Below, one piece after another: positions 1-64,000 of a DNA stretch of 64,000 nt. The stretch lies in the NCBI RefSeq assembly GCF_009909615.1, contig NZ_WWNE01000018.1, positions 7,393 to 71,392 of the forward strand, in the 5' to 3' direction. The notes beneath the pieces were generated by a model. That model searched no databases. It was not told the origin of the DNA and saw nothing but the letters and a program-made list of their open reading frames with translations. How positions within the stretch are numbered: position 1 is the first letter of the stretch; each line of letters begins with the position of its first letter. The position numbers and the translations under genes are program-made. This stretch comes from Acidiluteibacter ferrifornacis (GTDB taxonomy: Bacteria > Bacteroidota > Bacteroidia > Flavobacteriales_E > Vicingaceae).

Positions 1-1154
1 CCATATTGTAGATAAATCCTTCCACGGTCAGTTAAATATCCTGGACGAGTTTGAAAGCCAAATTGCTTGTTTGCGATTTTAACTTGTTCTTTGTAGTTCA
101 ACCATGCTAATTCAGGATTTTCGCTATTTTTTTCTATCCAGAAACTCAAAAAGAATTGTTGCATCACCTTTAAATCCTTGTTTATTAGTTGGTTTTTTAC
201 AAATTGTTTTTGAACATCGGTAGAAATCGGGTAGAGATAATCTATATACCTATACAAGGTGTCTCGGTCAGTGAATTTTCCAACAAATGAACTTTCAATC
301 TCATCAAATTCATATACAATGAATGGATTACTTCTTCTAAAATTCACTGAACGTTCAGCAAGTAATTCATTTTTATTTGAAATAATTTTTACATTCAATT
401 CATAGCTGCCACTAGGTAGCTTTTTGATGTCAATATTTTTAAGGATAATTTCTTTGTCACTAGGTGAGACTTTAGAAACTCCCCTAAGGTTATTAGATAT
501 TTTTTTGGAATGCTGGTCAACAATGGAGTAGTCCACTAAATATTTTTGATCTTCAGCTACAATTAGATTGGAATTGTATATTTCAACATAAAAATCTAGT
601 TTTTCAATATCTAAGTCGAAAAAACTTGATGTATTGGGCGTTATGTGATAGCCAGCCTTGTTGAATGTACCTTCTTCAGTACTTGCTTCCAAATGAGCTA
701 CCAATTCTATATCGCTAATTTCTAGTTGATTTTTCTTTAAATCCATACTGAGTTGAAAAGAAGTTTCGAAGTCTTCTTTTGGAGTATATTTATCATCAAT
801 TGTCAACTGAAAAGTATAATTCCCAGAAGGGATGGCCAACCTTTTTACGTCAATTATATTTTGTGATAACTCTTCGCTTTCAAATTCAGGAGTGGCTAAT
901 GAAAATTTCTCATAGGTTACTACGCTATTTGAGGAATCAAGTACTATATAGGACACAATTAGTTCGCTTTTGAAAGTATTATTAGCTGTTTTTACTTTCT
1001 CAAGACTATTTCCTTTTACCTCTAAATAGGCTTCTAAATATTGTTGACCATCCGTAGTTTGAAATCGAGCATAATTGAATACAGCATTTAAAGTTGCATT
1101 AGAGTGGAAGTTTATTCCTAATAATAGTGTGGCGAATAGTACTAAATTTTTCAT
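1..1154 (-). CDS. GWxTD domain-containing protein, 3' end missing
   Basis: Partial gene: it starts at an ATG at 1154 and runs off the left edge, leaving 384 complete codons. Residues 1-20 form a signal peptide (MKN, then a leucine-rich core, ending near HSNA), so the product is exported. The middle is beta-rich and of the type seen in the N-terminal part of Bacteroidota GWxTD proteins. The last readable residues, GYLTDRGRIYLQYG, match the conserved GWxTD core, where the Trp position is Tyr here. The family has no established biochemical role that I know of. It is the last gene of a leftward unit, and its start lies about 90 bp from the divergent tRNA-Ser. Confidence 0.85.
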   Translation of the reverse strand, partial: MKNLVLFATLLLGINFHSNATLNAVFNYARFQTTDGQQYLEAYLEVKGNSLEKVKTANNTFKSELIVSYIVLDSSNSVVTYEKFSLATPEFESEELSQNIIDVKRLAIPSGNYTFQLTIDDKYTPKEDFETSFQLSMDLKKNQLEISDIELVAHLEASTEEGTFNKAGYHITPNTSSFFDLDIEKLDFYVEIYNSNLIVAEDQKYLVDYSIVDQHSKKISNNLRGVSKVSPSDKEIILKNIDIKKLPSGSYELNVKIISNKNELLAERSVNFRRSNPFIVYEFDEIESSFVGKFTDRDTLYRYIDYLYPISTDVQKQFVKNQLINKDLKVMQQFFLSFWIEKNSENPELAWLNYKEQVKIANKQFGFQTRPGYLTDRGRIYLQY

Positions 1155-1211
1155 TCCATAAAATTACTAAAAATCGAAATCAAGAAATTTAAAAAAAAAT
1201 TAAAAAAATCT

Positions 1212-1241
1212 TTTGTAAAATGAAATGCTTTGGTACTTTTG
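1212..1241 (+). promoter_or_regulatory. Promoter of tRNA-Ser (Bacteroidota type)
   Basis: TTTG at 1212-1215 is followed after 18 bp by TACTTTTG at 1234-1241, matching the Bacteroidota -33 TTTG and -7 TAnnTTTG elements. The tRNA begins 5 bp after the -7 box. The same TACTTTTGCCGCG string also precedes the SRP RNA gene near 43320. Confidence 0.7.
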
Positions 1242-1245
1242 CCGC

Positions 1246-1330
1246 GGAGAAATGGCAGAGCGGTTGAATGCACCGGTCTTGAAAACCGACGTACCGAGAG
1301 GTACCGGGGGTTCGAATCCCTCTTTCTCCG
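1246..1330 (+). tRNA. tRNA-Ser (anticodon UGA)
   Basis: An 85-nt cloverleaf of class II size. The acceptor strands GGAGAAA (1246-1252) and TTTCTCC (1323-1329) pair fully, with discriminator G at 1330. The anticodon loop reads CTTGAAA, giving TGA for UCA serine codons. A long variable arm (GTACCGAGAGGTAC) follows, then the T arm GGGGGTTCGAATCCCTC. The outermost anticodon-stem pair looks like a C-A mismatch. No CCA is encoded. It stands alone with its own promoter and terminator. Confidence 0.95.
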
Positions 1331-1335
1331 CTTCT

Positions 1336-1370
1336 AAAAGCTCAGAACGAAAGTTTTGAGCTTTTTTTGT
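1336..1370 (+). terminator. Rho-independent terminator of tRNA-Ser
   Basis: AAAAGCTCA (1336-1344) pairs with TGAGCTTTT (1357-1365), and the hairpin runs into a T tract directly downstream of the tRNA. Confidence 0.7.
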
Positions 1371-1405
1371 TTTCAAAACCACTAAACTTACCTACTCTTA
1401 ATGGA

Positions 1406-3200
1406 TCATGACGCATCAGTGAGAAAAATTGTGCTTGGCAAAGGAATAACATTATTAGAGTCTATACCTGAATAATTCATGGAATAACTCTTTGCAGTTG
1501 AAGCTCCAAACCATATCATATTTGTGGAATTAAAATCTGTAATAGAGTTTAATCCTGCATCTAGTTCTAAAGAAACAAAGTAATACTTATTATCTTTCAA
1601 TAGGGGCTTTGTGGTATTAGTAGAGGTATCTGTCAGTTGAATACTTGTTCCCGCGTATGCTCCTAAATTAAGATTGGTTAATGTTTTACTACCAGTTGCG
1701 ATTAATTTCAATTCGTTTTTCAATCCAGAATTATCAATGAATCCATTTTTCGTGGCGCCGTTGATACCATCATTAAACTCATAAAGGTTTACTTTAAGTA
1801 TGATACTATTTGCACCAGTATAGTTGTTTGGTGTGTAATATATTAAAGAAACCGAATCTAGTGCAAGGTTACTGGCTTGCCCATTTGGAAAAGAAAACAT
1901 ACTTCCAAATTCAAATTTTTTAAAAGGTCCTCCACCAGGAAAAATTTGCCGATCAAAGGAAGGTAAGCCATTAGTGACATCCACTTTTGAAAAATACTGA
2001 TCGTCATTCAATGAAAAGTACTGCATTAATGTGTCGTTGGAAGGATTATTGTCACTGTTACAACTAGTAGTATAAATTACACGATAGTCTCCGATTGTAG
2101 CCCAATTTTTCATTTTAATGGTATCAATAAAAGGTCTACCAAGCCCAACTGTTTTTAAAGTATCAATACTGGTTGAATCCTGATAAACGGTTAACCAATT
2201 GCCTAAATTGTTGCGCTGTATTTTAACATTAAGCATCGCATTGTCGGATTGGATAACTTTACCATAGCCCTTGTTCTTGACATTTGCACCATATCTAAAA
2301 TGGTGATCAACAAGTTGATTTATAGAAAAATGTCTATTATTTATTACTTGAAGATCCTTAAAGTCAGCTGCAACTGTATTCCCTGAGTTGTCAGCTTCTT
2401 CAATTGTAAGATCAATTGCTTCAGCCGTTTCTATAGAAACATCATCTATAAAAGCAAAATAGTAATCCCCTTCAAACGTGAATTTTAATCTGCAGTTTGT
2501 TAGGTTGCTTACACCGCTGGTAATTGTAGGAAATAGTATAGAAACTGTTTGTTCTGTAAAATTTATGGAGTTATTTAAAATATTTGCATGACTATAAGTT
2601 ACTCCTCCGTCCACAGATAAGCTTACACCAGGGTTTGAAATTTGAAAACTTCTGTAAAAAGTAGAAAAAACTTGACAATTAATGCTTGATTAGTGTAACC
2701 AGTTAGATCAATTGGGGGAGAAATTAATTCACCTTTATGTACACTAGGCGATGCTCCTGTTCCAAATGCTCCCGGGATACCATTATTATCTAAAAAATCT
2801 GAATCGAATAATGCTGAACCGTTTGCTTGAGAAGAGGATCCATGAGGTGTTGTTCCTTGCCAATATGCACCAGCCGAATACCCTGTTAAATTCCTAACCC
2901 AGAAAGCACTTCCTGGAGTGACTGCTCTTCCAGACAGATAAATTGATTTAACAATCCAATTAGTGATAGAAGTATCTTGTGTTGTAAATGGAGTGGAGAA
3001 TTCACCTAGAGCACCATTAGTGCTGCCTGTGCACCAAACTACAGAACCTGATTTTTTGTAGTTGGTTAAAGATTTTTGCCTTTTTATAGTTTTATTAGCA
3101 CTGCTGGTAGGAGTATGCGCTAATTTTTCGAGCGGAAATGTTTGCGCTATTTGAGCAGTCATAAAATAAGATACAGTTATAAATGTAGTTAATTTTTCAT
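1406..3200 (-). pseudogene. Secreted surface-protein gene broken by two homopolymer frameshifts
   Basis: Two open frames (about 3162-2623 and 2614-1406) form one interrupted gene. An ATG at 3200 followed by only five A residues would, with one extra A, encode a signal peptide MKKLTTFITVSYFMTAQIAQ that joins the downstream frame exactly. At 2665-2670 a run of six T (coding strand) ends the first frame at FQTLV-stop. One extra T would continue as FFSTFYRSFQISNPGVSLSV into the second frame. The middle has a jellyroll/MAM-like style (PIDLTGYTNQALIVKF) usual in Bacteroidota secreted proteins. The end, FLTDAS-stop, has no T9SS sorting domain, so the 3' part also seems lost. Either a real pseudogene, or two sequencing indels. 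Confidence 0.75.
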
Positions 3201-3501
3201 TATTAAGTATTTAAGTATTGTTTAATAAAGGATAATTACAAGACCTGAGACCAAATAGATGAGGAGAACTACAGGTTTTTGTTGTGAGCAGCAGTTTTTT
3301 TCAATGTTTCATTTGATTCTTTAAACTAATCAGTAATTAAATGAAAACTCAAAATGTCGAATGGTAGAAAAAAATTCCACGGTTTGAGCTATTTGTTCTA
3401 CTTTAACTAACGGTAGAGAATTTTTAATTGTTTGTTATTGAGCGTGTTGGTTTTTGGTGCAACTCTTTCATTGTAGAAGTCAAATCTTAAAACTTACAAT
3501 T
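3201..3501. other. Intergenic region without a recognised gene
   Basis: About 300 bp between the broken secreted-protein gene and the divergent barrel gene. It must hold promoters for both directions, but I found no clean TTTG / TAnnTTTG pair. No RNA gene or repeat was recognised. Confidence 0.5.
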
Positions 3502-4170
3502 ATGAAAAAGAGAGCAAAACAAATTTTAGCAGTATCAACTGTTTTATTGAGTACAATCTTCACAAATCCTGTCATTGCTCAAGACGAGAATGATAGCGAG
3601 TTTGGTATTAAAGGAGGACTTAATTTTTCTAACTTCTACAGTGATGAAGTAGATGATCAAAATTTAAGGATTGGTTACAATGCAGGATTGTTTTTTAAAG
3701 CAGCATTGACAGAACATTTCGCCATTCAACCTGAGGTGTTATATACAACGAAAGGAGCAACTACTAAATATGATAATTTCTTTACAGGAGAAGCTGAATT
3801 TACTCAAAAGTTTAACTATTTGGAAGTGCCAGTTTTAGCCGTTCTCAATTTAACGGATAATTTTAATATTCATGGTGGACCCTATGTGGCCTATATGTTA
3901 AAAGCAGAATTAGAGAACAATGCTGATAATGATGATTTTGATGCGGTGGAGAGTTTAAACGAAGCAGACTTTGAAAGGTTAGATTACGGTATTGCAGTTG
4001 GAGTGGGTTTCGAGTTTGATATTCTACGTTTTGGAGCACGATACAATTATGGATTAAGAGAAATTGGCAAAGATCAAACACTTAATGTTGGTGGATTCCC
4101 AGTACCTACTTCTTCGTTCAGCGATTTTAAAAATTCACAGGCTTCTTTATTTGTTGGTTTATCATTCTAG
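3502..4170 (+). CDS. Outer-membrane beta-barrel (porin family) protein
   Basis: A 222-residue protein. The ATG at 3502 is preferred over one 48 bp upstream because it begins a proper signal peptide (MKKRAKQ, hydrophobic core, cleavage after VIAQ). The mature part starts with FGIKGGLNFSNF and alternates short beta strands (GYNAGLFFK, FAIQPEVLYTTKG, YLEVPVLAVLN, GGPYVAYMLK, GVGFEFDI), ending in phenylalanine as outer-membrane barrels do. This fits the PF13568 small barrels common in Bacteroidota, whose cargo is generally unknown. It is a single gene with a strong terminator about 30 bp after the stop. Confidence 0.85.
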   Translation: MKKRAKQILAVSTVLLSTIFTNPVIAQDENDSEFGIKGGLNFSNFYSDEVDDQNLRIGYNAGLFFKAALTEHFAIQPEVLYTTKGATTKYDNFFTGEAEFTQKFNYLEVPVLAVLNLTDNFNIHGGPYVAYMLKAELENNADNDDFDAVESLNEADFERLDYGIAVGVGFEFDILRFGARYNYGLREIGKDQTLNVGGFPVPTSSFSDFKNSQASLFVGLSF

Positions 4171-4198
4171 TAGAGAAAGTCGACTACTATAAATTATT

Positions 4199-4230
4199 AA
4201 AGGGTGAGGAATTTTCCTCACCCTTTCGCA
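4199..4230 (+). terminator. Terminator after barrel gene
   Basis: AAAGGGTGAGGA and TCCTCACCCTTT form a 12-bp perfect stem with a short loop between 4199 and about 4228. It lies just past the barrel gene and before the convergent permease gene, so it may serve both directions. Confidence 0.8.
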
Positions 4231-4309
4231 TTTGTATTCATATGGTTTTATTTATAAAGTCTGATTTCACAACTTCAATAAATGATTTAATCATGTAAGA
4301 TAATGACTA

Positions 4310-5386
4310 TTAAATATTTTCATCTTTTTGATCAGGAATATCATTTTCAGCTCTTAATAACAGGGCAAAAGATTTGGTTCTTTCACTACGATAGAGTAGA
4401 ATTTGTAATATTCCTGTAACAGGAATAGCAAGTATCATCCCTATTATTCCCCATATACTTCCTCCTATAATTAAGGCAACTATAGCAGCAAGGGGGTTGA
4501 TATTTACTTTGTCACCTACAATTTTTGGGGTAATAAAATTTCCTTCCAGGAACTGTACAACTGCGTATAATATCATTACACCAATTGGGTAGGCCAAGGA
4601 ATCTTTAGTGACTAAGGCAAAGAGGGTAGGTAAACTTGCGCCAATGGCAATTCCAATATAGGGAATAACAGTAAGTACCGCTGAAAATATTCCAAAAAAC
4701 AACGCATATTCTATTCCCAAAGCGAATAGACCTATACAATTTAAAGTTGCAATAATTAAAATAACAACTCCCATTCCTCCGATGTACCCTTGTACAACTT
4801 CTCTTACTTGAGTCACTACTTTAAGGTAATTTTCGGTAGCGTCTGCTGGAGTAACTCTCTTGAAAAATAGTTTAAAATTATCTTGATACAACAAGATGAA
4901 AAATACATAAATAGGCACTAATGTTAAAAATGTAAAAATGGAGGAAGTAGTATTTACTGCTCCACTAAAAATGGAGCCACTAGATTTCAATAGATTTTGT
5001 GCACCATTTCTTAAATATGTAATTTGCTCTTTAGAAGTATAATGGAAATTCTGCTCAATATAATCTGCGATATTGTTGATGACACCTAAAAACTGATCTT
5101 GCAAGGAAGGTAATTCTGAAATTAAACTTTGAAATTGAGAGGATATCAAATAAATACCACCACCAAAAACCAAAAGCACTGACAAAAGTGTAATACCAAT
5201 TGAAAGCGCTAAATTTTTGACATACTTTTTAAGAAAATTGACTAAAGGATAGAGGGCAAGTGATATAAAAAAGGAAAATACCAAAGGGAGTAGTATAGAT
5301 TTTCCATATATGAGAGCTAAAATAGCTACTGGGATTATAACGGATAATTTATAAATCCGATCTAATCGATTGTTATTTTTTTTCAT
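4310..5386 (-). CDS. AI-2E family transporter (UPF0118 permease)
   Basis: 358 residues with about seven to eight membrane helices: two near residues 10-55, one at 58-85, then a long soluble stretch (85-150) and a C-terminal helical bundle. The family-typical segments GIFSAVLTVIPYIGIAIG and FLEGNFITPKIVGDKVNINP are present, the latter being the most conserved part of the family. Members export small molecules (AI-2/TqsA, Na+/H+ and others), so the substrate cannot be read from sequence. It is the last gene of the leftward stress-type run that starts with CsbD at 7858. Confidence 0.88.
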   Translation of the reverse strand: MKKNNNRLDRIYKLSVIIPVAILALIYGKSILLPLVFSFFISLALYPLVNFLKKYVKNLALSIGITLLSVLLVFGGGIYLISSQFQSLISELPSLQDQFLGVINNIADYIEQNFHYTSKEQITYLRNGAQNLLKSSGSIFSGAVNTTSSIFTFLTLVPIYVFFILLYQDNFKLFFKRVTPADATENYLKVVTQVREVVQGYIGGMGVVILIIATLNCIGLFALGIEYALFFGIFSAVLTVIPYIGIAIGASLPTLFALVTKDSLAYPIGVMILYAVVQFLEGNFITPKIVGDKVNINPLAAIVALIIGGSIWGIIGMILAIPVTGILQILLYRSERTKSFALLLRAENDIPDQKDENI

Positions 5387-5392
5387 GCGGTG

Positions 5393-5743
5393 TTATCGAT
5401 TAATCACACTGCTAAAAGTACGCATTATTCGATCGAAAAAAAGTTCAATTTTTTGGTTGTAATTTGCTGATAAGATTCGAACTAAATTTTTTGAAAACAT
5501 TCGGATAAATGGACTTTTTCCTCCTAATATTAGGTCGATTAACCAATCAGTTCCTAATTTAAAAAAATTTGAAGTACCTATGTTTTTCGTACTAGAATTA
5601 AAAATGGTTTTTAGGATTCTTGTTGATCCATATTGACTTTTCAAAATGGCGACATTTGCTTTAATTAATGCTTCCTTCTCTACAATTTTTACTTCGTGAT
5701 ATTGTTGAGCTTTTCTTAGACTTTCAAGATCTGTAATTTTCAT
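5393..5743 (-). CDS. Hypothetical protein in the stress cluster
   Basis: 116 residues when started at MKITDLESLRKAQQ. An ATG eight codons upstream would overlap the preceding gene by 11 bp and is less likely. The N-terminal third is charged and helical (ITDLESLRKAQQYHEVKIVEKEALIKANV). The rest is moderately hydrophobic, with a stretch around LGTDWLIDLILGGKSPFIRM. No domain recognised. Its place directly after the holin-X-like gene and 6 bp before the permease argues for co-transcription and for an envelope-related role, but this is inference from context only. Confidence 0.7.
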   Translation of the reverse strand: MKITDLESLRKAQQYHEVKIVEKEALIKANVAILKSQYGSTRILKTIFNSSTKNIGTSNFFKLGTDWLIDLILGGKSPFIRMFSKNLVRILSANYNQKIELFFDRIMRTFSSVINR

Positions 5744-5756
5744 ATTTAGAGGTAAA

Positions 5757-6098
5757 TTAGTCTTCATCTTCGAATATTTTTTTGATGGTATAATTGATCA
5801 ATGGTTTTTTGAGTAGTGTTTTTTTCGCCAATAGAAATACTAGAAAAAAGACAAGATAAATCGCAGCAACCAAAAAGAAACCTAATGCTAAGTTGTTTAA
5901 TAAATCCCCAAAGAGTAGACCAAGACTAACTGATGCAAAAAGCAAGAACAGAATTCCGACGACACCAATGATTAAATGGCTAGCAAACTCTGCAGCGCCA
6001 ATTGAAGTCTTTTCTGCAAGTTGCAATTTTAGCAACTCTACATGATGCGAGGTGTATAATTTGGCATCATCTATTATTTCGTATATTTTAGAATCCAT
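5757..6098 (-). CDS. Phage holin family / holin-X-like small membrane protein
   Basis: 113 residues. The start is placed at MDSKIYEIIDDAKLY, because the upstream ATG adds 16 residues of non-membrane sequence. An amphipathic N-terminal helix (residues 1-30) is followed by two strong membrane helices, about 38-62 and 72-98, then a lysine-rich tail. This is the layout of PF07332 (actinobacterial holin-X, holin superfamily III), widespread in non-phage stress loci, so a lysis function should not be assumed. It lies between the YtxH gene and a hypothetical gene in the same direction. Confidence 0.75.
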   Translation of the reverse strand: MDSKIYEIIDDAKLYTSHHVELLKLQLAEKTSIGAAEFASHLIIGVVGILFLLFASVSLGLLFGDLLNNLALGFFLVAAIYLVFFLVFLLAKKTLLKKPLINYTIKKIFEDED

Positions 6099-6163
6099 GA
6101 TTGAAGTTTTGGTATGAAAAATAAGTGTGCACCAAATGGTGCACACTCAGTGCTTTGAAAATA

Positions 6164-6382
6164 TTAGGCGCTTACTTTCTCTTTAGCTGACTCTTTAAAC
6201 TCATTGAATTTTTCTTTGCTTTTTTCTGCGAAGTCTTTAACGTTGTCGCTAAATTCTCCGGCTTTTTCGCCAATTTTTTCTCTTGTTTCTTTTCCACTGG
6301 CTGGAGCTAATAAGATTCCTGCTACTGCTCCTGCTGCTGCACCTACTAATGCTGCTAAGAATATTTTTGATGAATCATTCAT
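6164..6382 (-). CDS. YtxH domain-containing protein
   Basis: 72 residues. One glycine/alanine-rich membrane helix (residues 8-28, LAALVGAAAGAVAGILLAPA) is followed by the YtxH hallmark SGKETREKIGEKAG and a charged amphipathic helix rich in Lys/Glu/Phe. It is probably anchored in the inner membrane with the helix in the cytoplasm. YtxH proteins are general-stress proteins of unknown mechanism. It lies between the ArsC-like gene and the holin-X-like gene, all leftward. Confidence 0.88.
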   Translation of the reverse strand: MNDSSKIFLAALVGAAAGAVAGILLAPASGKETREKIGEKAGEFSDNVKDFAEKSKEKFNEFKESAKEKVSA

Positions 6383-6421
6383 AATTTACTGTTTTTAATT
6401 GTTTTATATTTAGTTTAACTT

Positions 6422-6784
6422 TTAATTAATTTTTAGTGTGTCAGAGGGAGTCTTCACAAATACTGTTTGATCTTCACTCTGCACGATAGGAGTTTTAATA
6501 AATTCTGGATGTTGAATTATTAAATTTAACCAATCTTCTTGATCAAATTTGCCACTAATATTAAATGCTTTAAAATTTTCATTGCTAGTGTCTATTAACT
6601 CATGTATTTCTATGTGCATTTTGTTGACTAATTGCAAAATTTGAGTACCCGTCAATTTATCTTTCGTCACATCCACTTCTTTAATGGCTAAACCATTTGA
6701 TTTGGCAAAGGCAAGCGTTTGATCATCTTTATATTTATTGCCTCCTAAATATATCGTAAGTGTTCTATGATTTGGATTATTCAT
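6422..6784 (-). CDS. ArsC/Spx-like thioredoxin-fold protein without catalytic Cys
   Basis: 120 residues. An initial strand (RTLTIYLGGNKYKDDQTLAFAKSNG) stands where ArsC proteins carry Cys-x-x-Cys or Cys-x5-Arg, but there is no cysteine anywhere in the protein. The C-terminal part, DWLNLIIQHPEFIKTPIVQ followed by a strand and VFVKTP, closely follows the ArsC pattern of nP-x-L-I-x-RPIV. I infer a family member that has lost redox chemistry and may act as a binding or regulatory protein. It sits between a small unknown gene and ytxH in the stress run. Confidence 0.65.
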   Translation of the reverse strand: MNNPNHRTLTIYLGGNKYKDDQTLAFAKSNGLAIKEVDVTKDKLTGTQILQLVNKMHIEIHELIDTSNENFKAFNISGKFDQEDWLNLIIQHPEFIKTPIVQSEDQTVFVKTPSDTLKIN

Positions 6785-6790
6785 GCCGTT

Positions 6791-7099
6791 CTAATTTATT
6801 GTTACTTTTTTGATGAATTGATCAATAGCTATTGAACTATCAGCTCCGTATGAATCTATAAGTAAGCCCTTCGTGCCATCTTTGGCCTCTATTGCATATA
6901 CTATTGAAGTATCTGCTGGATTACTCTCCCCCTCGAATCTATGAAATTCATTGATTTTAACTTCTTCGGGACTAAACTCTTTGGCTCCTACATTTGTGGA
7001 TATTTTTTTAGATGCCAACGCCTTAAAATTTGCTGTGTATCCCATATCCTTTAAAGTGTTGCAAGCTATTGATAACGTACTAAATTGATTATTTTTCAT
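6791..7099 (-). CDS. Small conserved Bacteroidota protein
   Basis: 102 residues, no signal or membrane segment. It contains VKINEFHRFEGESNPADTSIVYAI and a following GLLIDSYG, which I recall from a short Bacteroidota family often labelled phosphoribosylpyrophosphate synthetase in databases. It is far too short for that enzyme and has no PRPP loop, so the label should not be copied. The gene lies 6 bp downstream of dps and 6 bp upstream of the ArsC-like gene, so it is probably part of the same transcript. Confidence 0.75.
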   Translation of the reverse strand: MKNNQFSTLSIACNTLKDMGYTANFKALASKKISTNVGAKEFSPEEVKINEFHRFEGESNPADTSIVYAIEAKDGTKGLLIDSYGADSSIAIDQFIKKVTIN

Positions 7100-7105
7100 A
7101 GCGAT

Positions 7106-7597
7106 TTATTTTTCTAGCATACTTCTTAGCATCCATGCTGTTTTTTCGTGCACATCTAAACGATGAGTCAGTAAATCTACTGTAGCTTCATCAGAGACAT
7201 CTGCAGCAGCTGGCAATGCTTTTCGTGCTGTACGTATTAAGTTTTCATGACTTTCTAATAAGTCTTCTAACATTTCTTCTGCAGATAAATTTCCATCACC
7301 CTGCTTGATTGATGTTAATTTGTCAAATTCTTTTACTGAACCTGGTGCGTTAAATCCTAACGCTCTAATTCGCTCTGCAATATTATCAATGGCGCCGAAT
7401 AGTTCCATGTATTGTTCCTCAGTTAACAGGTGAATTTGTCTAAAGTTTAACCCTTTAACGTTCCAGTGATAGTTGTGTGTTTTAATCATTAAGTAATAAC
7501 TATCTGCCAATACACTACTTAATCCATTGCATATTTTTTCTCTTTTGTCTTTTGCTATTCCTGTATTTAATTCTATAGAACTTGTTGAAATTTTCAT
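7106..7597 (-). CDS. dps: Dps family ferritin-like DNA-protection protein
   Basis: 163 residues, the usual Dps size. The four-helix signature is clear: HNYHWNVKG (residues 41-49), FRQIH (52-56), and EQYMELFGAIDNIAERIRALG (61-81). These give the shared-interface ferroxidase ligands His56, Asp71 and Glu75, with the Trp of HW nearby. Dps dodecamers oxidise and store iron and shield DNA in starvation and oxidative stress. It is second in the leftward stress run, after CsbD. I saw no clear OxyR-like or PerR-like operator upstream. Confidence 0.95.
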   Translation of the reverse strand: MKISTSSIELNTGIAKDKREKICNGLSSVLADSYYLMIKTHNYHWNVKGLNFRQIHLLTEEQYMELFGAIDNIAERIRALGFNAPGSVKEFDKLTSIKQGDGNLSAEEMLEDLLESHENLIRTARKALPAAADVSDEATVDLLTHRLDVHEKTAWMLRSMLEK

Positions 7598-7660
7598 TAT
7601 TTATTACTTTTTTATTTTTTGATTTGAATTATTGAATTGGTTGTGCCATTAGCGGTATTG

Positions 7661-7858
7661 CTATAAATCTTTAATCACAGATTTAATTTCGTCTATAACC
7701 TCTTCTTTCTTTTTACCTAATCGGTTTTGTAGTCTACCCAATAATTCATTCTCTTTTCCTTCTATAAACATGAGGTCATCATTGGTTAGATCTCCAAACT
7801 TCTGTTGCAATTTTCCCTTAATTTGGTTCCAATTGCCTTTTATATTTAAGTCGTTCAT
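7661..7858 (-). CDS. CsbD family protein
   Basis: 65 residues. It has the CsbD pattern nearly end to end: LNIKGNWNQIKGKLQQKFGDLTNDDL, then GKENELLGRLQNRLGKKKEEV. It is a small soluble, highly charged helical protein whose expression is general-stress controlled in other bacteria; its molecular role is unknown. First gene of the leftward stress run. The gap to dps is about 60 bp, and the region upstream to about 8000 must hold the promoter. Confidence 0.93.
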   Translation of the reverse strand: MNDLNIKGNWNQIKGKLQQKFGDLTNDDLMFIEGKENELLGRLQNRLGKKKEEVIDEIKSVIKDL

Positions 7859-8030
7859 GTCTGTTTATTTTTTTGATTCATTTTCTTTAATGGAAAATTT
7901 ATGCCATTGTATAAAAACGATCAAAAATAGGCTGCAGGTCAATATATACGTTAAGTGTAGGGATGAAGGGGAGTAAGTTCGTGGGGAAATCTCTACACAG
8001 ATTGTTGAATGCTGTAGAAATCACGAGAAT

Positions 8031-8972
8031 TTACTGTTTCCCGCAATAGGCAAGAGATCGGAGAACTGTCGTTCTTTTTTCCATATCAACTATAAAGAGA
8101 CTCCTATTTAACGAAGAAAAATCTGTTTGATGGAAGGAAATAATCCCATTTTTGGTGAATTGATCAACGGCCATTTCGGAAATAGCAAATAGAATTTGAA
8201 ACGTTCGGAATGCTTTAACAGTGTTTTTGCTTCTACCGTAAGTAGTAAAAAATGAGTTTTTAGCCAGATTCACTTGAGTTCTATAATGAGAAACTACTTT
8301 TTGTAAATCGATGAGGTTAGCAGTCGTTGATATGTTTTCGGCTGTATCGTCAAAAGCATCCAGTAGGTCATCCGCCAGTTGCAGACAGTAACCTAATAGC
8401 TTTACAGTTTGTGTTTCTTGAGCACTTAGTTTTTCCTCAATCAATTGGCGATAAAGGAGCATGGTCCAACTTCCTTTTTCAAAAGTGAGCGATCTAATTT
8501 GGTCGATATCGCTGGTTTTCTTCTGAGCCTGACTAGCTATTTGTGCTTTTATCGCCTCTTGAAGTGTTGGCCAAATAGAGGTTTCGTCTTGAAATTTCAC
8601 AAGCAAGCGCTGTGCTTCTATATAACGAATGGAGTGGGAGGTATTCTTTGTAGTTAATTCTGAAATTGACTTCAAATTCAAATCATCCTCATCAATTAAT
8701 TCATCAGCTAATGCAAATAGCAGTGACATTTCAGTAGCCTGTAGCCGCTCTTTTTCCGAAAGTGGTTTATTGAATATTGTTGCGAAAACCTCACTTATCG
8801 CTACAACACCCCAAGAGGCGTAGTAGTTAATTTTAAACTGAAGTGAAGGAGAGAATTGGTCAAACGAATGGCTCAATTCTCCCTTAATATAATTCGATAG
8901 AAATTGCTGTTGCAATTGCTTCTTCCGGAAAAGACTCCAATAGGTTTTTGCAAACAGCCACTCATTTTTCAT
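8031..8972 (-). CDS. Class 1 isoprenoid biosynthesis-type enzyme
   Basis: 313 residues, all-helical by appearance. Two aspartate-rich segments sit where class I prenyl-transferring or terpene-cyclising enzymes bind Mg-diphosphate: LFALADELIDEDD (residues 85-97) and LGYCLQLADDLLDAFDD (193-209). The spacing of about 110 residues fits the fold. The sequence is not a standard polyprenyl synthase: the first motif is DELID rather than DDxxD and the second is ADDLLD. It stands alone, with no carotenoid, hopanoid or quinone genes nearby, so the substrate is unknown. The start at 8972 is the first ATG and is supported by the MKNEW opening. Confidence 0.7.
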   Translation of the reverse strand: MKNEWLFAKTYWSLFRKKQLQQQFLSNYIKGELSHSFDQFSPSLQFKINYYASWGVVAISEVFATIFNKPLSEKERLQATEMSLLFALADELIDEDDLNLKSISELTTKNTSHSIRYIEAQRLLVKFQDETSIWPTLQEAIKAQIASQAQKKTSDIDQIRSLTFEKGSWTMLLYRQLIEEKLSAQETQTVKLLGYCLQLADDLLDAFDDTAENISTTANLIDLQKVVSHYRTQVNLAKNSFFTTYGRSKNTVKAFRTFQILFAISEMAVDQFTKNGIISFHQTDFSSLNRSLFIVDMEKRTTVLRSLAYCGKQ

Positions 8973-9012
8973 GAGCTAAAATTCCTTATTTTTTTGAGAA
9001 CACTTACACTTC

Positions 9013-9624
9013 TTATTCCTCTCCTAATTTCGCAATGTCTTTTTGATACCTTAAACGATATACGGATTGGTATTGATTCGGGTCAGAAAGGAAAGCATTT
9101 AGTTCATTTTTAGAGTTTTCGTCTACAAAAACTAAGAGCGGTTGTTCTACTTCATTCAGGCGGATTAATGATTTTTTAATCACATCATCCCATTGCTGGT
9201 AATAAGTGTCAAAATCTTTTGGTTTAACTTTCTGACGGCAATTGGAGTGAGCACATTCTAATTCAATTTCATATTCCAAGTTGAAAATTCCGTACTCATC
9301 AGTAATCTGCTCGCCTGCTTTAATATCTCTTACAGCAATTTCAAATCCATATCCGGTGCTTATGGTATTGTAGTTGCAACAATGATTGACATATTTAGCA
9401 AAATCCCAACTTACAATTCTGTAGCCTCTTTGGTCCATATAGCTATATTTTTCAATAACTTCTTGAATTTCTTTTTGGTGGGTTAAAAACTCCAAAGGAC
9501 TTATTTCTAACTCCATGCTATCTTTTACATAAACGATAGTTCCTTCAGGAATATCTTGTGTTGCAAAAACGCCGTAACCTACTGTTTCGTTGACGGTTTT
9601 AATAGTTGTGTGTGGGTGAATCAT
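9013..9624 (-). CDS. SET domain-containing protein (putative protein lysine methyltransferase)
   Basis: 203 residues. SET landmarks appear in order: the N-terminal GYGVFATQDIPEGTIVY (SAM-side GxG), the pseudoknot motif VNHCCNYNT around residue 80 (usual NHxCxPN, with Pro replaced), and the catalytic-tyrosine region ITDEYGIFN near 112. Cysteines follow (CAHSNCRQKV), as in post-SET zinc sites. SET proteins methylate lysines using S-adenosylmethionine; bacterial targets are mostly unknown. It is leftward, about 40 bp upstream of the isoprenoid-type gene, with no functional link evident. Confidence 0.85.
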   Translation of the reverse strand: MIHPHTTIKTVNETVGYGVFATQDIPEGTIVYVKDSMELEISPLEFLTHQKEIQEVIEKYSYMDQRGYRIVSWDFAKYVNHCCNYNTISTGYGFEIAVRDIKAGEQITDEYGIFNLEYEIELECAHSNCRQKVKPKDFDTYYQQWDDVIKKSLIRLNEVEQPLLVFVDENSKNELNAFLSDPNQYQSVYRLRYQKDIAKLGEE

Positions 9625-9836
9625 CAGTTAAATTAGTATTGATAAAAGGGCCTAAATTTTAGCCAATATTAATCCATATTTCAATCCGTTGTATACATCG
9701 ATACTAAAATTTATATATTGTTAATCAGGTATTTATGGTAAGTTGGGTCTTTAGTGAAAAAAACACAGTTGAAAAAATGGCGCAATAGGTATGTTTTATT
9801 GAATAATTAGAACATTTTAGAAATACTGCGGTTATC

Positions 9837-10121
9837 ATGAACATGAAAAATGAGCAAACAGATCTTGATATTGATCGAATAGTAGAAATGGCGTGGGAAG
9901 ACAGAACCCCTTTTGATGCTATCAAATTTCAATTTAAAATATCAGAACAAGAAGTGATTGAAATCATGCGAAAAGAGATGAAAGTTTCAAGTTTCAGAAT
10001 GTGGCGAAAAAGAGTGCAAGGTAGAAGCACAAAGCATTCGGCTTTAAATTCAATTGAAAAAGGACGTTTCAAATGTTCCCGACAACGTGCAATTAGTAAT
10101 AATAAAGTTGCGAAGAGATAG
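9837..10121 (+). CDS. TIGR03643 family (DUF2805) protein
   Basis: 94 residues, basic C-terminus, no signal. The core DIDRIVEMAWEDRTPFDAIKFQF followed by QEVIEIMRKEMKVSSFRMWRKRVQGRSTKH is the family's characteristic helix-turn-helix-looking block. A start two codons in (MKNEQT) is equally possible. Function unknown; DNA or RNA binding is a guess from the helices and the charge. It converges on the flavodoxin-like gene, with only 1 bp between the stop codons. Confidence 0.85.
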   Translation: MNMKNEQTDLDIDRIVEMAWEDRTPFDAIKFQFKISEQEVIEIMRKEMKVSSFRMWRKRVQGRSTKHSALNSIEKGRFKCSRQRAISNNKVAKR

Positions 10122-10122
10122 T

Positions 10123-10824
10123 CTACCTATACTCTGGGTTTTCAAATTCAAAATGATTCCCGTTGTCCCATTCTGTGCGCTGATTTCCTCCAACAGGAAA
10201 GCCTCCTGCATCCTTCAGCATTTTCGCCAAGTGCATTAAATTATAGGTCATAAAAGTAGTGTTGCGATTGGTGAAGTCATTTTCAGGTCCACCGGAACCT
10301 TCGTCTTTGTAAGACTTTCCTGGACCAATTTCTCCTAACCATGCAGCGTCAGATTGTGGAGAAATACAATAACCCAAATGCTGCATCGAATACAAGATGT
10401 TCATCGCACAATGCTTAGCGCCGTCTTCATTTCCTGTTACCAGACAACCTGCTACTTTTCCATAATAGATGTATTGTCCGTTATCATTCGTCATGCCTGA
10501 CATGGCATATAATCGTTCTATGGCTTTAGCACATTGAGATGATTTATCACCTAACCAAATCGGAGTAGTGAGCACCAAAATATCTGCTTTCATCACTTTT
10601 TTGAAAATCTCTGGCCATTCATCCGTTTCCCATCCATGTTCCGTCATATCAGGATAAACACCTGTGGCAATATCGTGATCCACAAAACGAATGGTCTCTA
10701 CAGAAACGCCATTCTTCTCCATGATTTTTTTAGAAATATCAATCAGCCCATCAGTATGGCTCATGGCTGGTGATTTTTTGAGGGTGCAATTAATAAAGAG
10801 TGCTGAAAGTTGATTGAAATTCAT
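10123..10824 (-). CDS. Flavodoxin family NAD(P)H-dependent oxidoreductase
   Basis: 233 residues. The N-terminal LSALFINCTLKKSPAMSHTDGLI is the FMN phosphate loop of the NADPH-dependent FMN reductase/WrbA-like fold. ADILVLTTPIWLGDKSSQCAKAIERLYAM contains the second FMN-contacting segment, and GKVAGCLVTGNEDGAKHCAMNILYSMQHLGY is the typical dimer-side region. It is probably a soluble flavoenzyme reducing quinones or nitro compounds. Single leftward gene; the next gene downstream is convergent. Its specific electron acceptor is not predictable. Confidence 0.88.
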   Translation of the reverse strand: MNFNQLSALFINCTLKKSPAMSHTDGLIDISKKIMEKNGVSVETIRFVDHDIATGVYPDMTEHGWETDEWPEIFKKVMKADILVLTTPIWLGDKSSQCAKAIERLYAMSGMTNDNGQYIYYGKVAGCLVTGNEDGAKHCAMNILYSMQHLGYCISPQSDAAWLGEIGPGKSYKDEGSGGPENDFTNRNTTFMTYNLMHLAKMLKDAGGFPVGGNQRTEWDNGNHFEFENPEYR

Positions 10825-10954
10825 AGCGCTTTATTTTGGTGAACCTAAAAGTTAATGAATTCTATTCTGATGAAAAAGCGAACTGAATCGATTTAATTTT
10901 TTTTAACGGAAGATTGAACTCCTTTGAAGTAGTATTCAAAGTAAACTTACCCTA

Positions 10955-11317
10955 TTATTTTTTAGCTTTATTTATCAATAGTAGTGTATCTGTTCCGTAT
11001 AAATAAAGGTTATTATTCTTAAGTTTATAGTATTGATAATGAGTTGTCTTTTTTATAAATAGAATGTCTAGTTCATCATCGCAACATATTTTTGTGCACG
11101 CTTTAGAGTTTTGAAATCTAATTTGAGTACTATCAAGTATACTATATGAAGTAATGCATAGGTTAGGATTGAAATGGAATTTAGCTTCACCATCATTAAA
11201 ATCAATAATACATTCTATTCCCTCTACCTGATAAGTTCCATCAATAGCAGATTGTGACTGAGTGAATACAGCATTCATGAGGCATAATGAGAATAGAAGA
11301 GTGAGTAATAATCGCAT
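10955..11317 (-). CDS. Secreted hypothetical protein
   Basis: 120 residues with a signal peptide at 1-20 (MRLLLTLLFSLCLMNAVFTQ, cleavage near FTQ). The mature part has four clustered cysteines (NLCITSY, ACTKICCDD) and a beta-rich C-terminal half ending in TDTLLLINKAKK. No domain recognised. It starts 6 bp after the esterase gene in the same direction, so the two are likely co-transcribed. Confidence 0.65.
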   Translation of the reverse strand: MRLLLTLLFSLCLMNAVFTQSQSAIDGTYQVEGIECIIDFNDGEAKFHFNPNLCITSYSILDSTQIRFQNSKACTKICCDDELDILFIKKTTHYQYYKLKNNNLYLYGTDTLLLINKAKK

Positions 11318-11323
11318 TAATCT

Positions 11324-12139
11324 TTATTTTAAAGTTTCAAAGGCATCGTAAACTGCATGATGTAATATGTCAGCGTGATTTTGTTTCCTGAAAAACTCAA
11401 AGTGCACTTGCTTGGGTCGAGGTGCTGATTTTCGTGTTTTTCGATATAGTTTGCATGCAGTACTTCTCATCAGATAGCCTTCCTTTCCTACTGCGATGTA
11501 TACTTGCTGATTGGAAGAAATGCTTGGAACATCCCTTTTAGTCATGGATTTATTGTCCCACCACATACTAGGGCTCACAATGATGTAATTTCTAAAAAGG
11601 GGGGTATGCTTGATAAGTACTTCAGCCGCTAATAATCCGCCCAAAGATTGGCCAATTAGGGTAGTGTTTTCATTGTTGGAATAATTTGAACTGATAAAAG
11701 GCATTGCTTCTTTTTCTATGAATGCAATAAAATTTGCCGAACCTCCTTTGTCAGGCCAACGAGTAGAATCGTATGCAACTTCAGTTGGAAATGTAAAATC
11801 TCTTTTCCGATCTACATTTTCTATACCCACCACAATACTTTCGCTTACCATATTTATCCAAGAGTAAGAACCGAATTGCACCAATCCTGCGATATGAATA
11901 AAATCTTCATGCTTAGAACCGTCTAGTAAATAGATGACTGGGTAATTGTTCATCGAGTCTTTTGAATAACCTACCGGGAGGTAAATATTCAAAATTCGAT
12001 CTTCGTTCAACTGAGTAGACTTTATAGTTACACGATCTCCAATGGTGAAATATGACTTTTCGACTTGTTGCTGCGCAAAAGTAAATTGAAAGGAGAATAA
12101 TAGTAATGAGCTGAATAATAGTTTGATGTTGTATTTCAC
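11324..12139 (-). CDS. Secreted alpha/beta hydrolase (esterase D-like)
   Basis: 271 residues with a signal peptide ending in FTFAQ. The alpha/beta hydrolase landmarks are RILNIYLPVGYSK (first strands), YPVIYLLDGSKH (oxyanion side), TLIGQSLGGLLA (nucleophile elbow GQSLG, Ser near residue 165), SPSMWWDN, and FRKQNHADILHHAVYDA (catalytic His region near 255). This is the arrangement of esterase-D/IroE/Fes-type enzymes, so siderophore or simple ester hydrolysis are both possible. It heads a leftward pair; -7-like TAGTTTTG lies at 12162-12169. Confidence 0.88.
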   Translation of the reverse strand: MKYNIKLLFSSLLLFSFQFTFAQQQVEKSYFTIGDRVTIKSTQLNEDRILNIYLPVGYSKDSMNNYPVIYLLDGSKHEDFIHIAGLVQFGSYSWINMVSESIVVGIENVDRKRDFTFPTEVAYDSTRWPDKGGSANFIAFIEKEAMPFISSNYSNNENTTLIGQSLGGLLAAEVLIKHTPLFRNYIIVSPSMWWDNKSMTKRDVPSISSNQQVYIAVGKEGYLMRSTACKLYRKTRKSAPRPKQVHFEFFRKQNHADILHHAVYDAFETLK

Positions 12140-12300
12140 GGATGAAAGATTTGATTTCTATCAAAACTAATTAAATTATATAAATCGCGAAGAATTGTCA
12201 ATTTGTCAGTAAAAGTCATTTGGTACAGCCTTTGACTAAAGCGGAATGGCTATATGAGCCACTTAAGTTTATAATTATTAACCTATAAATAGATTAAAAA

Positions 12301-14175
12301 ATGGCACAAGGAAAGATAAATGTTCAAACTGAGAATATTTTTCCAATCATCAAACAATTCTTGTATTCTGATCAAGAGATATTTTTGAGAGAATTGATTT
12401 CAAATGCAGTGGATGCAACTCAAAAATTAAAAACATTGGCTTCCTTAGGAGAAACGAAAGCAGATGTTAGCAATTTAAGAGTAGAAGTTAAATTAGATAA
12501 GGATGCAAAGACCTTAACTTTCTCTGATAACGGAATCGGTATGACCGAAGAAGAGGTGGATAAATACATCAACCAAATTGCATTCTCTGGTGCTGAAGAA
12601 TTTGTACAAAAATATAAGGATAAAGCAAGTGTAATCGGTCATTTTGGTTTAGGTTTCTATTCCGCATTTATGGTGGCCTCTAAGGTTGAAATTATAACAC
12701 TTTCCCATAAAGAAGGAAGTAAAGCAGTAAGATGGGAATGTGACGGATCTCCTAACTTTTCTTTAGAAGAAACCGATAAGGCAGCAAGAGGAACTGATAT
12801 CGTTTTACATATTGCAGAAGATTCAGTTGAGTATTTAGAAAAGCATAAAATTCAGCAATTGTTAGACAAGTATTGCAAGTTTATGCCAATTGAAATCAAA
12901 TTTGGAACCAATGAGCGAACTGAAAAGGTAGGAGAAGGTGATGACGCAAAGGAAGAGAAAATAATAGAAGATAATATCATCAATAACCCAACTCCTGCTT
13001 GGACAAAAGTGCCGGCTGATTTAAAACCAGAGGATTATAAAAATTTTTATAGAGAATTGTATCCAATGACTTTTGATGAGCCATTGTTTCACATTCATTT
13101 AAATGTAGACTATCCATTCAATTTAACTGGTATTTTGTTCTTTCCTAAATTGAAAGGAAACATGGAAATGCAGAAGAATAAAATTCAATTGTATTCTAAT
13201 CAGGTGTTTGTTACCGAGTCTGTTGAAGGGATTGTTCCTGACTTCTTAACCATGTTGCATGGTGTAATTGATTCTCCAGACATTCCATTGAACGTTTCTC
13301 GTTCATACTTGCAGAGTGATGCGAACGTAAAAAAGATTTCAAAGTATATTTCGAGAAAGGTAGCAGATAAGCTAGAGGAATTGTATAAAAATGATCGAGC
13401 TGACTTTGAGGAGAAATGGGATGATATTAAGATTTTTATAGAATACGGAATGCTTTCTGATGATAAATTCCTTGAAAAAGCAAAGAACTTTGCACTGTTG
13501 AAAAATACAGAAGGTGTTGCTAAAACCATGGAAGAATATTTGGAGCAAATCAAACCGTTGCAAACAGATAAGGACAACAAAGTAGTGGTGTTGTATACTT
13601 CAAACAAAGATGATCAGTATTCATATATCTCAGCAGCCAAAGATAAAGGTTATGATGTTGTTGTGATGGACTCTCCATTATCAGCACACTTTGTAGGTAA
13701 ATTGGAACAAGAGTTTAAGGATACTACTTTTACTAGAGTTGATGCTGACACTATAGATAAACTTATCAAAAAGGATGAAGAGATACCTTCTAAATTATCG
13801 GAAGATGATGAGAAGAAATTGAAACCAGTGATTGAGGGAGCATTACCTAAGGAGAAATATACGGTAGTGTTTGAAAGTATGAGTGAAAAGGATCAACCTT
13901 TTACCATCACTCAATCAGAGTTTATGAGAAGAATGAAAGACATGAACGCTGTTGGCGGCGGAGGTATGATGGGAATGGGTAACCTGCCTGAAATGTACAA
14001 TATGGTCGTTAATTCTAATCACCCATTGATTTCTAAAATCTTAAATGAGAAAGAAGAAAACAAACAAAAGGACATGACCAAACAAGCCACAGACTTGGCA
14101 TTGTTGTCACAGAATTTATTGAAAGGAGAAGCCTTGAATAAATTCATTAAACGAAGTATTGAATTGATTAATTAA
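12301..14175 (+). CDS. htpG: Molecular chaperone HtpG (Hsp90)
   Basis: 624 residues, full length. The GHKL ATPase motifs are all present: ELISNAVDA (31-39, catalytic Glu31 and Asn35), FSDNGIGM (74-81) and VIGHFGLGFYSAF (111-123). The middle domain has NVSRSYLQ, whose arginine contacts ATP, and the C-terminal dimerisation domain ends in NKFIKRSIELIN. A glycine/methionine patch (GGGGMMGMGNLPEMYN, about residues 553-568) is a common feature of Bacteroidota HtpG. Cytosolic. Single gene between divergent esterase and a strong terminator. Confidence 0.98.
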   Translation: MAQGKINVQTENIFPIIKQFLYSDQEIFLRELISNAVDATQKLKTLASLGETKADVSNLRVEVKLDKDAKTLTFSDNGIGMTEEEVDKYINQIAFSGAEEFVQKYKDKASVIGHFGLGFYSAFMVASKVEIITLSHKEGSKAVRWECDGSPNFSLEETDKAARGTDIVLHIAEDSVEYLEKHKIQQLLDKYCKFMPIEIKFGTNERTEKVGEGDDAKEEKIIEDNIINNPTPAWTKVPADLKPEDYKNFYRELYPMTFDEPLFHIHLNVDYPFNLTGILFFPKLKGNMEMQKNKIQLYSNQVFVTESVEGIVPDFLTMLHGVIDSPDIPLNVSRSYLQSDANVKKISKYISRKVADKLEELYKNDRADFEEKWDDIKIFIEYGMLSDDKFLEKAKNFALLKNTEGVAKTMEEYLEQIKPLQTDKDNKVVVLYTSNKDDQYSYISAAKDKGYDVVVMDSPLSAHFVGKLEQEFKDTTFTRVDADTIDKLIKKDEEIPSKLSEDDEKKLKPVIEGALPKEKYTVVFESMSEKDQPFTITQSEFMRRMKDMNAVGGGGMMGMGNLPEMYNMVVNSNHPLISKILNEKEENKQKDMTKQATDLALLSQNLLKGEALNKFIKRSIELIN

Positions 14176-14180
14176 AATGC

Positions 14181-14216
14181 AAATGGCTTCTTGATTCGTT
14201 GAGAAGCCATTTTTTA
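14181..14216 (+). terminator. Terminator after htpG
   Basis: AAATGGCTTCT (14181-14191) pairs with AGAAGCCATTT (to 14212) followed by T residues, directly after the htpG stop. Confidence 0.85.
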
Positions 14217-14250
14217 AATACCTTTATCACACAATCAAACAATAGAAAAA

Positions 14251-14829
14251 ATGAAAAAAATAATAAAGTTAATGTTAGTTGCTTTTTTTGCCATAAGCAT
14301 GTCTTCGTGTGGATACAACAGCATGGTTGAGAAAAGTGAGAATGTAGATAAATCATGGGCTCAAGTCCAAAATGTGTATCAAAGAAGAGCTGATTTAGTT
14401 CCAAATCTTGTGAATACAGTAAAAGGGGCTGCTGACTTTGAGCAATCAACCTTGACGGCTGTTATAGAAGCAAGATCAAAGGCGACAAGCATGAATATTG
14501 ATGCTTCACAGCTTGATGAATCTTCCATGCAAAAGTTTCAGGCTGCTCAAGGAGAGTTGTCGGGAGCATTAAGTAGATTGTTGGTTTCTGTGGAGCGTTA
14601 TCCTGAATTAAAAGCAAATCAAAACTTCTTAGAGCTGCAAGCGCAATTGGAAGGGACAGAGAACAGAATTGCAGTGGAGAGGAAAAAGTTTAATGAAGCT
14701 ACAGGAGATTACAATACATACATCAAGCAATTTCCAAGGAATATATATTCGGGTTGGTTTGATTTTGAAAAGAAACCTTATTTCGAAGCAGACGCAGGAG
14801 CAGAGAAGGCACCAGAAGTACAATTTTAA
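14251..14829 (+). CDS. LemA family lipoprotein
   Basis: 192 residues. A lipoprotein signal (MKKIIKL, hydrophobic core, SMSSC at 16-20) replaces the usual N-terminal membrane helix. The LemA core is complete: NSMVEKSENVDKSWAQVQNVYQRRADLVPNLV, VIEARSKA, and the C-terminal RKKFNEATGDYNTYIKQFPRN. LemA proteins form long helical bundles at the cell surface; function is unclear. It is followed after 2 bp by a TPM-domain gene and then a second one, the widespread lemA-TPM arrangement. Confidence 0.95.
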   Translation: MKKIIKLMLVAFFAISMSSCGYNSMVEKSENVDKSWAQVQNVYQRRADLVPNLVNTVKGAADFEQSTLTAVIEARSKATSMNIDASQLDESSMQKFQAAQGELSGALSRLLVSVERYPELKANQNFLELQAQLEGTENRIAVERKKFNEATGDYNTYIKQFPRNIYSGWFDFEKKPYFEADAGAEKAPEVQF

Positions 14830-14831
14830 TT

Positions 14832-15269
14832 ATGGCAAAAGAACTATTTAACACCCAGCAAATAAACTACATTGAATCAGCCATAGGTACTGCTGAAAAA
14901 GCGACTTCCGGAGAGATTCGTGTTCACATAGAAAAACGGTGTAAAGAAGATGTATTAGACAGAGCATCCCATATTTTCAGTCTTTTAGAAATGCAGAAGA
15001 CAGAGCTTCGTAATGGGGTTCTGTTTTATTTAGCAACTGAGGACAAGCAATTTGCTATCCTTGGCGATGTGGGGATCAATGCAGTGGTTCCAAAAGGATT
15101 TTGGGATGAAATTCGCGACAATATGGTAGAATTCTTCAAGAAGGGAGAGTTTACAGAAGGGTTGGCATACGGTATAAAAGCGTCAGGAGAGCAATTAAAG
15201 GCCCATTTTCCTTATCAGAAAGACGATGTAGATGAATTACCGAACGAGATTTCATTTGGCAAAAAATAA
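14832..15269 (+). CDS. TPM domain-containing protein (short, cytoplasmic-looking)
   Basis: 145 residues, with no signal peptide or membrane helix. TPM fold features: IESAIGTAEKATSGEIRVHIE, the strand-loop NGVLFYLATEDKQFAILGDVGINAVVP and a helical C-terminal part with FTEGLAYGIKASGEQL. TPM domains are found beside LemA and in the PSII repair protein TLP18.3. It is the middle of a three-gene unit, 2 bp after lemA and 3 bp before the exported paralogue, so it is surely co-transcribed. Confidence 0.9.
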   Translation: MAKELFNTQQINYIESAIGTAEKATSGEIRVHIEKRCKEDVLDRASHIFSLLEMQKTELRNGVLFYLATEDKQFAILGDVGINAVVPKGFWDEIRDNMVEFFKKGEFTEGLAYGIKASGEQLKAHFPYQKDDVDELPNEISFGKK

Positions 15270-15272
15270 ATT

Positions 15273-16085
15273 ATGATTCGAATTAAACAACTTTTACTTT
15301 TTATACTAGTAACCCTTTCATTTGGGGCTTTTTCTCAAGATTGCATTCCGGAAAGACCCTCTAAAGCCAGACTTGTGAACGATTTTGCGGGAGTATTTTC
15401 TGCTCATGAAATTGATTTGTTAGAAGAAAAGTTGGTGAATTTTAATGATACAACTTCTACACAAATTGCTGTAGTTACCGTTTTGGATTTGTGTGATTAT
15501 GATGCTTCCTCCTTTGCTTTTGAATTAGGCGAAAAATGGGGCGTAGGAAATGCTGAATTTGATAACGGAATTGTTGTTTTATTCAAACCAAAAACCAATG
15601 ATAGTAAAGGGCAAATCTATATTGCTACTGGTTATGGCTTAGAAGGAGTTTTACCTGATGCTATTGGTAAGCGAATCGTGGAGAAGGAAATGATTCCTTT
15701 GTTTAAGCAAGGAGCAATTTATCAAGGTATTAACAGAGGAACTTCTGTTATAATAGATATAGTGGGAGGTGAATATTCTTCTGAAGCTTATCAGAAAAAG
15801 AGCAACAAACCCATTCCAGTTTTCCCGTTTATTTTTGTACTATTTATCATCTTCTTGTTTGTATTCAGCGCTGTAAAAAGAGCCAAAACTTATTCGTTAG
15901 GTCATGATGTTTCCTTTTGGACCGCCTTGTGGTTAATGGGATCAGCTAATAGAAGTCATCGAGGAAGTTGGAATAACTTTAATTCAGGTGGTGGTGGATT
16001 TGGTGGTTTCGGAGGAGGCGGCGGTGGTTTTGGCGGCTTCGGCGGAGGAAGTTTTGGTGGAGGAGGAGCAGGTGGGAGCTGGTAA
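15273..16085 (+). CDS. Exported TPM domain protein with Gly-rich tail (YgcG-like)
   Basis: 270 residues. Signal peptide 1-22 (ending GAFSQ), a TPM domain at about 30-170 (LVNDFAGVFSAHEI, TQIAVVTVLDL, NGIVVLFKP, IATGYGLEGVLPDA), one membrane helix at about 183-203, and a tail made of repeated GGGGFGGFGGG units ending in GGSW. The tail is the usual mark of YgcG-type proteins. The TPM domain is predicted to be periplasmic and membrane-anchored. Last gene of the lemA unit, facing the MFS gene. Confidence 0.9.
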   Translation: MIRIKQLLLFILVTLSFGAFSQDCIPERPSKARLVNDFAGVFSAHEIDLLEEKLVNFNDTTSTQIAVVTVLDLCDYDASSFAFELGEKWGVGNAEFDNGIVVLFKPKTNDSKGQIYIATGYGLEGVLPDAIGKRIVEKEMIPLFKQGAIYQGINRGTSVIIDIVGGEYSSEAYQKKSNKPIPVFPFIFVLFIIFLFVFSAVKRAKTYSLGHDVSFWTALWLMGSANRSHRGSWNNFNSGGGGFGGFGGGGGGFGGFGGGSFGGGGAGGSW

Positions 16086-16118
16086 TTCTATATTGATTAC
16101 TTCTTCATTGGAAAAACA

Positions 16119-17324
16119 CTAATTCTCAAAACCAGATTCATCCACTACTTTAATCTTCCGAGCAATGATGATGGATAGAATTCCCATTGCAATAGCGATA
16201 TAGCCTACCCAATCGTAATGATGTAATAATCCATCTTCGCCTTGGGTAATAATTAATCCTCCAAAGTAAGCAGCAAATCCATTGGTCAATTGACGGCATG
16301 CAGAGTTAAAACTCATGAAACTACCTCTGTTTTTTGGTCGAACTGATGAGGTAATCATAGCCGTTGATGGGATCATGCGCCCTGAACCGAAAACAAAGAA
16401 AAAAGAAGTGATTAACAGTACAATCCAGATCGGCTGTTCTGTTAAATTGGTGAGAAAGAATATGGGGAATGAAACGATAATCACCGCAATAACAAAGATC
16501 TTTAATCGTCCAAAACGGTCAGCTAAACGGCCTATTAGTGGAGCGGTGAATATAGTTAACCCTCCTCCAATTAGATAGATATACGTAATGTCTTTTTCAG
16601 AAAAACCCACATTTGTCACTAAGTATGGACTAATAAAAGGGACGACTGAAAAATGACTAAACATGATGATAACGCCAAACAACAATGCGTAAAGTTGATT
16701 TTTATTTTCTAGTACATTTCTAACAATTGCAATTGGAGACTCTCTATCCGCACGGCTAACAATGTGTGTATTCATTGTGGGAATGAATTTTGCAATAGGG
16801 ATTAGAGTTAATAACGCAATCACACCTAGCGAAATAAAGGGAAAATGCCAATCGGATAAAGTGGCTAAGTACAATCCAAGAGGCACTCCGACAACTGAGG
16901 CCAAAGAAAAGGAGGCCATTACCAAACCCATAGCCCCAGCTCTTCGCTCATTGGGGACTGCATCCCCAATGATTGATAAAATTAATGCACTTAGAATTCC
17001 ACCAAATGACCCAGTAAAAGCTCTGGTGAAAAGCAACAAATAATAGCTGCTGGAGAAGCCACAGGCCAATGTGCCTAAAGCAAAACCTGTCGCCATAATG
17101 ATAAGCATTTTCTTACGGTCGAAACGATCTATAAAGAAAGCGCCAACAAATCCAAAAATGCCGGCACTAAATGTATAGGCTGAAACCAGCAATGCAAATT
17201 GGCTTGGCAGAATATCAAATGCACGCATCAGGGTAGGTCCTAACGGCATTAAAATCATAAAGTCAGTAATGTGAGAAAATTGAATGACTGCTAGGGTTAA
17301 TAGCAGTGCTCGTTCTTTGTTCAT
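16119..17324 (-). CDS. MFS transporter
   Basis: 401 residues with about 12 membrane helices. The MFS motif A region GAFFIDRFDRKKMLI lies after helix 2 (about residues 60-74), and its half-repeat GRLADRFGRLKIFVI falls between helices 8 and 9. The opening FSHITDFMILMPLGPTL resembles drug/metabolite exporters such as the AraJ/YdhP group, so efflux is a reasonable guess but the substrate is not. Single leftward gene; a possible -7 box TAATTTTG lies at 17386-17393. Confidence 0.9.
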   Translation of the reverse strand: MNKERALLLTLAVIQFSHITDFMILMPLGPTLMRAFDILPSQFALLVSAYTFSAGIFGFVGAFFIDRFDRKKMLIIMATGFALGTLACGFSSSYYLLLFTRAFTGSFGGILSALILSIIGDAVPNERRAGAMGLVMASFSLASVVGVPLGLYLATLSDWHFPFISLGVIALLTLIPIAKFIPTMNTHIVSRADRESPIAIVRNVLENKNQLYALLFGVIIMFSHFSVVPFISPYLVTNVGFSEKDITYIYLIGGGLTIFTAPLIGRLADRFGRLKIFVIAVIIVSFPIFFLTNLTEQPIWIVLLITSFFFVFGSGRMIPSTAMITSSVRPKNRGSFMSFNSACRQLTNGFAAYFGGLIITQGEDGLLHHYDWVGYIAIAMGILSIIIARKIKVVDESGFEN

Positions 17325-17625
17325 TTCAGTAGTTCATAAAGCAAATAAACTATCCGAGGATAACTGTATTGCTTTCTTGGAGCCCCAAAATTAGAGATTA
17401 AATAACGAGAATTATGAGAATGCTTAGAAAATATATGTATATACATCTATTTTTTTAGTTTTTTAAGAACCTACCAACTCAAGCGCTCAATTGTTATTTA
17501 AATTGTTGGTGTGATCATCTTTATGAATATAAAAGAGATAGATAATCATTCATAGTAACGATATGTTTATAAGGATGATATTTTTGGCAGAAGTATTTTT
17601 TTAGACTGCTGTTTTGGTAGATTAC
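17325..17625. other. Intergenic region without a recognised gene
   Basis: About 300 bp, very AT-rich, between the MFS start and the cytochrome gene's stop. It holds the presumed MFS promoter and otherwise no hairpin with a T tract, RNA gene or repeat that I could recognise. Confidence 0.5.
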
Positions 17626-18639
17626 TTACTTCGCTTCTTGTTCTATATAAGCTCTTAAATCTTCTATCTGCTGTGGACTCATTCTTTCTTCAGGATAAAG
17701 TGGCATATATCTAGGTTTTCCTTTGTCTGCATAAGTGCCATGAACTACAATGTCATAAATGTTATAATAACTGTTTTTGTCCAAGTTTCTTTTGAATTTT
17801 TGGAATGTCACCTTTGCATTGTCCAGAAGAATTGGGGAAACTCCTCCGGCTTGATGGCAAGCCTGACAACTTAATTCATATAGCCTTTTTCCATTCGTCG
17901 GGTCACCAACTAAACCAGAATATCCTTCAATTTTATTAGTTGGATTTTTCGGAAAGGTGGCAGGGCTTTTTAGTGCGTATTTAGATTTTAATAGTTTGAT
18001 TTTATCTTCTTTTTTCCCTTCTGACTGCAATTTATTCAACTCTTCATCGGTTAGATTTAAATCTCCAATGGTTAACTGAATAGATGCATAATACGCCAAT
18101 ATGGCTTCTAATTCCCAATCTTCTAAATAGCGACCAGAGGAACAAACTTTAGCACATAACTGTGTGGCCTCTTCTAAACTTTTGTTGGCAGGAATAACTA
18201 GGTCTCCATATTTCAATACATAATCATCGTTGTACCAACTTTCTCGGTTATACATTCCCCAGAAGGTAGTTGCAGGTAGAAATTTTAGATTGTTTTTTTC
18301 TGCATGTAATAATCGCGCTTGTGGATCAAATTGAGTAATGTTCGGATCTTCTTGTACTTGATTGTGGCAGCTTGTACAAGCAAAATACTTACTGATAAAA
18401 GGAGACATCTTTCCATCAGGCCCAACAGTTCGTCCATTAAACACTAATTCTTTTCCTCTCTCTATTTGCTCCTTAGCAGCATTGGGACGGTAATGAGATT
18501 TAGGAGAATCGTTTAACTCTATGAGCACATCACTTAATTTTCTATCCTTAGAAAGGTTTATTTTAGAAAAATTGAAACCCATCCAGCTGAATGATAAGAA
18601 GGATACCAATACTATCGCAACTGATTTTAAGTTTTTCAT
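17626..18639 (-). CDS. Diheme c-type cytochrome
   Basis: 337 residues. An N-terminal hydrophobic segment (7-22) exports it. Two heme sites: CTSCH at 88-92 and CQACH at 258-262, each in its own cytochrome c domain joined by a lysine-rich linker (200-225). Met residues toward the end of the second domain (RYMPLYPEERMSPQQIEDL) are probable axial ligands. An extra cysteine pair at 162 and 166 (LCAKVC) may form a disulfide. Periplasmic electron carrier or redox enzyme subunit. It follows the DUF5777 barrel by 1 bp, so co-transcription is likely. Confidence 0.9.
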   Translation of the reverse strand: MKNLKSVAIVLVSFLSFSWMGFNFSKINLSKDRKLSDVLIELNDSPKSHYRPNAAKEQIERGKELVFNGRTVGPDGKMSPFISKYFACTSCHNQVQEDPNITQFDPQARLLHAEKNNLKFLPATTFWGMYNRESWYNDDYVLKYGDLVIPANKSLEEATQLCAKVCSSGRYLEDWELEAILAYYASIQLTIGDLNLTDEELNKLQSEGKKEDKIKLLKSKYALKSPATFPKNPTNKIEGYSGLVGDPTNGKRLYELSCQACHQAGGVSPILLDNAKVTFQKFKRNLDKNSYYNIYDIVVHGTYADKGKPRYMPLYPEERMSPQQIEDLRAYIEQEAK

Positions 18640-18640
18640 C

Positions 18641-19495
18641 TTACTTATACTTTTTACCTTTCAATTGAAAATCCCTGCTGATGTTGAATCCAAAGTAGAC
18701 ATCTCCTTCGAAAAAATCCTGACGAGTTTCAGAAATAAAAAATTTGTCGATCATACCTTGAGAGTTGGAGACATGTAGTTGGAAAACATGACTTTTGGTT
18801 TGAATATCAAATCCCAAAGAAAGGGAGTTTGTGAACTGATCGCCCAACTGGTCAGGTAAAACATAATAGTATTCTGCTTGGAAAGAAATAATTTTCGATA
18901 GTTGATACCTGGTGGCAGCTCCAATAGCAAACAGGTCGTTTTTTTCAGCTTTTGTGTCTACTAGGTTTTTATGGATGAAAGTGGGCATTATTTGAGCAGA
19001 GAACGCATCACAAAATTTTCGAGCAATCATCAATTGGTGCCCATAAGTCATCCGATTAGCTATGTCGTATTCTTCGCCGGGATTATCTGGGAAATCAGCA
19101 GTTCTGATTGCAAAATTACTTTGCCATGTCATGGTTATTGGCATTTCTCTGGCTCCGACAGATTGCCTTAATAATTTGTATTTGGCAAAGCCATCTACCG
19201 TCTTCTCAAAAGAGCTTCTTCCTATTCCTATTGTAAATCGGTCCGTAACACCATAATCCAGTCCTAATCGAATACTAGCTTCATCTAAACCGAAAAAATT
19301 ATTGATTCCTTGAGATATTAATCCAAAACGATGAGAAATAATAAATTTCAACTGTCCTTCCTCGTTTGTCTCTACTGATTGTCCGTTGACAATTCGCGTA
19401 TCTTTAAATGTTTCACTACTGTATTCTGTTGTTTCTTGAGCAATCAACGAAGTGCCACAAAGCAAAAGAAGTATTCCAAAGCCAAAATTTTTCAT
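18641..19495 (-). CDS. DUF5777 family outer-membrane beta-barrel protein
   Basis: 284 residues, signal peptide ending near SLIAQ. The DUF5777 core is recognisable: LKFIISHRFGLISQGINNFFGLDEASIRLGLDYGVTDRFTIGIGRS, followed by repeated strand pairs ending DVYFGFNISRDFQLKGK. In my experience the family accompanies cytochrome c and YceI-like genes in Bacteroidota; its cargo is unknown. It sits 1 bp upstream of the diheme cytochrome and 6 bp downstream of a heme-binding lipoprotein, which suggests a heme-linked outer-membrane unit. Confidence 0.88.
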   Translation of the reverse strand: MKNFGFGILLLLCGTSLIAQETTEYSSETFKDTRIVNGQSVETNEEGQLKFIISHRFGLISQGINNFFGLDEASIRLGLDYGVTDRFTIGIGRSSFEKTVDGFAKYKLLRQSVGAREMPITMTWQSNFAIRTADFPDNPGEEYDIANRMTYGHQLMIARKFCDAFSAQIMPTFIHKNLVDTKAEKNDLFAIGAATRYQLSKIISFQAEYYYVLPDQLGDQFTNSLSLGFDIQTKSHVFQLHVSNSQGMIDKFFISETRQDFFEGDVYFGFNISRDFQLKGKKYK

Positions 19496-19501
19496 CTTTT
19501 A

Positions 19502-19870
19502 TTAATTATTTGGTGCACCTGCATTTAACCACGACTCTATTTTCTTGATTTCACAATCTGGAAGAGGACCACTAGCAGGCATATCTTTCTTAATCACAAC
19601 ACGTTCTCTAATTTTATCACCGTTATCAATTTTATCTTTAATTCCTTGATAACTTGTAAAATCTCCTTCACTAAAACCACTAACATGACAGCCTGATATT
19701 GCACAATTAGCTGCAATTATGGGATTGATGTCGATACTAAATGACATGGAATCAGTAATGCAAACTTCTGAAGTGTCTTTTGGAAATAATTCTTCTTTAT
19801 TTTCAGATTCGCACGAATTAAACAAGATGGGAAGAGTGATGCCTACCAATATAATGAATTTTGATCGCAT
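19502..19870 (-). CDS. Cytochrome c-like lipoprotein with CX4CH heme motif
   Basis: 122 residues. Lipobox LFNSC (Cys20) makes it a lipoprotein. The heme motif is NCAISGCH (Cys56 to Cys61, His62), with four residues between the cysteines rather than two. DMPASGPLPDCEIKKIESWLNAGAPNN supplies the likely axial Met97 and the typical C-terminal helix of small Bacteroidota cytochrome-like domains. It is the first gene of a three-gene unit with the DUF5777 barrel and the diheme cytochrome, and lies about 90 bp downstream of hemA. Confidence 0.8.
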   Translation of the reverse strand: MRSKFIILVGITLPILFNSCESENKEELFPKDTSEVCITDSMSFSIDINPIIAANCAISGCHVSGFSEGDFTSYQGIKDKIDNGDKIRERVVIKKDMPASGPLPDCEIKKIESWLNAGAPNN

Positions 19871-19962
19871 ATATTATTGTGTTACCTAGGTTTTAATACG
19901 TATATATTAGGGAAAGATAATAAAAAAAGTGAAGGGTCAATTGTTACTATTATTGGAATTCA

Positions 19963-21219
19963 TTAATTTGTCTCTTTTACGGTTTTTTTTTCAAGATTAA
20001 ATAAGTCACTTAATGTTTGTGATATTTGTGAAGCTTCTTCTCTCATGCAAATGGCTTTTAGGTGAAGTACTGGCAATTTTATGATTTTTTGAACTAAATT
20101 TTTGGTAGCAATTTCCAACAATTCAGCTTGACTGTTTTCTATTCCTTTTAGGTGGCGTCCTACTTCTTTTTGTCTCATTTCTTCAAGTGCTGCCTTTAAT
20201 TGTTTTACTACTGGAGAAAACTCCATTTCTTTTTGCCAATCTTTTAATTCATTGATAGATCGTTGGATAATGTAGTTAACTTCATCAATTTTACTTTGTC
20301 TTTTTTGAAGTGTTTGTTCGGTTTGCTCTTTCAAATCATCTACGTTAGCGACGATTATTCCTTGATGACTTTTTAAATTCTGGTCAATACTTCGTGGTAC
20401 AGCTAAGTCGATGTATAATTGATGACGAACACTTTCACTTATAGATTTTTGATTGATTATGGGTTTTTCAGATCTAACAGCTGAAATAATTACCGAGGCA
20501 TTCTCTATAGCCGAGTTTAAAGATTCATAAGGTTGGAATTCAAACCCATATTTTTCAACTATCTTTCTTGCCTTTTCTGGTGAGCGATTAATGATTACAA
20601 TTTGACCATTATAATTTTTGAGATTTTCAGCAACTGTTTGTCCGATTTCACCCATACCAATGATTACTACTTTGGGTCTTCTAAATTGATAACCAAATTC
20701 TCTTGCTCTGCTGACTGCTGCAGATGCTAATGATGTATTTCCCTCTTTAAATTTAGTTTCATGCGTTACTCTTTTGTTGGTGTGAAAAATACTATGTAAT
20801 AATCGATGTAAAAAGGGTCCGGCAGTTTGTTCATCCGCAGAAAGCTGATAGGCCCTTTTTACTTGATTAATAATCTGCATATCTCCTAAAATCATTGAAT
20901 CTAAACCAAGAGAGACATTGTATAGGTGCTTAACTGCGTTCAATCCTTTATAAAGATTGAAGTGTTTAATAATCATTTCTCTGGGTAGTCTAACTTTTAG
21001 CGCCAGTAATCTATACACTTGATCTACTTTTTGTTTTGGGGCTGAGAAATATATTTCTGTCCGGTTACATGTAGCTAATATTAGTATGTCTTCAAGTCCT
21101 AGAAGAGATTTGAACTGATGAAGTAATCCTCTTACTTTTTCATCGTCAAATGAAAACAATTCTCGAAATTGGATGGAAGTATCTTTATAGGAAAGGGAGA
21201 GTGCGTTGAATTGTTTCAT
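19963..21219 (-). CDS. hemA: Glutamyl-tRNA reductase
   Basis: 418 residues, full length. First committed step of tetrapyrrole synthesis by the C5 route: reduces glutamyl-tRNA to glutamate-1-semialdehyde. Catalytic Cys51 lies in LATCNRTEIY. The substrate region RLLHSIFHTNKRVTHETK, the NADPH-binding VVIIGMGEIGQTVAENL and the C-terminal dimerisation helix are present. Cytosolic. It sits inside a block of heme proteins on the same strand, separated from the upstream globin-like gene by a terminator hairpin. Confidence 0.97.
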   Translation of the reverse strand: MKQFNALSLSYKDTSIQFRELFSFDDEKVRGLLHQFKSLLGLEDILILATCNRTEIYFSAPKQKVDQVYRLLALKVRLPREMIIKHFNLYKGLNAVKHLYNVSLGLDSMILGDMQIINQVKRAYQLSADEQTAGPFLHRLLHSIFHTNKRVTHETKFKEGNTSLASAAVSRAREFGYQFRRPKVVIIGMGEIGQTVAENLKNYNGQIVIINRSPEKARKIVEKYGFEFQPYESLNSAIENASVIISAVRSEKPIINQKSISESVRHQLYIDLAVPRSIDQNLKSHQGIIVANVDDLKEQTEQTLQKRQSKIDEVNYIIQRSINELKDWQKEMEFSPVVKQLKAALEEMRQKEVGRHLKGIENSQAELLEIATKNLVQKIIKLPVLHLKAICMREEASQISQTLSDLFNLEKKTVKETN

Positions 21220-21238
21220 AAGGTTAAGGGGGTTTAAA

Positions 21239-21265
21239 ATCCCTTAGCAGTTTGCTAAGGGATAA
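21239..21265 (-). terminator. Hairpin between globin-like gene and hemA
   Basis: ATCCCTTAGCA (21239-21249) and TGCTAAGGGAT (21253-21263) form an 11-bp perfect stem with a 3-nt loop. On the minus strand it is followed by TTTTAAA. It could end the globin-like transcript or attenuate read-through into hemA. Confidence 0.65.
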
Positions 21266-21277
21266 ATTAAGATTAGA

Positions 21278-21856
21278 TTATCTCTGTACTACTTGTGGTC
21301 TTAGCGTCTCCAATAGTGCACCAATTTCTCCAATAATCGGATCTGTTGGTGGAACACCATTTTGACCTGCACCGGTTACAACATCAGCAATAAATGCGTC
21401 CATAGCTGCATCGTCAGCTTTCTGAGCCATTCTTGAATACTTTGCAGGATCGTGAGCATCTGTCATATTTCTACCGTTGTAGGTGATAGTTTTAGATCCT
21501 GTTGCCGCACTAAAGAAGTTCGTTAAAGACATACTCAATGCTGTAAACCCAGAAAGGTCTCCTTGTCCAACTTCTCCTAAAAGGGTTGTAAAGTAAGGTT
21601 GCAGTAAAGTATCACCTGCAATCACAAATATGGTAGAATCTACCACAGATCTTAGTGTCAACTTTCCTTTCTCAATCATTACTCCGGCATTGTTAGGGTC
21701 TTCAACCATCTCGGTTCCGCCTAATTTTTCATAAATACTCTTTTCCGTTGGAGTCGGAGTAGGAGTTACTACTGTGTCGTCGTCATCGTCTTTACACGAT
21801 GCAAAACTGATGGATACTGCAAGCAATACCAACATTACTTTAAATGGATTTTTCAT
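21278..21856 (-). CDS. Globin-like lipoprotein (truncated-hemoglobin-related)
   Basis: 192 residues. Lipobox SFASC (Cys21), then an Asp-rich and Thr/Pro-rich linker. The remainder follows group 1 truncated hemoglobin order: SIYEKLGGTEMV (40-51, helix A/B region), VVDSTIFVIAGDTLLQPYF (71-89), LTNFFSAATG, TYNGRNMTDAH (125-135, His135 in the proximal-His position) and MDAFIADVVTGAGQNGVP. An insert at about 52-66 separates the first helices. If it binds heme it would do so outside the cytoplasm. Encoded just upstream of hemA. Confidence 0.65.
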   Translation of the reverse strand: MKNPFKVMLVLLAVSISFASCKDDDDDTVVTPTPTPTEKSIYEKLGGTEMVEDPNNAGVMIEKGKLTLRSVVDSTIFVIAGDTLLQPYFTTLLGEVGQGDLSGFTALSMSLTNFFSAATGSKTITYNGRNMTDAHDPAKYSRMAQKADDAAMDAFIADVVTGAGQNGVPPTDPIIGEIGALLETLRPQVVQR

Positions 21857-21888
21857 GATAATATAGTTTTAATGAATAAAAGTGATTA

Positions 21889-22332
21889 CTAGTTTTGAAA
21901 GATGTTTTGAAAGAAACTCCCCATCTTATAGGAGATAGAATTTTTATCAATGACAGGACAACTTGCAGCTAATTGCTCTTTAGAAGGAGTAAATAGGGCA
22001 GTGTTCAAACCTGTTTTTGTAGAAAAATTATTATAAATGCTCATTGCTGAGAATTCTTTTGGAAAGTAGGCAAATACTACAGTGCCGTGTTCTTTATTGA
22101 TAACCACTCTTTCCACTCCTTCTACAGATTTGAATGAATTGTTGATTTCTTTGACATGATTATCGGAAAGGGGTAATTCTTCATTGATGTCAATCCGACT
22201 CAACTGCCACCCCCGGGTTGGATTTTTCTCTGGCTCAGGCGTTACTAAATAGATATGAACGGCAAGAATAATTACCAATAGAGCGAATATAGAACCTATC
22301 CCGATTGCTATTTTTAAGAATGTCTTTTTCAT
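21889..22332 (-). CDS. Membrane-anchored protein with HMA-like fold
   Basis: 147 residues. One membrane helix (8-30), then a soluble domain. WQLSRIDINEELPLSDNHVKEINNSFKSVEGVERVVINKEHGTVVFAYFPKE has the strand-helix-strand spacing and the gapped VEGV..V.IN....V.V pattern of heavy-metal-associated domains, but the metal-binding CxxC is absent. A later AASCPVIDKNS holds the only cysteine. Function unknown; its position 33 bp upstream of the globin-like gene suggests the same transcript. Confidence 0.55.
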   Translation of the reverse strand: MKKTFLKIAIGIGSIFALLVIILAVHIYLVTPEPEKNPTRGWQLSRIDINEELPLSDNHVKEINNSFKSVEGVERVVINKEHGTVVFAYFPKEFSAMSIYNNFSTKTGLNTALFTPSKEQLAASCPVIDKNSISYKMGSFFQNIFQN

Positions 22333-22428
22333 GTTTCCTGTTTTATTGTTTCATCCAGTTACGAAGTAGTTTCAGTTTTGGATTGATTCAAACAGAAAAT
22401 AGGATAGCCTTCAATTTTTTTGAAAAAG

Positions 22429-22460
22429 AAAAGGCCTAAAGATTATTCTTTAGGCCTTTA
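22429..22460. terminator. Bidirectional-looking terminator
   Basis: AAAGGCCTAAAGA and TCTTTAGGCCTTT form a 13-bp perfect stem with a 4-nt loop. It is downstream of the 22481-24055 gene on the minus strand. Confidence 0.85.
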
Positions 22461-22480
22461 AATAGTTATTAATTGGGATT

Positions 22481-24055
22481 TTAATCTAGTGTGATTCTTC
22501 CCAGTGATAGTTTTTTGCCTTTCTGACCTACAATGTATATTTCATCACCAGACTCAAACTGCTTAGAGACTTTTGGACGCAACAAGGTGCCTACCTCTTT
22601 AGCATTAAACAATGCCGACTTCCGTTGCTTTCCATCTTCATTTACAGTTACTACTACTGCTACAGCCTTTTTTTGGCCGGTGAACGGTCTCATTTTGGAT
22701 CTTTCGTTAATAGCTAAGTTTTTAATATTGTCGTTGAAGATAAAAAAAGCTTTATCATCATTTAAGCCTAACACGTATGAGGAGAACATAGAGGTAGACG
22801 ATTTTTGATATTTTGGAATTTTAATATTTTCAACAATTTGACCTTCTGGATTTACAAAGACCATAATGATATCATTGTCATAATAAGTATAAGTGGTTCT
22901 CATATGACCATTTGCATCCGTGTAGGTGTTTACAACTACATAGCTTTGTTCAGCTATAAAAGTAATGCTACCATCATTTGCAATGGTTAGATTTCTTAAT
23001 TCATAATTAACTAAACCTACATCCTTTCCTTTTTCTGCCTTTTTTTCGGTTTTTTTCTCGTGTTTCTCGGACATCCCTTCCGTGATAAAGTTTAGCGGAA
23101 ATTCTTTAAAGCTACTAGCTTCCACTTGCTGAGTATTTCCATCAATTCGTAAATAAAAAGTCCCACTAACCTTGTAAATATCTTTACCATATAACCCTCC
23201 AACTATGATATCATCATTCTCTGTTAGTGATAACGTCATCTGATCTATGTATTTATCTTTAATGATAAGCGGATACTGAACGATTTCTTCTCCTAAATCC
23301 GTGTATGCATAAAGCTGAAACTCTTGTTTATTGCTAGATCTAACTCGCTTTTCAGGGATGACATTTCCTAAAACAAATACATTCCCATTATTACTGATTT
23401 CCATTTTCTTCAGGACGAAATTATCATCAGGAAACTCTAGTTCATCTAATTTTTCCCAAAGCAATTTGAAATCTTTATCGAATACTTTAATTCCTACTCG
23501 CTGCTTACTGTATTTTCCTTCTCTAGGATTGATGTAGTTTACTAAAATATACTCATCATTCTTAGAAACCGCCACATTAAAATTTCCTCTATTTCGTCTT
23601 CCATTATTTCCAAAATCAATTTGAGCTAACTGAGTCGTTTTAGACTTTAGCGTCATTGATTTTTTATCAATTTCTTGAACGTATAAAGTTTTTTTATCTG
23701 TTTTTTTATCGGTTACATAAGTGAAAGCATATAAGTTTTCTCCCAATTGCGTGACTTGTTCTAGAGATTTATTGGAGATATTCTCATCCAATTTGATGAT
23801 GGAAGACTTTCTTAGCTTCATCGTTTTATTGTCATAAGCCAATAATTCAATTTTAGTTGCATCTCCACGACTCGCATATTCTTGTAAAGCATAGATATTC
23901 TCGGAGTCTTTACCGACTATCCCTTCGAAAGTACTTTGTTTTGTACTTTTTATTTCAGGACCCCACACGGTTTTTAAATTCGAAATATTGACTTGAGAAA
24001 TCGCGGCGAAATGGAAAGAAAACCCTATTAGGGCTAGAGAAAGTAATTTTTTCAT
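22481..24055 (-). CDS. Secreted protein of unknown function, possible beta-propeller
   Basis: 524 residues with a signal peptide ending AAISQ. Mature sequence has repeated beta segments with polar turns (ENIYALQEYASRG, LYAFTYVTDKK, EYILVNYINPREGKY, NGNVFVLGNVIPEKR, DDIIVGGLYGKD, FIFNDNIKNLA), which looks like a multi-bladed propeller. A lysine/glutamate-rich loop (SEKHEKKTEKKAEKGKD) lies near the middle. No sorting domain or lipobox. Single gene; no neighbour indicates its role. Confidence 0.7.
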   Translation of the reverse strand: MKKLLSLALIGFSFHFAAISQVNISNLKTVWGPEIKSTKQSTFEGIVGKDSENIYALQEYASRGDATKIELLAYDNKTMKLRKSSIIKLDENISNKSLEQVTQLGENLYAFTYVTDKKTDKKTLYVQEIDKKSMTLKSKTTQLAQIDFGNNGRRNRGNFNVAVSKNDEYILVNYINPREGKYSKQRVGIKVFDKDFKLLWEKLDELEFPDDNFVLKKMEISNNGNVFVLGNVIPEKRVRSSNKQEFQLYAYTDLGEEIVQYPLIIKDKYIDQMTLSLTENDDIIVGGLYGKDIYKVSGTFYLRIDGNTQQVEASSFKEFPLNFITEGMSEKHEKKTEKKAEKGKDVGLVNYELRNLTIANDGSITFIAEQSYVVVNTYTDANGHMRTTYTYYDNDIIMVFVNPEGQIVENIKIPKYQKSSTSMFSSYVLGLNDDKAFFIFNDNIKNLAINERSKMRPFTGQKKAVAVVVTVNEDGKQRKSALFNAKEVGTLLRPKVSKQFESGDEIYIVGQKGKKLSLGRITLD

Positions 24056-24256
24056 TTTTAGGTTTTTGGTTTGAATTTCAATGATAATTAAAAAAGTGTT
24101 AAAAACTACTCTTTTAAGAAATAAGTAGAATGACTTAGAGTAAAGTAATAGAGAATGGCAAGGTGGGATTCAAGTCATTCGAGATGGTTTGATTTAAGGT
24201 TTTATTGCTTGTTGAGTTTAAGTCGTTATATTTACAAGGAACCTAAAACTTTTTTC

Positions 24257-24721
24257 ATGATACGATACTTTAGAATTTCAATGGTAGTGCTAATAGTTTT
24301 GAGCTATGCAAAGGCATATGGTCAGAATAATTATCTTCTAGGAGGTTTACAAGTCAATAATATATTAGACAATAGTACCTATCCTTCTGATATTGGATTT
24401 CATTACGCCAGTCAAGTTTCTTTAGGTGCTCAAGTTCCATTGTTTGTTAATCCAATAACCTCCAAAGAGCAGTTTTCTTTAGAGATGGGAATTGGGAAAT
24501 TGGTGAATTCTATGTATTTCAAAAGCACTAAAAATATGGGTAGTGGTGGAGTGGTAGAAGGATTTTTGATTGAAGCGGAGCCTATATTAAACATTTATGA
24601 GAATAAATCAAAAACCTTATTTTTTCAAGCCAGCGTTAATAATGTCTTGTATATATTTCCCAAATATGAATCTGGTAGCGGTACATTAAGTTTGGACTCC
24701 AATGAATTGATAATGAGTTAA
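24257..24721 (+). CDS. Secreted hypothetical protein
   Basis: 154 residues. The ATG at 24257 is chosen because it begins a signal peptide (MIRYFRISMVVLIVLSYAKAYGQ); an upstream ATG gives a non-secreted extension. The mature part has glycine-rich beta segments (YLLGGLQVNNIL, IGFHYASQVSLGAQVPLFV, FSLEMGIGKLV, KTLFFQASVNNVLYIFP), so a small or truncated outer-membrane barrel is possible. It ends without a terminal aromatic residue. Lone rightward gene between two leftward units. Confidence 0.6.
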   Translation: MIRYFRISMVVLIVLSYAKAYGQNNYLLGGLQVNNILDNSTYPSDIGFHYASQVSLGAQVPLFVNPITSKEQFSLEMGIGKLVNSMYFKSTKNMGSGGVVEGFLIEAEPILNIYENKSKTLFFQASVNNVLYIFPKYESGSGTLSLDSNELIMS

Positions 24722-24742
24722 ATAATTCGAATTATAGCAAAA

Positions 24743-24770
24743 TGCCCAACCTCTAAAAAGAAGTTGGGCT
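24743..24770. terminator. Hairpin terminator between convergent genes
   Basis: GCCCAAC (24744-24750) pairs with GTTGGGC (24763-24769), between the secreted-protein gene and the convergent lepB. Confidence 0.6.
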
Positions 24771-24796
24771 TACATAACATAATATCATAAATTGAA

Positions 24797-26329
24797 TTAC
24801 TCTTCGCCTTTTATAAGTGTAAATAGTCTATCCCATCTAACCTTATCAAGCCCTGTTCGGTTTGGGTCTAATGATAACCACACAAAAACAGCTTTCCCTA
24901 CGATATGATCTTCTGGCACAAAGCCCCAAAAACGACTATCTTGAGAGTTATGCCTGTTGTCTCCCATCATCCAATAGTAGTCCATTTTAAAGGTGTAAGT
25001 ATTTGAAAGACTACCATTAATATAGATTTCTTTTCCTTTTATCTGAAGGTCGTTACCCTCATAAACCTGAATGATTCGTCTGTAAATGGGCAAATTCTGT
25101 ACAGTTAATTCAACAGTCTCTCCTGCTTTAGGAATTGTCAACGGACCAAAATTATCTTCCGTCCAATCATAACCTTTTGCATTGGGATAAATTAAATTCT
25201 TACCATATTTCCCATCTGAATAGTATCCTTTTGGTTTGTTGATCGGCTCTACTTGTTTTACATGTGGTAGAGCTTCAATGCGTGCTTTATTTTCATCAGT
25301 CAATAGCATAAAATAAAGGCCTGGTCCATCCATTCGGTATTCAGTAATCTCCCAATCGAGCAGTTGTTTTGGAGCAAACCCGGTTCCATCCGTTTTAACT
25401 AAATAACTAAATTGAACGCCAAATGCCTGATATGCTTCTTTATCGTTTACAAATAATTGAGTGTTTCTCACTTCAATTTTATCACCTGGGATACCAACAC
25501 ATCTTTTGATATAATTCTCTCGTTTATCCACAGGTCTGGCCACGATGTCAAATTGTTGTTCCAAGGTTTGTCTGCCATAATCTCTTTCCAACTGATAAAA
25601 TGTTCGATCTTGGTGTTGAACTACAACTGTGTCCCCTGCAGGAAAGTTAAAAACTACAGCATCATTTCGCTCCACTTTTCCAAATTCAAATACTCTGTGA
25701 TAAGGGAATTTAATCCATTCTAGATATGATTTAGTTTTCTCAGTTCCAGGCATGGTATGGTGGGCAAAAGGGAAAAAGATAGGGGTATTCGGAACTCTTG
25801 AGCCATAGCTTACTTTACTTACGAACAAGAAATCACCCACCAAAAGTGACTTTTCCATAGAAGACGTCGGAATGGTAAAAGCTTCGATGTAAAATGCACG
25901 AATTATTGTAGCTAAAATCACTGCAAAACTAATGGCATCTGCCCATTCTCGGCTTTTAGGTTTTGTCCAACGATGAACCACTTCATGTCCTCGCCATTTG
26001 TATTCTTCTTTACTTCCTAAAAGGTATAAATAGATGGGTGCACCCACTACCATTGCTACGTGCTTTTGAAATTCAAAAATTCCAAACCGCTTCAATAGCT
26101 CTGTAATAATACCTATCCAAATGATGAAGCCAACAAATGGAATGTAGTAAACAATCACCCACCACCAAGGCTTTTCCACCAACTTAATTGCGAGATAAGT
26201 ACCATAGAAAGGAACCAAGGCTTTCCATGGCTCTAATCCTGCCTTTTTGAAAACCAAGTATAAACCAACGTGGCTGGCTAGAAAATAAATTATGGCTAAA
26301 ATAGTAGCCAACTCAATGCTTATCAACAT
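24797..26329 (-). CDS. lepB: Signal peptidase I (long Bacteroidota form)
   Basis: 510 residues, about twice the E. coli-type catalytic core, as usual in this phylum. An N-terminal bundle of four or so membrane helices (1-105, DUF5684-like) precedes the conventional anchor (133-150). The catalytic serine is Ser157 in PTSSMEKSLL and the general-base lysine is Lys275 in YIKRCVGIPGDK. GDNRHNSQDSRFWG supplies the conserved C-terminal box. A large insert lies between the Lys box and that box. It cleaves signal peptides of exported proteins; downstream of dapB by 4 bp. Confidence 0.96.
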   Translation of the reverse strand: MLISIELATILAIIYFLASHVGLYLVFKKAGLEPWKALVPFYGTYLAIKLVEKPWWWVIVYYIPFVGFIIWIGIITELLKRFGIFEFQKHVAMVVGAPIYLYLLGSKEEYKWRGHEVVHRWTKPKSREWADAISFAVILATIIRAFYIEAFTIPTSSMEKSLLVGDFLFVSKVSYGSRVPNTPIFFPFAHHTMPGTEKTKSYLEWIKFPYHRVFEFGKVERNDAVVFNFPAGDTVVVQHQDRTFYQLERDYGRQTLEQQFDIVARPVDKRENYIKRCVGIPGDKIEVRNTQLFVNDKEAYQAFGVQFSYLVKTDGTGFAPKQLLDWEITEYRMDGPGLYFMLLTDENKARIEALPHVKQVEPINKPKGYYSDGKYGKNLIYPNAKGYDWTEDNFGPLTIPKAGETVELTVQNLPIYRRIIQVYEGNDLQIKGKEIYINGSLSNTYTFKMDYYWMMGDNRHNSQDSRFWGFVPEDHIVGKAVFVWLSLDPNRTGLDKVRWDRLFTLIKGEE

Positions 26330-26333
26330 AATA

Positions 26334-27047
26334 TTAGATTTTCAATACATCATTCATGGTAAAAACCCCATGTTTATTTATTATAAATTCTGCAGCTATA
26401 ATAGCACCCAAAGCAAATCCGTCTCTATTGTGTGCAGTGTGCTTGATTGCAATTTCATCTATGGCTGACTGATACCTCACTTCATGCGTACCTGGAACAT
26501 TCGGAGTTCGAACTGCAGCAATTTTTAATTCGCTATCACTAGCTTCATCCAATTTCCAGTTGGTTAAATTAGAATAATTCTCTAAAATACCTTCCGCTAT
26601 TGTAATGGCTGTTCCACTTGGCGCATCTAGTTTCTCAGTATGGTGAATTTCTTCAACCTCCACTTTGTAATCTGAATGTGGCTGCATCAACTTTGCCAAC
26701 TGCTTGTTGAGAGCAAAGAATAAGTTCACGCCAACACTAAAATTGGTGGCTGCTAAAAATGCAGAATCATTTTCTAGGCAAGCTTTTTTTAGAGAATTGT
26801 ACTTGTCGTACCATCCCGTAGTTCCTACAATTACTGGCAATTGGGCCTCAATGCACTTTTTGATGTGTGTCTCCGCCAGTTCTGGTCGGCTAAACTCAAT
26901 AGCAACATCAGCGGCTTTCAATTCATTGGTAGTTATTGATGCAGCATTCTCAGAATTGATTCTCAATACTACCTCATGACCTCGTTCTTTTGCCAATCGT
27001 TCAATGGTTTTACCCATTTTTCCATATCCGTAAAGCGCAATTTTCAT
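26334..27047 (-). CDS. dapB: 4-hydroxy-tetrahydrodipicolinate reductase
   Basis: 237 residues, short form. NAD(P)H loop GYGKMGK (7-13), the substrate-binding and catalytic stretch EIHHTEKLDAPSGTA (133-147), and VPGTHEVRY. Catalyses the second step toward diaminopimelate and lysine, needed for peptidoglycan. Cytosolic. Directly upstream of lepB with a 4-bp gap, so the two are probably one transcript. Confidence 0.97.
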   Translation of the reverse strand: MKIALYGYGKMGKTIERLAKERGHEVVLRINSENAASITTNELKAADVAIEFSRPELAETHIKKCIEAQLPVIVGTTGWYDKYNSLKKACLENDSAFLAATNFSVGVNLFFALNKQLAKLMQPHSDYKVEVEEIHHTEKLDAPSGTAITIAEGILENYSNLTNWKLDEASDSELKIAAVRTPNVPGTHEVRYQSAIDEIAIKHTAHNRDGFALGAIIAAEFIINKHGVFTMNDVLKI

Positions 27048-27123
27048 AGTGAATGTAAAGTTAGAATTAGCGATTTAAAATTGAAGAATTTTTACATTAC
27101 AGGTGCTTAATCCTTTTCAATGG

Positions 27124-27687
27124 TTATTTTTTCAATCTGAGGTTAATTTGAACTCCAGGCATATATGCTCTAGAAAATGGATCATAGTTTACTCTTGGAC
27201 GTATTGAAGCAGATAAATCTTCACTAACATCAAAATAAAATAAATGGGCATCAACTGCTGCGTCTACAATGTTTAGGATGTAACTAAATCCTGCCAAAAC
27301 GAATAACAGATCTCTGTTTTTTCGATGGTATTCAATAAGGGTCAATAAATTTTGATCGCTGTATACACCGGTATATTTTGAATCTATTGTAGTAGAGTCG
27401 TTATCGACTCTGCTAACATACGCAGATTTGAATTCTCTAAATCGATCACGTTGGTCAAAAGCGAAGTACAAACTAGCCCCAATAGCTCCATATACTAAAG
27501 GCACTTTCCAATATTTCTTGTTGTAGATTTGACCAGCTCCAGGGAGTATTGCGGAGAGCATGGCTGCTTTCTTTGGAGAATGATTCAAGAACATAGAATC
27601 CACAATAGTGGTGTCACTTTGTGCTTTCAACTGCATAGAAGAAAGAAATAAGGTAAAACCAAATAAATATATGGATAAGTACTTCAA
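27124..27687 (-). CDS. DUF5683 domain-containing membrane protein
   Basis: 187 residues, signal peptide to about 22 (LKAQSD). SPKKAAMLSAILPGAGQIYNKKYWKVPLVYGAIGASLYFA is the DUF5683 signature, followed by a second hydrophobic segment (LLFVLAGFSYILNIVDAAVDAHLF). The C-terminal part is beta-like and ends in INLRLKK. Function unknown. It is recurrently next to parAB, dapB and lepB in Bacteroidota, as here: 9 bp after parB. Confidence 0.9.
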   Translation of the reverse strand: MKYLSIYLFGFTLFLSSMQLKAQSDTTIVDSMFLNHSPKKAAMLSAILPGAGQIYNKKYWKVPLVYGAIGASLYFAFDQRDRFREFKSAYVSRVDNDSTTIDSKYTGVYSDQNLLTLIEYHRKNRDLLFVLAGFSYILNIVDAAVDAHLFYFDVSEDLSASIRPRVNYDPFSRAYMPGVQINLRLKK

Positions 27688-27696
27688 AGGCTGGAT

Positions 27697-28590
27697 TTAC
27701 AAATCTAAAAGTTCCATGATGCGCAGTAAATGGTCTTGTGACTCAAAAGGAATAATGATCTTTCCTGTTTCTTCTCCTTGACGTTGCAACTTAACTGTAG
27801 TTTGAAAAAACTCCGATAAATCAGCTTTCATCTTTTGTTCATGAAACGATAATGGCACAGAAACCGCCTTCTTGACAGGAGTAGATGGTTTTCTTTCCTT
27901 TACCAACTCTTCTGTTTGTCGAACGGATAATTCGTTTTTTAGTATTTCATTAAACATATTGAGTTGGGTAGCTGTATCCTTTGCATTAATCAAAGCTCTA
28001 GCGTGTCCCATACTAATGGTTCTGTCTATGATGGCATTCTGTATTTCAGCAGGAAGCTTTAATAATCTTAAGTAGTTAGCAACTGTACTTCTTTTTTTAC
28101 CTACTCTTTGAGAAAGTTCTTCTTGAGTAAGATTACACTCATCTACCAAACGTTGATAACTGATTGCAACTTCAATGGCGTCCAAATCTGCCCGTTGAAT
28201 ATTTTCAACCAATGCCATTTCAAGCATTTCTTGGTCATTCGCAATTCGGATATACGCAGGAATTTCCTCCAAACCAGCTAACTGAGAAGCTCTGAAACGA
28301 CGCTCACCAGAGATTAGTTGATACTTGTTGTAACCTAACTTTCTTACTGTAACTGGTTGTATAATACCCAATTCGGCGATAGATTGAGACAGGTCGTTTA
28401 ACGCTTCTTCTTCAAATTTTGTACGAGGTTGGAACGGATTGGCCTCAATCATCCCAATCGACAATAAAGCCACAGATCCAGCCGCCTCAGTTACATCTTC
28501 TCGTGTTAATTTTTTGCTGTTAGTGATGTCTGTATCATCATTTTCTAACAATGCACTTAAACCTCTACCCAATACTCTTTTCTTACTCAT
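27697..28590 (-). CDS. parB: ParB/Spo0J chromosome-partitioning protein
   Basis: 297 residues. N-terminal CTPase/ParB domain with ISIGMIEANPFQPRTKF-like entry and the arginine-rich GERRFRASQLAG box, then MALVENIQRADLDAIE. The helix-turn-helix is TQEELSQRVGKKRSTVANYLRLLKLP. The C-terminal dimer domain is at about 240-297. It binds parS sites and loads ParA/SMC at the origin region. The start overlaps the end of parA by 8 bp, showing translational coupling. I did not find an exact 16-bp consensus parS by eye. Confidence 0.95.
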   Translation of the reverse strand: MSKKRVLGRGLSALLENDDTDITNSKKLTREDVTEAAGSVALLSIGMIEANPFQPRTKFEEEALNDLSQSIAELGIIQPVTVRKLGYNKYQLISGERRFRASQLAGLEEIPAYIRIANDQEMLEMALVENIQRADLDAIEVAISYQRLVDECNLTQEELSQRVGKKRSTVANYLRLLKLPAEIQNAIIDRTISMGHARALINAKDTATQLNMFNEILKNELSVRQTEELVKERKPSTPVKKAVSVPLSFHEQKMKADLSEFFQTTVKLQRQGEETGKIIIPFESQDHLLRIMELLDL

Positions 28591-29395
28591 CCTCTAAATT
28601 AATTACCTTTTCAGATTCACTAATTTTAGTTAAATTATTGTTCTGCAAAATTTCGCGTGCTAAATTAAGATAATTGACCGCACCTTTACACGTTGCATCG
28701 TGCATGATAATGGTTTCTCCGTAGCTAGGCGCTTCTCCTAATTTAGTATTTCGTTGAATAATGGTATCAAAAACCATCTGTTGGAAATGGGTTTTAACTT
28801 CTTCAACAACTTGATTAGAAAGTCTTAGTCGGATGTCATACATGGTCAATAACAATCCTTCAATTTCTAAATCAGTGTTCAATCTTGATTGAACAATTTT
28901 AATGGTATTTAACAATTTCCCTAAACCTTCCAAAGCAAAGTATTCACACTGAACAGGAATAATTACAGAGTCAGCCGCAGAGAGCGCATTCAAAGTAATC
29001 AAACCCAAAGAAGGAGAACAGTCGATAATGATAAAATCGTAATCGTCTTTAATTTTTGATAAAGCCAATCGCATCATTTTCTCCCGGTTAGGAAGGTTTA
29101 TCATTTCTATTTCGGCACCTACTAAATCGATATGACCAGGTAACAAATATAAGTTTGGAGATTTGGTAGCTAGAATGATGTCTTTTGCTTCCACATCATT
29201 AACCAAGCATTCGTAAATGCTTGTTTTTACATTCTTTGGATCAAAACCAACACCTGAGGTTGCATTTGCTTGAGGATCTGCATCAACGATTAGTACTTTT
29301 CGCTCTAATACACCCAGTGCAGCTGCAAGGTTAATCGAAGTAGTGGTTTTTCCAACTCCTCCTTTTTGGTTGGCGATTGCAATAATTTTACCCAT
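28583..29395 (-). CDS. parA: ParA/Soj chromosome-partitioning ATPase
   Basis: 270 residues. Deviant Walker A KGGVGKTTTS (11-20) with the signature lysine, the switch DADPQANATSG, Walker B-type DFIIIDCSPSLGLITLNAL, and QCEYFALEGL. Chromosomal ParA size, with no N-terminal HTH, so of the Soj type. Works with ParB on the nucleoid. First gene of parA-parB-DUF5683-dapB-lepB, all leftward with short spacings. Confidence 0.96.
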   Translation of the reverse strand: MGKIIAIANQKGGVGKTTTSINLAAALGVLERKVLIVDADPQANATSGVGFDPKNVKTSIYECLVNDVEAKDIILATKSPNLYLLPGHIDLVGAEIEMINLPNREKMMRLALSKIKDDYDFIIIDCSPSLGLITLNALSAADSVIIPVQCEYFALEGLGKLLNTIKIVQSRLNTDLEIEGLLLTMYDIRLRLSNQVVEEVKTHFQQMVFDTIIQRNTKLGEAPSYGETIIMHDATCKGAVNYLNLAREILQNNNLTKISESEKVINLEDE

Positions 29396-29413
29396 TCTAT
29401 CTATTGAAAAAAA

Positions 29414-30094
29414 TTAAATTTCTATTGTTGCTCCAATTGACATTAATTGAAGATTCACTCCTTTACTATTGAAGTCTTTGATGGCTTTTTCACCATCTAA
29501 CTTTATTGGCGGAAAAGTATCGTAGTGCATACCGATAACCTCATTACACCCTACAAAACCTGCTGCTGTGATGGCATCTTTAACACCCATGGTAAAATTG
29601 TCACCAATTGGTAAAAATGCTAAATCTATTTGATCATAGTCACCAATTAATTTCATCTCGCTACTCAATGCAGTATCACCTGCATAATAAATACTTTTAC
29701 CTCCAGATTTGATGATGTAACCATTGGGGTTTCCACCATAGCTACCATCAGGCAAGCTACTAGAGTGTGCTGCAAAAACACTTTTTATCGTTCCAAACTC
29801 AAAGGCAAATTTGCCCCCTGTATTCATCGCATGAACGTTTTCAATTCCCATTTTAGAGCACCACTGAATGATTTCAAAATTAGAGATCACTTTTGCGTTG
29901 GTTCGCTTAGCGATGTATTCTAAATCAGCAATATGGTCTGAATGTCCATGAGTAACAACAATATAATCAGCAGAAATACTATCAATATTTATGTCGCGCG
30001 CTAATTCATTTGGTCGAATAAACGGATCAAACAAAATAGAGCAATTGTTGGTTTTAACTCCAAAGCAAGAATGGCCATAATAAGTAATTGTCAT
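29414..30094 (-). CDS. Metal-dependent hydrolase, UPF0173 (metallo-beta-lactamase fold)
   Basis: 226 residues. Metal-binding motif THGHSDH at 48-54, the second histidine in AAHSS and the metal-bridging aspartate in YAGDTALS. The C-terminal GMHYDTFPPI is family-typical. This is the UPF0173/UlaG-like branch, whose substrate is unknown in most organisms. Cytosolic. It lies 18 bp upstream of parA in the same direction; a candidate -7 box TATTTTTG sits upstream. Confidence 0.93.
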   Translation of the reverse strand: MTITYYGHSCFGVKTNNCSILFDPFIRPNELARDINIDSISADYIVVTHGHSDHIADLEYIAKRTNAKVISNFEIIQWCSKMGIENVHAMNTGGKFAFEFGTIKSVFAAHSSSLPDGSYGGNPNGYIIKSGGKSIYYAGDTALSSEMKLIGDYDQIDLAFLPIGDNFTMGVKDAITAAGFVGCNEVIGMHYDTFPPIKLDGEKAIKDFNSKGVNLQLMSIGATIEI

Positions 30095-30274
30095 GAATCG
30101 TTGGAATTTTGGTCGTTCAAATAATCAAAAATAACCGCAAAAATGGGCTTAAATGCTTTATTTTGCGCCATATTTAATGTGCGTGTTTGCTCTTTCGAAA
30201 TTACCATTTTTATGGTGGTTTATTTCCAATTGTTAACAACATTTTTTGAACAGTTTTTTGTTAAAAGATAACCC

Positions 30275-30796
30275 ATGATTACTATTATTTCAGCCTCAAA
30301 TCGAAAGGGAAATATGACCCAGTTTTTTGCAAATTATTGCAAGAATCAGCTAGAAGAAAGAGGGGAAAAGGTCAAACTTTTTTGTTTGGATGAGTTGCCC
30401 AATCGAATAGATTTAGATGAGGTCTACAATTATGAACACTCCATTTTTACTGTGATTGCTCAACATTATATCATTCCTTGCGACAAATTATTTTTTGTTG
30501 TTCCAGAATATAATGGTAGTATTCCAGGGATTCTCAAGTTATTTATGGATGCGATAAAACCGGAATTTTATGCGGGTAAAAAGGCCGCTTTATTGGGAAT
30601 TGCTGCTGGTAGAGCAGGAAACTTAAGAGGGATGGATCATCTGACAGATATTTTGCATTATTTGCAAGTAGAGGTGATGGCGCTGAAACTTCCAGTGTCT
30701 AAAATTTATGATATCTTAGGCGAGCTGGGGGTAGTAGAAGATAAAAATACACAAGAAGCGATCAATCAACAATTAGAAAAATTTATAAACTATTAA
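30275..30796 (+). CDS. NAD(P)H-dependent FMN reductase
   Basis: 173 residues. The flavodoxin-like FMN loop ISASNRKGNMTQFFANY is at 4-20, and FFVVPEYNGSIPGILKLFMDAI (about 72-93) carries the PEYNGS motif diagnostic of this family. AALLGIAAGRAGNLRGMDHL follows. A cytosolic flavin reductase or quinone reductase. Followed after 4 bp by a DoxX gene, a pairing that fits membrane-linked thiol or quinone redox chemistry. Confidence 0.92.
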   Translation: MITIISASNRKGNMTQFFANYCKNQLEERGEKVKLFCLDELPNRIDLDEVYNYEHSIFTVIAQHYIIPCDKLFFVVPEYNGSIPGILKLFMDAIKPEFYAGKKAALLGIAAGRAGNLRGMDHLTDILHYLQVEVMALKLPVSKIYDILGELGVVEDKNTQEAINQQLEKFINY

Positions 30797-30800
30797 ATCG

Positions 30801-31238
30801 ATGAACACTATGCTTTTAACAAGTTTTTTTTCAGGAATGGATGACGAATGTGGAATCCTAATTATTAAGATTGCTTTTTCTTTGTTTTTAGGAATTCTTT
30901 TCCTTCAATCTGGTTTGGATAAAGTATTTAACTATAAAGATAATTTAGAGTGGTTAAAAGGGCATTTTGCACAATCTCCTTTAGCTAAGATAGTTCCATT
31001 TATGGTGTTAAAAATTACCATTTTAGAGGTTTTGGCAGGTGCATTTAGCTTGTTAGGTGTTTATGGATCAATCGTTCAGAATGATATTTTTTTAGAAATT
31101 GGATTAATCATTTCTGCAGGTTCTTTAATTGCTCTCTTTTTTGGTCAGCGCATGGCGAAAGATTATGCAGGAGCAGGGGGATTAGTACCTTATTTTATTG
31201 TAACCATACTCGGAATGGTTTTTATGATGGCGGCTTAA
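30801..31238 (+). CDS. DoxX family membrane protein
   Basis: 145 residues with four membrane helices (about 18-38, 56-80, 88-108, 120-144). The DoxX features are ILFLQSGLDKVFNYKDNLEWLKGHFAQSPL and LEVLAGAFSLLGVYGS. DoxX proteins are inner-membrane proteins linked to quinone, thiosulfate or organosulfur redox functions; the role here is unknown. Co-transcribed with the FMN reductase. Confidence 0.88.
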   Translation: MNTMLLTSFFSGMDDECGILIIKIAFSLFLGILFLQSGLDKVFNYKDNLEWLKGHFAQSPLAKIVPFMVLKITILEVLAGAFSLLGVYGSIVQNDIFLEIGLIISAGSLIALFFGQRMAKDYAGAGGLVPYFIVTILGMVFMMAA

Positions 31239-31258
31239 ATCAACGGTATCGATATCAT

Positions 31259-31285
31259 CCAACAACCAAATTCAGGTTGTTTTAT
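31259..31285 (+). terminator. Terminator after DoxX gene
   Basis: AACAACC (31261-31267) pairs with GGTTGTT (31275-31281) followed by TTTAT. Confidence 0.55.
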
Positions 31286-31404
31286 AATTAGGACTATTTT
31301 AGGAATTTGATAAGTAGTCACCAAATTATCGAATGAAAGTGTGATGCTATTTATTCTTTAAATGTAAAGCACTTCCTTACATATTGGTAGTGAGAAGGCA
31401 GTAT

Positions 31405-31442
31405 AAAAAAAGGTTGAACAATTTATTGTTCAACCTTTTTTG
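31405..31442 (-). terminator. Terminator of PUR family gene
   Basis: AAAAAAGGTTGAACAA and TTGTTCAACCTTTTTT form a long near-perfect stem, 20 bp downstream of the leftward PUR gene. A-rich and T-rich flanks make it functional on both strands. Confidence 0.85.
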
Positions 31443-31460
31443 TGTGTATATTTTTGAAAG

Positions 31461-31814
31461 TTAACTGTCTAAGTCATCAAAATTAACATCCGTAAATTCT
31501 GATTGAATTTTCTCTACTACTTCTTCTCCTTGTTCTAGTTTTAACGCTTTTATTTTATCGATAGCTTCAGTTAAGCTATCAGTAAACTTTTCGAAGTCTT
31601 CTTTGTAAAGAAACAATTTGTGCTTTTCGTAAAAGAATTTGCCATTATCTGCATTAAATCTTCTTTTACTTTCCGTAACAGTTAGATAGTAATCATCATT
31701 TTTAGTTGATTTTACGTCAAAAAAATACGTTCTTTTTCCTGCCCTTACTGCTTTTGAAAATACTTCGTCTTCTCTTGATCCCTGCTCCTTGTCGTAATTT
31801 TCTTTTCCTTCCAT
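31461..31814 (-). CDS. PUR family DNA/RNA-binding protein (DUF3276)
   Basis: 117 residues. The PUR repeat is readable: EVFSKAVRAGKRTYFFDVKSTKNDDYYLTVTESKRR and FFYEKHKLFLYKEDFEKFTDSL. The protein is acidic at both ends. DUF3276 proteins are bacterial Pur-alpha homologues that form dimers and bind single-stranded nucleic acid; the cellular role in Bacteroidota is not established. Single gene with its own terminator. Confidence 0.93.
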   Translation of the reverse strand: MEGKENYDKEQGSREDEVFSKAVRAGKRTYFFDVKSTKNDDYYLTVTESKRRFNADNGKFFYEKHKLFLYKEDFEKFTDSLTEAIDKIKALKLEQGEEVVEKIQSEFTDVNFDDLDS

Positions 31815-31972
31815 CTTCTTGACAATTTGTTCTTAGAATTACAATTTTAAAGTGTTTCCAACAAAACTAAATAAAATATATTTAATCTAACTTCCAACCA
31901 TAGTAAGATTTTTAGCTGTTTTTCAAGAAAAAAAATATCAGAGAATAATGTCTAATAGCGTAAGCAATGATC

Positions 31973-33805
31973 TTAATTCAAGGCCGTTTTCTGATCTTCT
32001 AGTAATTGACGCTCATAGATATCAAAGTATAAACCTTTTGCTTCAATTAGTTGATTGTGCGTTCCTTCTTCGGCAATTCGGCCTTCGTCTAGTACAATGA
32101 TTTTGTTCGCATTTTTTACTGAGGATACCCGATGACTAATGATGATGCAAGTACTCTGTTTTCCAATTCTGTCTAAACTGCTTAAAATTTTCTCTTCTGT
32201 TTCTGTGTCTACAGCTGACAAACAATCATCAAAAATCATCAATTTCGGTTTTTTGATAATGGCACGTGCAATAGAAATACGTTGCTTTTGTCCTCCGGAA
32301 AGAGTGATTCCTCGCTCACCCAGAATGGTTTCAAACTGCTTTGGAAAATCCATTATATTGTCATAGATGGCAGCATCTTTTGCAGCTCGTTCAATTTTTT
32401 CAAAGGGAGGCATTTCTTCGCTGTAACCAAATGCTATATTGTTGGCAATATTGTCTGAAAATAGAAAAACTTCTTGCGGAACATAACCGGTGTTTCCTCT
32501 CAAAGCATTTAAGTCTAGCTCTTTTAAGTTAATCCCATCCATATATACACTTCCAGATGTCGGGTCATAAAGTCTGCACACCAAATCAGCAATAGTCGAT
32601 TTACCCGAACCGGTTCGTCCTATAATTGCAAGAGTTTCCCCTGGGCTCACCTGAAAATTAATGCCATCTAAAGCTTTTGTACCCGAATCGGGATAAACGA
32701 ATCCTACATTTTTAAATTCAATTTCCCCTTTCATGTTTTGTAGTGGAGTTGTTCCGCTTACAATCTCAGGTTTGGTTTCTAAAAACTCATTAATTCTTCT
32801 TTGAGATGCCGCTGCACGTTGCACTAGAGAAGTTACCCAACCTAAGGCAGTAACTGGCCAAGTGAGCATATTGACATAAATAACAAATTCAGCAATATTT
32901 CCTGGAGATATTGGAGGAGGAACACCCGCTTCTACAGCTTCTATGTAGATTTTTGATCCAATATAAATAGTAAAAATCGTGCTTAAGCCGATTAACAAGG
33001 TCATAATGGGCATGAATAAAGCTTCTGTTTTTACAAGGTCTAGATTTTTCTCTTTGTAAGTGGTCGCAGCTTTGTCTAAGGCTTGATTAGCGTAGTCTTC
33101 TTTTACAAAAGATTTTAAAATTCGAATTCCTGAGAAAGTTTCTTGAGCAAGAGTTGATAAATTAGACAATTGAGCTTGTACAGCTTCACTCTTTTTATTA
33201 ATTACATTACTTACATAATAAATCAAAACAGAAAGCACAGGAAGCGGAGCCAATGCGTATAAGGTCAGTTTTACATTGATACTCAACATTACAGAAATAA
33301 CAAAGATGAATAATGTAACCAAGTTGATACTATACATAATACCTGGTCCAAGATAGTTTCTAGTACGACTGACATCTTCACTGATCCGGTTCATAATGTC
33401 TCCAGTGTTGTTGCGCTTGTAAAAAGGCATGCTTAGTTCTTGGTAGTGCGCATATACCTCATTCTTTAAGTCAAATTCTATCAAACGACTCATGATTATA
33501 ATGGTCTGGCGGGTAAAAAAGGTAAAAAGGCCTTTCAATAAAGCCATCACCATAACTAAAACGGCAAAGAATATTAAACTTTTAGTTAAATCCATATCCT
33601 TGGTGAAGGCGGCAATCCAAGGCATATCCCCGTTGTTAACTACTTCTTCTTTGCTGATAAAACGAGCTACCTGATCAAAGGCTTCACGGATTATTTGGGG
33701 TGGATAAATCGCAAAAACATTCGAGATGGCTACGAATATAATCCCTAGTCCTAATCGCCATTTATACTTTAGGAGATACTTATTTAGATACTTTAAAGAA
33801 TTCAT
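31973..33805 (-). CDS. ABC exporter, fused permease-ATPase (MsbA/MDR-like)
   Basis: 610 residues. Six membrane helices in 1-330, then the ATPase: Walker A IIGRTGSGKST, Q-loop VPQEVFLFSD, signature LSGGQKQR, Walker B LMIFDDCLSAVD and switch His ISHRVSS. The residue after the Walker B aspartate is Asp (IFDD) where the catalytic glutamate usually sits. It works as a dimer exporting a lipid or hydrophobic substrate, not identifiable here. Candidate -7 box TACTTTTG on the minus strand at 33885-33892. Confidence 0.95.
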   Translation of the reverse strand: MNSLKYLNKYLLKYKWRLGLGIIFVAISNVFAIYPPQIIREAFDQVARFISKEEVVNNGDMPWIAAFTKDMDLTKSLIFFAVLVMVMALLKGLFTFFTRQTIIIMSRLIEFDLKNEVYAHYQELSMPFYKRNNTGDIMNRISEDVSRTRNYLGPGIMYSINLVTLFIFVISVMLSINVKLTLYALAPLPVLSVLIYYVSNVINKKSEAVQAQLSNLSTLAQETFSGIRILKSFVKEDYANQALDKAATTYKEKNLDLVKTEALFMPIMTLLIGLSTIFTIYIGSKIYIEAVEAGVPPPISPGNIAEFVIYVNMLTWPVTALGWVTSLVQRAAASQRRINEFLETKPEIVSGTTPLQNMKGEIEFKNVGFVYPDSGTKALDGINFQVSPGETLAIIGRTGSGKSTIADLVCRLYDPTSGSVYMDGINLKELDLNALRGNTGYVPQEVFLFSDNIANNIAFGYSEEMPPFEKIERAAKDAAIYDNIMDFPKQFETILGERGITLSGGQKQRISIARAIIKKPKLMIFDDCLSAVDTETEEKILSSLDRIGKQSTCIIISHRVSSVKNANKIIVLDEGRIAEEGTHNQLIEAKGLYFDIYERQLLEDQKTALN

Positions 33806-33847
33806 AAATTGTGCACTTTACGCCCGTTCTAAACAAAATTTTAATAC

Positions 33848-33855
33848 TATTTTTG
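33848..33855 (+). promoter_or_regulatory. Candidate -7 box for leucine dehydrogenase gene
   Basis: TATTTTTG fits TAnnTTTG and lies 86 bp before the ATG at 33942. No clear TTTG was found at the -33 distance, so confidence is modest. Confidence 0.4.
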
Positions 33856-33884
33856 CAATCGAATTTTGTAGACGGCAACGCCTG

Positions 33885-33892
33885 CAAAAGTA
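33885..33892 (-). promoter_or_regulatory. Candidate -7 box for ABC exporter gene
   Basis: The minus strand reads TACTTTTG, an exact TAnnTTTG match, 80 bp upstream of the exporter start at 33805. It faces the box at 33848-33855. Confidence 0.45.
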
Positions 33893-33941
33893 CCTAATAT
33901 CTTTAGGTTTATTAGCAAGTGATAATGTTAACTTTAATAGA

Positions 33942-35048
33942 ATGAATGAAGTAATTGATATCAAAGAAACTAAGCTAGCAGAGAATCCTGTGATTAGCAA
34001 CATGGTCACTTACGACCACGAACAAGTTGTATTTTGTCAAGACAATGCAACTGGTTTAAAAGCAATTATTGCCATACACAATACCACATTAGGTCCTGCA
34101 TTAGGAGGAACTAGAATGTGGAATTACAAGAATGAAGTAGAAGCGTTGAACGATGTTTTGCGTTTATCAAGAGGGATGACATACAAAGCGGCTATCACTG
34201 GTCTAAATTTAGGTGGTGGAAAAGCGGTAATCATCGGAGATTCTTACACTCAAAAATCTGAAGCTTTATTCAGAAGATTTGGAAAGTTTGTAAATAGCTT
34301 AAGCGGTAAATATATCACTGCAGAAGATGTGGGTATTAGCCCAAGTGATATGGAGTGGGTAAAAATGGAAACGGACCACGTAGCTGGAGTTCCTGTATCA
34401 TTAGGTGGTAGTGGAGATCCATCTCCTGTTACTGCTTATGGTGTTTATATGGGGATTAAAGCAGGTGCAAAAGAAATGTACGGTAATGATTCATTGACCG
34501 GAAAGAAAGTATTGGTTCAAGGAATTGGTCATGTTGGCGAGGTATTGGTAAAATATTTATCAGAAGAAAATGCAAAAGTATACATCACCGATATCAACGA
34601 ACAGAGACTTGCAGATGTAGCTAATAAATACGGCGCTGAAGTAGTTTTAGGTGATTCTATCTATGATTTAGATATTGACATTTATTCTCCATGTGCTTTA
34701 GGAGCAACTGTAAACTCAAACACTATTCCTCGGTTGAAGTGTGCGATCATTGCAGGTGCAGCGAACAATCAATTAGAGAATGAAGTGATTCATGGTGCTG
34801 AGTTGATTAAGAAAGGAATTTTATATGCTCCTGACTTCTTAATTAATGCAGGTGGACTGATCAATGTGAATAGAGAAGTAGCTAATTACGGTGAAGATAG
34901 AGCAATGGAATTGACTCAGAATATCTATAACACCACATTAGATATCTTCAAGAGAGCGATTCAAGAAAATATACCAACTTATGCTGCAGCCAATAAATTA
35001 GCTGAAGAGCGAATTAAAGCAGTAGGTAAGATTAAACAAGTAAGATAA
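33942..35048 (+). CDS. Leucine dehydrogenase (Glu/Leu/Phe/Val dehydrogenase family)
   Basis: 368 residues from the ATG at 33942; the frame is open upstream but that part lies inside the opposite-strand ABC gene and has no family similarity. LGPALGGTRMWNY and GLNLGGGKAVIIGD carry the catalytic lysine region. AEDVGISPSDMEWV and the NAD loop VLVQGIGHVGEVLVKYL with acidic YITDIN point to NAD use. Catalyses reversible oxidative deamination of branched-chain amino acids, feeding iso-branched fatty acids in this phylum. Followed by nusB after 29 bp. Confidence 0.94.
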   Translation: MNEVIDIKETKLAENPVISNMVTYDHEQVVFCQDNATGLKAIIAIHNTTLGPALGGTRMWNYKNEVEALNDVLRLSRGMTYKAAITGLNLGGGKAVIIGDSYTQKSEALFRRFGKFVNSLSGKYITAEDVGISPSDMEWVKMETDHVAGVPVSLGGSGDPSPVTAYGVYMGIKAGAKEMYGNDSLTGKKVLVQGIGHVGEVLVKYLSEENAKVYITDINEQRLADVANKYGAEVVLGDSIYDLDIDIYSPCALGATVNSNTIPRLKCAIIAGAANNQLENEVIHGAELIKKGILYAPDFLINAGGLINVNREVANYGEDRAMELTQNIYNTTLDIFKRAIQENIPTYAAANKLAEERIKAVGKIKQVR

Positions 35049-35077
35049 ATACACATATTTCCAAAGACGTTCTTTAA

Positions 35078-36028
35078 ATGTTGAATAGACGAATTTTACG
35101 AGTAAAAGTAATGCAGGCTTTATATGCCTTTTTTCAATCTAGTAGCACTGAGCTCTCGAAAGGGGAAAAGGAGTTGTTTTTAAGTATAGAGCGCATGTAC
35201 GACCTTTATCTTTATTTCCTGCTTTTGCCAATTGAATTGGCAGAATTAGCAGAAGCACAGCAAATGGAGGCAAAGAATAAGGCATTGCCAACGGATGAAG
35301 ATTTAAATCCGAATAGGACATTTGTTGACAATGAAATCATTCGTCAATTGAGAGAGAATGAAACCATTCAGTCTGCATTCAAGAGTCACAAGATTTCTTG
35401 GGCAGCTGATCGTGATGATTTGAAGCGCTTGTTAAAAGAGTTAAGAGCGACCCCATTGTTTCAAAATTATATTCATTCAGAGGAAAAGGGTTTCGATAGA
35501 GACCGAAAATTTCTAATGGATTTTTATAAAGAAGTCGTGTCTGAGTCAGAAATGCTTCAGAACTTATTTCATGAGCGCAGCATATACTGGGATCATGATG
35601 ATGTAGATTTTGCTATTTCAATGGCATTGAAACATGTGAAGAAAATTAAGTCAGAAACTAGCGCTGGTGGAAACCTTATGGCGATGTTTAAGGATGATTT
35701 GGATGATCGTGATTTTGTCAAGAATCTTTTTCGAAAAACCATTATTAACAATAATGAGAATACGAAACTGATTGAAGAAAAAACAAAGAATTGGGATGTA
35801 GAGCGAATTGCTGTATTGGATGTATTGTGCATGAAAATGGCCATTACAGAACTAACAGAATTTTCAAGTATTCCAATTAAAGTAACCTTGAATGAATACA
35901 TTGAAGTATCTAAATTATTTAGTTCTCCAAAAAGTAAAGTATTCATTAATGGCATTTTAGATAAGTTGGTTGCCGATTTTAAGGAAGCCAAAAAAATAAG
36001 AAAAGTAGGACGAGGCTTAATGGAATAA
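35078..36028 (+). CDS. nusB: Transcription antitermination factor NusB (long Bacteroidota form)
   Basis: 316 residues, about twice E. coli NusB. MLNRRILRVKVMQALYAF is the classic NusB opening. The C-terminal half holds the rest: NWDVERIAVLDVLCMKMAITELTEFSSIPIKVTLNEYIEVSKLFSSPKSKVFINGILDKL (given in pieces by position, about 238-300). The extra central part (40-190) is helical and charged. Binds boxA RNA with NusE/S10. Start of a unit running on into a DUF1573 gene, yajC and ybbR. Confidence 0.93.
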   Translation: MLNRRILRVKVMQALYAFFQSSSTELSKGEKELFLSIERMYDLYLYFLLLPIELAELAEAQQMEAKNKALPTDEDLNPNRTFVDNEIIRQLRENETIQSAFKSHKISWAADRDDLKRLLKELRATPLFQNYIHSEEKGFDRDRKFLMDFYKEVVSESEMLQNLFHERSIYWDHDDVDFAISMALKHVKKIKSETSAGGNLMAMFKDDLDDRDFVKNLFRKTIINNNENTKLIEEKTKNWDVERIAVLDVLCMKMAITELTEFSSIPIKVTLNEYIEVSKLFSSPKSKVFINGILDKLVADFKEAKKIRKVGRGLME

Positions 36029-36046
36029 GCCCCAAAAATTAAAAGT

Positions 36047-36520
36047 ATGAAAAGAGTATTTTATTTAGCAAGTGTAGCAGCACTTATTGGATTTTCAGCA
36101 TGTAATCAAGCAGAAAAAAACCCAGAAGAACCAGCAATTTCAACCGATGTAATCAATATTCCTTCTGATGAGGATAATGAAGAAGCTGCCAAGCAATTAG
36201 CTGCTTTTGAGTTTGAGAATATAGTTTATGAATTTGGTGAAATTACACAAGGAGAGAAAGTGCAAACCACTTTTAAATTTACAAACTCTGGAGAATCCGA
36301 TTTAATTATCTCTGATGCTAAAGGTAGTTGTGGTTGTACGGTGCCGATTTATCCTAAGAACCCAATTGCTCCCGGCGAAACAGGAGAAATTGAAGTAGTA
36401 TTTGATAGTGAAGGTAAAATGGGTCAACAAAATAAAACGGTGACTTTAATTGCGAACACAAAACCTAATACTACAGTATTGGCTTTGAAAGGAAATGTAT
36501 TAACTCCAGAAACGAAATAA
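36047..36520 (+). CDS. DUF1573 domain-containing lipoprotein
   Basis: 157 residues. Lipobox FSACN (Cys19), then an acidic linker. The DUF1573 fold is clear: [30 protein letters not shown], the hallmark KGSCGCTVP, and [29 protein letters not shown]. An immunoglobulin-like envelope domain of unknown function, very common next to yajC in Bacteroidota. The stop is 1 bp before yajC. Confidence 0.93.
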
Positions 36521-36521
36521 C

Positions 36522-36845
36522 ATGAATTTATTGACAATCTTATTAATGTCTCCTGCCAAAGAAGGAGAAAACCCTATCATGTCATTTTTACCACTGATTT
36601 TGATAATCATAGTGTTCTATTTCTTTATGATTAGACCACAAATGAAAAAACAAAAAGAGCAACGTAAATTCAGAGAGAATTTAGCCAAGGGACAAGAAGT
36701 AGTTACCATCGGTGGAATTCATGGAAAAGTAGCTGAAATTAAAGAAACTACAATTGTTGTAGATGCAGGAAATGGGTTGAAATTAACCATTGAAAAAGCG
36801 GCTGTTTCTCCAGACTTTTCAGGAGTAGCTATGGGTGCGAAATAA
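36522..36845 (+). CDS. yajC: Preprotein translocase subunit YajC
   Basis: 107 residues. A single membrane helix (21-38, ending FFMIRPQ), followed by [34 protein letters not shown], the YajC signature. It associates with SecDF and the Sec translocon in the inner membrane. Flanked by DUF1573 upstream and YbbR downstream, as commonly seen in the phylum. Confidence 0.96.
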
Positions 36846-36885
36846 TGTCTATCTTCATTCTTTGAAAGAAAGAAAATAGAACAAA

Positions 36886-37872
36886 TTGAAAATACTAGTA
36901 AGGAAAATATTTATCGAGAAGGACGCAAATGGTAAAAACCGTTTGAAGAAGAAGATAAGTATTTTCCTTTTTTGTTTGATTTCAGCTTCTCTTTTTTGGT
37001 TGTTGAATGCGCTTTCCAAAGACTTAACTTTGGGTATTGAATATAATTGTATTTATCAGCATTCCGACTCCTCTTTCGCTATTACGAATCAACCTCCCAA
37101 AAAAATAAAAGTATATACATATGGATCAGGTTTCAACCTGATTGGAGAGGCTCTATTCTGGAACAAAAAAGAATTAAGAATTGATGTAGATGAGTCCAAC
37201 CTAGATCGAGATGGAAACCAAATTATTCCAACCAAAACGCTTGTCAATGAAATCAGTAATCAATTAGGCTCCAATATTAGTGTAGAAAGTATTTACCCTG
37301 AGTTTTTGACTATTCATATGCAACCCTTACAACGCAAAAAAGTAGCGGTTAAATTACGACATGAGTTATCATTTGCTCCACAAATACGATTAAAGGATTC
37401 CATAGTTTCTCAGCCTCAATTTGTTGAAATTTTTGGACCTTCCGACCAGTTGGACTCAATTAGATATGTAACCACTGAGTTGATCAAAGAAAACGACATT
37501 AAATCAGATTTTAAAACTGTTGCAAAACTGGAGTCGAATTTAGGCCCGTATATCAGAACCTTTCCTTCTTCAGTTGAGGTAGAGGTAAAAACCGAGCGAT
37601 TTACTGAAAAAACTATTGAACTTCCGATCAAAGTAATTAACTTACCTGATGAAGTTCGGTTAAGAACACTTCCTGCAGCTGTAGAGATCAAAGTGTTGGT
37701 TTCTAATAGTATGTTTGAATTGCTGAAAGCTGATGATTTTATAGCATTTGTTGATTATGACCAAGCGAATAAGGAGATAAGTAAGCTGAAAGTTAACGTC
37801 AAGCAAGAAGGAGTTGATGTGGAAATCATTAAAGTGAGTCCGGAAAAGGTTGAATATTTAATTAAGAAGTAA
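36886..37872 (+). CDS. YbbR/CdaR-like domain protein
   Basis: 328 residues; the frame opens with TTG (no in-frame ATG precedes the membrane helix). A lysine-rich N-terminus, one membrane helix at about 25-45 and YbbR-type repeats outside: PKKIKVYTYGSGFNLI, VESIYPEFLTIHMQPLQRKKVAVKL, PQFVEIFGPSDQLDSI, TIELPIKVINLPDEVRL. In Firmicutes CdaR regulates the diadenylate cyclase CdaA; no cdaA is in this window. The stop overlaps the coaE start by 1 bp. Confidence 0.85.
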   Translation: MKILVRKIFIEKDANGKNRLKKKISIFLFCLISASLFWLLNALSKDLTLGIEYNCIYQHSDSSFAITNQPPKKIKVYTYGSGFNLIGEALFWNKKELRIDVDESNLDRDGNQIIPTKTLVNEISNQLGSNISVESIYPEFLTIHMQPLQRKKVAVKLRHELSFAPQIRLKDSIVSQPQFVEIFGPSDQLDSIRYVTTELIKENDIKSDFKTVAKLESNLGPYIRTFPSSVEVEVKTERFTEKTIELPIKVINLPDEVRLRTLPAAVEIKVLVSNSMFELLKADDFIAFVDYDQANKEISKLKVNVKQEGVDVEIIKVSPEKVEYLIKK

Positions 37873-38459
37873 TGTTAAAGGTTGGATTGACAGGTGGAAT
37901 AGGTAGTGGTAAGTCTACTGTAAGTCAAGTTTTTATTAATTTGGGTGTGCCTGTTTTTAATTCTGATATGGTGGCAAGGAATATCGTGAATACCAACTCT
38001 AAAGCCATAAAAAAAATAAAATCAGCCTTTGGTGAACATTTATACGATTCGGGAGAATTGGATCGCAAAGCATTGGCTGCTATCGTTTTTACAAATCCCG
38101 ATGCATTGGAGCAATTGAACTCTATCGTTCATCCTTTAGTAGGTGAATCTTTCAATAAGTGGTGCGAGAAACATGCTTCTGCTCCATATATTATCAAGGA
38201 AGCCGCTATCTTGTTTGAGTCTGGAGCTCACCAAAACTTAGACCGAATCATCACTGTATACACAAAAAAGGAAGAGCGAATACGACGAATTATGGCTCGT
38301 GATAATGTCTCAGCTGAAGATGTTGAACATCGGATGAATAATCAATGGACCGATGAGACTCGCAATAAATTGGCGGATTTTATCATCATCAATGACGATA
38401 AGGATAAATTATTGCCTCAAGTGATGGAGTTGCATGAGGTATTGTTGAATATAGAATAA
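37872..38459 (+). CDS. coaE: Dephospho-CoA kinase
   Basis: 195 residues. P-loop GLTGGIGSGKSTVS (5-18), the CoA-side DMVARN and LDRKALAAIVF segments, NSIVHPLV, and the lid RIRRIMARDNVSAEDVEHRMNNQ. Last step of coenzyme A synthesis. Overlaps ybbR and the following NAD(P)HX repair gene by 1 bp at each end, which indicates tight translational coupling. Confidence 0.97.
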   Translation: MLKVGLTGGIGSGKSTVSQVFINLGVPVFNSDMVARNIVNTNSKAIKKIKSAFGEHLYDSGELDRKALAAIVFTNPDALEQLNSIVHPLVGESFNKWCEKHASAPYIIKEAAILFESGAHQNLDRIITVYTKKEERIRRIMARDNVSAEDVEHRMNNQWTDETRNKLADFIIINDDKDKLLPQVMELHEVLLNIE

Positions 38460-39973
38460 TGAAAAAGGTTCTTTCTTCGTCCGCTATTCGCAGAGTGGAT
38501 AAAAAAACAATGGAGAGGCTGTCCCTCTCTTCCCTCCAATTGATGGAAATTGCTGCTTTTAATCTATTTCAGTTTTTTTGTTCTCACTTTCAGTTTTATC
38601 AGACTTCAACTATTCATATTTTTTGTGGCAATGGCAATAATGGAGGTGATGGTTTAGTATTGGCCCGAATGCTGTTCAAGGCGAAATGGAAAGTAAAAGT
38701 TTATTATTTGCGATTTTCAAGTAAAGATTCCAATGAGTTTGCAGCTAATTTGAATCAACTTAATGAGATGAAAATTCCAATTGAGGAATTGAACGAAAAT
38801 AGATTCGACCTTTCTATTCAACAATCAGATGTAGTGATTGATGCTTTGTTTGGTTCTGGTCTTAATCGGTCTGTTCAAGGTTTTGTTGGAAAAGTCATTG
38901 ATATTTTAAATCAAAGTGAACACATCGTTGCAATTGATATACCTTCAGGATTGATGGCCGCTGACAATCGAAATAATAGTTTGGAGCATGTAATTAAGGC
39001 TACAGCAACATTGTCCATCCAGGTGCCGAAACTATGTTTGTTTCAACCAACTTATGCTGAGTGTATTGGAGAATGGCATTTGATTGATATCGGTTTGGAT
39101 CACATGGCACTAGAAGAAGAACAAACACCTTACTATTTTCTAGAACGATCCGATATTAAAAAATTGATTAAACCTTCCAGAACTTTTGCTCATAAAGGGA
39201 CTAATGGTCATGGATTACTAATTTCTGGCAGCTTTGGTATGATGGGGGCTGCAGTACTTTCTGCAAATGCAGCTTTGCGTTCAGGAGTTGGATTACTCAG
39301 TATTCATACACCCAAATGTGGTGTAGAAATACTACAACAAGCAGTTCCACAAGCTATGGTGGAGGTGGATATACACCAGTATTTTACGACATGTATACAA
39401 TCTGTTGAGCAATATAAAGGAATTGGAATTGGGCCAGGATTAGGTCAAGCGGAGAATACTCAAAAGGCAATACATCATTTATTGCAACTAGTGATTCAGC
39501 CACTTGTAATCGATGCTGATGCATTAAATATCTTGGCTAGTCATCAAGATTGGCTTTCTTTGATTCCTACTGGTAGTATTTTGACGCCGCATCCGGGCGA
39601 ATTCAAGCGGTTGGTAGGAGAGTGGAACAGTGATGAAGAGAAATTGGAAAAACTAAAAGAATTTTGTGGGAAGGTTAAATCTTACGTGATTTTAAAAGGT
39701 GCTTTCTCATGTTTATGTACTCCTGAAGGTTTGTTCTACTTTAATTCTACTGGCAATGAAGGAATGGCCAAAGGTGGCAGTGGAGATGTCTTAACAGGCA
39801 TTCTTACCGCATTATTAGCGCAAGGGTATACCTCAGAATCAGCAGCCATGTTTGGAATGATGGTTCATGGACTAGCCGGAGATATTGCAGCAGAATCTAT
39901 AGGGAAAGTGAGCATGAATGCATTAGACCTTATCGAATTTTTACCACATGCATTCATGCAATTGAATGATTAG
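38459..39973 (+). CDS. Bifunctional NAD(P)H-hydrate epimerase / ADP-dependent dehydratase
   Basis: 504 residues, two fused domains. The N-terminal epimerase (about 1-215) has CGNGNNGGDGLVLARML and VVIDALFGSGLNR. The C-terminal dehydratase (about 230-500) has GLLISGSFGMMGAAVLSANAALRSG, PHPGEFKRL and NEGMAKGGSGDVLTGIL. Together they repair hydrated NADH and NADPH. The last 4 bp overlap the convergent SIMPL gene. No function-altering changes seen in the motifs. Confidence 0.96.
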   Translation: MKKVLSSSAIRRVDKKTMERLSLSSLQLMEIAAFNLFQFFCSHFQFYQTSTIHIFCGNGNNGGDGLVLARMLFKAKWKVKVYYLRFSSKDSNEFAANLNQLNEMKIPIEELNENRFDLSIQQSDVVIDALFGSGLNRSVQGFVGKVIDILNQSEHIVAIDIPSGLMAADNRNNSLEHVIKATATLSIQVPKLCLFQPTYAECIGEWHLIDIGLDHMALEEEQTPYYFLERSDIKKLIKPSRTFAHKGTNGHGLLISGSFGMMGAAVLSANAALRSGVGLLSIHTPKCGVEILQQAVPQAMVEVDIHQYFTTCIQSVEQYKGIGIGPGLGQAENTQKAIHHLLQLVIQPLVIDADALNILASHQDWLSLIPTGSILTPHPGEFKRLVGEWNSDEEKLEKLKEFCGKVKSYVILKGAFSCLCTPEGLFYFNSTGNEGMAKGGSGDVLTGILTALLAQGYTSESAAMFGMMVHGLAGDIAAESIGKVSMNALDLIEFLPHAFMQLND

Positions 39974-40701
39974 TCGATTTCGTACTCTAGCTTTACCGTA
40001 ATTCTTGCAGTTTTGTCTTTATCAGAAGTATTGAACGTTCCACCCCAAGAATATTCTTCGTTAGAGTTTTGCCCGGTTATTTGAAAGATTCCCATATTAG
40101 CGTTGCTAAGTTCTCCTAGTTTGGCACCAGAATTAGATGCAATCATCTCCGCACGTGCACACGCATCCTCAGTAGCTTTTTTAATCAATTCAATTTTTAA
40201 GTCGGCTAGTTTAGTGTAATAGTAGCGTGGTGATTGTGAATAAAATTGTACCCCTTTATTTAATAATTCAGTGACTTCCCTTGATATTCTTTCCACTTTT
40301 TCTACGTCAGTAGATTCTATTTTGATGGATTGAGAAAGCACATATCCTAAAAACTCTTGACCAATATATCGACCATCATTGGAGTATTTGGCTCTAGTAT
40401 TTTCACCAGTATTGACTGCGTTGAACACGATGTTCTCCGCATCAATACCTTTACTCACTAAATAGTCGTGAACTGCTTTTTTATCTTCAGCCAGAGCAGC
40501 GTAAGCTACTTTTAGATTTTCATTCTCTTTTTGAAAATTCCCTTCCCAAACGATTAAGTCTGAGGTGAAATCTGTTTCACCTAGCCCTGTTATCGAGAGA
40601 ACTTTACTTTTAGCATTTCTATTGACGAATGCGTCTCCTAACAAATAGGCCGCTGCGATAATTGCTACACCGAAGATTATCGCTGTTAATGTATTCTTCA
40701 T
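39970..40701 (-). CDS. SIMPL domain-containing protein
   Basis: 243 residues. One N-terminal membrane helix (5-25) anchors a periplasmic domain. SIMPL/DUF541 features: LSITGLGETDFTSDLIVWEGNFQ, DYLVSKGIDAENIVFNAVNTGE, LVELLNKGVQF-type strand, and IKKATEDACARAEMIASNSGAKLGELSNA, the most conserved block. Role unknown; similar proteins bind signalling or periplasmic partners. Downstream of the Sua5/YrdC gene by 1 bp. Confidence 0.92.
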   Translation of the reverse strand: MKNTLTAIIFGVAIIAAAYLLGDAFVNRNAKSKVLSITGLGETDFTSDLIVWEGNFQKENENLKVAYAALAEDKKAVHDYLVSKGIDAENIVFNAVNTGENTRAKYSNDGRYIGQEFLGYVLSQSIKIESTDVEKVERISREVTELLNKGVQFYSQSPRYYYTKLADLKIELIKKATEDACARAEMIASNSGAKLGELSNANMGIFQITGQNSNEEYSWGGTFNTSDKDKTARITVKLEYEID

Positions 40702-40702
40702 C

Positions 40703-41323
40703 TTAAATATAGTTCTCTAAAATTCCCAAACCTTGTCTTAGAATAGTGATATTTCCATCACTCAAATCCACAACAGTTGAGGCTTCGTTGTTTCCAAAAC
40801 CACCGTCAATAACGATGTCTACTTTGTCTTCATATTTTTCGTGAATCAATTCCGGATCTGTTGTGTACTCAATCACTTCATCGTCGTCGTGAATAGAGGT
40901 AGAGATTAATGGATTTCCATATTCGCTGACAATGGTTCTGGTAATTTTATTGTCTGGCACTCGTATTCCAATGGTTTTCTTTTTATTGTGAAATAGTTTT
41001 GGCACCGATTTATTAGCGGGTAAAATAAAGGTAAACGGACCAGGTAATGCTTTGTTTAGCAATTTGAAAATGGAGGTATCAAATTGTTGGGTATAGTCTG
41101 AAATATGGCTCAAGTTGTGAAACACAAAAGAGAAATCTGCTTTTTCTACTTTTACACCCTTAATTTGCGCTACTTTTTCTACCGCACTTCTGTTTAGAAC
41201 ATCACAGCCCAAGGCATAAACGGTATCGGTAGGGTAAATGATTAAGCCACCATCTTTCAGGCACTCTGTTATCAGTTTTAACTGTCTTGGATCAATGTTT
41301 TCGTCGTATAATTTAATAATCAT
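40703..41323 (-). CDS. L-threonylcarbamoyladenylate synthase (Sua5/YciO/YrdC)
   Basis: 206 residues, YrdC domain only. The substrate pocket is seen in LIIYPTDTVYALGCDVLNR, the KxR-type basic entry KGVKVEKADFSFVFH, and GIRVPDNKITRTIV with PLISTSIH. The closest branch is YciO-like (KKTIGIRVPD), so it may be a paralogue rather than the main tRNA t6A enzyme. The first of two leftward genes; its upstream region is copy 1 of the direct repeat next to the toxin gene. Confidence 0.92.
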   Translation of the reverse strand: MIIKLYDENIDPRQLKLITECLKDGGLIIYPTDTVYALGCDVLNRSAVEKVAQIKGVKVEKADFSFVFHNLSHISDYTQQFDTSIFKLLNKALPGPFTFILPANKSVPKLFHNKKKTIGIRVPDNKITRTIVSEYGNPLISTSIHDDDEVIEYTTDPELIHEKYEDKVDIVIDGGFGNNEASTVVDLSDGNITILRQGLGILENYI

Positions 41324-41333
41324 AGTTCTAAAA

Positions 41334-41473
41334 TTTTAGCAGGTAAAAATTACACTTTTCAAACGGATTCCCCAAAAGCCATTTTTGAGAATTAACTATT
41401 TTTTGGAGATGGTGTAGGATAACCTCAATTGTTATCAGTTTACTTTAGAAAATCTAATTTCGTTGGGTCTTGT
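41334..41473. repeat. Direct repeat copy 1 (about 140 bp)
   Basis: Runs from TTTTAGC at 41334 to TTGGGTCTTGT at 41473. It covers the spacer upstream of the Sua5/YrdC gene and the last 11 codons of the toxin gene. About 95 percent identical to 42182-42320: six substitutions and one single-base gap counted by eye. Confidence 0.9.
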
Positions 41474-41742
41474 CGCGTATCAAAAAGTCTAATGATTTCA
41501 ATTCTGTCATTCTTTTCTCTATAGAACAATGTGTTTTGTTTGGTTAAAACACTTTTTCGTATGCCATATTGCTCGTTTATAAGAGGAAACATTTGAGGGT
41601 CTTTAAGAATTAAATCAATGTTTTCTTCTACTTTATTGATGAATCTTCTTGTAATTTGATTATTCCATCTGACTTGCAGATATTTTAAAATCGATTCAAA
41701 ATCTTTCTCAGCATCAGGAGACCAAAAGATTTCTCTAGTCAT
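41440..41742 (-). CDS. RelE/ParE family toxin
   Basis: 100 residues. FWSPDAEKDFESILKYLQVRWNNQITRRFINKVEENIDLILKDPQMFPL is the family's helix-helix-strand layout. RKSVLTKQNTLFYREKNDRIEIIRLFDTRQDPTKLDF supplies the basic and aromatic C-terminal sheet. It could cleave ribosome-bound mRNA (RelE-like) or poison gyrase (ParE-like); the sequence does not decide. Its start overlaps the antitoxin end by 8 bp. The last codons lie inside direct repeat copy 1. Confidence 0.88.
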   Translation of the reverse strand: MTREIFWSPDAEKDFESILKYLQVRWNNQITRRFINKVEENIDLILKDPQMFPLINEQYGIRKSVLTKQNTLFYREKNDRIEIIRLFDTRQDPTKLDFLK

Positions 41743-41983
41743 TTACAAAGCGATTTCTCATTTCAATCATTACTTCATTATGACTTCTTCCTTGTCCATT
41801 CTCTAATTGTTCAACTCCATGTAATATTGCAGCTTGTTGCTCATCAGTAAGATTCTGCCATTCATTAACATCACTCTCACCATTGATGTAATTAACGAGG
41901 ATGCCATAAGCTTCTTCCAAGGTTTTCCCTTTTAAAGCGTCCAACTTTCTAAATAAGTCAATTTTGATTTCAGCTGAATTCAT
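41735..41983 (-). CDS. Antitoxin of RelE/ParE-type module
   Basis: 82 residues. The C-terminal part LTDEQQAAILHGVEQLENGQGRSHNEVMIEMRNRF is characteristic of small Bacteroidota antitoxins paired with RelE/ParE toxins (addiction-module component-like, PF09720 relatives). The N-terminal EIKIDLFRKLDALKGKTLEEAYGILVNYI is helical. It precedes and overlaps the toxin gene. Its promoter region carries a perfect inverted repeat, suggesting autorepression by the toxin-antitoxin complex. Confidence 0.82.
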   Translation of the reverse strand: MNSAEIKIDLFRKLDALKGKTLEEAYGILVNYINGESDVNEWQNLTDEQQAAILHGVEQLENGQGRSHNEVMIEMRNRFVND

Positions 41984-42014
41984 TGAAATAAACTTTTTAT
42001 AAAGATAAGGATTA

Positions 42015-42041
42015 TTGATAATGGTTTTAAAGCATTATCAA
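42015..42041 (-). promoter_or_regulatory. Candidate toxin-antitoxin operator
   Basis: Perfect inverted repeat TTGATAATG-N9-CATTATCAA, 32 bp upstream of the antitoxin ATG and adjacent to a -7-like TATCTTTA box. Position and symmetry fit an autoregulatory operator. Confidence 0.65.
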
Positions 42042-42181
42042 AATTTAGTCTTTAAGGAAAACGAAAACTTATTTATAGGGTAAAATATTCTACTTGCAAC
42101 TAGCATTTGGACTTTGAATAAAATAATAGTCTTCTTTATTGACCTGAGCTAGTCTATTTTTAATGATTAAGAATTTTTCAT

Positions 42182-42320
42182 TTTTAGCAGCTAAAAATTA
42201 CACTTTTCAAACGGATTCCGCAAAAGCCATTTTTGAGAGTTAATTATTTTTGGAGATGGGGTAGGATAACCTCAAGTGTTATCAGTTTACTTTAGAAAAT
42301 CTAATTTCGTTGGGTCTTGT
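42182..42320. repeat. Direct repeat copy 2 (about 139 bp), with toxin 3' remnant
   Basis: Same sequence as 41334-41473. It retains the last codons of a toxin gene (reading DPTKLDFLK-stop on the minus strand) but no upstream coding sequence, so it is the relic of a second module or of a duplication. Confidence 0.88.
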
Positions 42321-42430
42321 GAATAAATATAGTGTTAGAAGTAGTCTGGGGTTCAGATCAACTAAAATGATTTTCTCTTAAGACTATCGGCGCTTAAGCC
42401 GCTAATTTTTGGAAATGGAGTTTCTCACAC

Positions 42431-42467
42431 AAAAAAAGCAGTGTCGATTCTTCAACACTGCTTTTTC
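42431..42467 (-). terminator. Terminator of fsa
   Basis: AAAAAAAGCAGTGT and AACACTGCTTTTT form a stem about 20 bp downstream of the leftward fsa stop. Confidence 0.8.
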
Positions 42468-42487
42468 ACTAAATATATATTTTGTTC

Positions 42488-43141
42488 CTAGCTATTCTTT
42501 GCGTGATCAGCTAAAAATTTCTCTAAACCAATGTCAGTTAATGGGTGATTCAATAATGCAGTAATGGCACTTAAAGGACCAGTCATTACATCAGCACCTA
42601 ATTTAGCACAGTCAATAATATGCATTGCATGACGAACAGATGCAGCTAAAATTTGAGTTTCGTAACCATAATTGTCAAAAATCAATCTGATTTCATCAAT
42701 CAAGTTCAATCCATCTGTAGAGATATCATCCAAACGACCGATGAAAGGAGAAACATAAGTAGCACCAGCTTTAGCTGCTAATAATGCCTGTCCTGGAGAG
42801 AAAATCAAAGTACAGTTCGTACGGATTCCTTTATCAGAAAAATAACGGATGGCCTTTACACCTTCTTTAATCATTGGCACTTTTACCACAATTTGAGGAT
42901 GCAAAGCAGCCAATGCCTCACCTTCTTTAATCATTCCCGCAAAATCTGTAGAAATAACTTCAGCACTTACGTCACCATCTACAATGTTGCAGATTTCGAT
43001 GTAGTGTTGTTTTACTTTTTCGTCTCCTTTAATGCCTTCTTTGGCCATTAAAGATGGATTAGTAGTTACGCCATCTAAAATTCCAAGCTCTTGAGCTTCT
43101 TTGATTTGATCTAGATTTGCAGTGTCGATAAAAAACTTCAT
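42488..43141 (-). CDS. fsa: Fructose-6-phosphate aldolase (transaldolase-like)
   Basis: 217 residues from [12 protein letters not shown]; an ATG eight codons further upstream is discounted because family members begin here. [13 protein letters not shown], the Schiff-base lysine Lys87 in [36 protein letters not shown], and [10 protein letters not shown] are present. This size (about 220) is the FSA/TalC subgroup, which may act as aldolase or transaldolase. Cytosolic. It has a well-formed promoter and its own terminator. Confidence 0.93.
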
Positions 43142-43162
43142 GAGTGTATTTTTTTGTTTGTC

Positions 43163-43194
43163 CAAAGGTAAATTTTCGTTCCCCTTTTTTCAAA
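43163..43194 (-). promoter_or_regulatory. Promoter of fsa
   Basis: On the minus strand TTTG (43194-43191) is followed after 20 bp by TACCTTTG (43170-43163), a full match to the Bacteroidota TTTG / TAnnTTTG promoter. It lies about 20 bp upstream of the fsa ATG and just past the SRP RNA 3' end. Confidence 0.75.
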
Positions 43195-43218
43195 AAAAGA
43201 TGTTAACAATAGTGCATA

Positions 43219-43321
43219 AAAAATGGGTAAGCTACTTACATCGCACCGCTCAACCATCTACCCTTGCTTTCTTCCGAACCTGGGGGATTCAACAGGAGCT
43301 GGTCGTATAAGACTTACCCGC
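43219..43321 (-). ncRNA. ffs: Signal recognition particle RNA (4.5S type)
   Basis: Read on the minus strand, the conserved tip is CCCAGGTTCGGAAGAAAGCA then GGGTAGATGG, with the GGAA tetraloop region bound by Ffh. GATGTAAGTAGC closes the 3' side. The ends GGGTAAG and CTTACCC pair to form the terminal stem, giving an RNA of about 96-100 nt without an Alu domain. A T tract (ATTTTTTATG) follows the 3' end and serves as terminator. Confidence 0.9.
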
Positions 43322-43323
43322 GG

Positions 43324-43356
43324 CAAAAGTAGGCATAATCTCATGAATCGCGCAAA
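43324..43356 (-). promoter_or_regulatory. Promoter of SRP RNA
   Basis: On the minus strand TTTG (43356-43353), 21 bp, then TACTTTTG (43331-43324), immediately ahead of the RNA start. The -7 box and following CCGCG are identical to those of the tRNA-Ser promoter at 1234. Confidence 0.8.
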
Positions 43357-43429
43357 TGATTTGTGAAATTTCTTTCTATGGATGGGATTTAAATTTTATA
43401 TTTGTTTTCTAACAAATAAAACGAAAACC

Positions 43430-43948
43430 ATGGAACAAAAACCGCCAATGTTTAAGAGTGCAATGAACTACGGAGCTATCATTGGACTGGTACTTGTAGG
43501 AATATCGCTAGTATCATTTTTAATGGCTGATTACGAAAACAAATTGCTACAATATGTGAGCTATGTGGTCATGATAGGAGGATTATTTTGGGCAATTAAA
43601 AGTTATCGAGATAATGAGTGCGGAGGATTAATTGCTTACGGATCTGTTTTAGGTTTTGGAACATTGGTTTCATTATTCTTCGGAATTTTAACTGCCTTTT
43701 TCATGTACGTTTATTTGAAATTCGTTGACGATACGATGATCCAATACGTATTAGAAGAGAGTCAGCGACAAATGGAAGCCAAAGGAATGAGTGATGAAGA
43801 AATAGAGATGGGGTTGGAGTATTCTAAAATGTTCACTTCCGCAGGATTTATTGGCATTATGGCTTTGTTAGGAAATGTATTTTTCGGTTTCATCATATCT
43901 TTAATTCTGGGATTTATTCTTAAGAAGGAAGACGAAACATTTAATTAA
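43430..43948 (+). CDS. DUF4199 domain-containing membrane protein
   Basis: 172 residues from MEQKPPMFKSAMNYG; an earlier ATG adds a non-conserved extension. Four membrane helices (about 14-34, 44-60, 68-92, 140-164) with the DUF4199 pattern: AMNYGAIIGL, AIKSYRDNECGGLIAYGSVLGFGT, and a cytoplasmic loop with EESQRQMEAKGMSDEEIEMGL. Function unknown. Immediately upstream of a glycosyltransferase (5-bp gap), a recurring arrangement in Flavobacteriia. Confidence 0.88.
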   Translation: MEQKPPMFKSAMNYGAIIGLVLVGISLVSFLMADYENKLLQYVSYVVMIGGLFWAIKSYRDNECGGLIAYGSVLGFGTLVSLFFGILTAFFMYVYLKFVDDTMIQYVLEESQRQMEAKGMSDEEIEMGLEYSKMFTSAGFIGIMALLGNVFFGFIISLILGFILKKEDETFN

Positions 43949-43953
43949 TAAAA

Positions 43954-44916
43954 TTGAATCAGTTGATTGATATTTCAATAGTTGTTCCATTATTAAACGA
44001 GGAAGAATCTCTTCCTGAATTGTTTGATTGGATAAAAAGGGTAATGAGTAAAAATAACTTTTCATTTGAGGTTATTTTTATAGATGATGGAAGTACAGAT
44101 GGTTCTTGGAAAGTAATTGAAGGACTGAAAGCTGCCCATCCAACCACTGTTAGAGGGGTTAAGTTTAGAAGAAACTATGGGAAGTCGGCTGCTTTAAATG
44201 TAGGTTTTGAAGCTGTCAACGGATCTGTTGTTATTACAATGGATGCCGATTTACAAGATAGTCCTGATGAAATTCCAGAATTATATAATTTGATAACGAA
44301 AGATGGTTTTGATTTAATCTCAGGATGGAAGCAAAAACGTTACGATCCATTATCTAAAACCATTCCTACCAAGTTGTTTAACTGGGCTACTCGTAAAATG
44401 ACTGGCATTTATCTGCATGATTTTAACTGCGGTTTGAAAGCCTATAAGCACGATGTGGTCAAAAACATCGAAGTTTATGGAGAAATGCACCGATATATAC
44501 CTGCAATAGCTAAATGGGCAGGATTTACGAAAATTGGAGAAAAAGTAGTTCAACACCAAGAACGTAAATACGGAACCACAAAGTTTGGTTTAGAGCGGTT
44601 TGTAAATGGATTCTTGGATTTGTTATCCATCACTTTCATCGGAAAGTTTGGTAAAAAACCCATGCATTTCTTTGGACTTTTGGGTACACTGATGTTTATG
44701 ATTGGATTTCTTTTAATTCTATATGTTGGTGGAGAGAAATTGTATTTTCTAACACAAGGAGTGCGGGCTCGTTTAGTGACAGATACTGCTCAATTTTATA
44801 TTGCATTAGTCGCTATGATTATGGGGGTTCAATTGTTTTTGGCAGGATACTTAGCAGAACTGACATCAAGAAACTCTCCGACAAGAAATACATATAAGAT
44901 AGAAACTGAATTGTAA
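43954..44916 (+). CDS. Family 2 glycosyltransferase (DPM1/GtrB-like)
   Basis: 320 residues with a TTG start at 43954 (no ATG before the first conserved strand). GT-A features: ISIVVPLLNEEESLPELFDWI, VIFIDDGSTDGSW, KFRRNYGKSAALNVGF, MDADLQDSPDEIPEL (metal and donor motif), and LISGWKQKRYDP. Two C-terminal membrane helices (about 230-255 and 275-300) fit enzymes that transfer a sugar from a nucleotide to a polyprenyl phosphate. Part of a four-gene rightward cell-surface sugar group. Confidence 0.93.
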   Translation: MNQLIDISIVVPLLNEEESLPELFDWIKRVMSKNNFSFEVIFIDDGSTDGSWKVIEGLKAAHPTTVRGVKFRRNYGKSAALNVGFEAVNGSVVITMDADLQDSPDEIPELYNLITKDGFDLISGWKQKRYDPLSKTIPTKLFNWATRKMTGIYLHDFNCGLKAYKHDVVKNIEVYGEMHRYIPAIAKWAGFTKIGEKVVQHQERKYGTTKFGLERFVNGFLDLLSITFIGKFGKKPMHFFGLLGTLMFMIGFLLILYVGGEKLYFLTQGVRARLVTDTAQFYIALVAMIMGVQLFLAGYLAELTSRNSPTRNTYKIETEL

Positions 44917-44926
44917 CCTTCGATGA

Positions 44927-46084
44927 ATGTTAGATTCCTCCTTAAAGAAAATTGTAATTATTGGTCCTGCGTATCCATATCGTGGAGGAATAGCTACGTA
45001 TAACGAACGATTAGCAAAAGAGTTTTTAGCGCATGGATACGAAGTGAAAATTGAGACTTTTAAACTGCAATATCCCAATTTTTTATTTCCGGGTAAAACA
45101 CAGTTTTCAGAAAGTGAGGCTCCCAAGGGGATTACAATTAATAGAAGTTTAAACTCTACATGGCCATTAAATTGGCTACAAGTTGGTGACAGAATTAAAC
45201 GTGAAAACCCTGATTTGGTCATCGTCAGGTATTGGTTGCCTTTTATGGGACCTTGTTTAGGCACTGTTATTAGACGAATCAAATCAAATGGACATACGAA
45301 GGTGATATGTTTGGCAGATAACATTATTCCACATGAGAGACGCATAGGAGATCGATTGTTTACCAAGTATTTTCTGAATGGAATAGATGGTTTATTGGCA
45401 ATGACCCAAAAAGTGCTGGATGATGCGCTGAGATTTCGTCAAATACCGACAGCGCTGAGTCCTCATCCTATATTTGATAATTTCGGTTTAGTCACTTCTA
45501 AAGAAGCGGCCTGTAAAAAGCTAGGACTAGATCCGAAGTACAGTTATCTTTTGTTTTTTGGTTTGATAAGAGACTATAAAGGATTAGATATCTTATTGGA
45601 AGCTTTGTCCAACCAATTGTTAAAGGATACGAATGCGAAATTGATAATTGCAGGGGAGTTTTACTCTGATGCTAATTCATATCACCAACAAGTAGCTCGA
45701 TTAGGTATTAAAGAAAGGATTATTTTAAGAGATAATTATATTCCGAATGCTGAAGTGGCCAATTATTTTAATGCGGCATCACTTGTCGTTCAACCTTATA
45801 AAACCGCTACTCAAAGTGGTGTGACTCAAGTGGCTTATCACTTTAATAAACCAATGATTGTTACCAATGTAGGAGGATTGAAAGAAATGATTCCCGATGG
45901 AAAAGTAGGGTTTGTAGTAGAACCGAATGCTACAGAATTGGCAGATGCTATTCATAAATTTTTTAGAGAGGACAAGGAAATTGAGTATCAAAAGAATATA
46001 GAAGAGGAAAAGAAAAAATACAGTTGGCCAATTTTAGTGCATGCATTTGAAGGGTTATATAAAAAACTGAAGAACAATGATTAA
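44927..46084 (+). CDS. Family 4 glycosyltransferase
   Basis: 385 residues. The N-terminal domain begins IVIIGPAYPYRGGIATYNERLAKEF (acceptor-side glycine loop). The C-terminal GT-B domain has YLLFFGLIRDYKGLDILLEAL, LIIAGEFYSD, NAEVANYFNAASLVVQPY and a donor-binding stretch ending GKVGFVVEPNATELADAI. Cytosolic or membrane-associated; sugar and acceptor unknown. Lies between the GT2 gene and the HAD phosphatase, whose start overlaps its end by 8 bp. Confidence 0.92.
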   Translation: MLDSSLKKIVIIGPAYPYRGGIATYNERLAKEFLAHGYEVKIETFKLQYPNFLFPGKTQFSESEAPKGITINRSLNSTWPLNWLQVGDRIKRENPDLVIVRYWLPFMGPCLGTVIRRIKSNGHTKVICLADNIIPHERRIGDRLFTKYFLNGIDGLLAMTQKVLDDALRFRQIPTALSPHPIFDNFGLVTSKEAACKKLGLDPKYSYLLFFGLIRDYKGLDILLEALSNQLLKDTNAKLIIAGEFYSDANSYHQQVARLGIKERIILRDNYIPNAEVANYFNAASLVVQPYKTATQSGVTQVAYHFNKPMIVTNVGGLKEMIPDGKVGFVVEPNATELADAIHKFFREDKEIEYQKNIEEEKKKYSWPILVHAFEGLYKKLKNND

Positions 46085-46625
46085 AATCGATAAAAACTGG
46101 ACTTTATTTTTAGATCGTGATGGAGTTATCAATGAGCGTATTCCAAAAGGATATGTAATGGAGCCAGATCAGTTGGTTTTGGAGGTAGCAGTGGCCGATG
46201 CGATAGCGGAGTTTAATCAATTGTTTGCTAGGGTAGTGGTGGTAACTAATCAACAAGGAATTGGTAAAGGACTTATGACATCGGAGCAATTGGATACTGT
46301 TCATGAAAAACTGAGGTCAGAATTAGCTGCATCTGGTGCTTATGTTGATGGAATCTATTACTGCCCTGAATTAGCTGATTCGGGTTCAAAATGTCGAAAA
46401 CCAGAAGGGGGAATGGCAATGCAAGCAAAGGCTGACTTCCCTGAAATTGATTTTTCAAAAAGCATCATGGTTGGTGATACCATTACCGATCTGCAGTTTG
46501 GAAAGCGCTTGGGAATGAAGACTATTTTTATCCGAACAGAACTTGAAGAACAGACTGCAGAGGTTGATGAATTATCAGATGAAATCATTGATTGGTTGAA
46601 GGATGTTCTGATGGTGATTAGCTAA
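46077..46625 (+). CDS. HAD-IIIA phosphatase, GmhB-like
   Basis: 182 residues. Nucleophile motif FLDRDGVINE (Asp13, Asp15), VVTNQQGIGKGLMT (motif II), the zinc-binding-like YYCPELADSGSKCRKPEGGM, and the metal motif VGDTITDLQFG. This matches D-glycero-D-manno-heptose-1,7-bisphosphate 7-phosphatase and the histidinol-phosphatase branch. The usual HC cluster of GmhB is partly changed. With two glycosyltransferases upstream, a role in LPS heptose or surface-sugar precursor synthesis is the best guess. Confidence 0.85.
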   Translation: MIKIDKNWTLFLDRDGVINERIPKGYVMEPDQLVLEVAVADAIAEFNQLFARVVVVTNQQGIGKGLMTSEQLDTVHEKLRSELAASGAYVDGIYYCPELADSGSKCRKPEGGMAMQAKADFPEIDFSKSIMVGDTITDLQFGKRLGMKTIFIRTELEEQTAEVDELSDEIIDWLKDVLMVIS

Positions 46626-46698
46626 TATTTTAATCGGATTAGCTTTTATCTCATTCAGAATGATAAAGGAAATCTAAACTAGTAAAATCAACAAAGGG

Positions 46699-48060
46699 CT
46701 ATTTGAAAATAACCTTCCGCGTATAAGCACTTTCCGAAGTCTTAACCTTCAGAAAGTAAATACCCTCATATTTAGACTTTCTGTGAATGGTTATCGTATT
46801 TCCACTAATCGTATCTTCTTGTACCAATTGACCTTTCAAATCATATAACTGATAATCGGTAAATTGAATGTTAGGATTCAGTTCGACAGTTACTGCATTA
46901 TCACTAGGAATAGGGAATACATTTAAGGCTTCATTTCCTAGGGAATTCTTTGGAATATTGGTGTAACTCGGATTCTTAATTCTTACAATTGAATGAGATC
47001 CACTATTGGTCGCAATATACAATTCTCCATTAGGACCGACAGCAATGTCTCTTAGTCTTCCCCAAAAATTGGCAAAAAACTCATTGTCTGTAATAATAGC
47101 GTCTTTCGTGGTGTTTAGTGGCAATTGATGTAAGGTCGCATCTTTTAAAGTCGTTAACAAAAGACTATTTTGAAACTCAGGAATCGCTGGATGATCATAA
47201 TACAAAATGTCTGAAGTTGCTACAGTAGGAGTCCAAGCGTAAAGTGGTTCTATCACATTGGAGTCTGCACAGAAAGACTGCTCGTTTGGTGTATTGCAGA
47301 AACCTTCCACATCTGGCCATCCATAATTTCGTCCTTTTTGGATGATATTAATTTCATCGTCGTTATTTGGACCATGTTCAGAACTGTATAAAAAGCCATT
47401 TGCAAAGAAAAGCCCTTGTGGGTTTCGATGTCCCCAACTCCAAAGCGGACTGTTTGCTAAAGGATTGTCATTTGGAATGCTACCGTCCAAGTTCAAACGC
47501 AGTACTTTACCATTCAAGGAACTTATATTTTGAGCAGTAGAGGTATTTGCTGCATCTCCTGTTGTCATGTAAATGAATCCATTTTCGATAAGTAGTCTAG
47601 AGCCATTATGATTCACTGCTCCTGGAATTGAATCCAATAGAATAACCTCGTTAGTTAATATTTCTTGTGTGATGTTGTAGTCAAAAGATACCAATCGCTC
47701 TTTTACTGAACTGTTAGTGCCGTAATTATATACTGCATATATTTTTGGAGTAGTAGGAAAGTTGGGGTGTAAAACCATTCCTAATAGTCCTCCTTCACCA
47801 TATTGGTTAACCGTGGAAGTATAATCCAATATAACTTTATTGATTCCAGTAGATGGATCTATTCGATTGATTTTTCCTATTCGTTCAGTGAAATATATAT
47901 GATCATCAGGTCCATAAATAATCTCCCATGGCATACTTAAACCACCAATGATGGTCGTTGTATCGATGGTTGTATTTCCCACCATGAGTTGAGCCTTTAT
48001 TGAATTGGAAAATACTAACAAACAACTTAATCCTAGAAGTAATCTTTGAAATTTTGACAT
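46699..48060 (-). CDS. Secreted PQQ-type sugar dehydrogenase-like protein with T9SS sorting domain
   Basis: 453 residues. Signal peptide ending SIKAQ. The glucose/sorbosone dehydrogenase propeller (about 30-360) shows GLSMPWEIIYGPDDHIYFTER, GGLLGMVLHPNF, NHNGSRLLIENGFIYMTTGD, WSWGHRNPQGLFF and EHGPNNDDEINII. The last 75 or so residues (LNVFPIPSDNAVTVEL to RKVIFK) are a type A T9SS sorting domain, so the protein crosses the outer membrane and is probably attached to the surface. Whether it binds PQQ is not shown. Single gene. Confidence 0.93.
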   Translation of the reverse strand: MSKFQRLLLGLSCLLVFSNSIKAQLMVGNTTIDTTTIIGGLSMPWEIIYGPDDHIYFTERIGKINRIDPSTGINKVILDYTSTVNQYGEGGLLGMVLHPNFPTTPKIYAVYNYGTNSSVKERLVSFDYNITQEILTNEVILLDSIPGAVNHNGSRLLIENGFIYMTTGDAANTSTAQNISSLNGKVLRLNLDGSIPNDNPLANSPLWSWGHRNPQGLFFANGFLYSSEHGPNNDDEINIIQKGRNYGWPDVEGFCNTPNEQSFCADSNVIEPLYAWTPTVATSDILYYDHPAIPEFQNSLLLTTLKDATLHQLPLNTTKDAIITDNEFFANFWGRLRDIAVGPNGELYIATNSGSHSIVRIKNPSYTNIPKNSLGNEALNVFPIPSDNAVTVELNPNIQFTDYQLYDLKGQLVQEDTISGNTITIHRKSKYEGIYFLKVKTSESAYTRKVIFK

Positions 48061-48105
48061 CTCTTTATTTTTTAGGTGTGTACTCCTAAAATTAATGATT
48101 TTGTA

Positions 48106-48396
48106 TCAAGAAAAGAAAAAGTAAACGAATAGGAAGCTTAATCCCCATAGAATAAATAAAGTAGCTATTGCAGTTATGACAATAACTTTCTGTTTCCTTT
48201 TCCGTTCTTGAATTAACTGTTGTTTGATCTTCAATTTCACTAGTCGCATCTGCTCTGGAGTTGCTGATTCTCCATTGCGAATAGATGCCTTGAGTCCTTG
48301 CGTTAGTTCAGATTTTAATCGAAAATACTGTCCACGTTTTATACGCAGTTTTTCGTTGTTTTGGATGGAGCGTAAAGAATCAAAAGCAGTAGCCAT
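48106..48396 (-). CDS. Small tail-anchored hypothetical protein
   Basis: 96 residues. A basic, helical N-terminal part (about 1-66, rich in Arg, Lys and Gln) is followed by a single membrane helix at 69-95 (VIVITAIATLFILWGLSFLFVYFFFS) at the extreme C-terminus. No domain recognised. The layout suggests a cytoplasmic helix anchored to the inner membrane by its tail. Separate from its neighbours by about 60 bp on each side. Confidence 0.6.
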   Translation of the reverse strand: MATAFDSLRSIQNNEKLRIKRGQYFRLKSELTQGLKASIRNGESATPEQMRLVKLKIKQQLIQERKRKQKVIVITAIATLFILWGLSFLFVYFFFS

Positions 48397-48457
48397 AGAG
48401 GAGATATTATATAATCACCTCCTTAAATTAATTAAAAAAATTGGTTATCAACACTTT

Positions 48458-48994
48458 TTAAAGGACAATGGGAATTTTTACTTTAGTTTTTTCCCAAGAT
48501 AAGGTGAGGTAAAGATTTTCTTCAAAGTGAATTTGGAAGCGTTCTTGAAATTGGTCTAATTGTTCCACTGGAACAGTAATTCTCAGGACATCAAATTCAG
48601 GTTCACGTGGAGAAGTCCCATCCCAATTGAGTCCCCAATCATATGATTTACTATTAAAGATGATTTCCCAACTCGTTTTATTTGGAATTGTCCAAAGGGT
48701 ATATGTTCCGGCTGCAAGCTCAGTTCCTTCAATTTCGATTGCCTTATTAGTTATAAAGGTTGTGGCTTCATTGGCTCCTGTCCGCCATATTTTTCCAAAA
48801 GGGACTAAACTATCCATCACTTTCCTTCCTCGTGCAGCAGGACTACTGTAGAAAACACTCAGAGTGGCATCGTCTTTTGTGTAGGTTTCAACTTGTTCGG
48901 GACTAGCTTTCTTTGTTTGATAAATCATATACTGAAATCCTCCAAAAAGAAGTAGTCCAATCAATAGCAGTATGAGTATGATTTTTTTTAGCAT
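48458..48994 (-). CDS. DUF2911 domain-containing protein
   Basis: 178 residues. An N-terminal membrane helix (4-22) then the DUF2911 fold: LSVFYSSPAARGRKVMDSLVPFGKIWRTGANEATTF and GTYTLWTIPNKTSWEIIFNSK. It is predicted to be anchored in the inner membrane with its domain outside. Function unknown. Seven bp downstream of a membrane-protein gene in the same direction. Confidence 0.9.
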   Translation of the reverse strand: MLKKIILILLLIGLLLFGGFQYMIYQTKKASPEQVETYTKDDATLSVFYSSPAARGRKVMDSLVPFGKIWRTGANEATTFITNKAIEIEGTELAAGTYTLWTIPNKTSWEIIFNSKSYDWGLNWDGTSPREPEFDVLRITVPVEQLDQFQERFQIHFEENLYLTLSWEKTKVKIPIVL

Positions 48995-49001
48995 CTTGTT
49001 T

Positions 49002-49544
49002 TTATTTTAATTGATGATTTTGCAATGAGTCAATTCGTTGTTGTATTTGTAAATCATCTGGGTTTTTATCTAATTGTTTGATAGCCTCGATATACTCAGG
49101 GTAATCACTATATTTTGTTTCTAACCAAGTATAGGGTGGAAGCATTAATGCTATAATAGCTATAATAGCCATAGGAATCGCGCGTTTTCGAAGGACTTTA
49201 AAACCTAACTGTAAGTTAGGATCTTTTAGCGTAAAAGAATAAATAATTAGTATGATCAAAGCAATAGAGCCAATTGCTAAGTTGGTTTGATATCCAGGCC
49301 ACATTTGAATTTTAAACATTAATCCTACCAATACGATAGAAAAAGCTAATCCAGGTAGCATTGAAGAGATTCTAATGTTTTGGTTTTCATTTAAAAATAG
49401 TGCCATTGACAGAAAAGGGTACAGCAGTGCTAATCCTGCAAAAGCGATAATACTGATTAACTCAGCACCCGGCCACAATAATAGGTGAAGGTTGATGGCT
49501 AATACAGCACTTACTAATAAGAGTACTTCTATACGTTTAAGCAT
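49002..49544 (-). CDS. Hypothetical membrane protein
   Basis: 180 residues with about five membrane helices (5-25, 29-50, 62-80, 88-106, 122-140) and a soluble C-terminal tail. Two similar segments, [14 protein letters not shown] and [13 protein letters not shown], suggest an internal duplication with a WPG motif. No family recognised. Its start overlaps the VF530 gene end by 8 bp. Confidence 0.6.
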
Positions 49545-49767
49545 GTTTGTTTTTCTTGATACAATAGAGGTAATAGTTTTCTACTTTTTCTCTAGCCCAT
49601 GGGGTTTTTCTTAAAAAATTAAGACTAGATTTAAGTGTCTGATTGCTTTTGAAGCAATTAATTGAGACATTATTTGCCATTTCATCCCATCCTTTATTCT
49701 CAATCAGGTATTCTAGAATCGACTTTAATGTAATTCCATGCAATGGGTTGTTTGGCTGTTGTTCCAT
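49537..49767 (-). CDS. VF530 family (DUF2132) DNA-binding-like protein
   Basis: 76 residues. [58 protein letters not shown] follows the VF530 family almost throughout, including the characteristic NPLHG and TPWAR segments. The structure known for the family suggests DNA binding through a compact helical fold; the role is unknown. Overlaps a membrane-protein gene, so they are translated together. Confidence 0.92.
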
Positions 49768-49817
49768 TTGTTAAAACTACAATCTGCATTTAATATTTCA
49801 AAATATAGTTCTGAAAG

Positions 49818-50573
49818 TTATTTTCCCCCATTCGCTTGCAAATCTCTAATGCAATCGATATCAAGATCTGGGATATTTCCTCCTAGTAAATTACCTAAAG
49901 ACGTACCTGTTTGAATCGAATAATGCATCAGGCAATCATTATTAGTGCAGTGTGCGCCATTTGCTTCATCGTGGTGATTGGAGGTAATGGGTGTTCCAGT
50001 ATTTACCAATCCTAACAAATGTCCGAATTCGTGTTGTGTAACAGCAGATTCTAATGTTGTTTCTGAAGGTTCTCCTAAGCCACCACTCAAACTTTTTATA
50101 GTTTTTTCAAAAATAGCAAATGAAGTAGAGCTATACGCTATGCCTAATACCACCTGATTGCCCTGTGATTCAATGTAATCATTGTCTAAATAGATCACAT
50201 AAGCGCTCATGGTAGAAAGGCTGGAAGACACTGTTCTATTTTGGGTCTCTAGGGTTCTAATTTGCTCGATAGTATACTTGCTGTTCTGCGGAGATGGAAT
50301 TTCTCTAAGAGAAACACTAATTCCTCCTGGTTTATTTAATCGAGCTGAAAGAAAGTTTTTGAGGTTCACGATTGTTTGGTTAGTTGGTTTGAAGCCAGTA
50401 ATATAATCGATTTGAATATCTAAAGAAGGCACCGCACCACTTAAATAGGCTTTTGAAGCATCACCTAAAATAGAAGTAGGGGGAGTGGTATTATCTTTAT
50501 TATCGTCTTTACAGCTTTGAAATGAAAATGCGAAGAAGAGAAGTAATAATAGGGTAGTAATTTTATTATTCAT
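49818..50573 (-). CDS. Lipoprotein zinc metalloprotease (metzincin-like)
   Basis: 251 residues. Lipobox SFQSC (Cys21). Catalytic motif HEFGHLLGLVN at 181-191 with His181, Glu182, His185; the third metzincin ligand (usually His) is Asn191. A later CLMHYS gives a Met-turn-like methionine. HHDEANGAHCTNNDC between them holds further histidines that could complete the metal site. Extracytoplasmic, substrate unknown. Single gene with a long upstream region. Confidence 0.82.
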   Translation of the reverse strand: MNNKITTLLLLLFFAFSFQSCKDDNKDNTTPPTSILGDASKAYLSGAVPSLDIQIDYITGFKPTNQTIVNLKNFLSARLNKPGGISVSLREIPSPQNSKYTIEQIRTLETQNRTVSSSLSTMSAYVIYLDNDYIESQGNQVVLGIAYSSTSFAIFEKTIKSLSGGLGEPSETTLESAVTQHEFGHLLGLVNTGTPITSNHHDEANGAHCTNNDCLMHYSIQTGTSLGNLLGGNIPDLDIDCIRDLQANGGK

Positions 50574-51089
50574 GATTTAATATATGATTTCAACAAATTA
50601 TGTTTAAATAATGAATTTTACAAAAAAAATACAAATAGAATAATTTATGCTTTTACTTTTAAACGTAAGGCAGGTTTCTATGGGTCGATGTATAATGTTG
50701 GTGAAAAATCTAGTATTGATTCATAGAAAAATGGATAGTACGTAAGCAGAGAATTTATTTTAAGACAAAGCTTGTACTTTGATTTTTTTGGATTTTTAGA
50801 AGATTTACTAAGTTGCCAACTCTTTTATTACTTAAAAGTCAATGAAATAGCCTTGTATAAAGTGCTTTTTTTAGAATAATAGAGAAATGATTCATTGTAG
50901 GGCTTATTGATGTTAGAATTAGCCTTTTTTGAGATGAATAAGAGTTTCTATAAATTGTCATCGTAACGTAACCATTGTAGACAATATCTTCTGATTTATG
51001 GAAATAATGAGAAAGGGAATAGTAGAAAAATAGGGTAATAATCGTATATGGATTAAAAAGGGACACAATTATTTTTGAAAAAAAACATA
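50574..51089. other. Gene-free region, possible relic sequence
   Basis: About 515 bp, very AT-rich, upstream of two divergent genes. A short rightward frame near 50660-50726 reads KRKAGFYGSMYNVGEKSSIDS before a stop, which looks protein-like but is too short to assign. A 75-codon leftward frame at 50839-51066 has no recognisable features. No RNA or repeat found. Confidence 0.45.
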
Positions 51090-51521
51090 ATGAAACACCT
51101 TATAATCCTTTTGACTTTCGCCACTTTGTTGGGGTGCGAGAAAATACCTGAAAGAGAGCCGATTTCTCTTAATTTTATTAGTCTAAATGGTGTGCCAGCT
51201 AATACTGCTGTTTTAAATGATTTGGATTACAACTCCAATTATGACTTCACCTTTACTTACCAAAGTAAATCTTTAATTAAAGAATCAAGAATTAGACTTA
51301 CCACAAAGTATAACTCAGATATCAGTGGTATGGATACTGAAAGATTATCGAAGACCAACTTTGATGATGCTGAAGGAACATTCACATATCGACTAATTCC
51401 CAAGGAGCAATGTGAACCTCCATCGACTTCCGGTTTAAAAAACTATTATTTTATCAAAATTATCATGATCAATGAAAATGGAGTGGTGATAGAGAAGCAT
51501 GTTCAATTTGATTTTAGCTAG
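51090..51521 (+). CDS. Hypothetical lipoprotein
   Basis: 143 residues from MKHLIILLTFATLLGCEK (lipobox LLGC, Cys16); a TTG five codons earlier is an unlikely start. The mature domain is beta-rich (NYDFTFTYQSKS, IRLTTKYNSDISG, FTYRLIP, YYFIKIIMINENGVVIEKHVQFDFS), immunoglobulin-like in appearance. No family recognised. The next gene begins 1 bp after its stop. Confidence 0.65.
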   Translation: MKHLIILLTFATLLGCEKIPEREPISLNFISLNGVPANTAVLNDLDYNSNYDFTFTYQSKSLIKESRIRLTTKYNSDISGMDTERLSKTNFDDAEGTFTYRLIPKEQCEPPSTSGLKNYYFIKIIMINENGVVIEKHVQFDFS

Positions 51522-51522
51522 T

Positions 51523-52461
51523 ATGAAAAGAGTTTTATTAATAGTATTTTTTTATTCACCATTTTTTGCTTTTTCACAAGTAGAAGACTGGTATGGGGTA
51601 GATTTAAGTCGTATCGGGTATAAACATAATTCCTATGTATTCGAACAACAATTATTTGGATATGGAGTTGTCTCAGGCAATCAATCTGCCAATGATTATC
51701 AAGTTAGATCGTTCGATCCTATAACTATTAAGGGCGGAAGTTTTGAACTCTCAGCAGATGTTTATTCAAAGCATGTTTTATTTAATATAGATGCTAGTTC
51801 ATTACTAGATGTTGGAGTAACTCTTTTCCAATTTAAAGACAAAGAGCGATGGTGGGATAATAAAGATTATCGTGTAGATTATTCTGATATATTACCGGTT
51901 AGGTTAGCTTTTGGTACTAATATTTCACCCTACTTTAGTCTTTACGTTGGAGGACAATATTCTTTAAACACCATAGGTTTAAGGTATAAGAATAATAACT
52001 CACTTTACAGTGATTTAAGAATGGGTGGTCATGCTTATGGAGTCGGAGGTCATGCAGTTGCTGCATATAAATTTTTAAATTTTAGATATAGCTATATGTA
52101 TGATTGGACGAGTTTTGGTGGGCATTTTAAAGGGAATCGAATTCAAAACGAATGGGTACTTTCTGTTGGAATAAGTCGGATTGGAGTATTCTGTAAGTAT
52201 AAACATAGCTTTAGTACCTCAAATGAAGGTAATTTACCTGAAGAACGAAAGGGTTTGTTTAAAAGCTCTTATGAAGATGCAAAGTTTAAATGGCAAAATG
52301 CGCAGTTTGCAACAAAATCAGAATTAAGTGTTGGCATTTATTTGACGGGTCTGTTTAGTGCAGTTAGTAATGCCTCTACTCGACTTATTGGAGAAACTGA
52401 AATTGGAGTAGCAAAAGAAAGAAGAGAAGAAAAGCGTAGAAGGATAAAGTGGGTTGAGTAA
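51523..52461 (+). CDS. Probable outer-membrane barrel protein
   Basis: 312 residues from MKRVLLIVFFYSPFFAFSQ (signal peptide). Mature part has alternating aromatic strands: FELSADVYSKHVLFNIDASS, YFSLYVGGQYSLNTIGLRYKN, MGGHAYGVGGHAVAAYKFLNFRYSYMYDW, EWVLSVGISRIGVFCKYKHSF. The C-terminus carries a highly charged run (KERREEKRRRIK), unusual for a barrel end. Co-transcribed with the upstream lipoprotein gene. No family recognised. Confidence 0.65.
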   Translation: MKRVLLIVFFYSPFFAFSQVEDWYGVDLSRIGYKHNSYVFEQQLFGYGVVSGNQSANDYQVRSFDPITIKGGSFELSADVYSKHVLFNIDASSLLDVGVTLFQFKDKERWWDNKDYRVDYSDILPVRLAFGTNISPYFSLYVGGQYSLNTIGLRYKNNNSLYSDLRMGGHAYGVGGHAVAAYKFLNFRYSYMYDWTSFGGHFKGNRIQNEWVLSVGISRIGVFCKYKHSFSTSNEGNLPEERKGLFKSSYEDAKFKWQNAQFATKSELSVGIYLTGLFSAVSNASTRLIGETEIGVAKERREEKRRRIKWVE

Positions 52462-52539
52462 TTGTATTGAATTCTTTTTGTTTTCAATAAGTCATTTGCA
52501 ATAGCCTCTTTTTAATTTATCTGTCTAACTATCATTAAG

Positions 52540-52580
52540 AAAGTATTGGAATTTATATCAAATTCTAATACTTTTTTTAT
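52540..52580 (+). terminator. Terminator after barrel gene
   Basis: AAGTATTGGAATTT and AAATTCTAATACTT form a stem (one bulge) followed by a T7 tract, 80 bp after the barrel gene. Confidence 0.75.
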
Positions 52581-52597
52581 GGTCTTTTAAGTAAAGA

Positions 52598-52635
52598 ACA
52601 AAAAAAGACTGTCAACGGAATTGACAGTCTTTTCA
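52598..52635 (-). terminator. Terminator of thrS-infC-rpmI-rplT operon
   Basis: AAAAGACTGTCAA and TTGACAGTCTTTT form a 13-bp stem with a short loop. On the minus strand it runs into seven T residues, 22 bp past the rplT stop. Confidence 0.88.
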
Positions 52636-52656
52636 AATATTTTAAATATTATTGAG

Positions 52657-53001
52657 TTATTTTACTTTTTCAACGATCGCTTTGAACGCCTCAGGACTGT
52701 TCATTGCCAAATCAGCTAATGCTTTTCTGTTTAATTCGATGTTGTTTTTAGCAATTTTTCCCATAAACTCTGAGTAAGACATTCCGTATTCTCTAACTCC
52801 AGCATTGATTCGCTGAATCCAAAGACTTCTGAAATTTCTTTTCTTTTGTTTACGACCAATGTATGCAAACTGCATACCTCTCTCAACTGCATTTTTTGCT
52901 ACAGTGTGTACATTTTTTCTTCTTCCAAAGTAACCTTTGGCGGCCTTAAGGACCTTTTTTCTTCTAGCTTTTGCTGCTACTGAATTTGTTGCTTTTGGCA
53001 T
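52657..53001 (-). CDS. rplT: 50S ribosomal protein L20
   Basis: 114 residues, normal size. [42 protein letters not shown] carries the basic N-terminal tail, followed by [34 protein letters not shown], all typical. Assembles on 23S rRNA domain II. Last gene of a leftward translation operon; in many bacteria L20 represses translation of this mRNA, which could apply here. Confidence 0.98.
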
Positions 53002-53103
53002 TTTTACTTACGTTTTTTGGAAATTGGTGTCCTTTCTTTTAAGAAGCTTTAAACTCAATTTCCGGGTGTTGTTACTAAAATTAACGTTAACCTGGCGATC
53101 AAT

Positions 53104-53301
53104 TTACTTTACGCACAGTTGCAATTTGATATTTGCTTCATCTGCTTTATGAACTAAACCAGAATGTGTCAAATTTCTCTTTTGCTTTGTTCCTTTTTTG
53201 GTCAAAATATGACTTTTGAAGGCGTGCTTTCTTTTGATCTTTCCAGAACCAGTGAATTTGAATCTCTTCTTCGCACTGGAAGTGGTTTTCATTTTTGGCA
53301 T
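53104..53301 (-). CDS. rpmI: 50S ribosomal protein L35
   Basis: 65 residues. [36 protein letters not shown] is the family signature; strongly basic. Located between infC and rplT as in most bacteria. The 102 bp to rplT may hold the L20 regulatory RNA structure. Confidence 0.98.
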
Positions 53302-53333
53302 TGTACCGTTGTTTATATATGAATACTAATTAT

Positions 53334-53885
53334 TTACTTTTTCTTTTTTGGAGCCAAGAACATAATCATTCTTTTTCCTTCTAACTTAGGCATGGATTCT
53401 ACCACTGCTACATCTTCTAGTGCCTGAGCCAATTTTAACAATAGAATTTCTCCTTTGTCTTTAAACAAAATGGTTCTACCTTTAAAGAAAACATAAGCTT
53501 TTACTTTGTTTCCTTCTCCAATGAACTTCTCAGCATGCTTTAACTTAAAGTTAAAATCGTGATCATCTGTATTTGGTCCAAATCGAATTTCTTTTACTTC
53601 AATTTTAGAAGCCTTGGATTTCATTTCCTTCTGACGCTTCTTTTGCTCGTATAAGAATTTCTTATAGTCGATTATTTTACAAACGGGTGGATCTGCTTTC
53701 GGTGAAATTTCAACTAAATCTAAGTTTTGCTCCTCAGCCATACTTAGAGCTTCTCTAATTGAATATACATCTGCTTCAACGCCATCGCCGACAACTCTTA
53801 CCTTATGTGCGGTAATTTCATCATTGATTTTGTGAGGATTTTGTGTCCTTGCAAATCTACCTTGTGGTTTAAATGGTCTAGCTAT
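53334..53885 (-). CDS. infC: Translation initiation factor IF-3, probable AUA start
   Basis: 183 residues. The first ATG in frame (53741) lies well inside the conserved N-terminal domain. Upstream sequence continues as IF-3 ([58 protein letters not shown]). The best start is ATA at 53885, giving [11 protein letters not shown], because an AGGAGG (53899-53894 on the minus strand) sits 8 nt ahead of it. IF-3 checks start codons, and a rare one on its own mRNA gives autoregulation (AUU in E. coli). 18 bp after thrS. Confidence 0.9.
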
Positions 53886-53903
53886 TGTTAGGTCCTCCTG
53901 TAA

Positions 53904-55829
53904 TTAAATTTGTAAATTTTTATTAAAATAATCAGAAAATTCTTCGATCGTCATTGTTCCAATGTCACCTTCTCCGTGTTTTCTAACGGAAACTGTTCCA
54001 TTCTCCACCTCTTTTTCCCCTACAACTAACATGTAAGGAACCTTAGAGACTTCTGCATCACGAATCTTTTTTCCAACTTTTTCGTTCCTATCGTCTACGA
54101 AACCGCGAATATCGGATTTATTTAAGATTTTTAAAACATCTTTTGCATTTTCATTGAATTTTTCACTCAATGGTAATATTGCAAGCTGCTCAGGAGCTAA
54201 CCAAAGCGGGAAATTTCCGCCGCAATGCTCAATCAACACTGCAACAAATCTTTCTAAAGAGCCAAATGGCGCTCGGTGAATCATTACAGGGCGATGTTTT
54301 TCGTTGTCACTCCCAACATATTCTAATTCAAAGCGCTCAGGTAAATTGTAATCAACCTGAATGGTTCCAAGCTGCCACTTTCTACCCAATGCGTCTTTCA
54401 CCATAAAGTCTAATTTAGGTCCATAGAACGCGGCTTCTCCGTATTCTATTACCGTATTTAAACCTTTTTCTGTTGCAGCTTTTATAATTGATTGTTCAGC
54501 TTTATCCCAATTTTCGTCAGTTCCAATATATTTACTTCTATCGTCTTTATCTCTTAGAGAGATTTGCGCTGTATATTCTTTAAAGTCTAATGCTTTAAAT
54601 ACATATAGAACCAAATCGATTACCTTCATAAATTCATCTTCCACTTGGTCTGGACGACAAAATAAGTGAGCATCATCTTGTGTAAAACCTCTAACTCTGG
54701 TTAAACCGTGTAGTTCTCCACTTTGCTCGTACCTATATACTGTTCCAAACTCAGCATAACGAACTGGAAGGTCTTTATAGGATTTTGGCGATGCTTTGTA
54801 TATCTCACAATGGTGAGGGCAGTTCATGGGTTTCAATAAAAACTCTTCCCCTTCAGCAGGTGTATTGATTGGTTGAAATGAATCTGCACCATATTTTTCA
54901 TAGTGTCCTGATGTAACGTAGAGTTCCTTGCTTCCGATATGAGGAGTAATTACCGGTTGGTAGCCAGCAGCCACTTGAGCTTTTCTCATAAAGTTTTCCA
55001 ATCGTTCTCTAAGCAGAGCTCCTTTTGGCAACCACAATGGCAATCCTTGACCAACTCTTTGGCTAAAAGTAAACAGTTCTAGTTCTTTACCAAGTTTTCT
55101 ATGGTCACGTTTTTTGGCTTCTTCCAATAACTCTAAATACTCATTTAGCTCCTTTTGCTTTGGAAAGGTAATGCCGTAAATTCGAGTGAGTTGTTTGTTT
55201 TTTTCATCTCCTCTCCAATATGCACCTGCTATATTTAAAAGCTTAACTGCTTTAACAAATCCAGTATTTGGGATATGAGGTCCTCTACATAAATCTGTGA
55301 AATTACCTTGGGTATAGAAGGTAATATTTCCATCCTCAAGGTTTTCTAGAAGGTCTAATTTATATTCGTCATCTTTTTCTTTATAGTAGGCAATCGCATC
55401 TGCTTTTGAGATACTTTTTCTTACGTACTCATTTTTTTGACGAGCCAGTTCCAACATGCGTTTTTCGATGGCAGGTAAATCTTCCGCAGAGATAACTCTA
55501 TCTCCTGCATCTACATCATAATAAAATCCATTTTCAATGGGAGGTCCTATCCCTAATTTGATTCCTGGGTAAATTTCTTCTAAAGCTTCTGCTAATAGAT
55601 GAGCTGAACTATGCCACATCGTATTTTTACCCTCATCATTGTTCCAGGTTAATAATTCCAAGTTACTATCTTGTTCTATTGGTCTGAAGGCGTCGATAAC
55701 CTCACCATTAACTTTTGCGGCAAGTACATTTCGAGCTAATCCTTCGCTGATTTCTTTGGCGATATCCAATGCAGTTACTGCTGAACTATACTCTTTGATG
55801 GCACCGTCTGGAAGTGTTATTTTTATCAT
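53904..55829 (-). CDS. thrS: Threonine-tRNA ligase
   Basis: 641 residues, full length. TGS domain (1-62), editing domain with [11 protein letters not shown] and [11 protein letters not shown], class II core with motif 2 [36 protein letters not shown] and the zinc-binding [10 protein letters not shown], motif 3 [10 protein letters not shown], and the anticodon domain from about 535 (AILPLSEKF). First gene of the thrS-infC-rpmI-rplT operon. A -7-like TATCTTTG lies on the minus strand at 55866-55859, 30 bp ahead of the start. Confidence 0.98.
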
Positions 55830-55901
55830 GAAATAGGGTGTTCTTTAAAATTCAGGTGCAAAGATAAAAAAACTCCTTTGCTCCATAGGGTTAATATGAA
55901 T

Positions 55902-55938
55902 AAAAAAGGCGTCTCGGTCAAACCGGGACGCCTTTTCA
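55902..55938 (-). terminator. Terminator of 55954-56787 gene
   Basis: GGCGTCTCGGT and ACCGGGACGCC (one mismatch) form a GC-rich stem bordered by A and T tracts. It lies just past the lipoprotein gene's stop, ahead of the thrS promoter. Confidence 0.85.
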
Positions 55939-55953
55939 ATTTTTTAATTTTGA

Positions 55954-56787
55954 TTAAGCAGAAACAATGTTTGACCGAAGAGCTTCAATTTTCTTCGTTA
56001 ATTCTATCATATCATCAGGATTGATGGTTGCATAACCTTCAGCATCCTCTGTTGCCACTGATTGGTAAAATGTATTGATAGCTTCCAATTGGTTTGCTAC
56101 TTCAGTAAGGTCAAAAGTTTCATCAGATTGAGCTCGTAGTGCTGGAATTAAATTTTTCAGAATATTCATTTGTTCCAATACTCGGTCTTTAACCATTTCA
56201 TTTCCACTAGCACTTTTAGTACCTAAATACATTCCTTCAACCCAAGCACCGGTAAAAAATATTGCCATTTTAGCCTGCTCTTTATTTTCTTCTAAATATG
56301 AGTCAGTCTTTATTTTAATTTCGGTTAAAATTCTCATAATAGAATCTTGAGTACCAATGTTTTTTTCAAAACGCTCCACCATGTTGCCAGTACTGAATAT
56401 GGCATCCATACCTGTTTCGTCGGAAAGCTTTTTGATGGCTGCTAAATAATCGATAGACTCTTGTTGTTTTTTATTGAGAACCGAATAGGCCATGTCCGCC
56501 GAGTAAACACCAAAATTGAGGTATTTCTTCGTTTTAGTGTTATAATTAGAAACGGCATCAGGACTATTAGGTAGTTCTCCATTATAAGTTAAACCTGAAC
56601 GGTTAAAAATAGAGGCAATTTGGATAGGTGATGGTAACATCAAATCCGCAGACTCATCTTCAATTTCTTCTACTTCTTCTAAAACTACTTCCTCTGTAAC
56701 TTCTTCTTTTTTCGGTGCTTCAGCACATGCAAAAAGCAATGCAGTAGAGAATACGCTAACTGCTATAATTAGGTTATTTTTTTTCAT
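55954..56787 (-). CDS. Hypothetical lipoprotein
   Basis: 277 residues. Lipobox LLFACA (Cys21), then a very acidic linker (Glu-rich, about 28-50). The rest is helical and soluble: NFGVYSADMAYSVLNKKQQESIDYLAAIKKLSDETGMDA, FFTGAWVEGMYLGTKSAS. I recognise it as a type found in many Bacteroidota, but with no assigned function. Placed 9 bp downstream of another small exported protein in the same direction. Confidence 0.7.
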   Translation of the reverse strand: MKKNNLIIAVSVFSTALLFACAEAPKKEEVTEEVVLEEVEEIEDESADLMLPSPIQIASIFNRSGLTYNGELPNSPDAVSNYNTKTKKYLNFGVYSADMAYSVLNKKQQESIDYLAAIKKLSDETGMDAIFSTGNMVERFEKNIGTQDSIMRILTEIKIKTDSYLEENKEQAKMAIFFTGAWVEGMYLGTKSASGNEMVKDRVLEQMNILKNLIPALRAQSDETFDLTEVANQLEAINTFYQSVATEDAEGYATINPDDMIELTKKIEALRSNIVSA

Positions 56788-56796
56788 GATTAGGGA

Positions 56797-57285
56797 TTAA
56801 TTGTTTTTTACAAAAGTTAATTGGTAGCCTAAAACAAATACCATGCAGCCTGTTTCATCAGAACCTTGAGCCGGTGGAATTACATAATTAATAAAAAGAT
56901 TCTTAGCTTTTTTTGGCTCGTATGTTAAAATGGTGGAACCGTTTCCTTCAGTTTTGCTAGAATACAATAAGGTGCGACCATCAGATTCACGACTTTTGTC
57001 ATAAATTTCAACTTCTACATTCTTTGGAAGGTCTTGTCTGTTGAAAACCATGCGGTATTTTTCACCTTTAAACAATGGGACTTCAACTTCCTTAACAGAA
57101 GTTTTGTAGGTGTAGTTAATGCTGCTAATTTTAGAAGAAGCATAGAAATAGGTGTCCAATGAGTCAATGGCTTTTATTTTAGCCTCTGTATTTGAACACG
57201 AACCATTAGAAACTCTTTTATTTCCTGCAGCCGTTACTGCAATGAAAAGAACGAAAATTCCTAAAATTTGAACGATTTTTTTCAT
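56797..57285 (-). CDS. Exported hypothetical protein
   Basis: 162 residues from MKKIVQILGIF; an ATG 24 codons upstream gives an extension that would spoil the signal peptide. Signal 1-20 (cleavage near TAAG). Beta-rich mature part with YTYKTSVKEVEVPLFKGEKYRMVFNRQDLPKNVEVEIYDK, then SKTEGNGSTILTYEP, and a conserved cysteine near the end (ETGCMVFVLGYQL). Unknown function. Probably co-transcribed with the lipoprotein gene downstream. Confidence 0.68.
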   Translation of the reverse strand: MKKIVQILGIFVLFIAVTAAGNKRVSNGSCSNTEAKIKAIDSLDTYFYASSKISSINYTYKTSVKEVEVPLFKGEKYRMVFNRQDLPKNVEVEIYDKSRESDGRTLLYSSKTEGNGSTILTYEPKKAKNLFINYVIPPAQGSDETGCMVFVLGYQLTFVKNN

Positions 57286-57366
57286 AATTGGGTTATATTG
57301 GGATTGATGTGCTAAGATATTAAATTTACTTTGATAACAAAATTCAAAATTAAGCACATTAGGTCA

Positions 57367-58266
57367 CTATTGGATGGTTACTCCCTCATATTCTGTAAGC
57401 TGTTTATATTGCTCTTTAAGCTGTTTAAAAATGTCGTTATTTTGCGCTGATTTTATCATCCGTCCATCTATTTCATAGACATTGGTTAATTCTCCCATAG
57501 TTCCTGTTGTAAAAACCACATCTGCGTTAAAACATTCGCTCACCGATATGTCTCTTTCTTCATGGGGAATATCCGCCTTTTTTGCGATTTCTAGAATTGT
57601 TTTTCTAGTTATCCCAGGTAAACAAGCTGTGGCATGAGGCGTAGACAATTTACCAGCTTTGATGATAAAAATGTTGGTGGCGTTGGTTTCACTTACAAAT
57701 CCTCTGTCATCTAACATAATGGCATCATCAGCATTAGCATAATTGGCTTCTATCTTTGCCAAGATGTTATTGATTAGATTATTGTGATGAATTTTGCTAT
57801 CTAGATTAGAAGGGCCATTTCTTCTGATACTAGCCGTAATTAGTTTGATTCCTTCATGGGGGTAGATTGGCCGTTTGAATTCTGCTAATACAATTAAGGT
57901 ACATCCTTTGGTATTTAATTGCGGATCCATTCCTGAGGTAATCTTTTCTCCTCTAGTTAAGGTAAGTCTCATGTGCGCTTCATCGAACATATCGTTTGCA
58001 ATTAACGTTTTCTTAATTGCATCAATGATCTCTTTTGGTGATGGGATGTTTTTGAAATCCATGGTATGAGCAGATTCCATCAAACGATTGACATGTTCAT
58101 TAAGCTTAAAAATCTTTCCTTTATAGACTCGAATTCCTTCCCAGACGGCGTCACCACCCTGCACTACGCTATCAAATACAGAAACTTTGGCTTCGTTTCG
58201 GTGCAATAATTCTCCATTTATCCATACTTTAATGTTATCGTTTCTGTTATCGTATTGTTGTGCCAT
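57367..58266 (-). CDS. Class IV aminotransferase (branched-chain aminotransferase-like)
   Basis: 299 residues, the size of bacterial fold IV enzymes. WINGELLHRNEAKVSVFDSVVQGGDAVWEGIRVYKGKIFKL is the family entry. The PLP lysine is Lys158 in SKIHHNNLINN. VSETNATNIFII provides the cofactor-binding glutamate, and PGITRKTILEIA the phosphate contact. Substrate could be a branched-chain or D-amino acid. Starts 1 bp after the sulfotransferase-like gene on the same strand, so the two are translated together. Confidence 0.9.
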   Translation of the reverse strand: MAQQYDNRNDNIKVWINGELLHRNEAKVSVFDSVVQGGDAVWEGIRVYKGKIFKLNEHVNRLMESAHTMDFKNIPSPKEIIDAIKKTLIANDMFDEAHMRLTLTRGEKITSGMDPQLNTKGCTLIVLAEFKRPIYPHEGIKLITASIRRNGPSNLDSKIHHNNLINNILAKIEANYANADDAIMLDDRGFVSETNATNIFIIKAGKLSTPHATACLPGITRKTILEIAKKADIPHEERDISVSECFNADVVFTTGTMGELTNVYEIDGRMIKSAQNNDIFKQLKEQYKQLTEYEGVTIQ

Positions 58267-58267
58267 A

Positions 58268-58981
58268 TTAGATTGTTAGTTTGTGTTTAATTAGTTTGTT
58301 GTAATAAGGAAGGCATTTTTCATATACCATTTGATTTTCTTTAGATAGTAGAATCTCCTTTTGTTCAAATGGAGCAAAGCCAGTGGATTGATGTACGTTT
58401 GAATACCAGTATTTCGCCCAAACTCCATCTTCTTTTCTAGCTCCTTGTTTCCAGCTTAGCATATTACCCTCATAGAGAATACCAATACTTTGGCAAAGTT
58501 TTATCAAGAATTGTTTTGGTTTTTTTAATAAATCAGCTGAATCAATCACCAAAAAATGAGCATTTTTTAATTGTAATTCTGTCATTAATTCATGCTGCAT
58601 TTTAATGCCAATGTCTTCAATTGTAGGATTGGGGATTACTTTATTGTAGCTGTTGATAATTGCTTTTGGATCCCTTATAAAAATTAAGTTGATGGTCTCA
58701 TTCAAGAATGATCGATTTATTTCAATTAAATGATGAGTCATTTGCTTGCAGAAAATGACTTTAGGTTGATTTAACTTCAGGATATCCTCCATCACCTGAT
58801 TTCCATTGTTATTTTGACTTTTTAAAATTTCATGCCGTCCAGGATGAATGACTCCAGATTTTGATAGGTAGTGCGCATACAATGGCTCATCGATCACCAT
58901 CGTGTCACTCCGTTGGGCAAAACTATACATGAATGCAGTACTTACATTCCTAGGACTCGACCATAAACAGATGTACTTCAT
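58268..58981 (-). CDS. Sulfotransferase-like P-loop protein
   Basis: 237 residues. The N-terminal CLWSSPRNVSTAFMYSF (5-21) is the PAPS-binding-like loop, with the usual GxPRSGT replaced by SSPRNVST. FIRDPKAIINSY matches the 3'-phosphate contact region, and LVIDSADLL, LSWKQGARKEDGVWAKYWY and HQSTGFAPF are shared with a group I associate with class IV aminotransferases. Whether it moves sulfate is unknown. It heads the two-gene unit. First ATG is the start. Confidence 0.78.
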   Translation of the reverse strand: MKYICLWSSPRNVSTAFMYSFAQRSDTMVIDEPLYAHYLSKSGVIHPGRHEILKSQNNNGNQVMEDILKLNQPKVIFCKQMTHHLIEINRSFLNETINLIFIRDPKAIINSYNKVIPNPTIEDIGIKMQHELMTELQLKNAHFLVIDSADLLKKPKQFLIKLCQSIGILYEGNMLSWKQGARKEDGVWAKYWYSNVHQSTGFAPFEQKEILLSKENQMVYEKCLPYYNKLIKHKLTI

Positions 58982-59087
58982 ATATCGTATTTGCGGGTTC
59001 TAATGTAATAATTTAGATGAAATTTTGCTGTTGTATTGTTCTATATAATTCATATATTTGATAGGTATCCGATTAAAAACTAAAACT

Positions 59088-60512
59088 ATGAAGAAATTAC
59101 TACTCCTTTTTATAATCGTCTTTACTTTCTGTTCCACGTATGCTCAACGTTGGGAATTGTTTAAAAATGACATTTCACATTACACAACTCCCCAGCAGAA
59201 TACAGCTATGGCCATTAGCTTTTATACAGATAGTGTGGCTTTAACTTTACGAGTAGACACCGTTTTATTAGGTTCGCACATTACAACTACTGTCTTCGCT
59301 AAGGATTATAGTGGTCGGTTAACTCCTTTTAGTAGGTCTTGTATTGGTCCGAGCGCCTCCATTTTAGGAGATTCACTAGTAGAAAATGCTGATTCAAGTA
59401 TCTATTACATTAATAACAATAAACTTATTTGGAAAAATAAAAACCAATGGAAGTTTTTTAGAGATTCGAATAATAATGAATTGTTGATTTCATTAGATTC
59501 AGTAACTGTTTTAAATGGAGATTCTCTAAAACATTTCTCTTTTTCTTCTTCTAGTAACGTTGCTTTTGATTCAGCTGTTTTCACTACACCTTTTATAGTT
59601 TCTAAATTGAATGGAATGGTAAAGGGATTCGATTTTTCATATTTCCCTTCAGAGATAAAACCGATATCTTACCTTTTGAAAGGGTTTGTTAAAAAATCAA
59701 ACATATATGACTATGCAATTGGCGATGAATACCATTATCAGCACAAATTGGCTTTAAGTATGAGTTATAGCACCTTAGACTTGTATGTTTTAAAGGTAAT
59801 AGGTAAAGTCGTTCACAATCAAGATAGCGTTAGCTATACGTTTGAAAGGAAGGTAAGAGAGGATAAATTAGTACCCATGGGTCAGGGACTTGTTCATCAG
59901 TATAGAAGCTATAAGGATACCATTATCAAGTCGTATAATTGGAGTCATAAATTGTTGTTAGGAACATACATGGATATTCGATCTTTAACGACTGGTACTA
60001 TGAATAGAGGTACAGTAGGTGTTTATGATAGTGATTATGCTGTACCTACCTTTATAGACATTTCAGAAATAGGGAGGAGTGGAGATAGTATTTGTGATTT
60101 TACCTTTGAAACGGAAAGGTATACTTCATACATTTTTGGTGTAGGTAGTTTTGATTACTATTCAAATGGAGATATAAGTTCGTGGTATGAATCTAAAGAG
60201 GATTTACTTTACTACAAAAAAGGAACGAAAACTTGGGGAACACCTATAACCATTGTGATTTCAGATATAAAGGAAAATACCTTATCCAATATCTACTTTT
60301 ATCCGAATCCGGCAAAAGACCAATTTATTATTGAGAACCTACAAGAAAAAACAGACTATAAGTTGGTTAATGTGAACGGGGCAATGATAGAAAGAGGAAT
60401 TTTCAAAGAAGCATCTAATTCTATTTCGATGTCGAATTTAGAAAGAGGCATTTATTTTTTACAGTTGCAGTCTAAAAGTAATTTTAGGACAATCAGAATA
60501 GTAAAGCAATAA
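59088..60512 (+). CDS. Secreted protein with T9SS sorting domain
   Basis: 474 residues from MKKLLLLFIIVFTF (signal peptide ending TYAQ); an ATG 10 codons earlier is less likely. The central region (30-385) is beta-rich and of unknown function. The last about 75 residues (NIYFYPNPAKDQFII to FRTIRIVKQ) form a type A T9SS sorting domain with the usual YPNPA start and LERGIYFLQL core, so the protein is secreted across the outer membrane. Single rightward gene with a shared terminator. Confidence 0.85.
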   Translation: MKKLLLLFIIVFTFCSTYAQRWELFKNDISHYTTPQQNTAMAISFYTDSVALTLRVDTVLLGSHITTTVFAKDYSGRLTPFSRSCIGPSASILGDSLVENADSSIYYINNNKLIWKNKNQWKFFRDSNNNELLISLDSVTVLNGDSLKHFSFSSSSNVAFDSAVFTTPFIVSKLNGMVKGFDFSYFPSEIKPISYLLKGFVKKSNIYDYAIGDEYHYQHKLALSMSYSTLDLYVLKVIGKVVHNQDSVSYTFERKVREDKLVPMGQGLVHQYRSYKDTIIKSYNWSHKLLLGTYMDIRSLTTGTMNRGTVGVYDSDYAVPTFIDISEIGRSGDSICDFTFETERYTSYIFGVGSFDYYSNGDISSWYESKEDLLYYKKGTKTWGTPITIVISDIKENTLSNIYFYPNPAKDQFIIENLQEKTDYKLVNVNGAMIERGIFKEASNSISMSNLERGIYFLQLQSKSNFRTIRIVKQ

Positions 60513-60548
60513 AAAAGTCCTCTTGGAGAACCAAGAGGACTTTTTTAT
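60511..60548. terminator. Bidirectional terminator between T9SS gene and lpdA
   Basis: AAAAAAGTCCTCTTGG and CCAAGAGGACTTTTTT form a 16-bp perfect stem with a 4-nt AGAA loop. The stop codon of the T9SS gene overlaps its left edge. Confidence 0.92.
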
Positions 60549-60566
60549 CTAAATCGTTAAAGTATC

Positions 60567-61955
60567 TTAGATGTGAATCACTTCACCATAAGCTTCAGCC
60601 GTAGCTTCCATCACCGCTTCACTCATAGTAGGATGAGGGTGAACTGCTTTTAAGATTTCATGACCGGTAGTTTCTAATTTACGAGCAACTACTAGTTCAG
60701 CAATCATTTCGGTAACGTTAGCGCCAATCATATGAGCACCTAATAATTCACCATATTTAGCATCGTAAATTACTTTAACGAAACCATCTTTATGTCCTGC
60801 TGCACTGGCTTTTCCGGAAGCTGAGAATGGGAATTTACCCACTTTCAATTCGTAACCTGCTTCTTTTGCTGCTTTTTCAGTATAACCAACAGAAGCAATT
60901 TCTGGAGAACAATAAGTACAACCCGGAATATTGTTGTAGTCAATTGGCTCAGGATTATGACCTGCAATCTTTTCTACACATGTAATTCCTTCAGCAGATG
61001 CTACGTGAGCCAATGCCTGCCCTGGAACACAGTCGCCGATTGCATAATAACCTGGAATATTGGTTTCGTAATATTCGTTCACTTGAATTTTACCTTTGTC
61101 CGTAACAATACCAACTGACTCTAAACCGATGTTTTCAATATTTGCAACCACACCAACTGCAGAAATTACAATATCGCAATCAATTACTTCTTCGCCTTTT
61201 TTGGTTTTGATGTGAACTTTGCAATCTTTACCTGAGGTATCTACTTTAGTTACTTCAGCGCTAGTCATTACATTGATTCCAGCTTTTTTGAAACTTCTAC
61301 CCAATTGCTTAGAAATATCTTCGTCTTCTACAGGTACAATATTGTCCATGTATTCTACTAAAGTTACATCGGTGCCCATTGCATTGTAGAAGTATGCGAA
61401 TTCAGACCCTATTGCTCCTGAACCCACAATTACCATTTTCTTTGGCATTGATTTTTGGTTCATTGCTTCTCTATAACCTATAATCTTCTTTCCGTCTTGA
61501 GGGAGATTTGGTAGAGTTCTAGATCGAGCTCCTGTAGCAATAATGATGTGCTTTGCAGTAATTGTTTTAGTTGAACCATCTTCAGCAGTTACTTCAATTG
61601 CTTTACCAGGTTTTACTTTACCAGTTCCCATTATTACTTCAATCTTGTTCTTTTTCATCAAGAATTGAACACCTTTGCTCATGCCGTTGGCTACGTCACG
61701 ACTTCTTTTTACGATATTTTCAAAGTTCGCATTGCTTTCTTTTACTTCAATTCCGTAATCCGCTGCATGCTTGATGTACTCGAATACATTCGCACTTTTT
61801 AATAATGCTTTAGTAGGAATACATCCCCAATTTAAACATACTCCACCCAACGACTCTTTTTCAACAATGGCTGTTTTTAAGCCTAATTGAGAAGCTCGAA
61901 TAGCGGTTACATATCCACCTGGGCCACTTCCTAATACAATTACATCAAAATCCAT
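60567..61955 (-). CDS. lpdA: Dihydrolipoyl dehydrogenase
   Basis: 462 residues. FAD loop VLGSGPGGYVTAIRASQLG (7-25), redox pair Cys40/Cys45 in GGVCLNWGCIPTK, NAD loop IVGSGAIGSEFAYFYNAMG, second FAD site YYAIGDCVPGQALAHVA and the catalytic HPHPTMSE near the C-terminus. E3 subunit of pyruvate and 2-oxoglutarate dehydrogenase complexes and possibly glycine cleavage. Stands alone without E1/E2 genes, as is common in Bacteroidota. Confidence 0.97.
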   Translation of the reverse strand: MDFDVIVLGSGPGGYVTAIRASQLGLKTAIVEKESLGGVCLNWGCIPTKALLKSANVFEYIKHAADYGIEVKESNANFENIVKRSRDVANGMSKGVQFLMKKNKIEVIMGTGKVKPGKAIEVTAEDGSTKTITAKHIIIATGARSRTLPNLPQDGKKIIGYREAMNQKSMPKKMVIVGSGAIGSEFAYFYNAMGTDVTLVEYMDNIVPVEDEDISKQLGRSFKKAGINVMTSAEVTKVDTSGKDCKVHIKTKKGEEVIDCDIVISAVGVVANIENIGLESVGIVTDKGKIQVNEYYETNIPGYYAIGDCVPGQALAHVASAEGITCVEKIAGHNPEPIDYNNIPGCTYCSPEIASVGYTEKAAKEAGYELKVGKFPFSASGKASAAGHKDGFVKVIYDAKYGELLGAHMIGANVTEMIAELVVARKLETTGHEILKAVHPHPTMSEAVMEATAEAYGEVIHI

Positions 61956-62062
61956 AGTATACTATATTATGTTGTTTTTATCTTCAATTTTTAGTTTTGC
62001 GAAGTTAGTAAAAAGGTCGAATGCAATGAAAGCATATTCCAACCTTTAGCACACTTCCTTTT

Positions 62063-63526
62063 TTATTTCACTTCAGGAATACGTTTCAATGCTTCCAAGA
62101 AATAATCCCAATACTTTTGAACTGAACTAATTTGAACTTTTTCATCAGGGGAGTGAGCTCCGCGTATGTTTGGTCCGAATGATATCATTTCCATTTTAGG
62201 GTAATTGGTTCCTAAAATTCCACATTCTAATCCCGCATGACAGGCTTGAACTCTAGGTTCAGCATCGAATTTTTCACGATATAAATCGGCCATTAAATTT
62301 ACAATGTCAGAGTGAGGTAGAGGAGTCCATCCTGGATAACTACCTCCAACTTCTACTTGAGCTCCCATTAATTCAAAGGCAGCAGTCAATGCTTCGGCCA
62401 AATCCCATTTCTCAGACTCAACAGAACTTCTCGTCAAACAAAGAATAGAGTATTCTCCGTCTGCTACTTTTACTTGGGCGATATTATTGGAAGTTTGTAC
62501 CATGTTTAGCATGGCAGGACTCATTCTATATATTCCGTTTGGAGCGGCATAAATGGCACGGAGCAATAATGCTTGGAAATCTTCTTCCATCACCGCATCA
62601 AATTTGTCCATATTTTTTACCGTCACTACAACATTAGGATCGGTAAAGTTGTGCTCGTCTTTGATTGTTTCTTCGTATTCTTTAATCGCTGTTTCAAAAG
62701 CTGCCCACTCAGAAACTGGTACTGCTATTTTAGAAACCGACTCTCTAGGTATGGCATTTCTCAACCCGCCACCTTGAATCTCATTGACATAAATTCCCAA
62801 TTCATTGGATAGGTTCAGTAATAAGCGATTCATTAGTTTGTTGGCATTTCCTAACCCTTTGATAATGTCCATTCCGGAATGGCCACCACTTAATCCATTG
62901 ATGGTAATCTCAACACATTTTACTTCTTCAGGAATTTCCATTTCAGGATAAGCACCCGTAGCAGTTAAATCAACACCTCCAGCACAGCCAATGGTTAACT
63001 CATCATCGTCTTCAGTATCTAAATTCAATAAAATCTCGCCTTCTAAAAGACCACCTTTTAGACCAATGGCACCCGTCATTCCAGTCTCTTCATCGATGGT
63101 AAATAAGGCATCAAAAGCTGGGTGAGGTATATCTGTGCTTTCTAGCAAGGCCATGATCGATGCTACCCCAATTCCGTTGTCAGCTCCTAATGTAGTTCCG
63201 TCTGCTTTTACCCAATCACCATCCACAATCATTTTGATTCCTTCTTTATCAAAATCAAACTGAGTAGCGTTGTTTTTTTGATGTACCATGTCCAAGTGAC
63301 TTTGAATCACTAGTTTTTTGCGATTCTCCATGCCTTTTGTGGCAGGCTTTCGGATGATTACGTTTCCAACTTCGTCGGTTACCACAGGTAATCCTAACTT
63401 TTTTCCGAAATCTTGCATAAAGGCAATTACTCTTTCTTCTTTTTTAGAAGGACGAGGTACTGCATTCAAATCGGCAAAATTATTCCACAATGATTGTGGT
63501 TCTAGCTTTCTAACTTGTTCTGACAT
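62063..63526 (-). CDS. pepD: Aminoacyl-histidine dipeptidase
   Basis: 487 residues. M20 metal motifs: QSHLDMVHQ, DGTTLGADNGIGVA, TIDEETGMTGA, LNLDTEDDDE, and the C-terminal ISFGPNIRGAHSPDE. INGLSGGHSGMDI belongs to the lid. Family-standard length for PepD, not the shorter carboxypeptidase forms. Cytosolic dinuclear zinc enzyme releasing histidine and other residues from dipeptides. Single leftward gene, divergent from the HYC_CC_PP gene. Confidence 0.96.
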   Translation of the reverse strand: MSEQVRKLEPQSLWNNFADLNAVPRPSKKEERVIAFMQDFGKKLGLPVVTDEVGNVIIRKPATKGMENRKKLVIQSHLDMVHQKNNATQFDFDKEGIKMIVDGDWVKADGTTLGADNGIGVASIMALLESTDIPHPAFDALFTIDEETGMTGAIGLKGGLLEGEILLNLDTEDDDELTIGCAGGVDLTATGAYPEMEIPEEVKCVEITINGLSGGHSGMDIIKGLGNANKLMNRLLLNLSNELGIYVNEIQGGGLRNAIPRESVSKIAVPVSEWAAFETAIKEYEETIKDEHNFTDPNVVVTVKNMDKFDAVMEEDFQALLLRAIYAAPNGIYRMSPAMLNMVQTSNNIAQVKVADGEYSILCLTRSSVESEKWDLAEALTAAFELMGAQVEVGGSYPGWTPLPHSDIVNLMADLYREKFDAEPRVQACHAGLECGILGTNYPKMEMISFGPNIRGAHSPDEKVQISSVQKYWDYFLEALKRIPEVK

Positions 63527-63701
63527 GATTTTTGTTTTTAGAACAACAAATTTAGCATCATTTAAAGAGAATGAAAGTACAAGTTGAAATTATTCATCAT
63601 TTTCGGCAATTTATTGATTGGTTGGATTGGATTAACTATTTTTAAGTCGTTGAGGTTTGATTACGTCTTAAATACATCCAAAAAATAGTACTTTTACGAT
63701 T

Positions 63702-64000
63702 GTGAAAATTTTTAATCAAATAGCGTCTTTTTTACTTGCCTGTCTTTTACTGGTCAGTACAACGGGATTTTCCATGTACAAGCATTATTGTGGGGAAAAT
63801 TTGAAGGAGATCAGTTTGTTTGATGAAGTAGAATCTTGTCATGATGAAAATATTTCAAAGGATTTAGACGAAGATTGTCCGTTTCACCAACATGATTCAG
63901 CAGCTATTGGCGAAGAAGATAATTGTTGTACAGATGAATACAACCGAATATCATTAGAAGATCAACTTAAGCAGTTGGATAAAAACCAGTCCAATTCAAT
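63702..64000 (+). CDS. HYC_CC_PP family protein, 3' end missing
   Basis: The readable frame starts at GTG 63702 and runs off the window (99 complete codons). Signal peptide 1-25 (FLLACLLLVSTTGFSM), then HYCGENLKEISLF (the HYC motif) and later NCCTDE (the CC motif), with further CHDEN and CPFHQHD. The name-giving PP motif would lie beyond the window. Function unknown; the Cys and His-rich mature part suggests metal, perhaps copper, binding. An in-frame ATG at residue 26 would remove the signal peptide, so GTG is preferred. Confidence 0.75.
   Translation, partial: MKIFNQIASFLLACLLLVSTTGFSMYKHYCGENLKEISLFDEVESCHDENISKDLDEDCPFHQHDSAAIGEEDNCCTDEYNRISLEDQLKQLDKNQSNS

Follow-up and report, generated by a model that had tools for sequence, protein, structure and literature searches.

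Two conserved gene modules side by side: a candidate heme-supply-coupled envelope system of Bacteroidota

Six genes in the window, a stretch of 64,000 nucleotides from Acidiluteibacter ferrifornacis (contig NZ_WWNE01000018.1), are two conserved modules lying side by side, with no fixed six-gene unit. Module 1 comprises genes for an HMA-like protein, a globin-like lipoprotein and HemA; module 2 comprises genes for a monoheme c-type lipoprotein, a DUF5777 barrel and a diheme cytochrome c. We propose, with a probability of about 0.45, that the six genes make up an envelope module of Bacteroidota that is coupled to heme supply and consists of two functionally linked sets, a reading that draws on the observed gene content, pairing, recurrent co-location, extra hemA, fold and conserved heme-site residues.

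Results

Layout of the locus

A sequence-only reading of this DNA had placed six open reading frames on one strand, and all six were found, on the minus strand, at the limits it gave:

21889..22332, minus strand: HMA-like anchored protein, 147 aa, with an N-terminal membrane helix, an HMA fold and a C-terminal Cys125-Pro126
21278..21856, minus strand: globin-like lipoprotein, predicted to be exported, 192 aa, with a group 1 truncated-haemoglobin fold
19963..21219, minus strand: hemA paralogue (glutamyl-tRNA reductase), 418 aa, the second copy of the genome
19502..19870, minus strand: monoheme c-type lipoprotein, 122 aa, with a CX4CH site and axial Met97
18641..19495, minus strand: DUF5777 outer-membrane-type beta barrel, 284 aa (PF19089)
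17626..18639, minus strand: diheme cytochrome c, 337 aa, with CX2CH at 88-92 and 258-262
22430..22459, minus strand: intrinsic-terminator-like hairpin (13-bp stem, then a T-rich tail) that parts the module from the upstream gene
21241..21261, minus strand: perfect 9-bp inverted repeat, CCCTTAGCA-AAC-TGCTAAGGG, then ATTTT, read from the sequence between globin and hemA

The inverted repeat could be an attenuator or a weak terminator and, because this hairpin separates globin from hemA, co-transcription of the two genes is not certain. The close spacing of 1-6 bp claimed for the last three genes is borne out by the ORF coordinates, which leave 6 bp between the CX4CH lipoprotein and DUF5777 and 1 bp between DUF5777 and the diheme cytochrome c.

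A lipoprotein with a truncated-haemoglobin fold

The label "globin-like" fails for the window protein taken singly, which stays below Pfam cut-offs, and holds for its family, whose profile, even when built without L098, the one bona fide truncated haemoglobin, finds group 1 truncated haemoglobins among PDB entries at 1.9e-7. Relatives were searched with the mature part of the protein as query, given that the full-length query matched signal peptides only, and contigs were scanned with six closer rows of the family alignment, the 16-row alignment being too divergent. No match to Pfam PF01152 was seen in 15 members of the family, whereas L098, a distant lipoprotein, does match it (48.4 bits). 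The predicted structure has the 2-on-2 globin fold (TM 0.89 to 3aq5 and 0.90 to 1dlw), and all of its best 50 structural matches in the PDB are globins.

In the family alignment, the proximal His135 (F8) and Phe89 (CD1 position) are kept in 72/72 globins, from which we infer that the protein probably binds heme. The distal positions are apolar, with Leu at E7 in all 72 proteins and at E11 in 71 of them, as mapped by alignment to Tetrahymena Q46/Q50 and not from a solved structure; in the window globin they are Ile/Leu, B10 being assigned to Ile76 through L098 with less certainty. The polar distal site of group 1 truncated haemoglobins (Tyr B10, Gln E7/E11) is therefore absent from this family. 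The protein may bind a diatomic gas, and its apolar pocket would suit NO or CO better than stabilised O2. In addition, the globin has an unusual inserted loop after the proximal His.

The lipobox Cys21 is likewise kept in 72/72 globins and is most commonly followed by K-K-D-D, with K at +2 in 48 and at +3 in 55 of the 72 and mostly D at +4 and +5. Surface lipoproteins of Bacteroidota carry the export signal C-X-K-(D/E)2-X (PMC5080379), a variant of which is found in the window globin, where Cys21 is followed by KDDDDD (C-K-D-D-D-D-D). Such an export-type start, meaning the lipobox with this signal or a related one, is present in the globin family, and together these elements predict that the globin is located at the cell surface.

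An HMA-fold partner with an invariant Cys-Pro

The HMA-like protein parallels the globin in that the window copy alone is below Pfam cut-offs while the label is upheld for the family, the profile of which matches the HMA domains of CopA at 1.8e-6; the predicted structure matches ATP7B with a TM of 0.85 and has the ferredoxin-like beta-alpha-beta-beta-alpha-beta fold. An alignment of the family shows that the metal loop of HMA domains (CXXC) is devoid of Cys in 67/67 HMA-like proteins, and that the sole invariant columns are Cys125-Pro126, kept in all 67. Cys-Pro pairs also occur in many proteins that bind no heme. Cys-Pro was the first heme-regulatory motif to be recognised (PMC11442138), and that of the HMA-like protein could ligate heme in transit, which would give the protein a hand-over role.

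The HMA-like gene is present at 94/99 globin loci, and in 88 of 93 it lies directly upstream of the globin with the same orientation (median gap 20 bp), so that the two form a near-invariant, near-obligate gene pair. The HMA fold of the partner and the unusual insert that follows the proximal His of the globin might suggest that the pair handles copper or some other metal, the globin having lost its heme to serve as a structural or binding domain, but we consider this highly improbable given the missing metal Cys loop on one side and the invariant proximal His and Phe CD1 position on the other.

An additional hemA next to the pair

The assignment of hemA is certain: its product is a glutamyl-tRNA reductase (TIGR01035, 303.6 bits against a cut-off of 209.55) with all three GluTR domains (PF05201, PF01488 and PF00745). 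It is not the sole entry enzyme to heme synthesis in this cell; the housekeeping copy is a hemA-hemC fusion elsewhere in the genome, and the window gene is a second, unfused paralogue. At globin loci no specific gene other than the HMA-like one recurs as often as hemA, which stands directly downstream of the globin in 9/93. The survey of neighbourhoods in relatives thus yields a conserved HMA-like/globin pair with a recurrent hemA, and the lack of conservation that would have refuted the sequence-only reading was not what it showed. Sigma factors, too, turn up repeatedly around the globin, in scattered places, and were disregarded because such genes are common.

The genomes in which globin and hemA adjoin carry 2 or 3 hemA in 9 of 12 cases, that of the window included, compared to 0 or 1 in each of five globin genomes lacking this adjacency. 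Moreover, within one genus (g6) at least 2 hemA are found in 11/68 globin genomes and in 0/132 other genomes (Fisher 4e-6), although these counts stem from related species and the P values consequently overstate independence. One locus of this genus unites hemJ, hemH, YceI, the c lipoprotein, DUF5777, HMA-like, globin, hemA, hemC, hemD, hemE and hemF. Nevertheless, hemA is missing nearby at 87 of the 99 globin loci, and DUF5777 is missing from the stretch read at 95/99; neither gene is therefore an obligatory companion of the globin.

These ties to heme synthesis, which include an additional hemA and a complete hem locus, are the opposite of what a need for scavenging would lead one to expect, and no recurrent TonB-dependent receptor or heme ABC transporter is seen among globin-locus neighbours. 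We therefore regard as very unlikely the idea that the genes serve heme or porphyrin uptake, with the surface globin as a hemophore-like receptor, DUF5777 as the passage and the HMA-like Cys-Pro protein as the inner-membrane acceptor, even though a surface-type signal on a lipoprotein with a heme fold and an invariant Cys-Pro on a membrane-anchored protein would suit such a role.

The barrel and cytochrome module

The assignment of the barrel to DUF5777 is certain (PF19089, 3.5e-92). This family is far more widespread than the globin, being present in 116 of the 297 Bacteroidota genomes sampled (~40%), and its loci contain a c-type lipoprotein in 35/40 and YceI in 27/40; the diheme cytochrome stands in place of YceI in 8 or 9 relatives. 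At four DUF5777 loci from different families hemD adjoins, which may be the housekeeping hemD neighbourhood and was not counted as evidence.

The 122-aa c lipoprotein of the window matches no family when taken alone. The CX4CH motif reported for it is a real c-type heme site of variable spacing with an axial Met, judging from homologues that have C-X2-CH, C-X3-CH or C-X4-CH in one and the same alignment column and in which Cys56, Cys61, His62 and Met97 are invariant (21 c lipoproteins), as are the lipobox Cys and a downstream Met-Pro. The diheme cytochrome c was also named correctly, its second, C-terminal heme domain being certain (PF13442); no family is assigned to the N-terminal one, and a PDB profile search returned general cytochrome c domains only, for the C-terminal half. 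Kinship with TsdA/SoxA, considered for a Cys-rich stretch of this protein, was rejected when PF21342 remained unmatched across the genome at E<=10.

A conserved core of barrel and c-type lipoprotein, the invariance of lipobox, heme site and axial Met in the latter, and the exchange of YceI for a diheme cytochrome are all features that an extracellular electron-transfer conduit of a split Cyc2 or porin-cytochrome type would have, and the monoheme cytochrome-porin fusion Cyc2 provides a precedent (PMC10734462). In such a conduit the lipoprotein would plug DUF5777, the diheme cytochrome would relay electrons, and globin and hemA would be accessory. Module 2, however, offers one plus two heme motifs only and no multiheme cytochrome, its cytochrome and barrel are on separate genes, and nothing in this analysis linked DUF5777 with MtrB, PCC porins or Cyc2. 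As the globin and the extra hemA would also be left unexplained, we rate a conduit as quite unlikely.

Do the two modules belong together?

The most direct challenge to our proposal is that two unrelated modules are chance neighbours, an acquired cassette having landed beside a resident operon without the two sharing a function here. In keeping with this, module 2 is conserved in the genus and family of the window in the absence of module 1, and no globin accompanies it in any of the same-family relatives examined; the HMA-like/globin/hemA cassette is missing in 24/24 same-family relatives, and it is absent from the syntenic place in a same-genus genome, where module 2 stands alone. Moreover, the cassette hemA is unrelated to the family's own hemA-hemC fusion, and most globin loci, as noted above, have no DUF5777 near them. 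The modules also adjoin elsewhere, however. In genus g6, DUF5777 is no more than 2.5 kb away from 22/71 globin copies, from 21 genomes, and each of these 22 is also linked to hemA. With a Chitinophagaceae MAG (L146) and the window this makes three lineages, in which gene orders differ but the genes are always on one strand. Three changes on the globin tree are needed to account for these meetings, and by a rough estimate ~0.2 lineages with such closeness would be expected. We therefore hold mere chance to be unlikely, while taking it seriously.

The heme-centred module of the sequence-only reading survives in part: its modules are conserved and meet in other lineages, but they are not one conserved six-gene unit. 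In sum, what that reading observed is confirmed and its interpretation is partly supported. Since the genes recur together in a comparison that spans hundreds of related genomes, they probably make up an undescribed heme-using envelope system.

Discussion

In the heme-supply-coupled module that we favour, set 1 would pair two anchored proteins: a truncated haemoglobin with a lipid anchor, which is predicted to flip to the cell surface, and an HMA-fold protein with a membrane anchor, the Cys-Pro of which could ligate heme in transit. The pair often has a hemA of its own beside it, and expression of the module would then raise the committed step of heme synthesis. Set 2, in which the monoheme c lipoprotein and DUF5777 join YceI or the diheme cytochrome c, would be an outer-membrane barrel/cytochrome set that either trades electrons with set 1 or draws on the same heme supply; the direction of electron flow we infer rather than observe. 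A bolder version, which is speculative and somewhat doubtful, posits that heme in many Bacteroidota travels to the cell surface along a dedicated line, from a boost by an extra GluTR through hand-on by the Cys-Pro protein to the surface globin, with its apolar gas pocket, and the small cytochrome/barrel pair of the outer membrane. If true, this would amount to a novel type of system for delivering heme outside the cytoplasm and for handling gas or electrons.

It is unusual for a truncated haemoglobin to lie outside the cell, and the combination of globin, Cys-Pro HMA-fold partner and recurrent own hemA offers a direct way into the question of how heme gets to proteins beyond the inner membrane by a route that would be apart from cytochrome c maturation. 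The literature searched contained no paper on DUF5777, on YceI with a barrel and a cytochrome, or on surface globins in Bacteroidota, and the present loci give this barrel family its first functional context.

Comparison with known systems

The window globin resembles group 1 truncated haemoglobins such as Tetrahymena trHb and M. tuberculosis HbN in its 2-on-2 fold (TM 0.89), in a Gly-Gly near the start, and in the Phe CD1 position and proximal His. It differs from them in being a predicted exported lipoprotein with apolar distal positions that lies outside the reach of PF01152, and in having an insert of ~20 residues on the N-terminal side as well as the loop after the proximal His. Its partner shares the ferredoxin-like fold of the HMA domains of CopA, ATP7B and MerP (TM 0.82-0.85), but is membrane-anchored and has a C-terminal Cys-Pro instead of CXXC. 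That Cys-Pro is the motif of heme-regulatory motif proteins (as in PMC11442138), from which the partner is set apart by its extracytoplasmic HMA fold, heme ligation being putative. The window HemA matches TIGR01035 in full, like any glutamyl-tRNA reductase, and in contrast to the family's own hemA, which is fused to hemC, its gene is an unfused additional copy associated with the globin pair. Module 2 is like Cyc2 in combining a small single c-type heme domain with an outer-membrane-type barrel, but here two separate genes encode them, the heme protein is a lipoprotein, and YceI or a diheme cytochrome is added, with no sequence link shown. Finally, a barrel adjoining c-type cytochromes in tight gene order recalls the porin-cytochrome complexes (MtrCAB, PCC), whereas the window set is devoid of multiheme cytochromes and has a small barrel of ~250 residues.

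Gene layout

The six open reading frames that a sequence-only reading had assigned to one strand are all present on the minus strand, with the last three separated by 1 and 6 bp:

21889-22332, minus, HMA-like protein
21278-21856, minus, globin-like lipoprotein
19963-21219, minus, hemA (over the TIGR01035 cut-off; assignment certain)
19502-19870, minus, 122-aa CX4CH lipoprotein
18641-19495, minus, DUF5777 barrel (PF19089, 3.5e-92; assignment certain)
17626-18639, minus, 337-aa diheme cytochrome c with two CX2CH sites and a standard C-terminal cytochrome c domain

Taken singly, the 122-aa lipoprotein and the globin-like and HMA-like proteins all remain below the Pfam cut-offs. A terminator-like hairpin lies between the six-gene set and its upstream gene, and a perfect 9-bp inverted repeat can be read in the globin-hemA intergenic sequence. 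Elsewhere on the minus strand of the window, an MFS exporter (16119-17324) has as its nearest model MxcK, the exporter of the siderophore myxochelin (3e-98, under that model's cut-off), and at 41440-41983 a ParE-type toxin (PF05016, 7e-12) is preceded by an 82-aa partner, likely forming a toxin-antitoxin pair.

Two separate conserved units

The same reading had proposed a single heme-centred envelope system around hemA for electron transfer or gas sensing at the cell surface. The grouping is real and recurs in other lineages, but it is modular rather than one unit, and its hemA is an additional copy. DUF5777 and its companion genes make up a conserved unit of their own, which occurs in 39 of 41 close relatives and in 116 of 297 Bacteroidota. 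Among 40 DUF5777 loci, the small c-type lipoprotein is found in 35, YceI (PF04264) in 27 and an OB-fold protein in 12, while the diheme cytochrome occurs in nine, where YceI is absent. Within the window's family (loci L099-L102, L109, L112 and L116) the diheme cytochrome occupies the place beside DUF5777 that YceI holds in other relatives, and the two proteins seem to substitute for one another. The 122-aa lipoprotein has an invariant lipid Cys, heme-site Cys/Cys/His and axial Met-Pro in 21 sequences, with the heme-site cysteines spaced by 2, 3 or 4 residues among homologues; judged by this pattern, it is a true c-type protein. In four genomes that belong to different families (L108, L124, L130 and L132), DUF5777 and hemD are two genes apart, with another protein encoded between them.

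Among 395 genomes sampled from the class, 15 encode relatives of the globin at 43-62% identity, and there is one remote relative besides; relatives also occur on at least 80 named genome contigs from Saprospiraceae, Chitinophagaceae, Flavobacteriaceae, Sphingobacteriaceae and others. In 88 of 93 loci the HMA-like gene is the globin's immediate upstream neighbour in the same orientation (median gap 20 bp), and both genes are present in 94 of 99, with the contig ending at some of the remaining five. After the HMA-like gene, hemA is the most recurrent specific neighbour of the globin, always at +1 and on the same strand (9/93 loci; 12/99 including loci added later). Parsimony on a quick globin tree, in which gain and loss are indistinguishable, gives six changes for hemA adjacency and three for DUF5777 proximity. 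Another exported globin type, a short lipoprotein matching Bac_globin (PF01152), is encoded at L098:7562-8026 without an HMA-like partner.

The globin and HMA-like proteins

A profile of the globin family that contains no bona fide globin matches group 1 truncated haemoglobins (1.9e-7), and truncated haemoglobins also match the AlphaFold2 model built from 72 sequences (pLDDT 86) with TM values of up to 0.90. All 72 sequences share the proximal His and the CD1 Phe, and in the alignment Leu stands at both distal positions where the Tetrahymena protein has Gln. Behind the invariant lipid Cys the family shows K-K-D-D, which fits the published surface-export lipoprotein signal of the phylum (PMC5080379); the window's copy reads C-K-D-D-D-D-D.

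The HMA-like protein combines a single N-terminal membrane helix with a ferredoxin-like domain that matches ATP7B, MNK1 and MerP. None of 67 members has a Cys in the metal loop, and the sole invariant columns are Cys125-Pro126, a pair that corresponds to the classic heme-regulatory motif (PMC11442138).

The additional hemA and the origin of the cassette

Like its family relatives, the window's genome has a further, housekeeping hemA, which is fused to hemC and lies in a hemAC-hemD-hemB locus. This 729-aa protein, with GluTR and porphobilinogen deaminase domains, is encoded on the minus strand of contig C16 at about 140614-142803 (L281:2614-4803), and a frame of 675-741 aa occupies the hemA position in all 13 family genomes examined. 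A further partial ORF at this locus resembles hemL. The window's hemA is about 30% identical to its nearest tree neighbours and falls outside the group of the family's fusion, in a tree with a long-branch warning; it is an extra copy.

The window's lineage has probably acquired the HMA-like/globin/hemA cassette next to a resident operon, because in same-genus genome G297 the cytochrome/DUF5777/lipoprotein operon runs directly into lepB and dapB, without hemA, globin or HMA-like genes. In a same-genus genome, a three-gene unit (86 aa, 335-342 aa and about 511 aa) is tandemly duplicated beside the syntenic locus (L099:429-6431).

Two or three hemA genes are present in 8 of 11 other genomes with a globin-linked copy; five globin genomes lacking this adjacency have none or one. 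Two genomes (G845 and G847, loci L173 and L207) each hold three hemA genes, one of which adjoins the globin pair. Within genus g6, more than one hemA gene is found in 11 of 68 globin-bearing genomes versus 0 of 132 others (Fisher 4e-6, only a guide because genomes of one genus are non-independent).

Where the two units meet

The window has the order HMA-like, globin, hemA, lipoprotein, DUF5777, diheme cytochrome. A Chitinophagaceae MAG (L146) has globin, OB protein, CX2CH lipoprotein, YceI, DUF5777, and two g6 loci (L238 and L239) have OB protein, DUF5777, HMA-like, globin, hemA, beside divergently oriented genes for YceI and the c lipoprotein; L238 additionally holds hemJ (UPF0093), hemH, hemC, hemD, hemE and hemF. 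Three gene orders in three lineages favour repeated assembly over a single inherited order. A rough, informal estimate from gene numbers puts the chance expectation at about 0.2 lineages versus the three seen. Of 200 g6 genomes, 68 carry clear globin copies, at least 71 in all; at least 30 copies have hemA within 2.5 kb and at least 22 have DUF5777 within that distance, all 22 among the hemA-linked 30. These counts are lower bounds that exclude weak or unlisted matches.

Proposed mechanism and comparison with known systems

GluTR catalyzes the committed step of heme synthesis, and the extra copy might boost this step when the module is needed. From the positively charged N-terminus and single helix of the HMA-like protein, its Cys-Pro is predicted to face the periplasm and could there take up heme and pass it on, perhaps with the globin carrying heme at the cell surface. 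With its apolar distal site, the globin is unlikely to stabilise O2 tightly and may rather bind NO or CO, or act as a heme carrier. The monoheme lipoprotein and the barrel, with YceI or the diheme cytochrome, would form the electron-handling side. No published description of such a system was found in the literature searched, most subscription papers being outside that search.

The globin-like protein shares the fold of group 1 truncated haemoglobins, but differs from them in its export, its insert and its distal site, and the HMA-like protein resembles known HMA domains in fold only. On the barrel side the set is somewhat like Cyc2 and porin-cytochrome conduits (PMC10734462). The cytochrome and barrel are unfused here, however, in contrast to the fusion that defines Cyc2, and the multiheme protein that defines porin-cytochrome conduits is absent.
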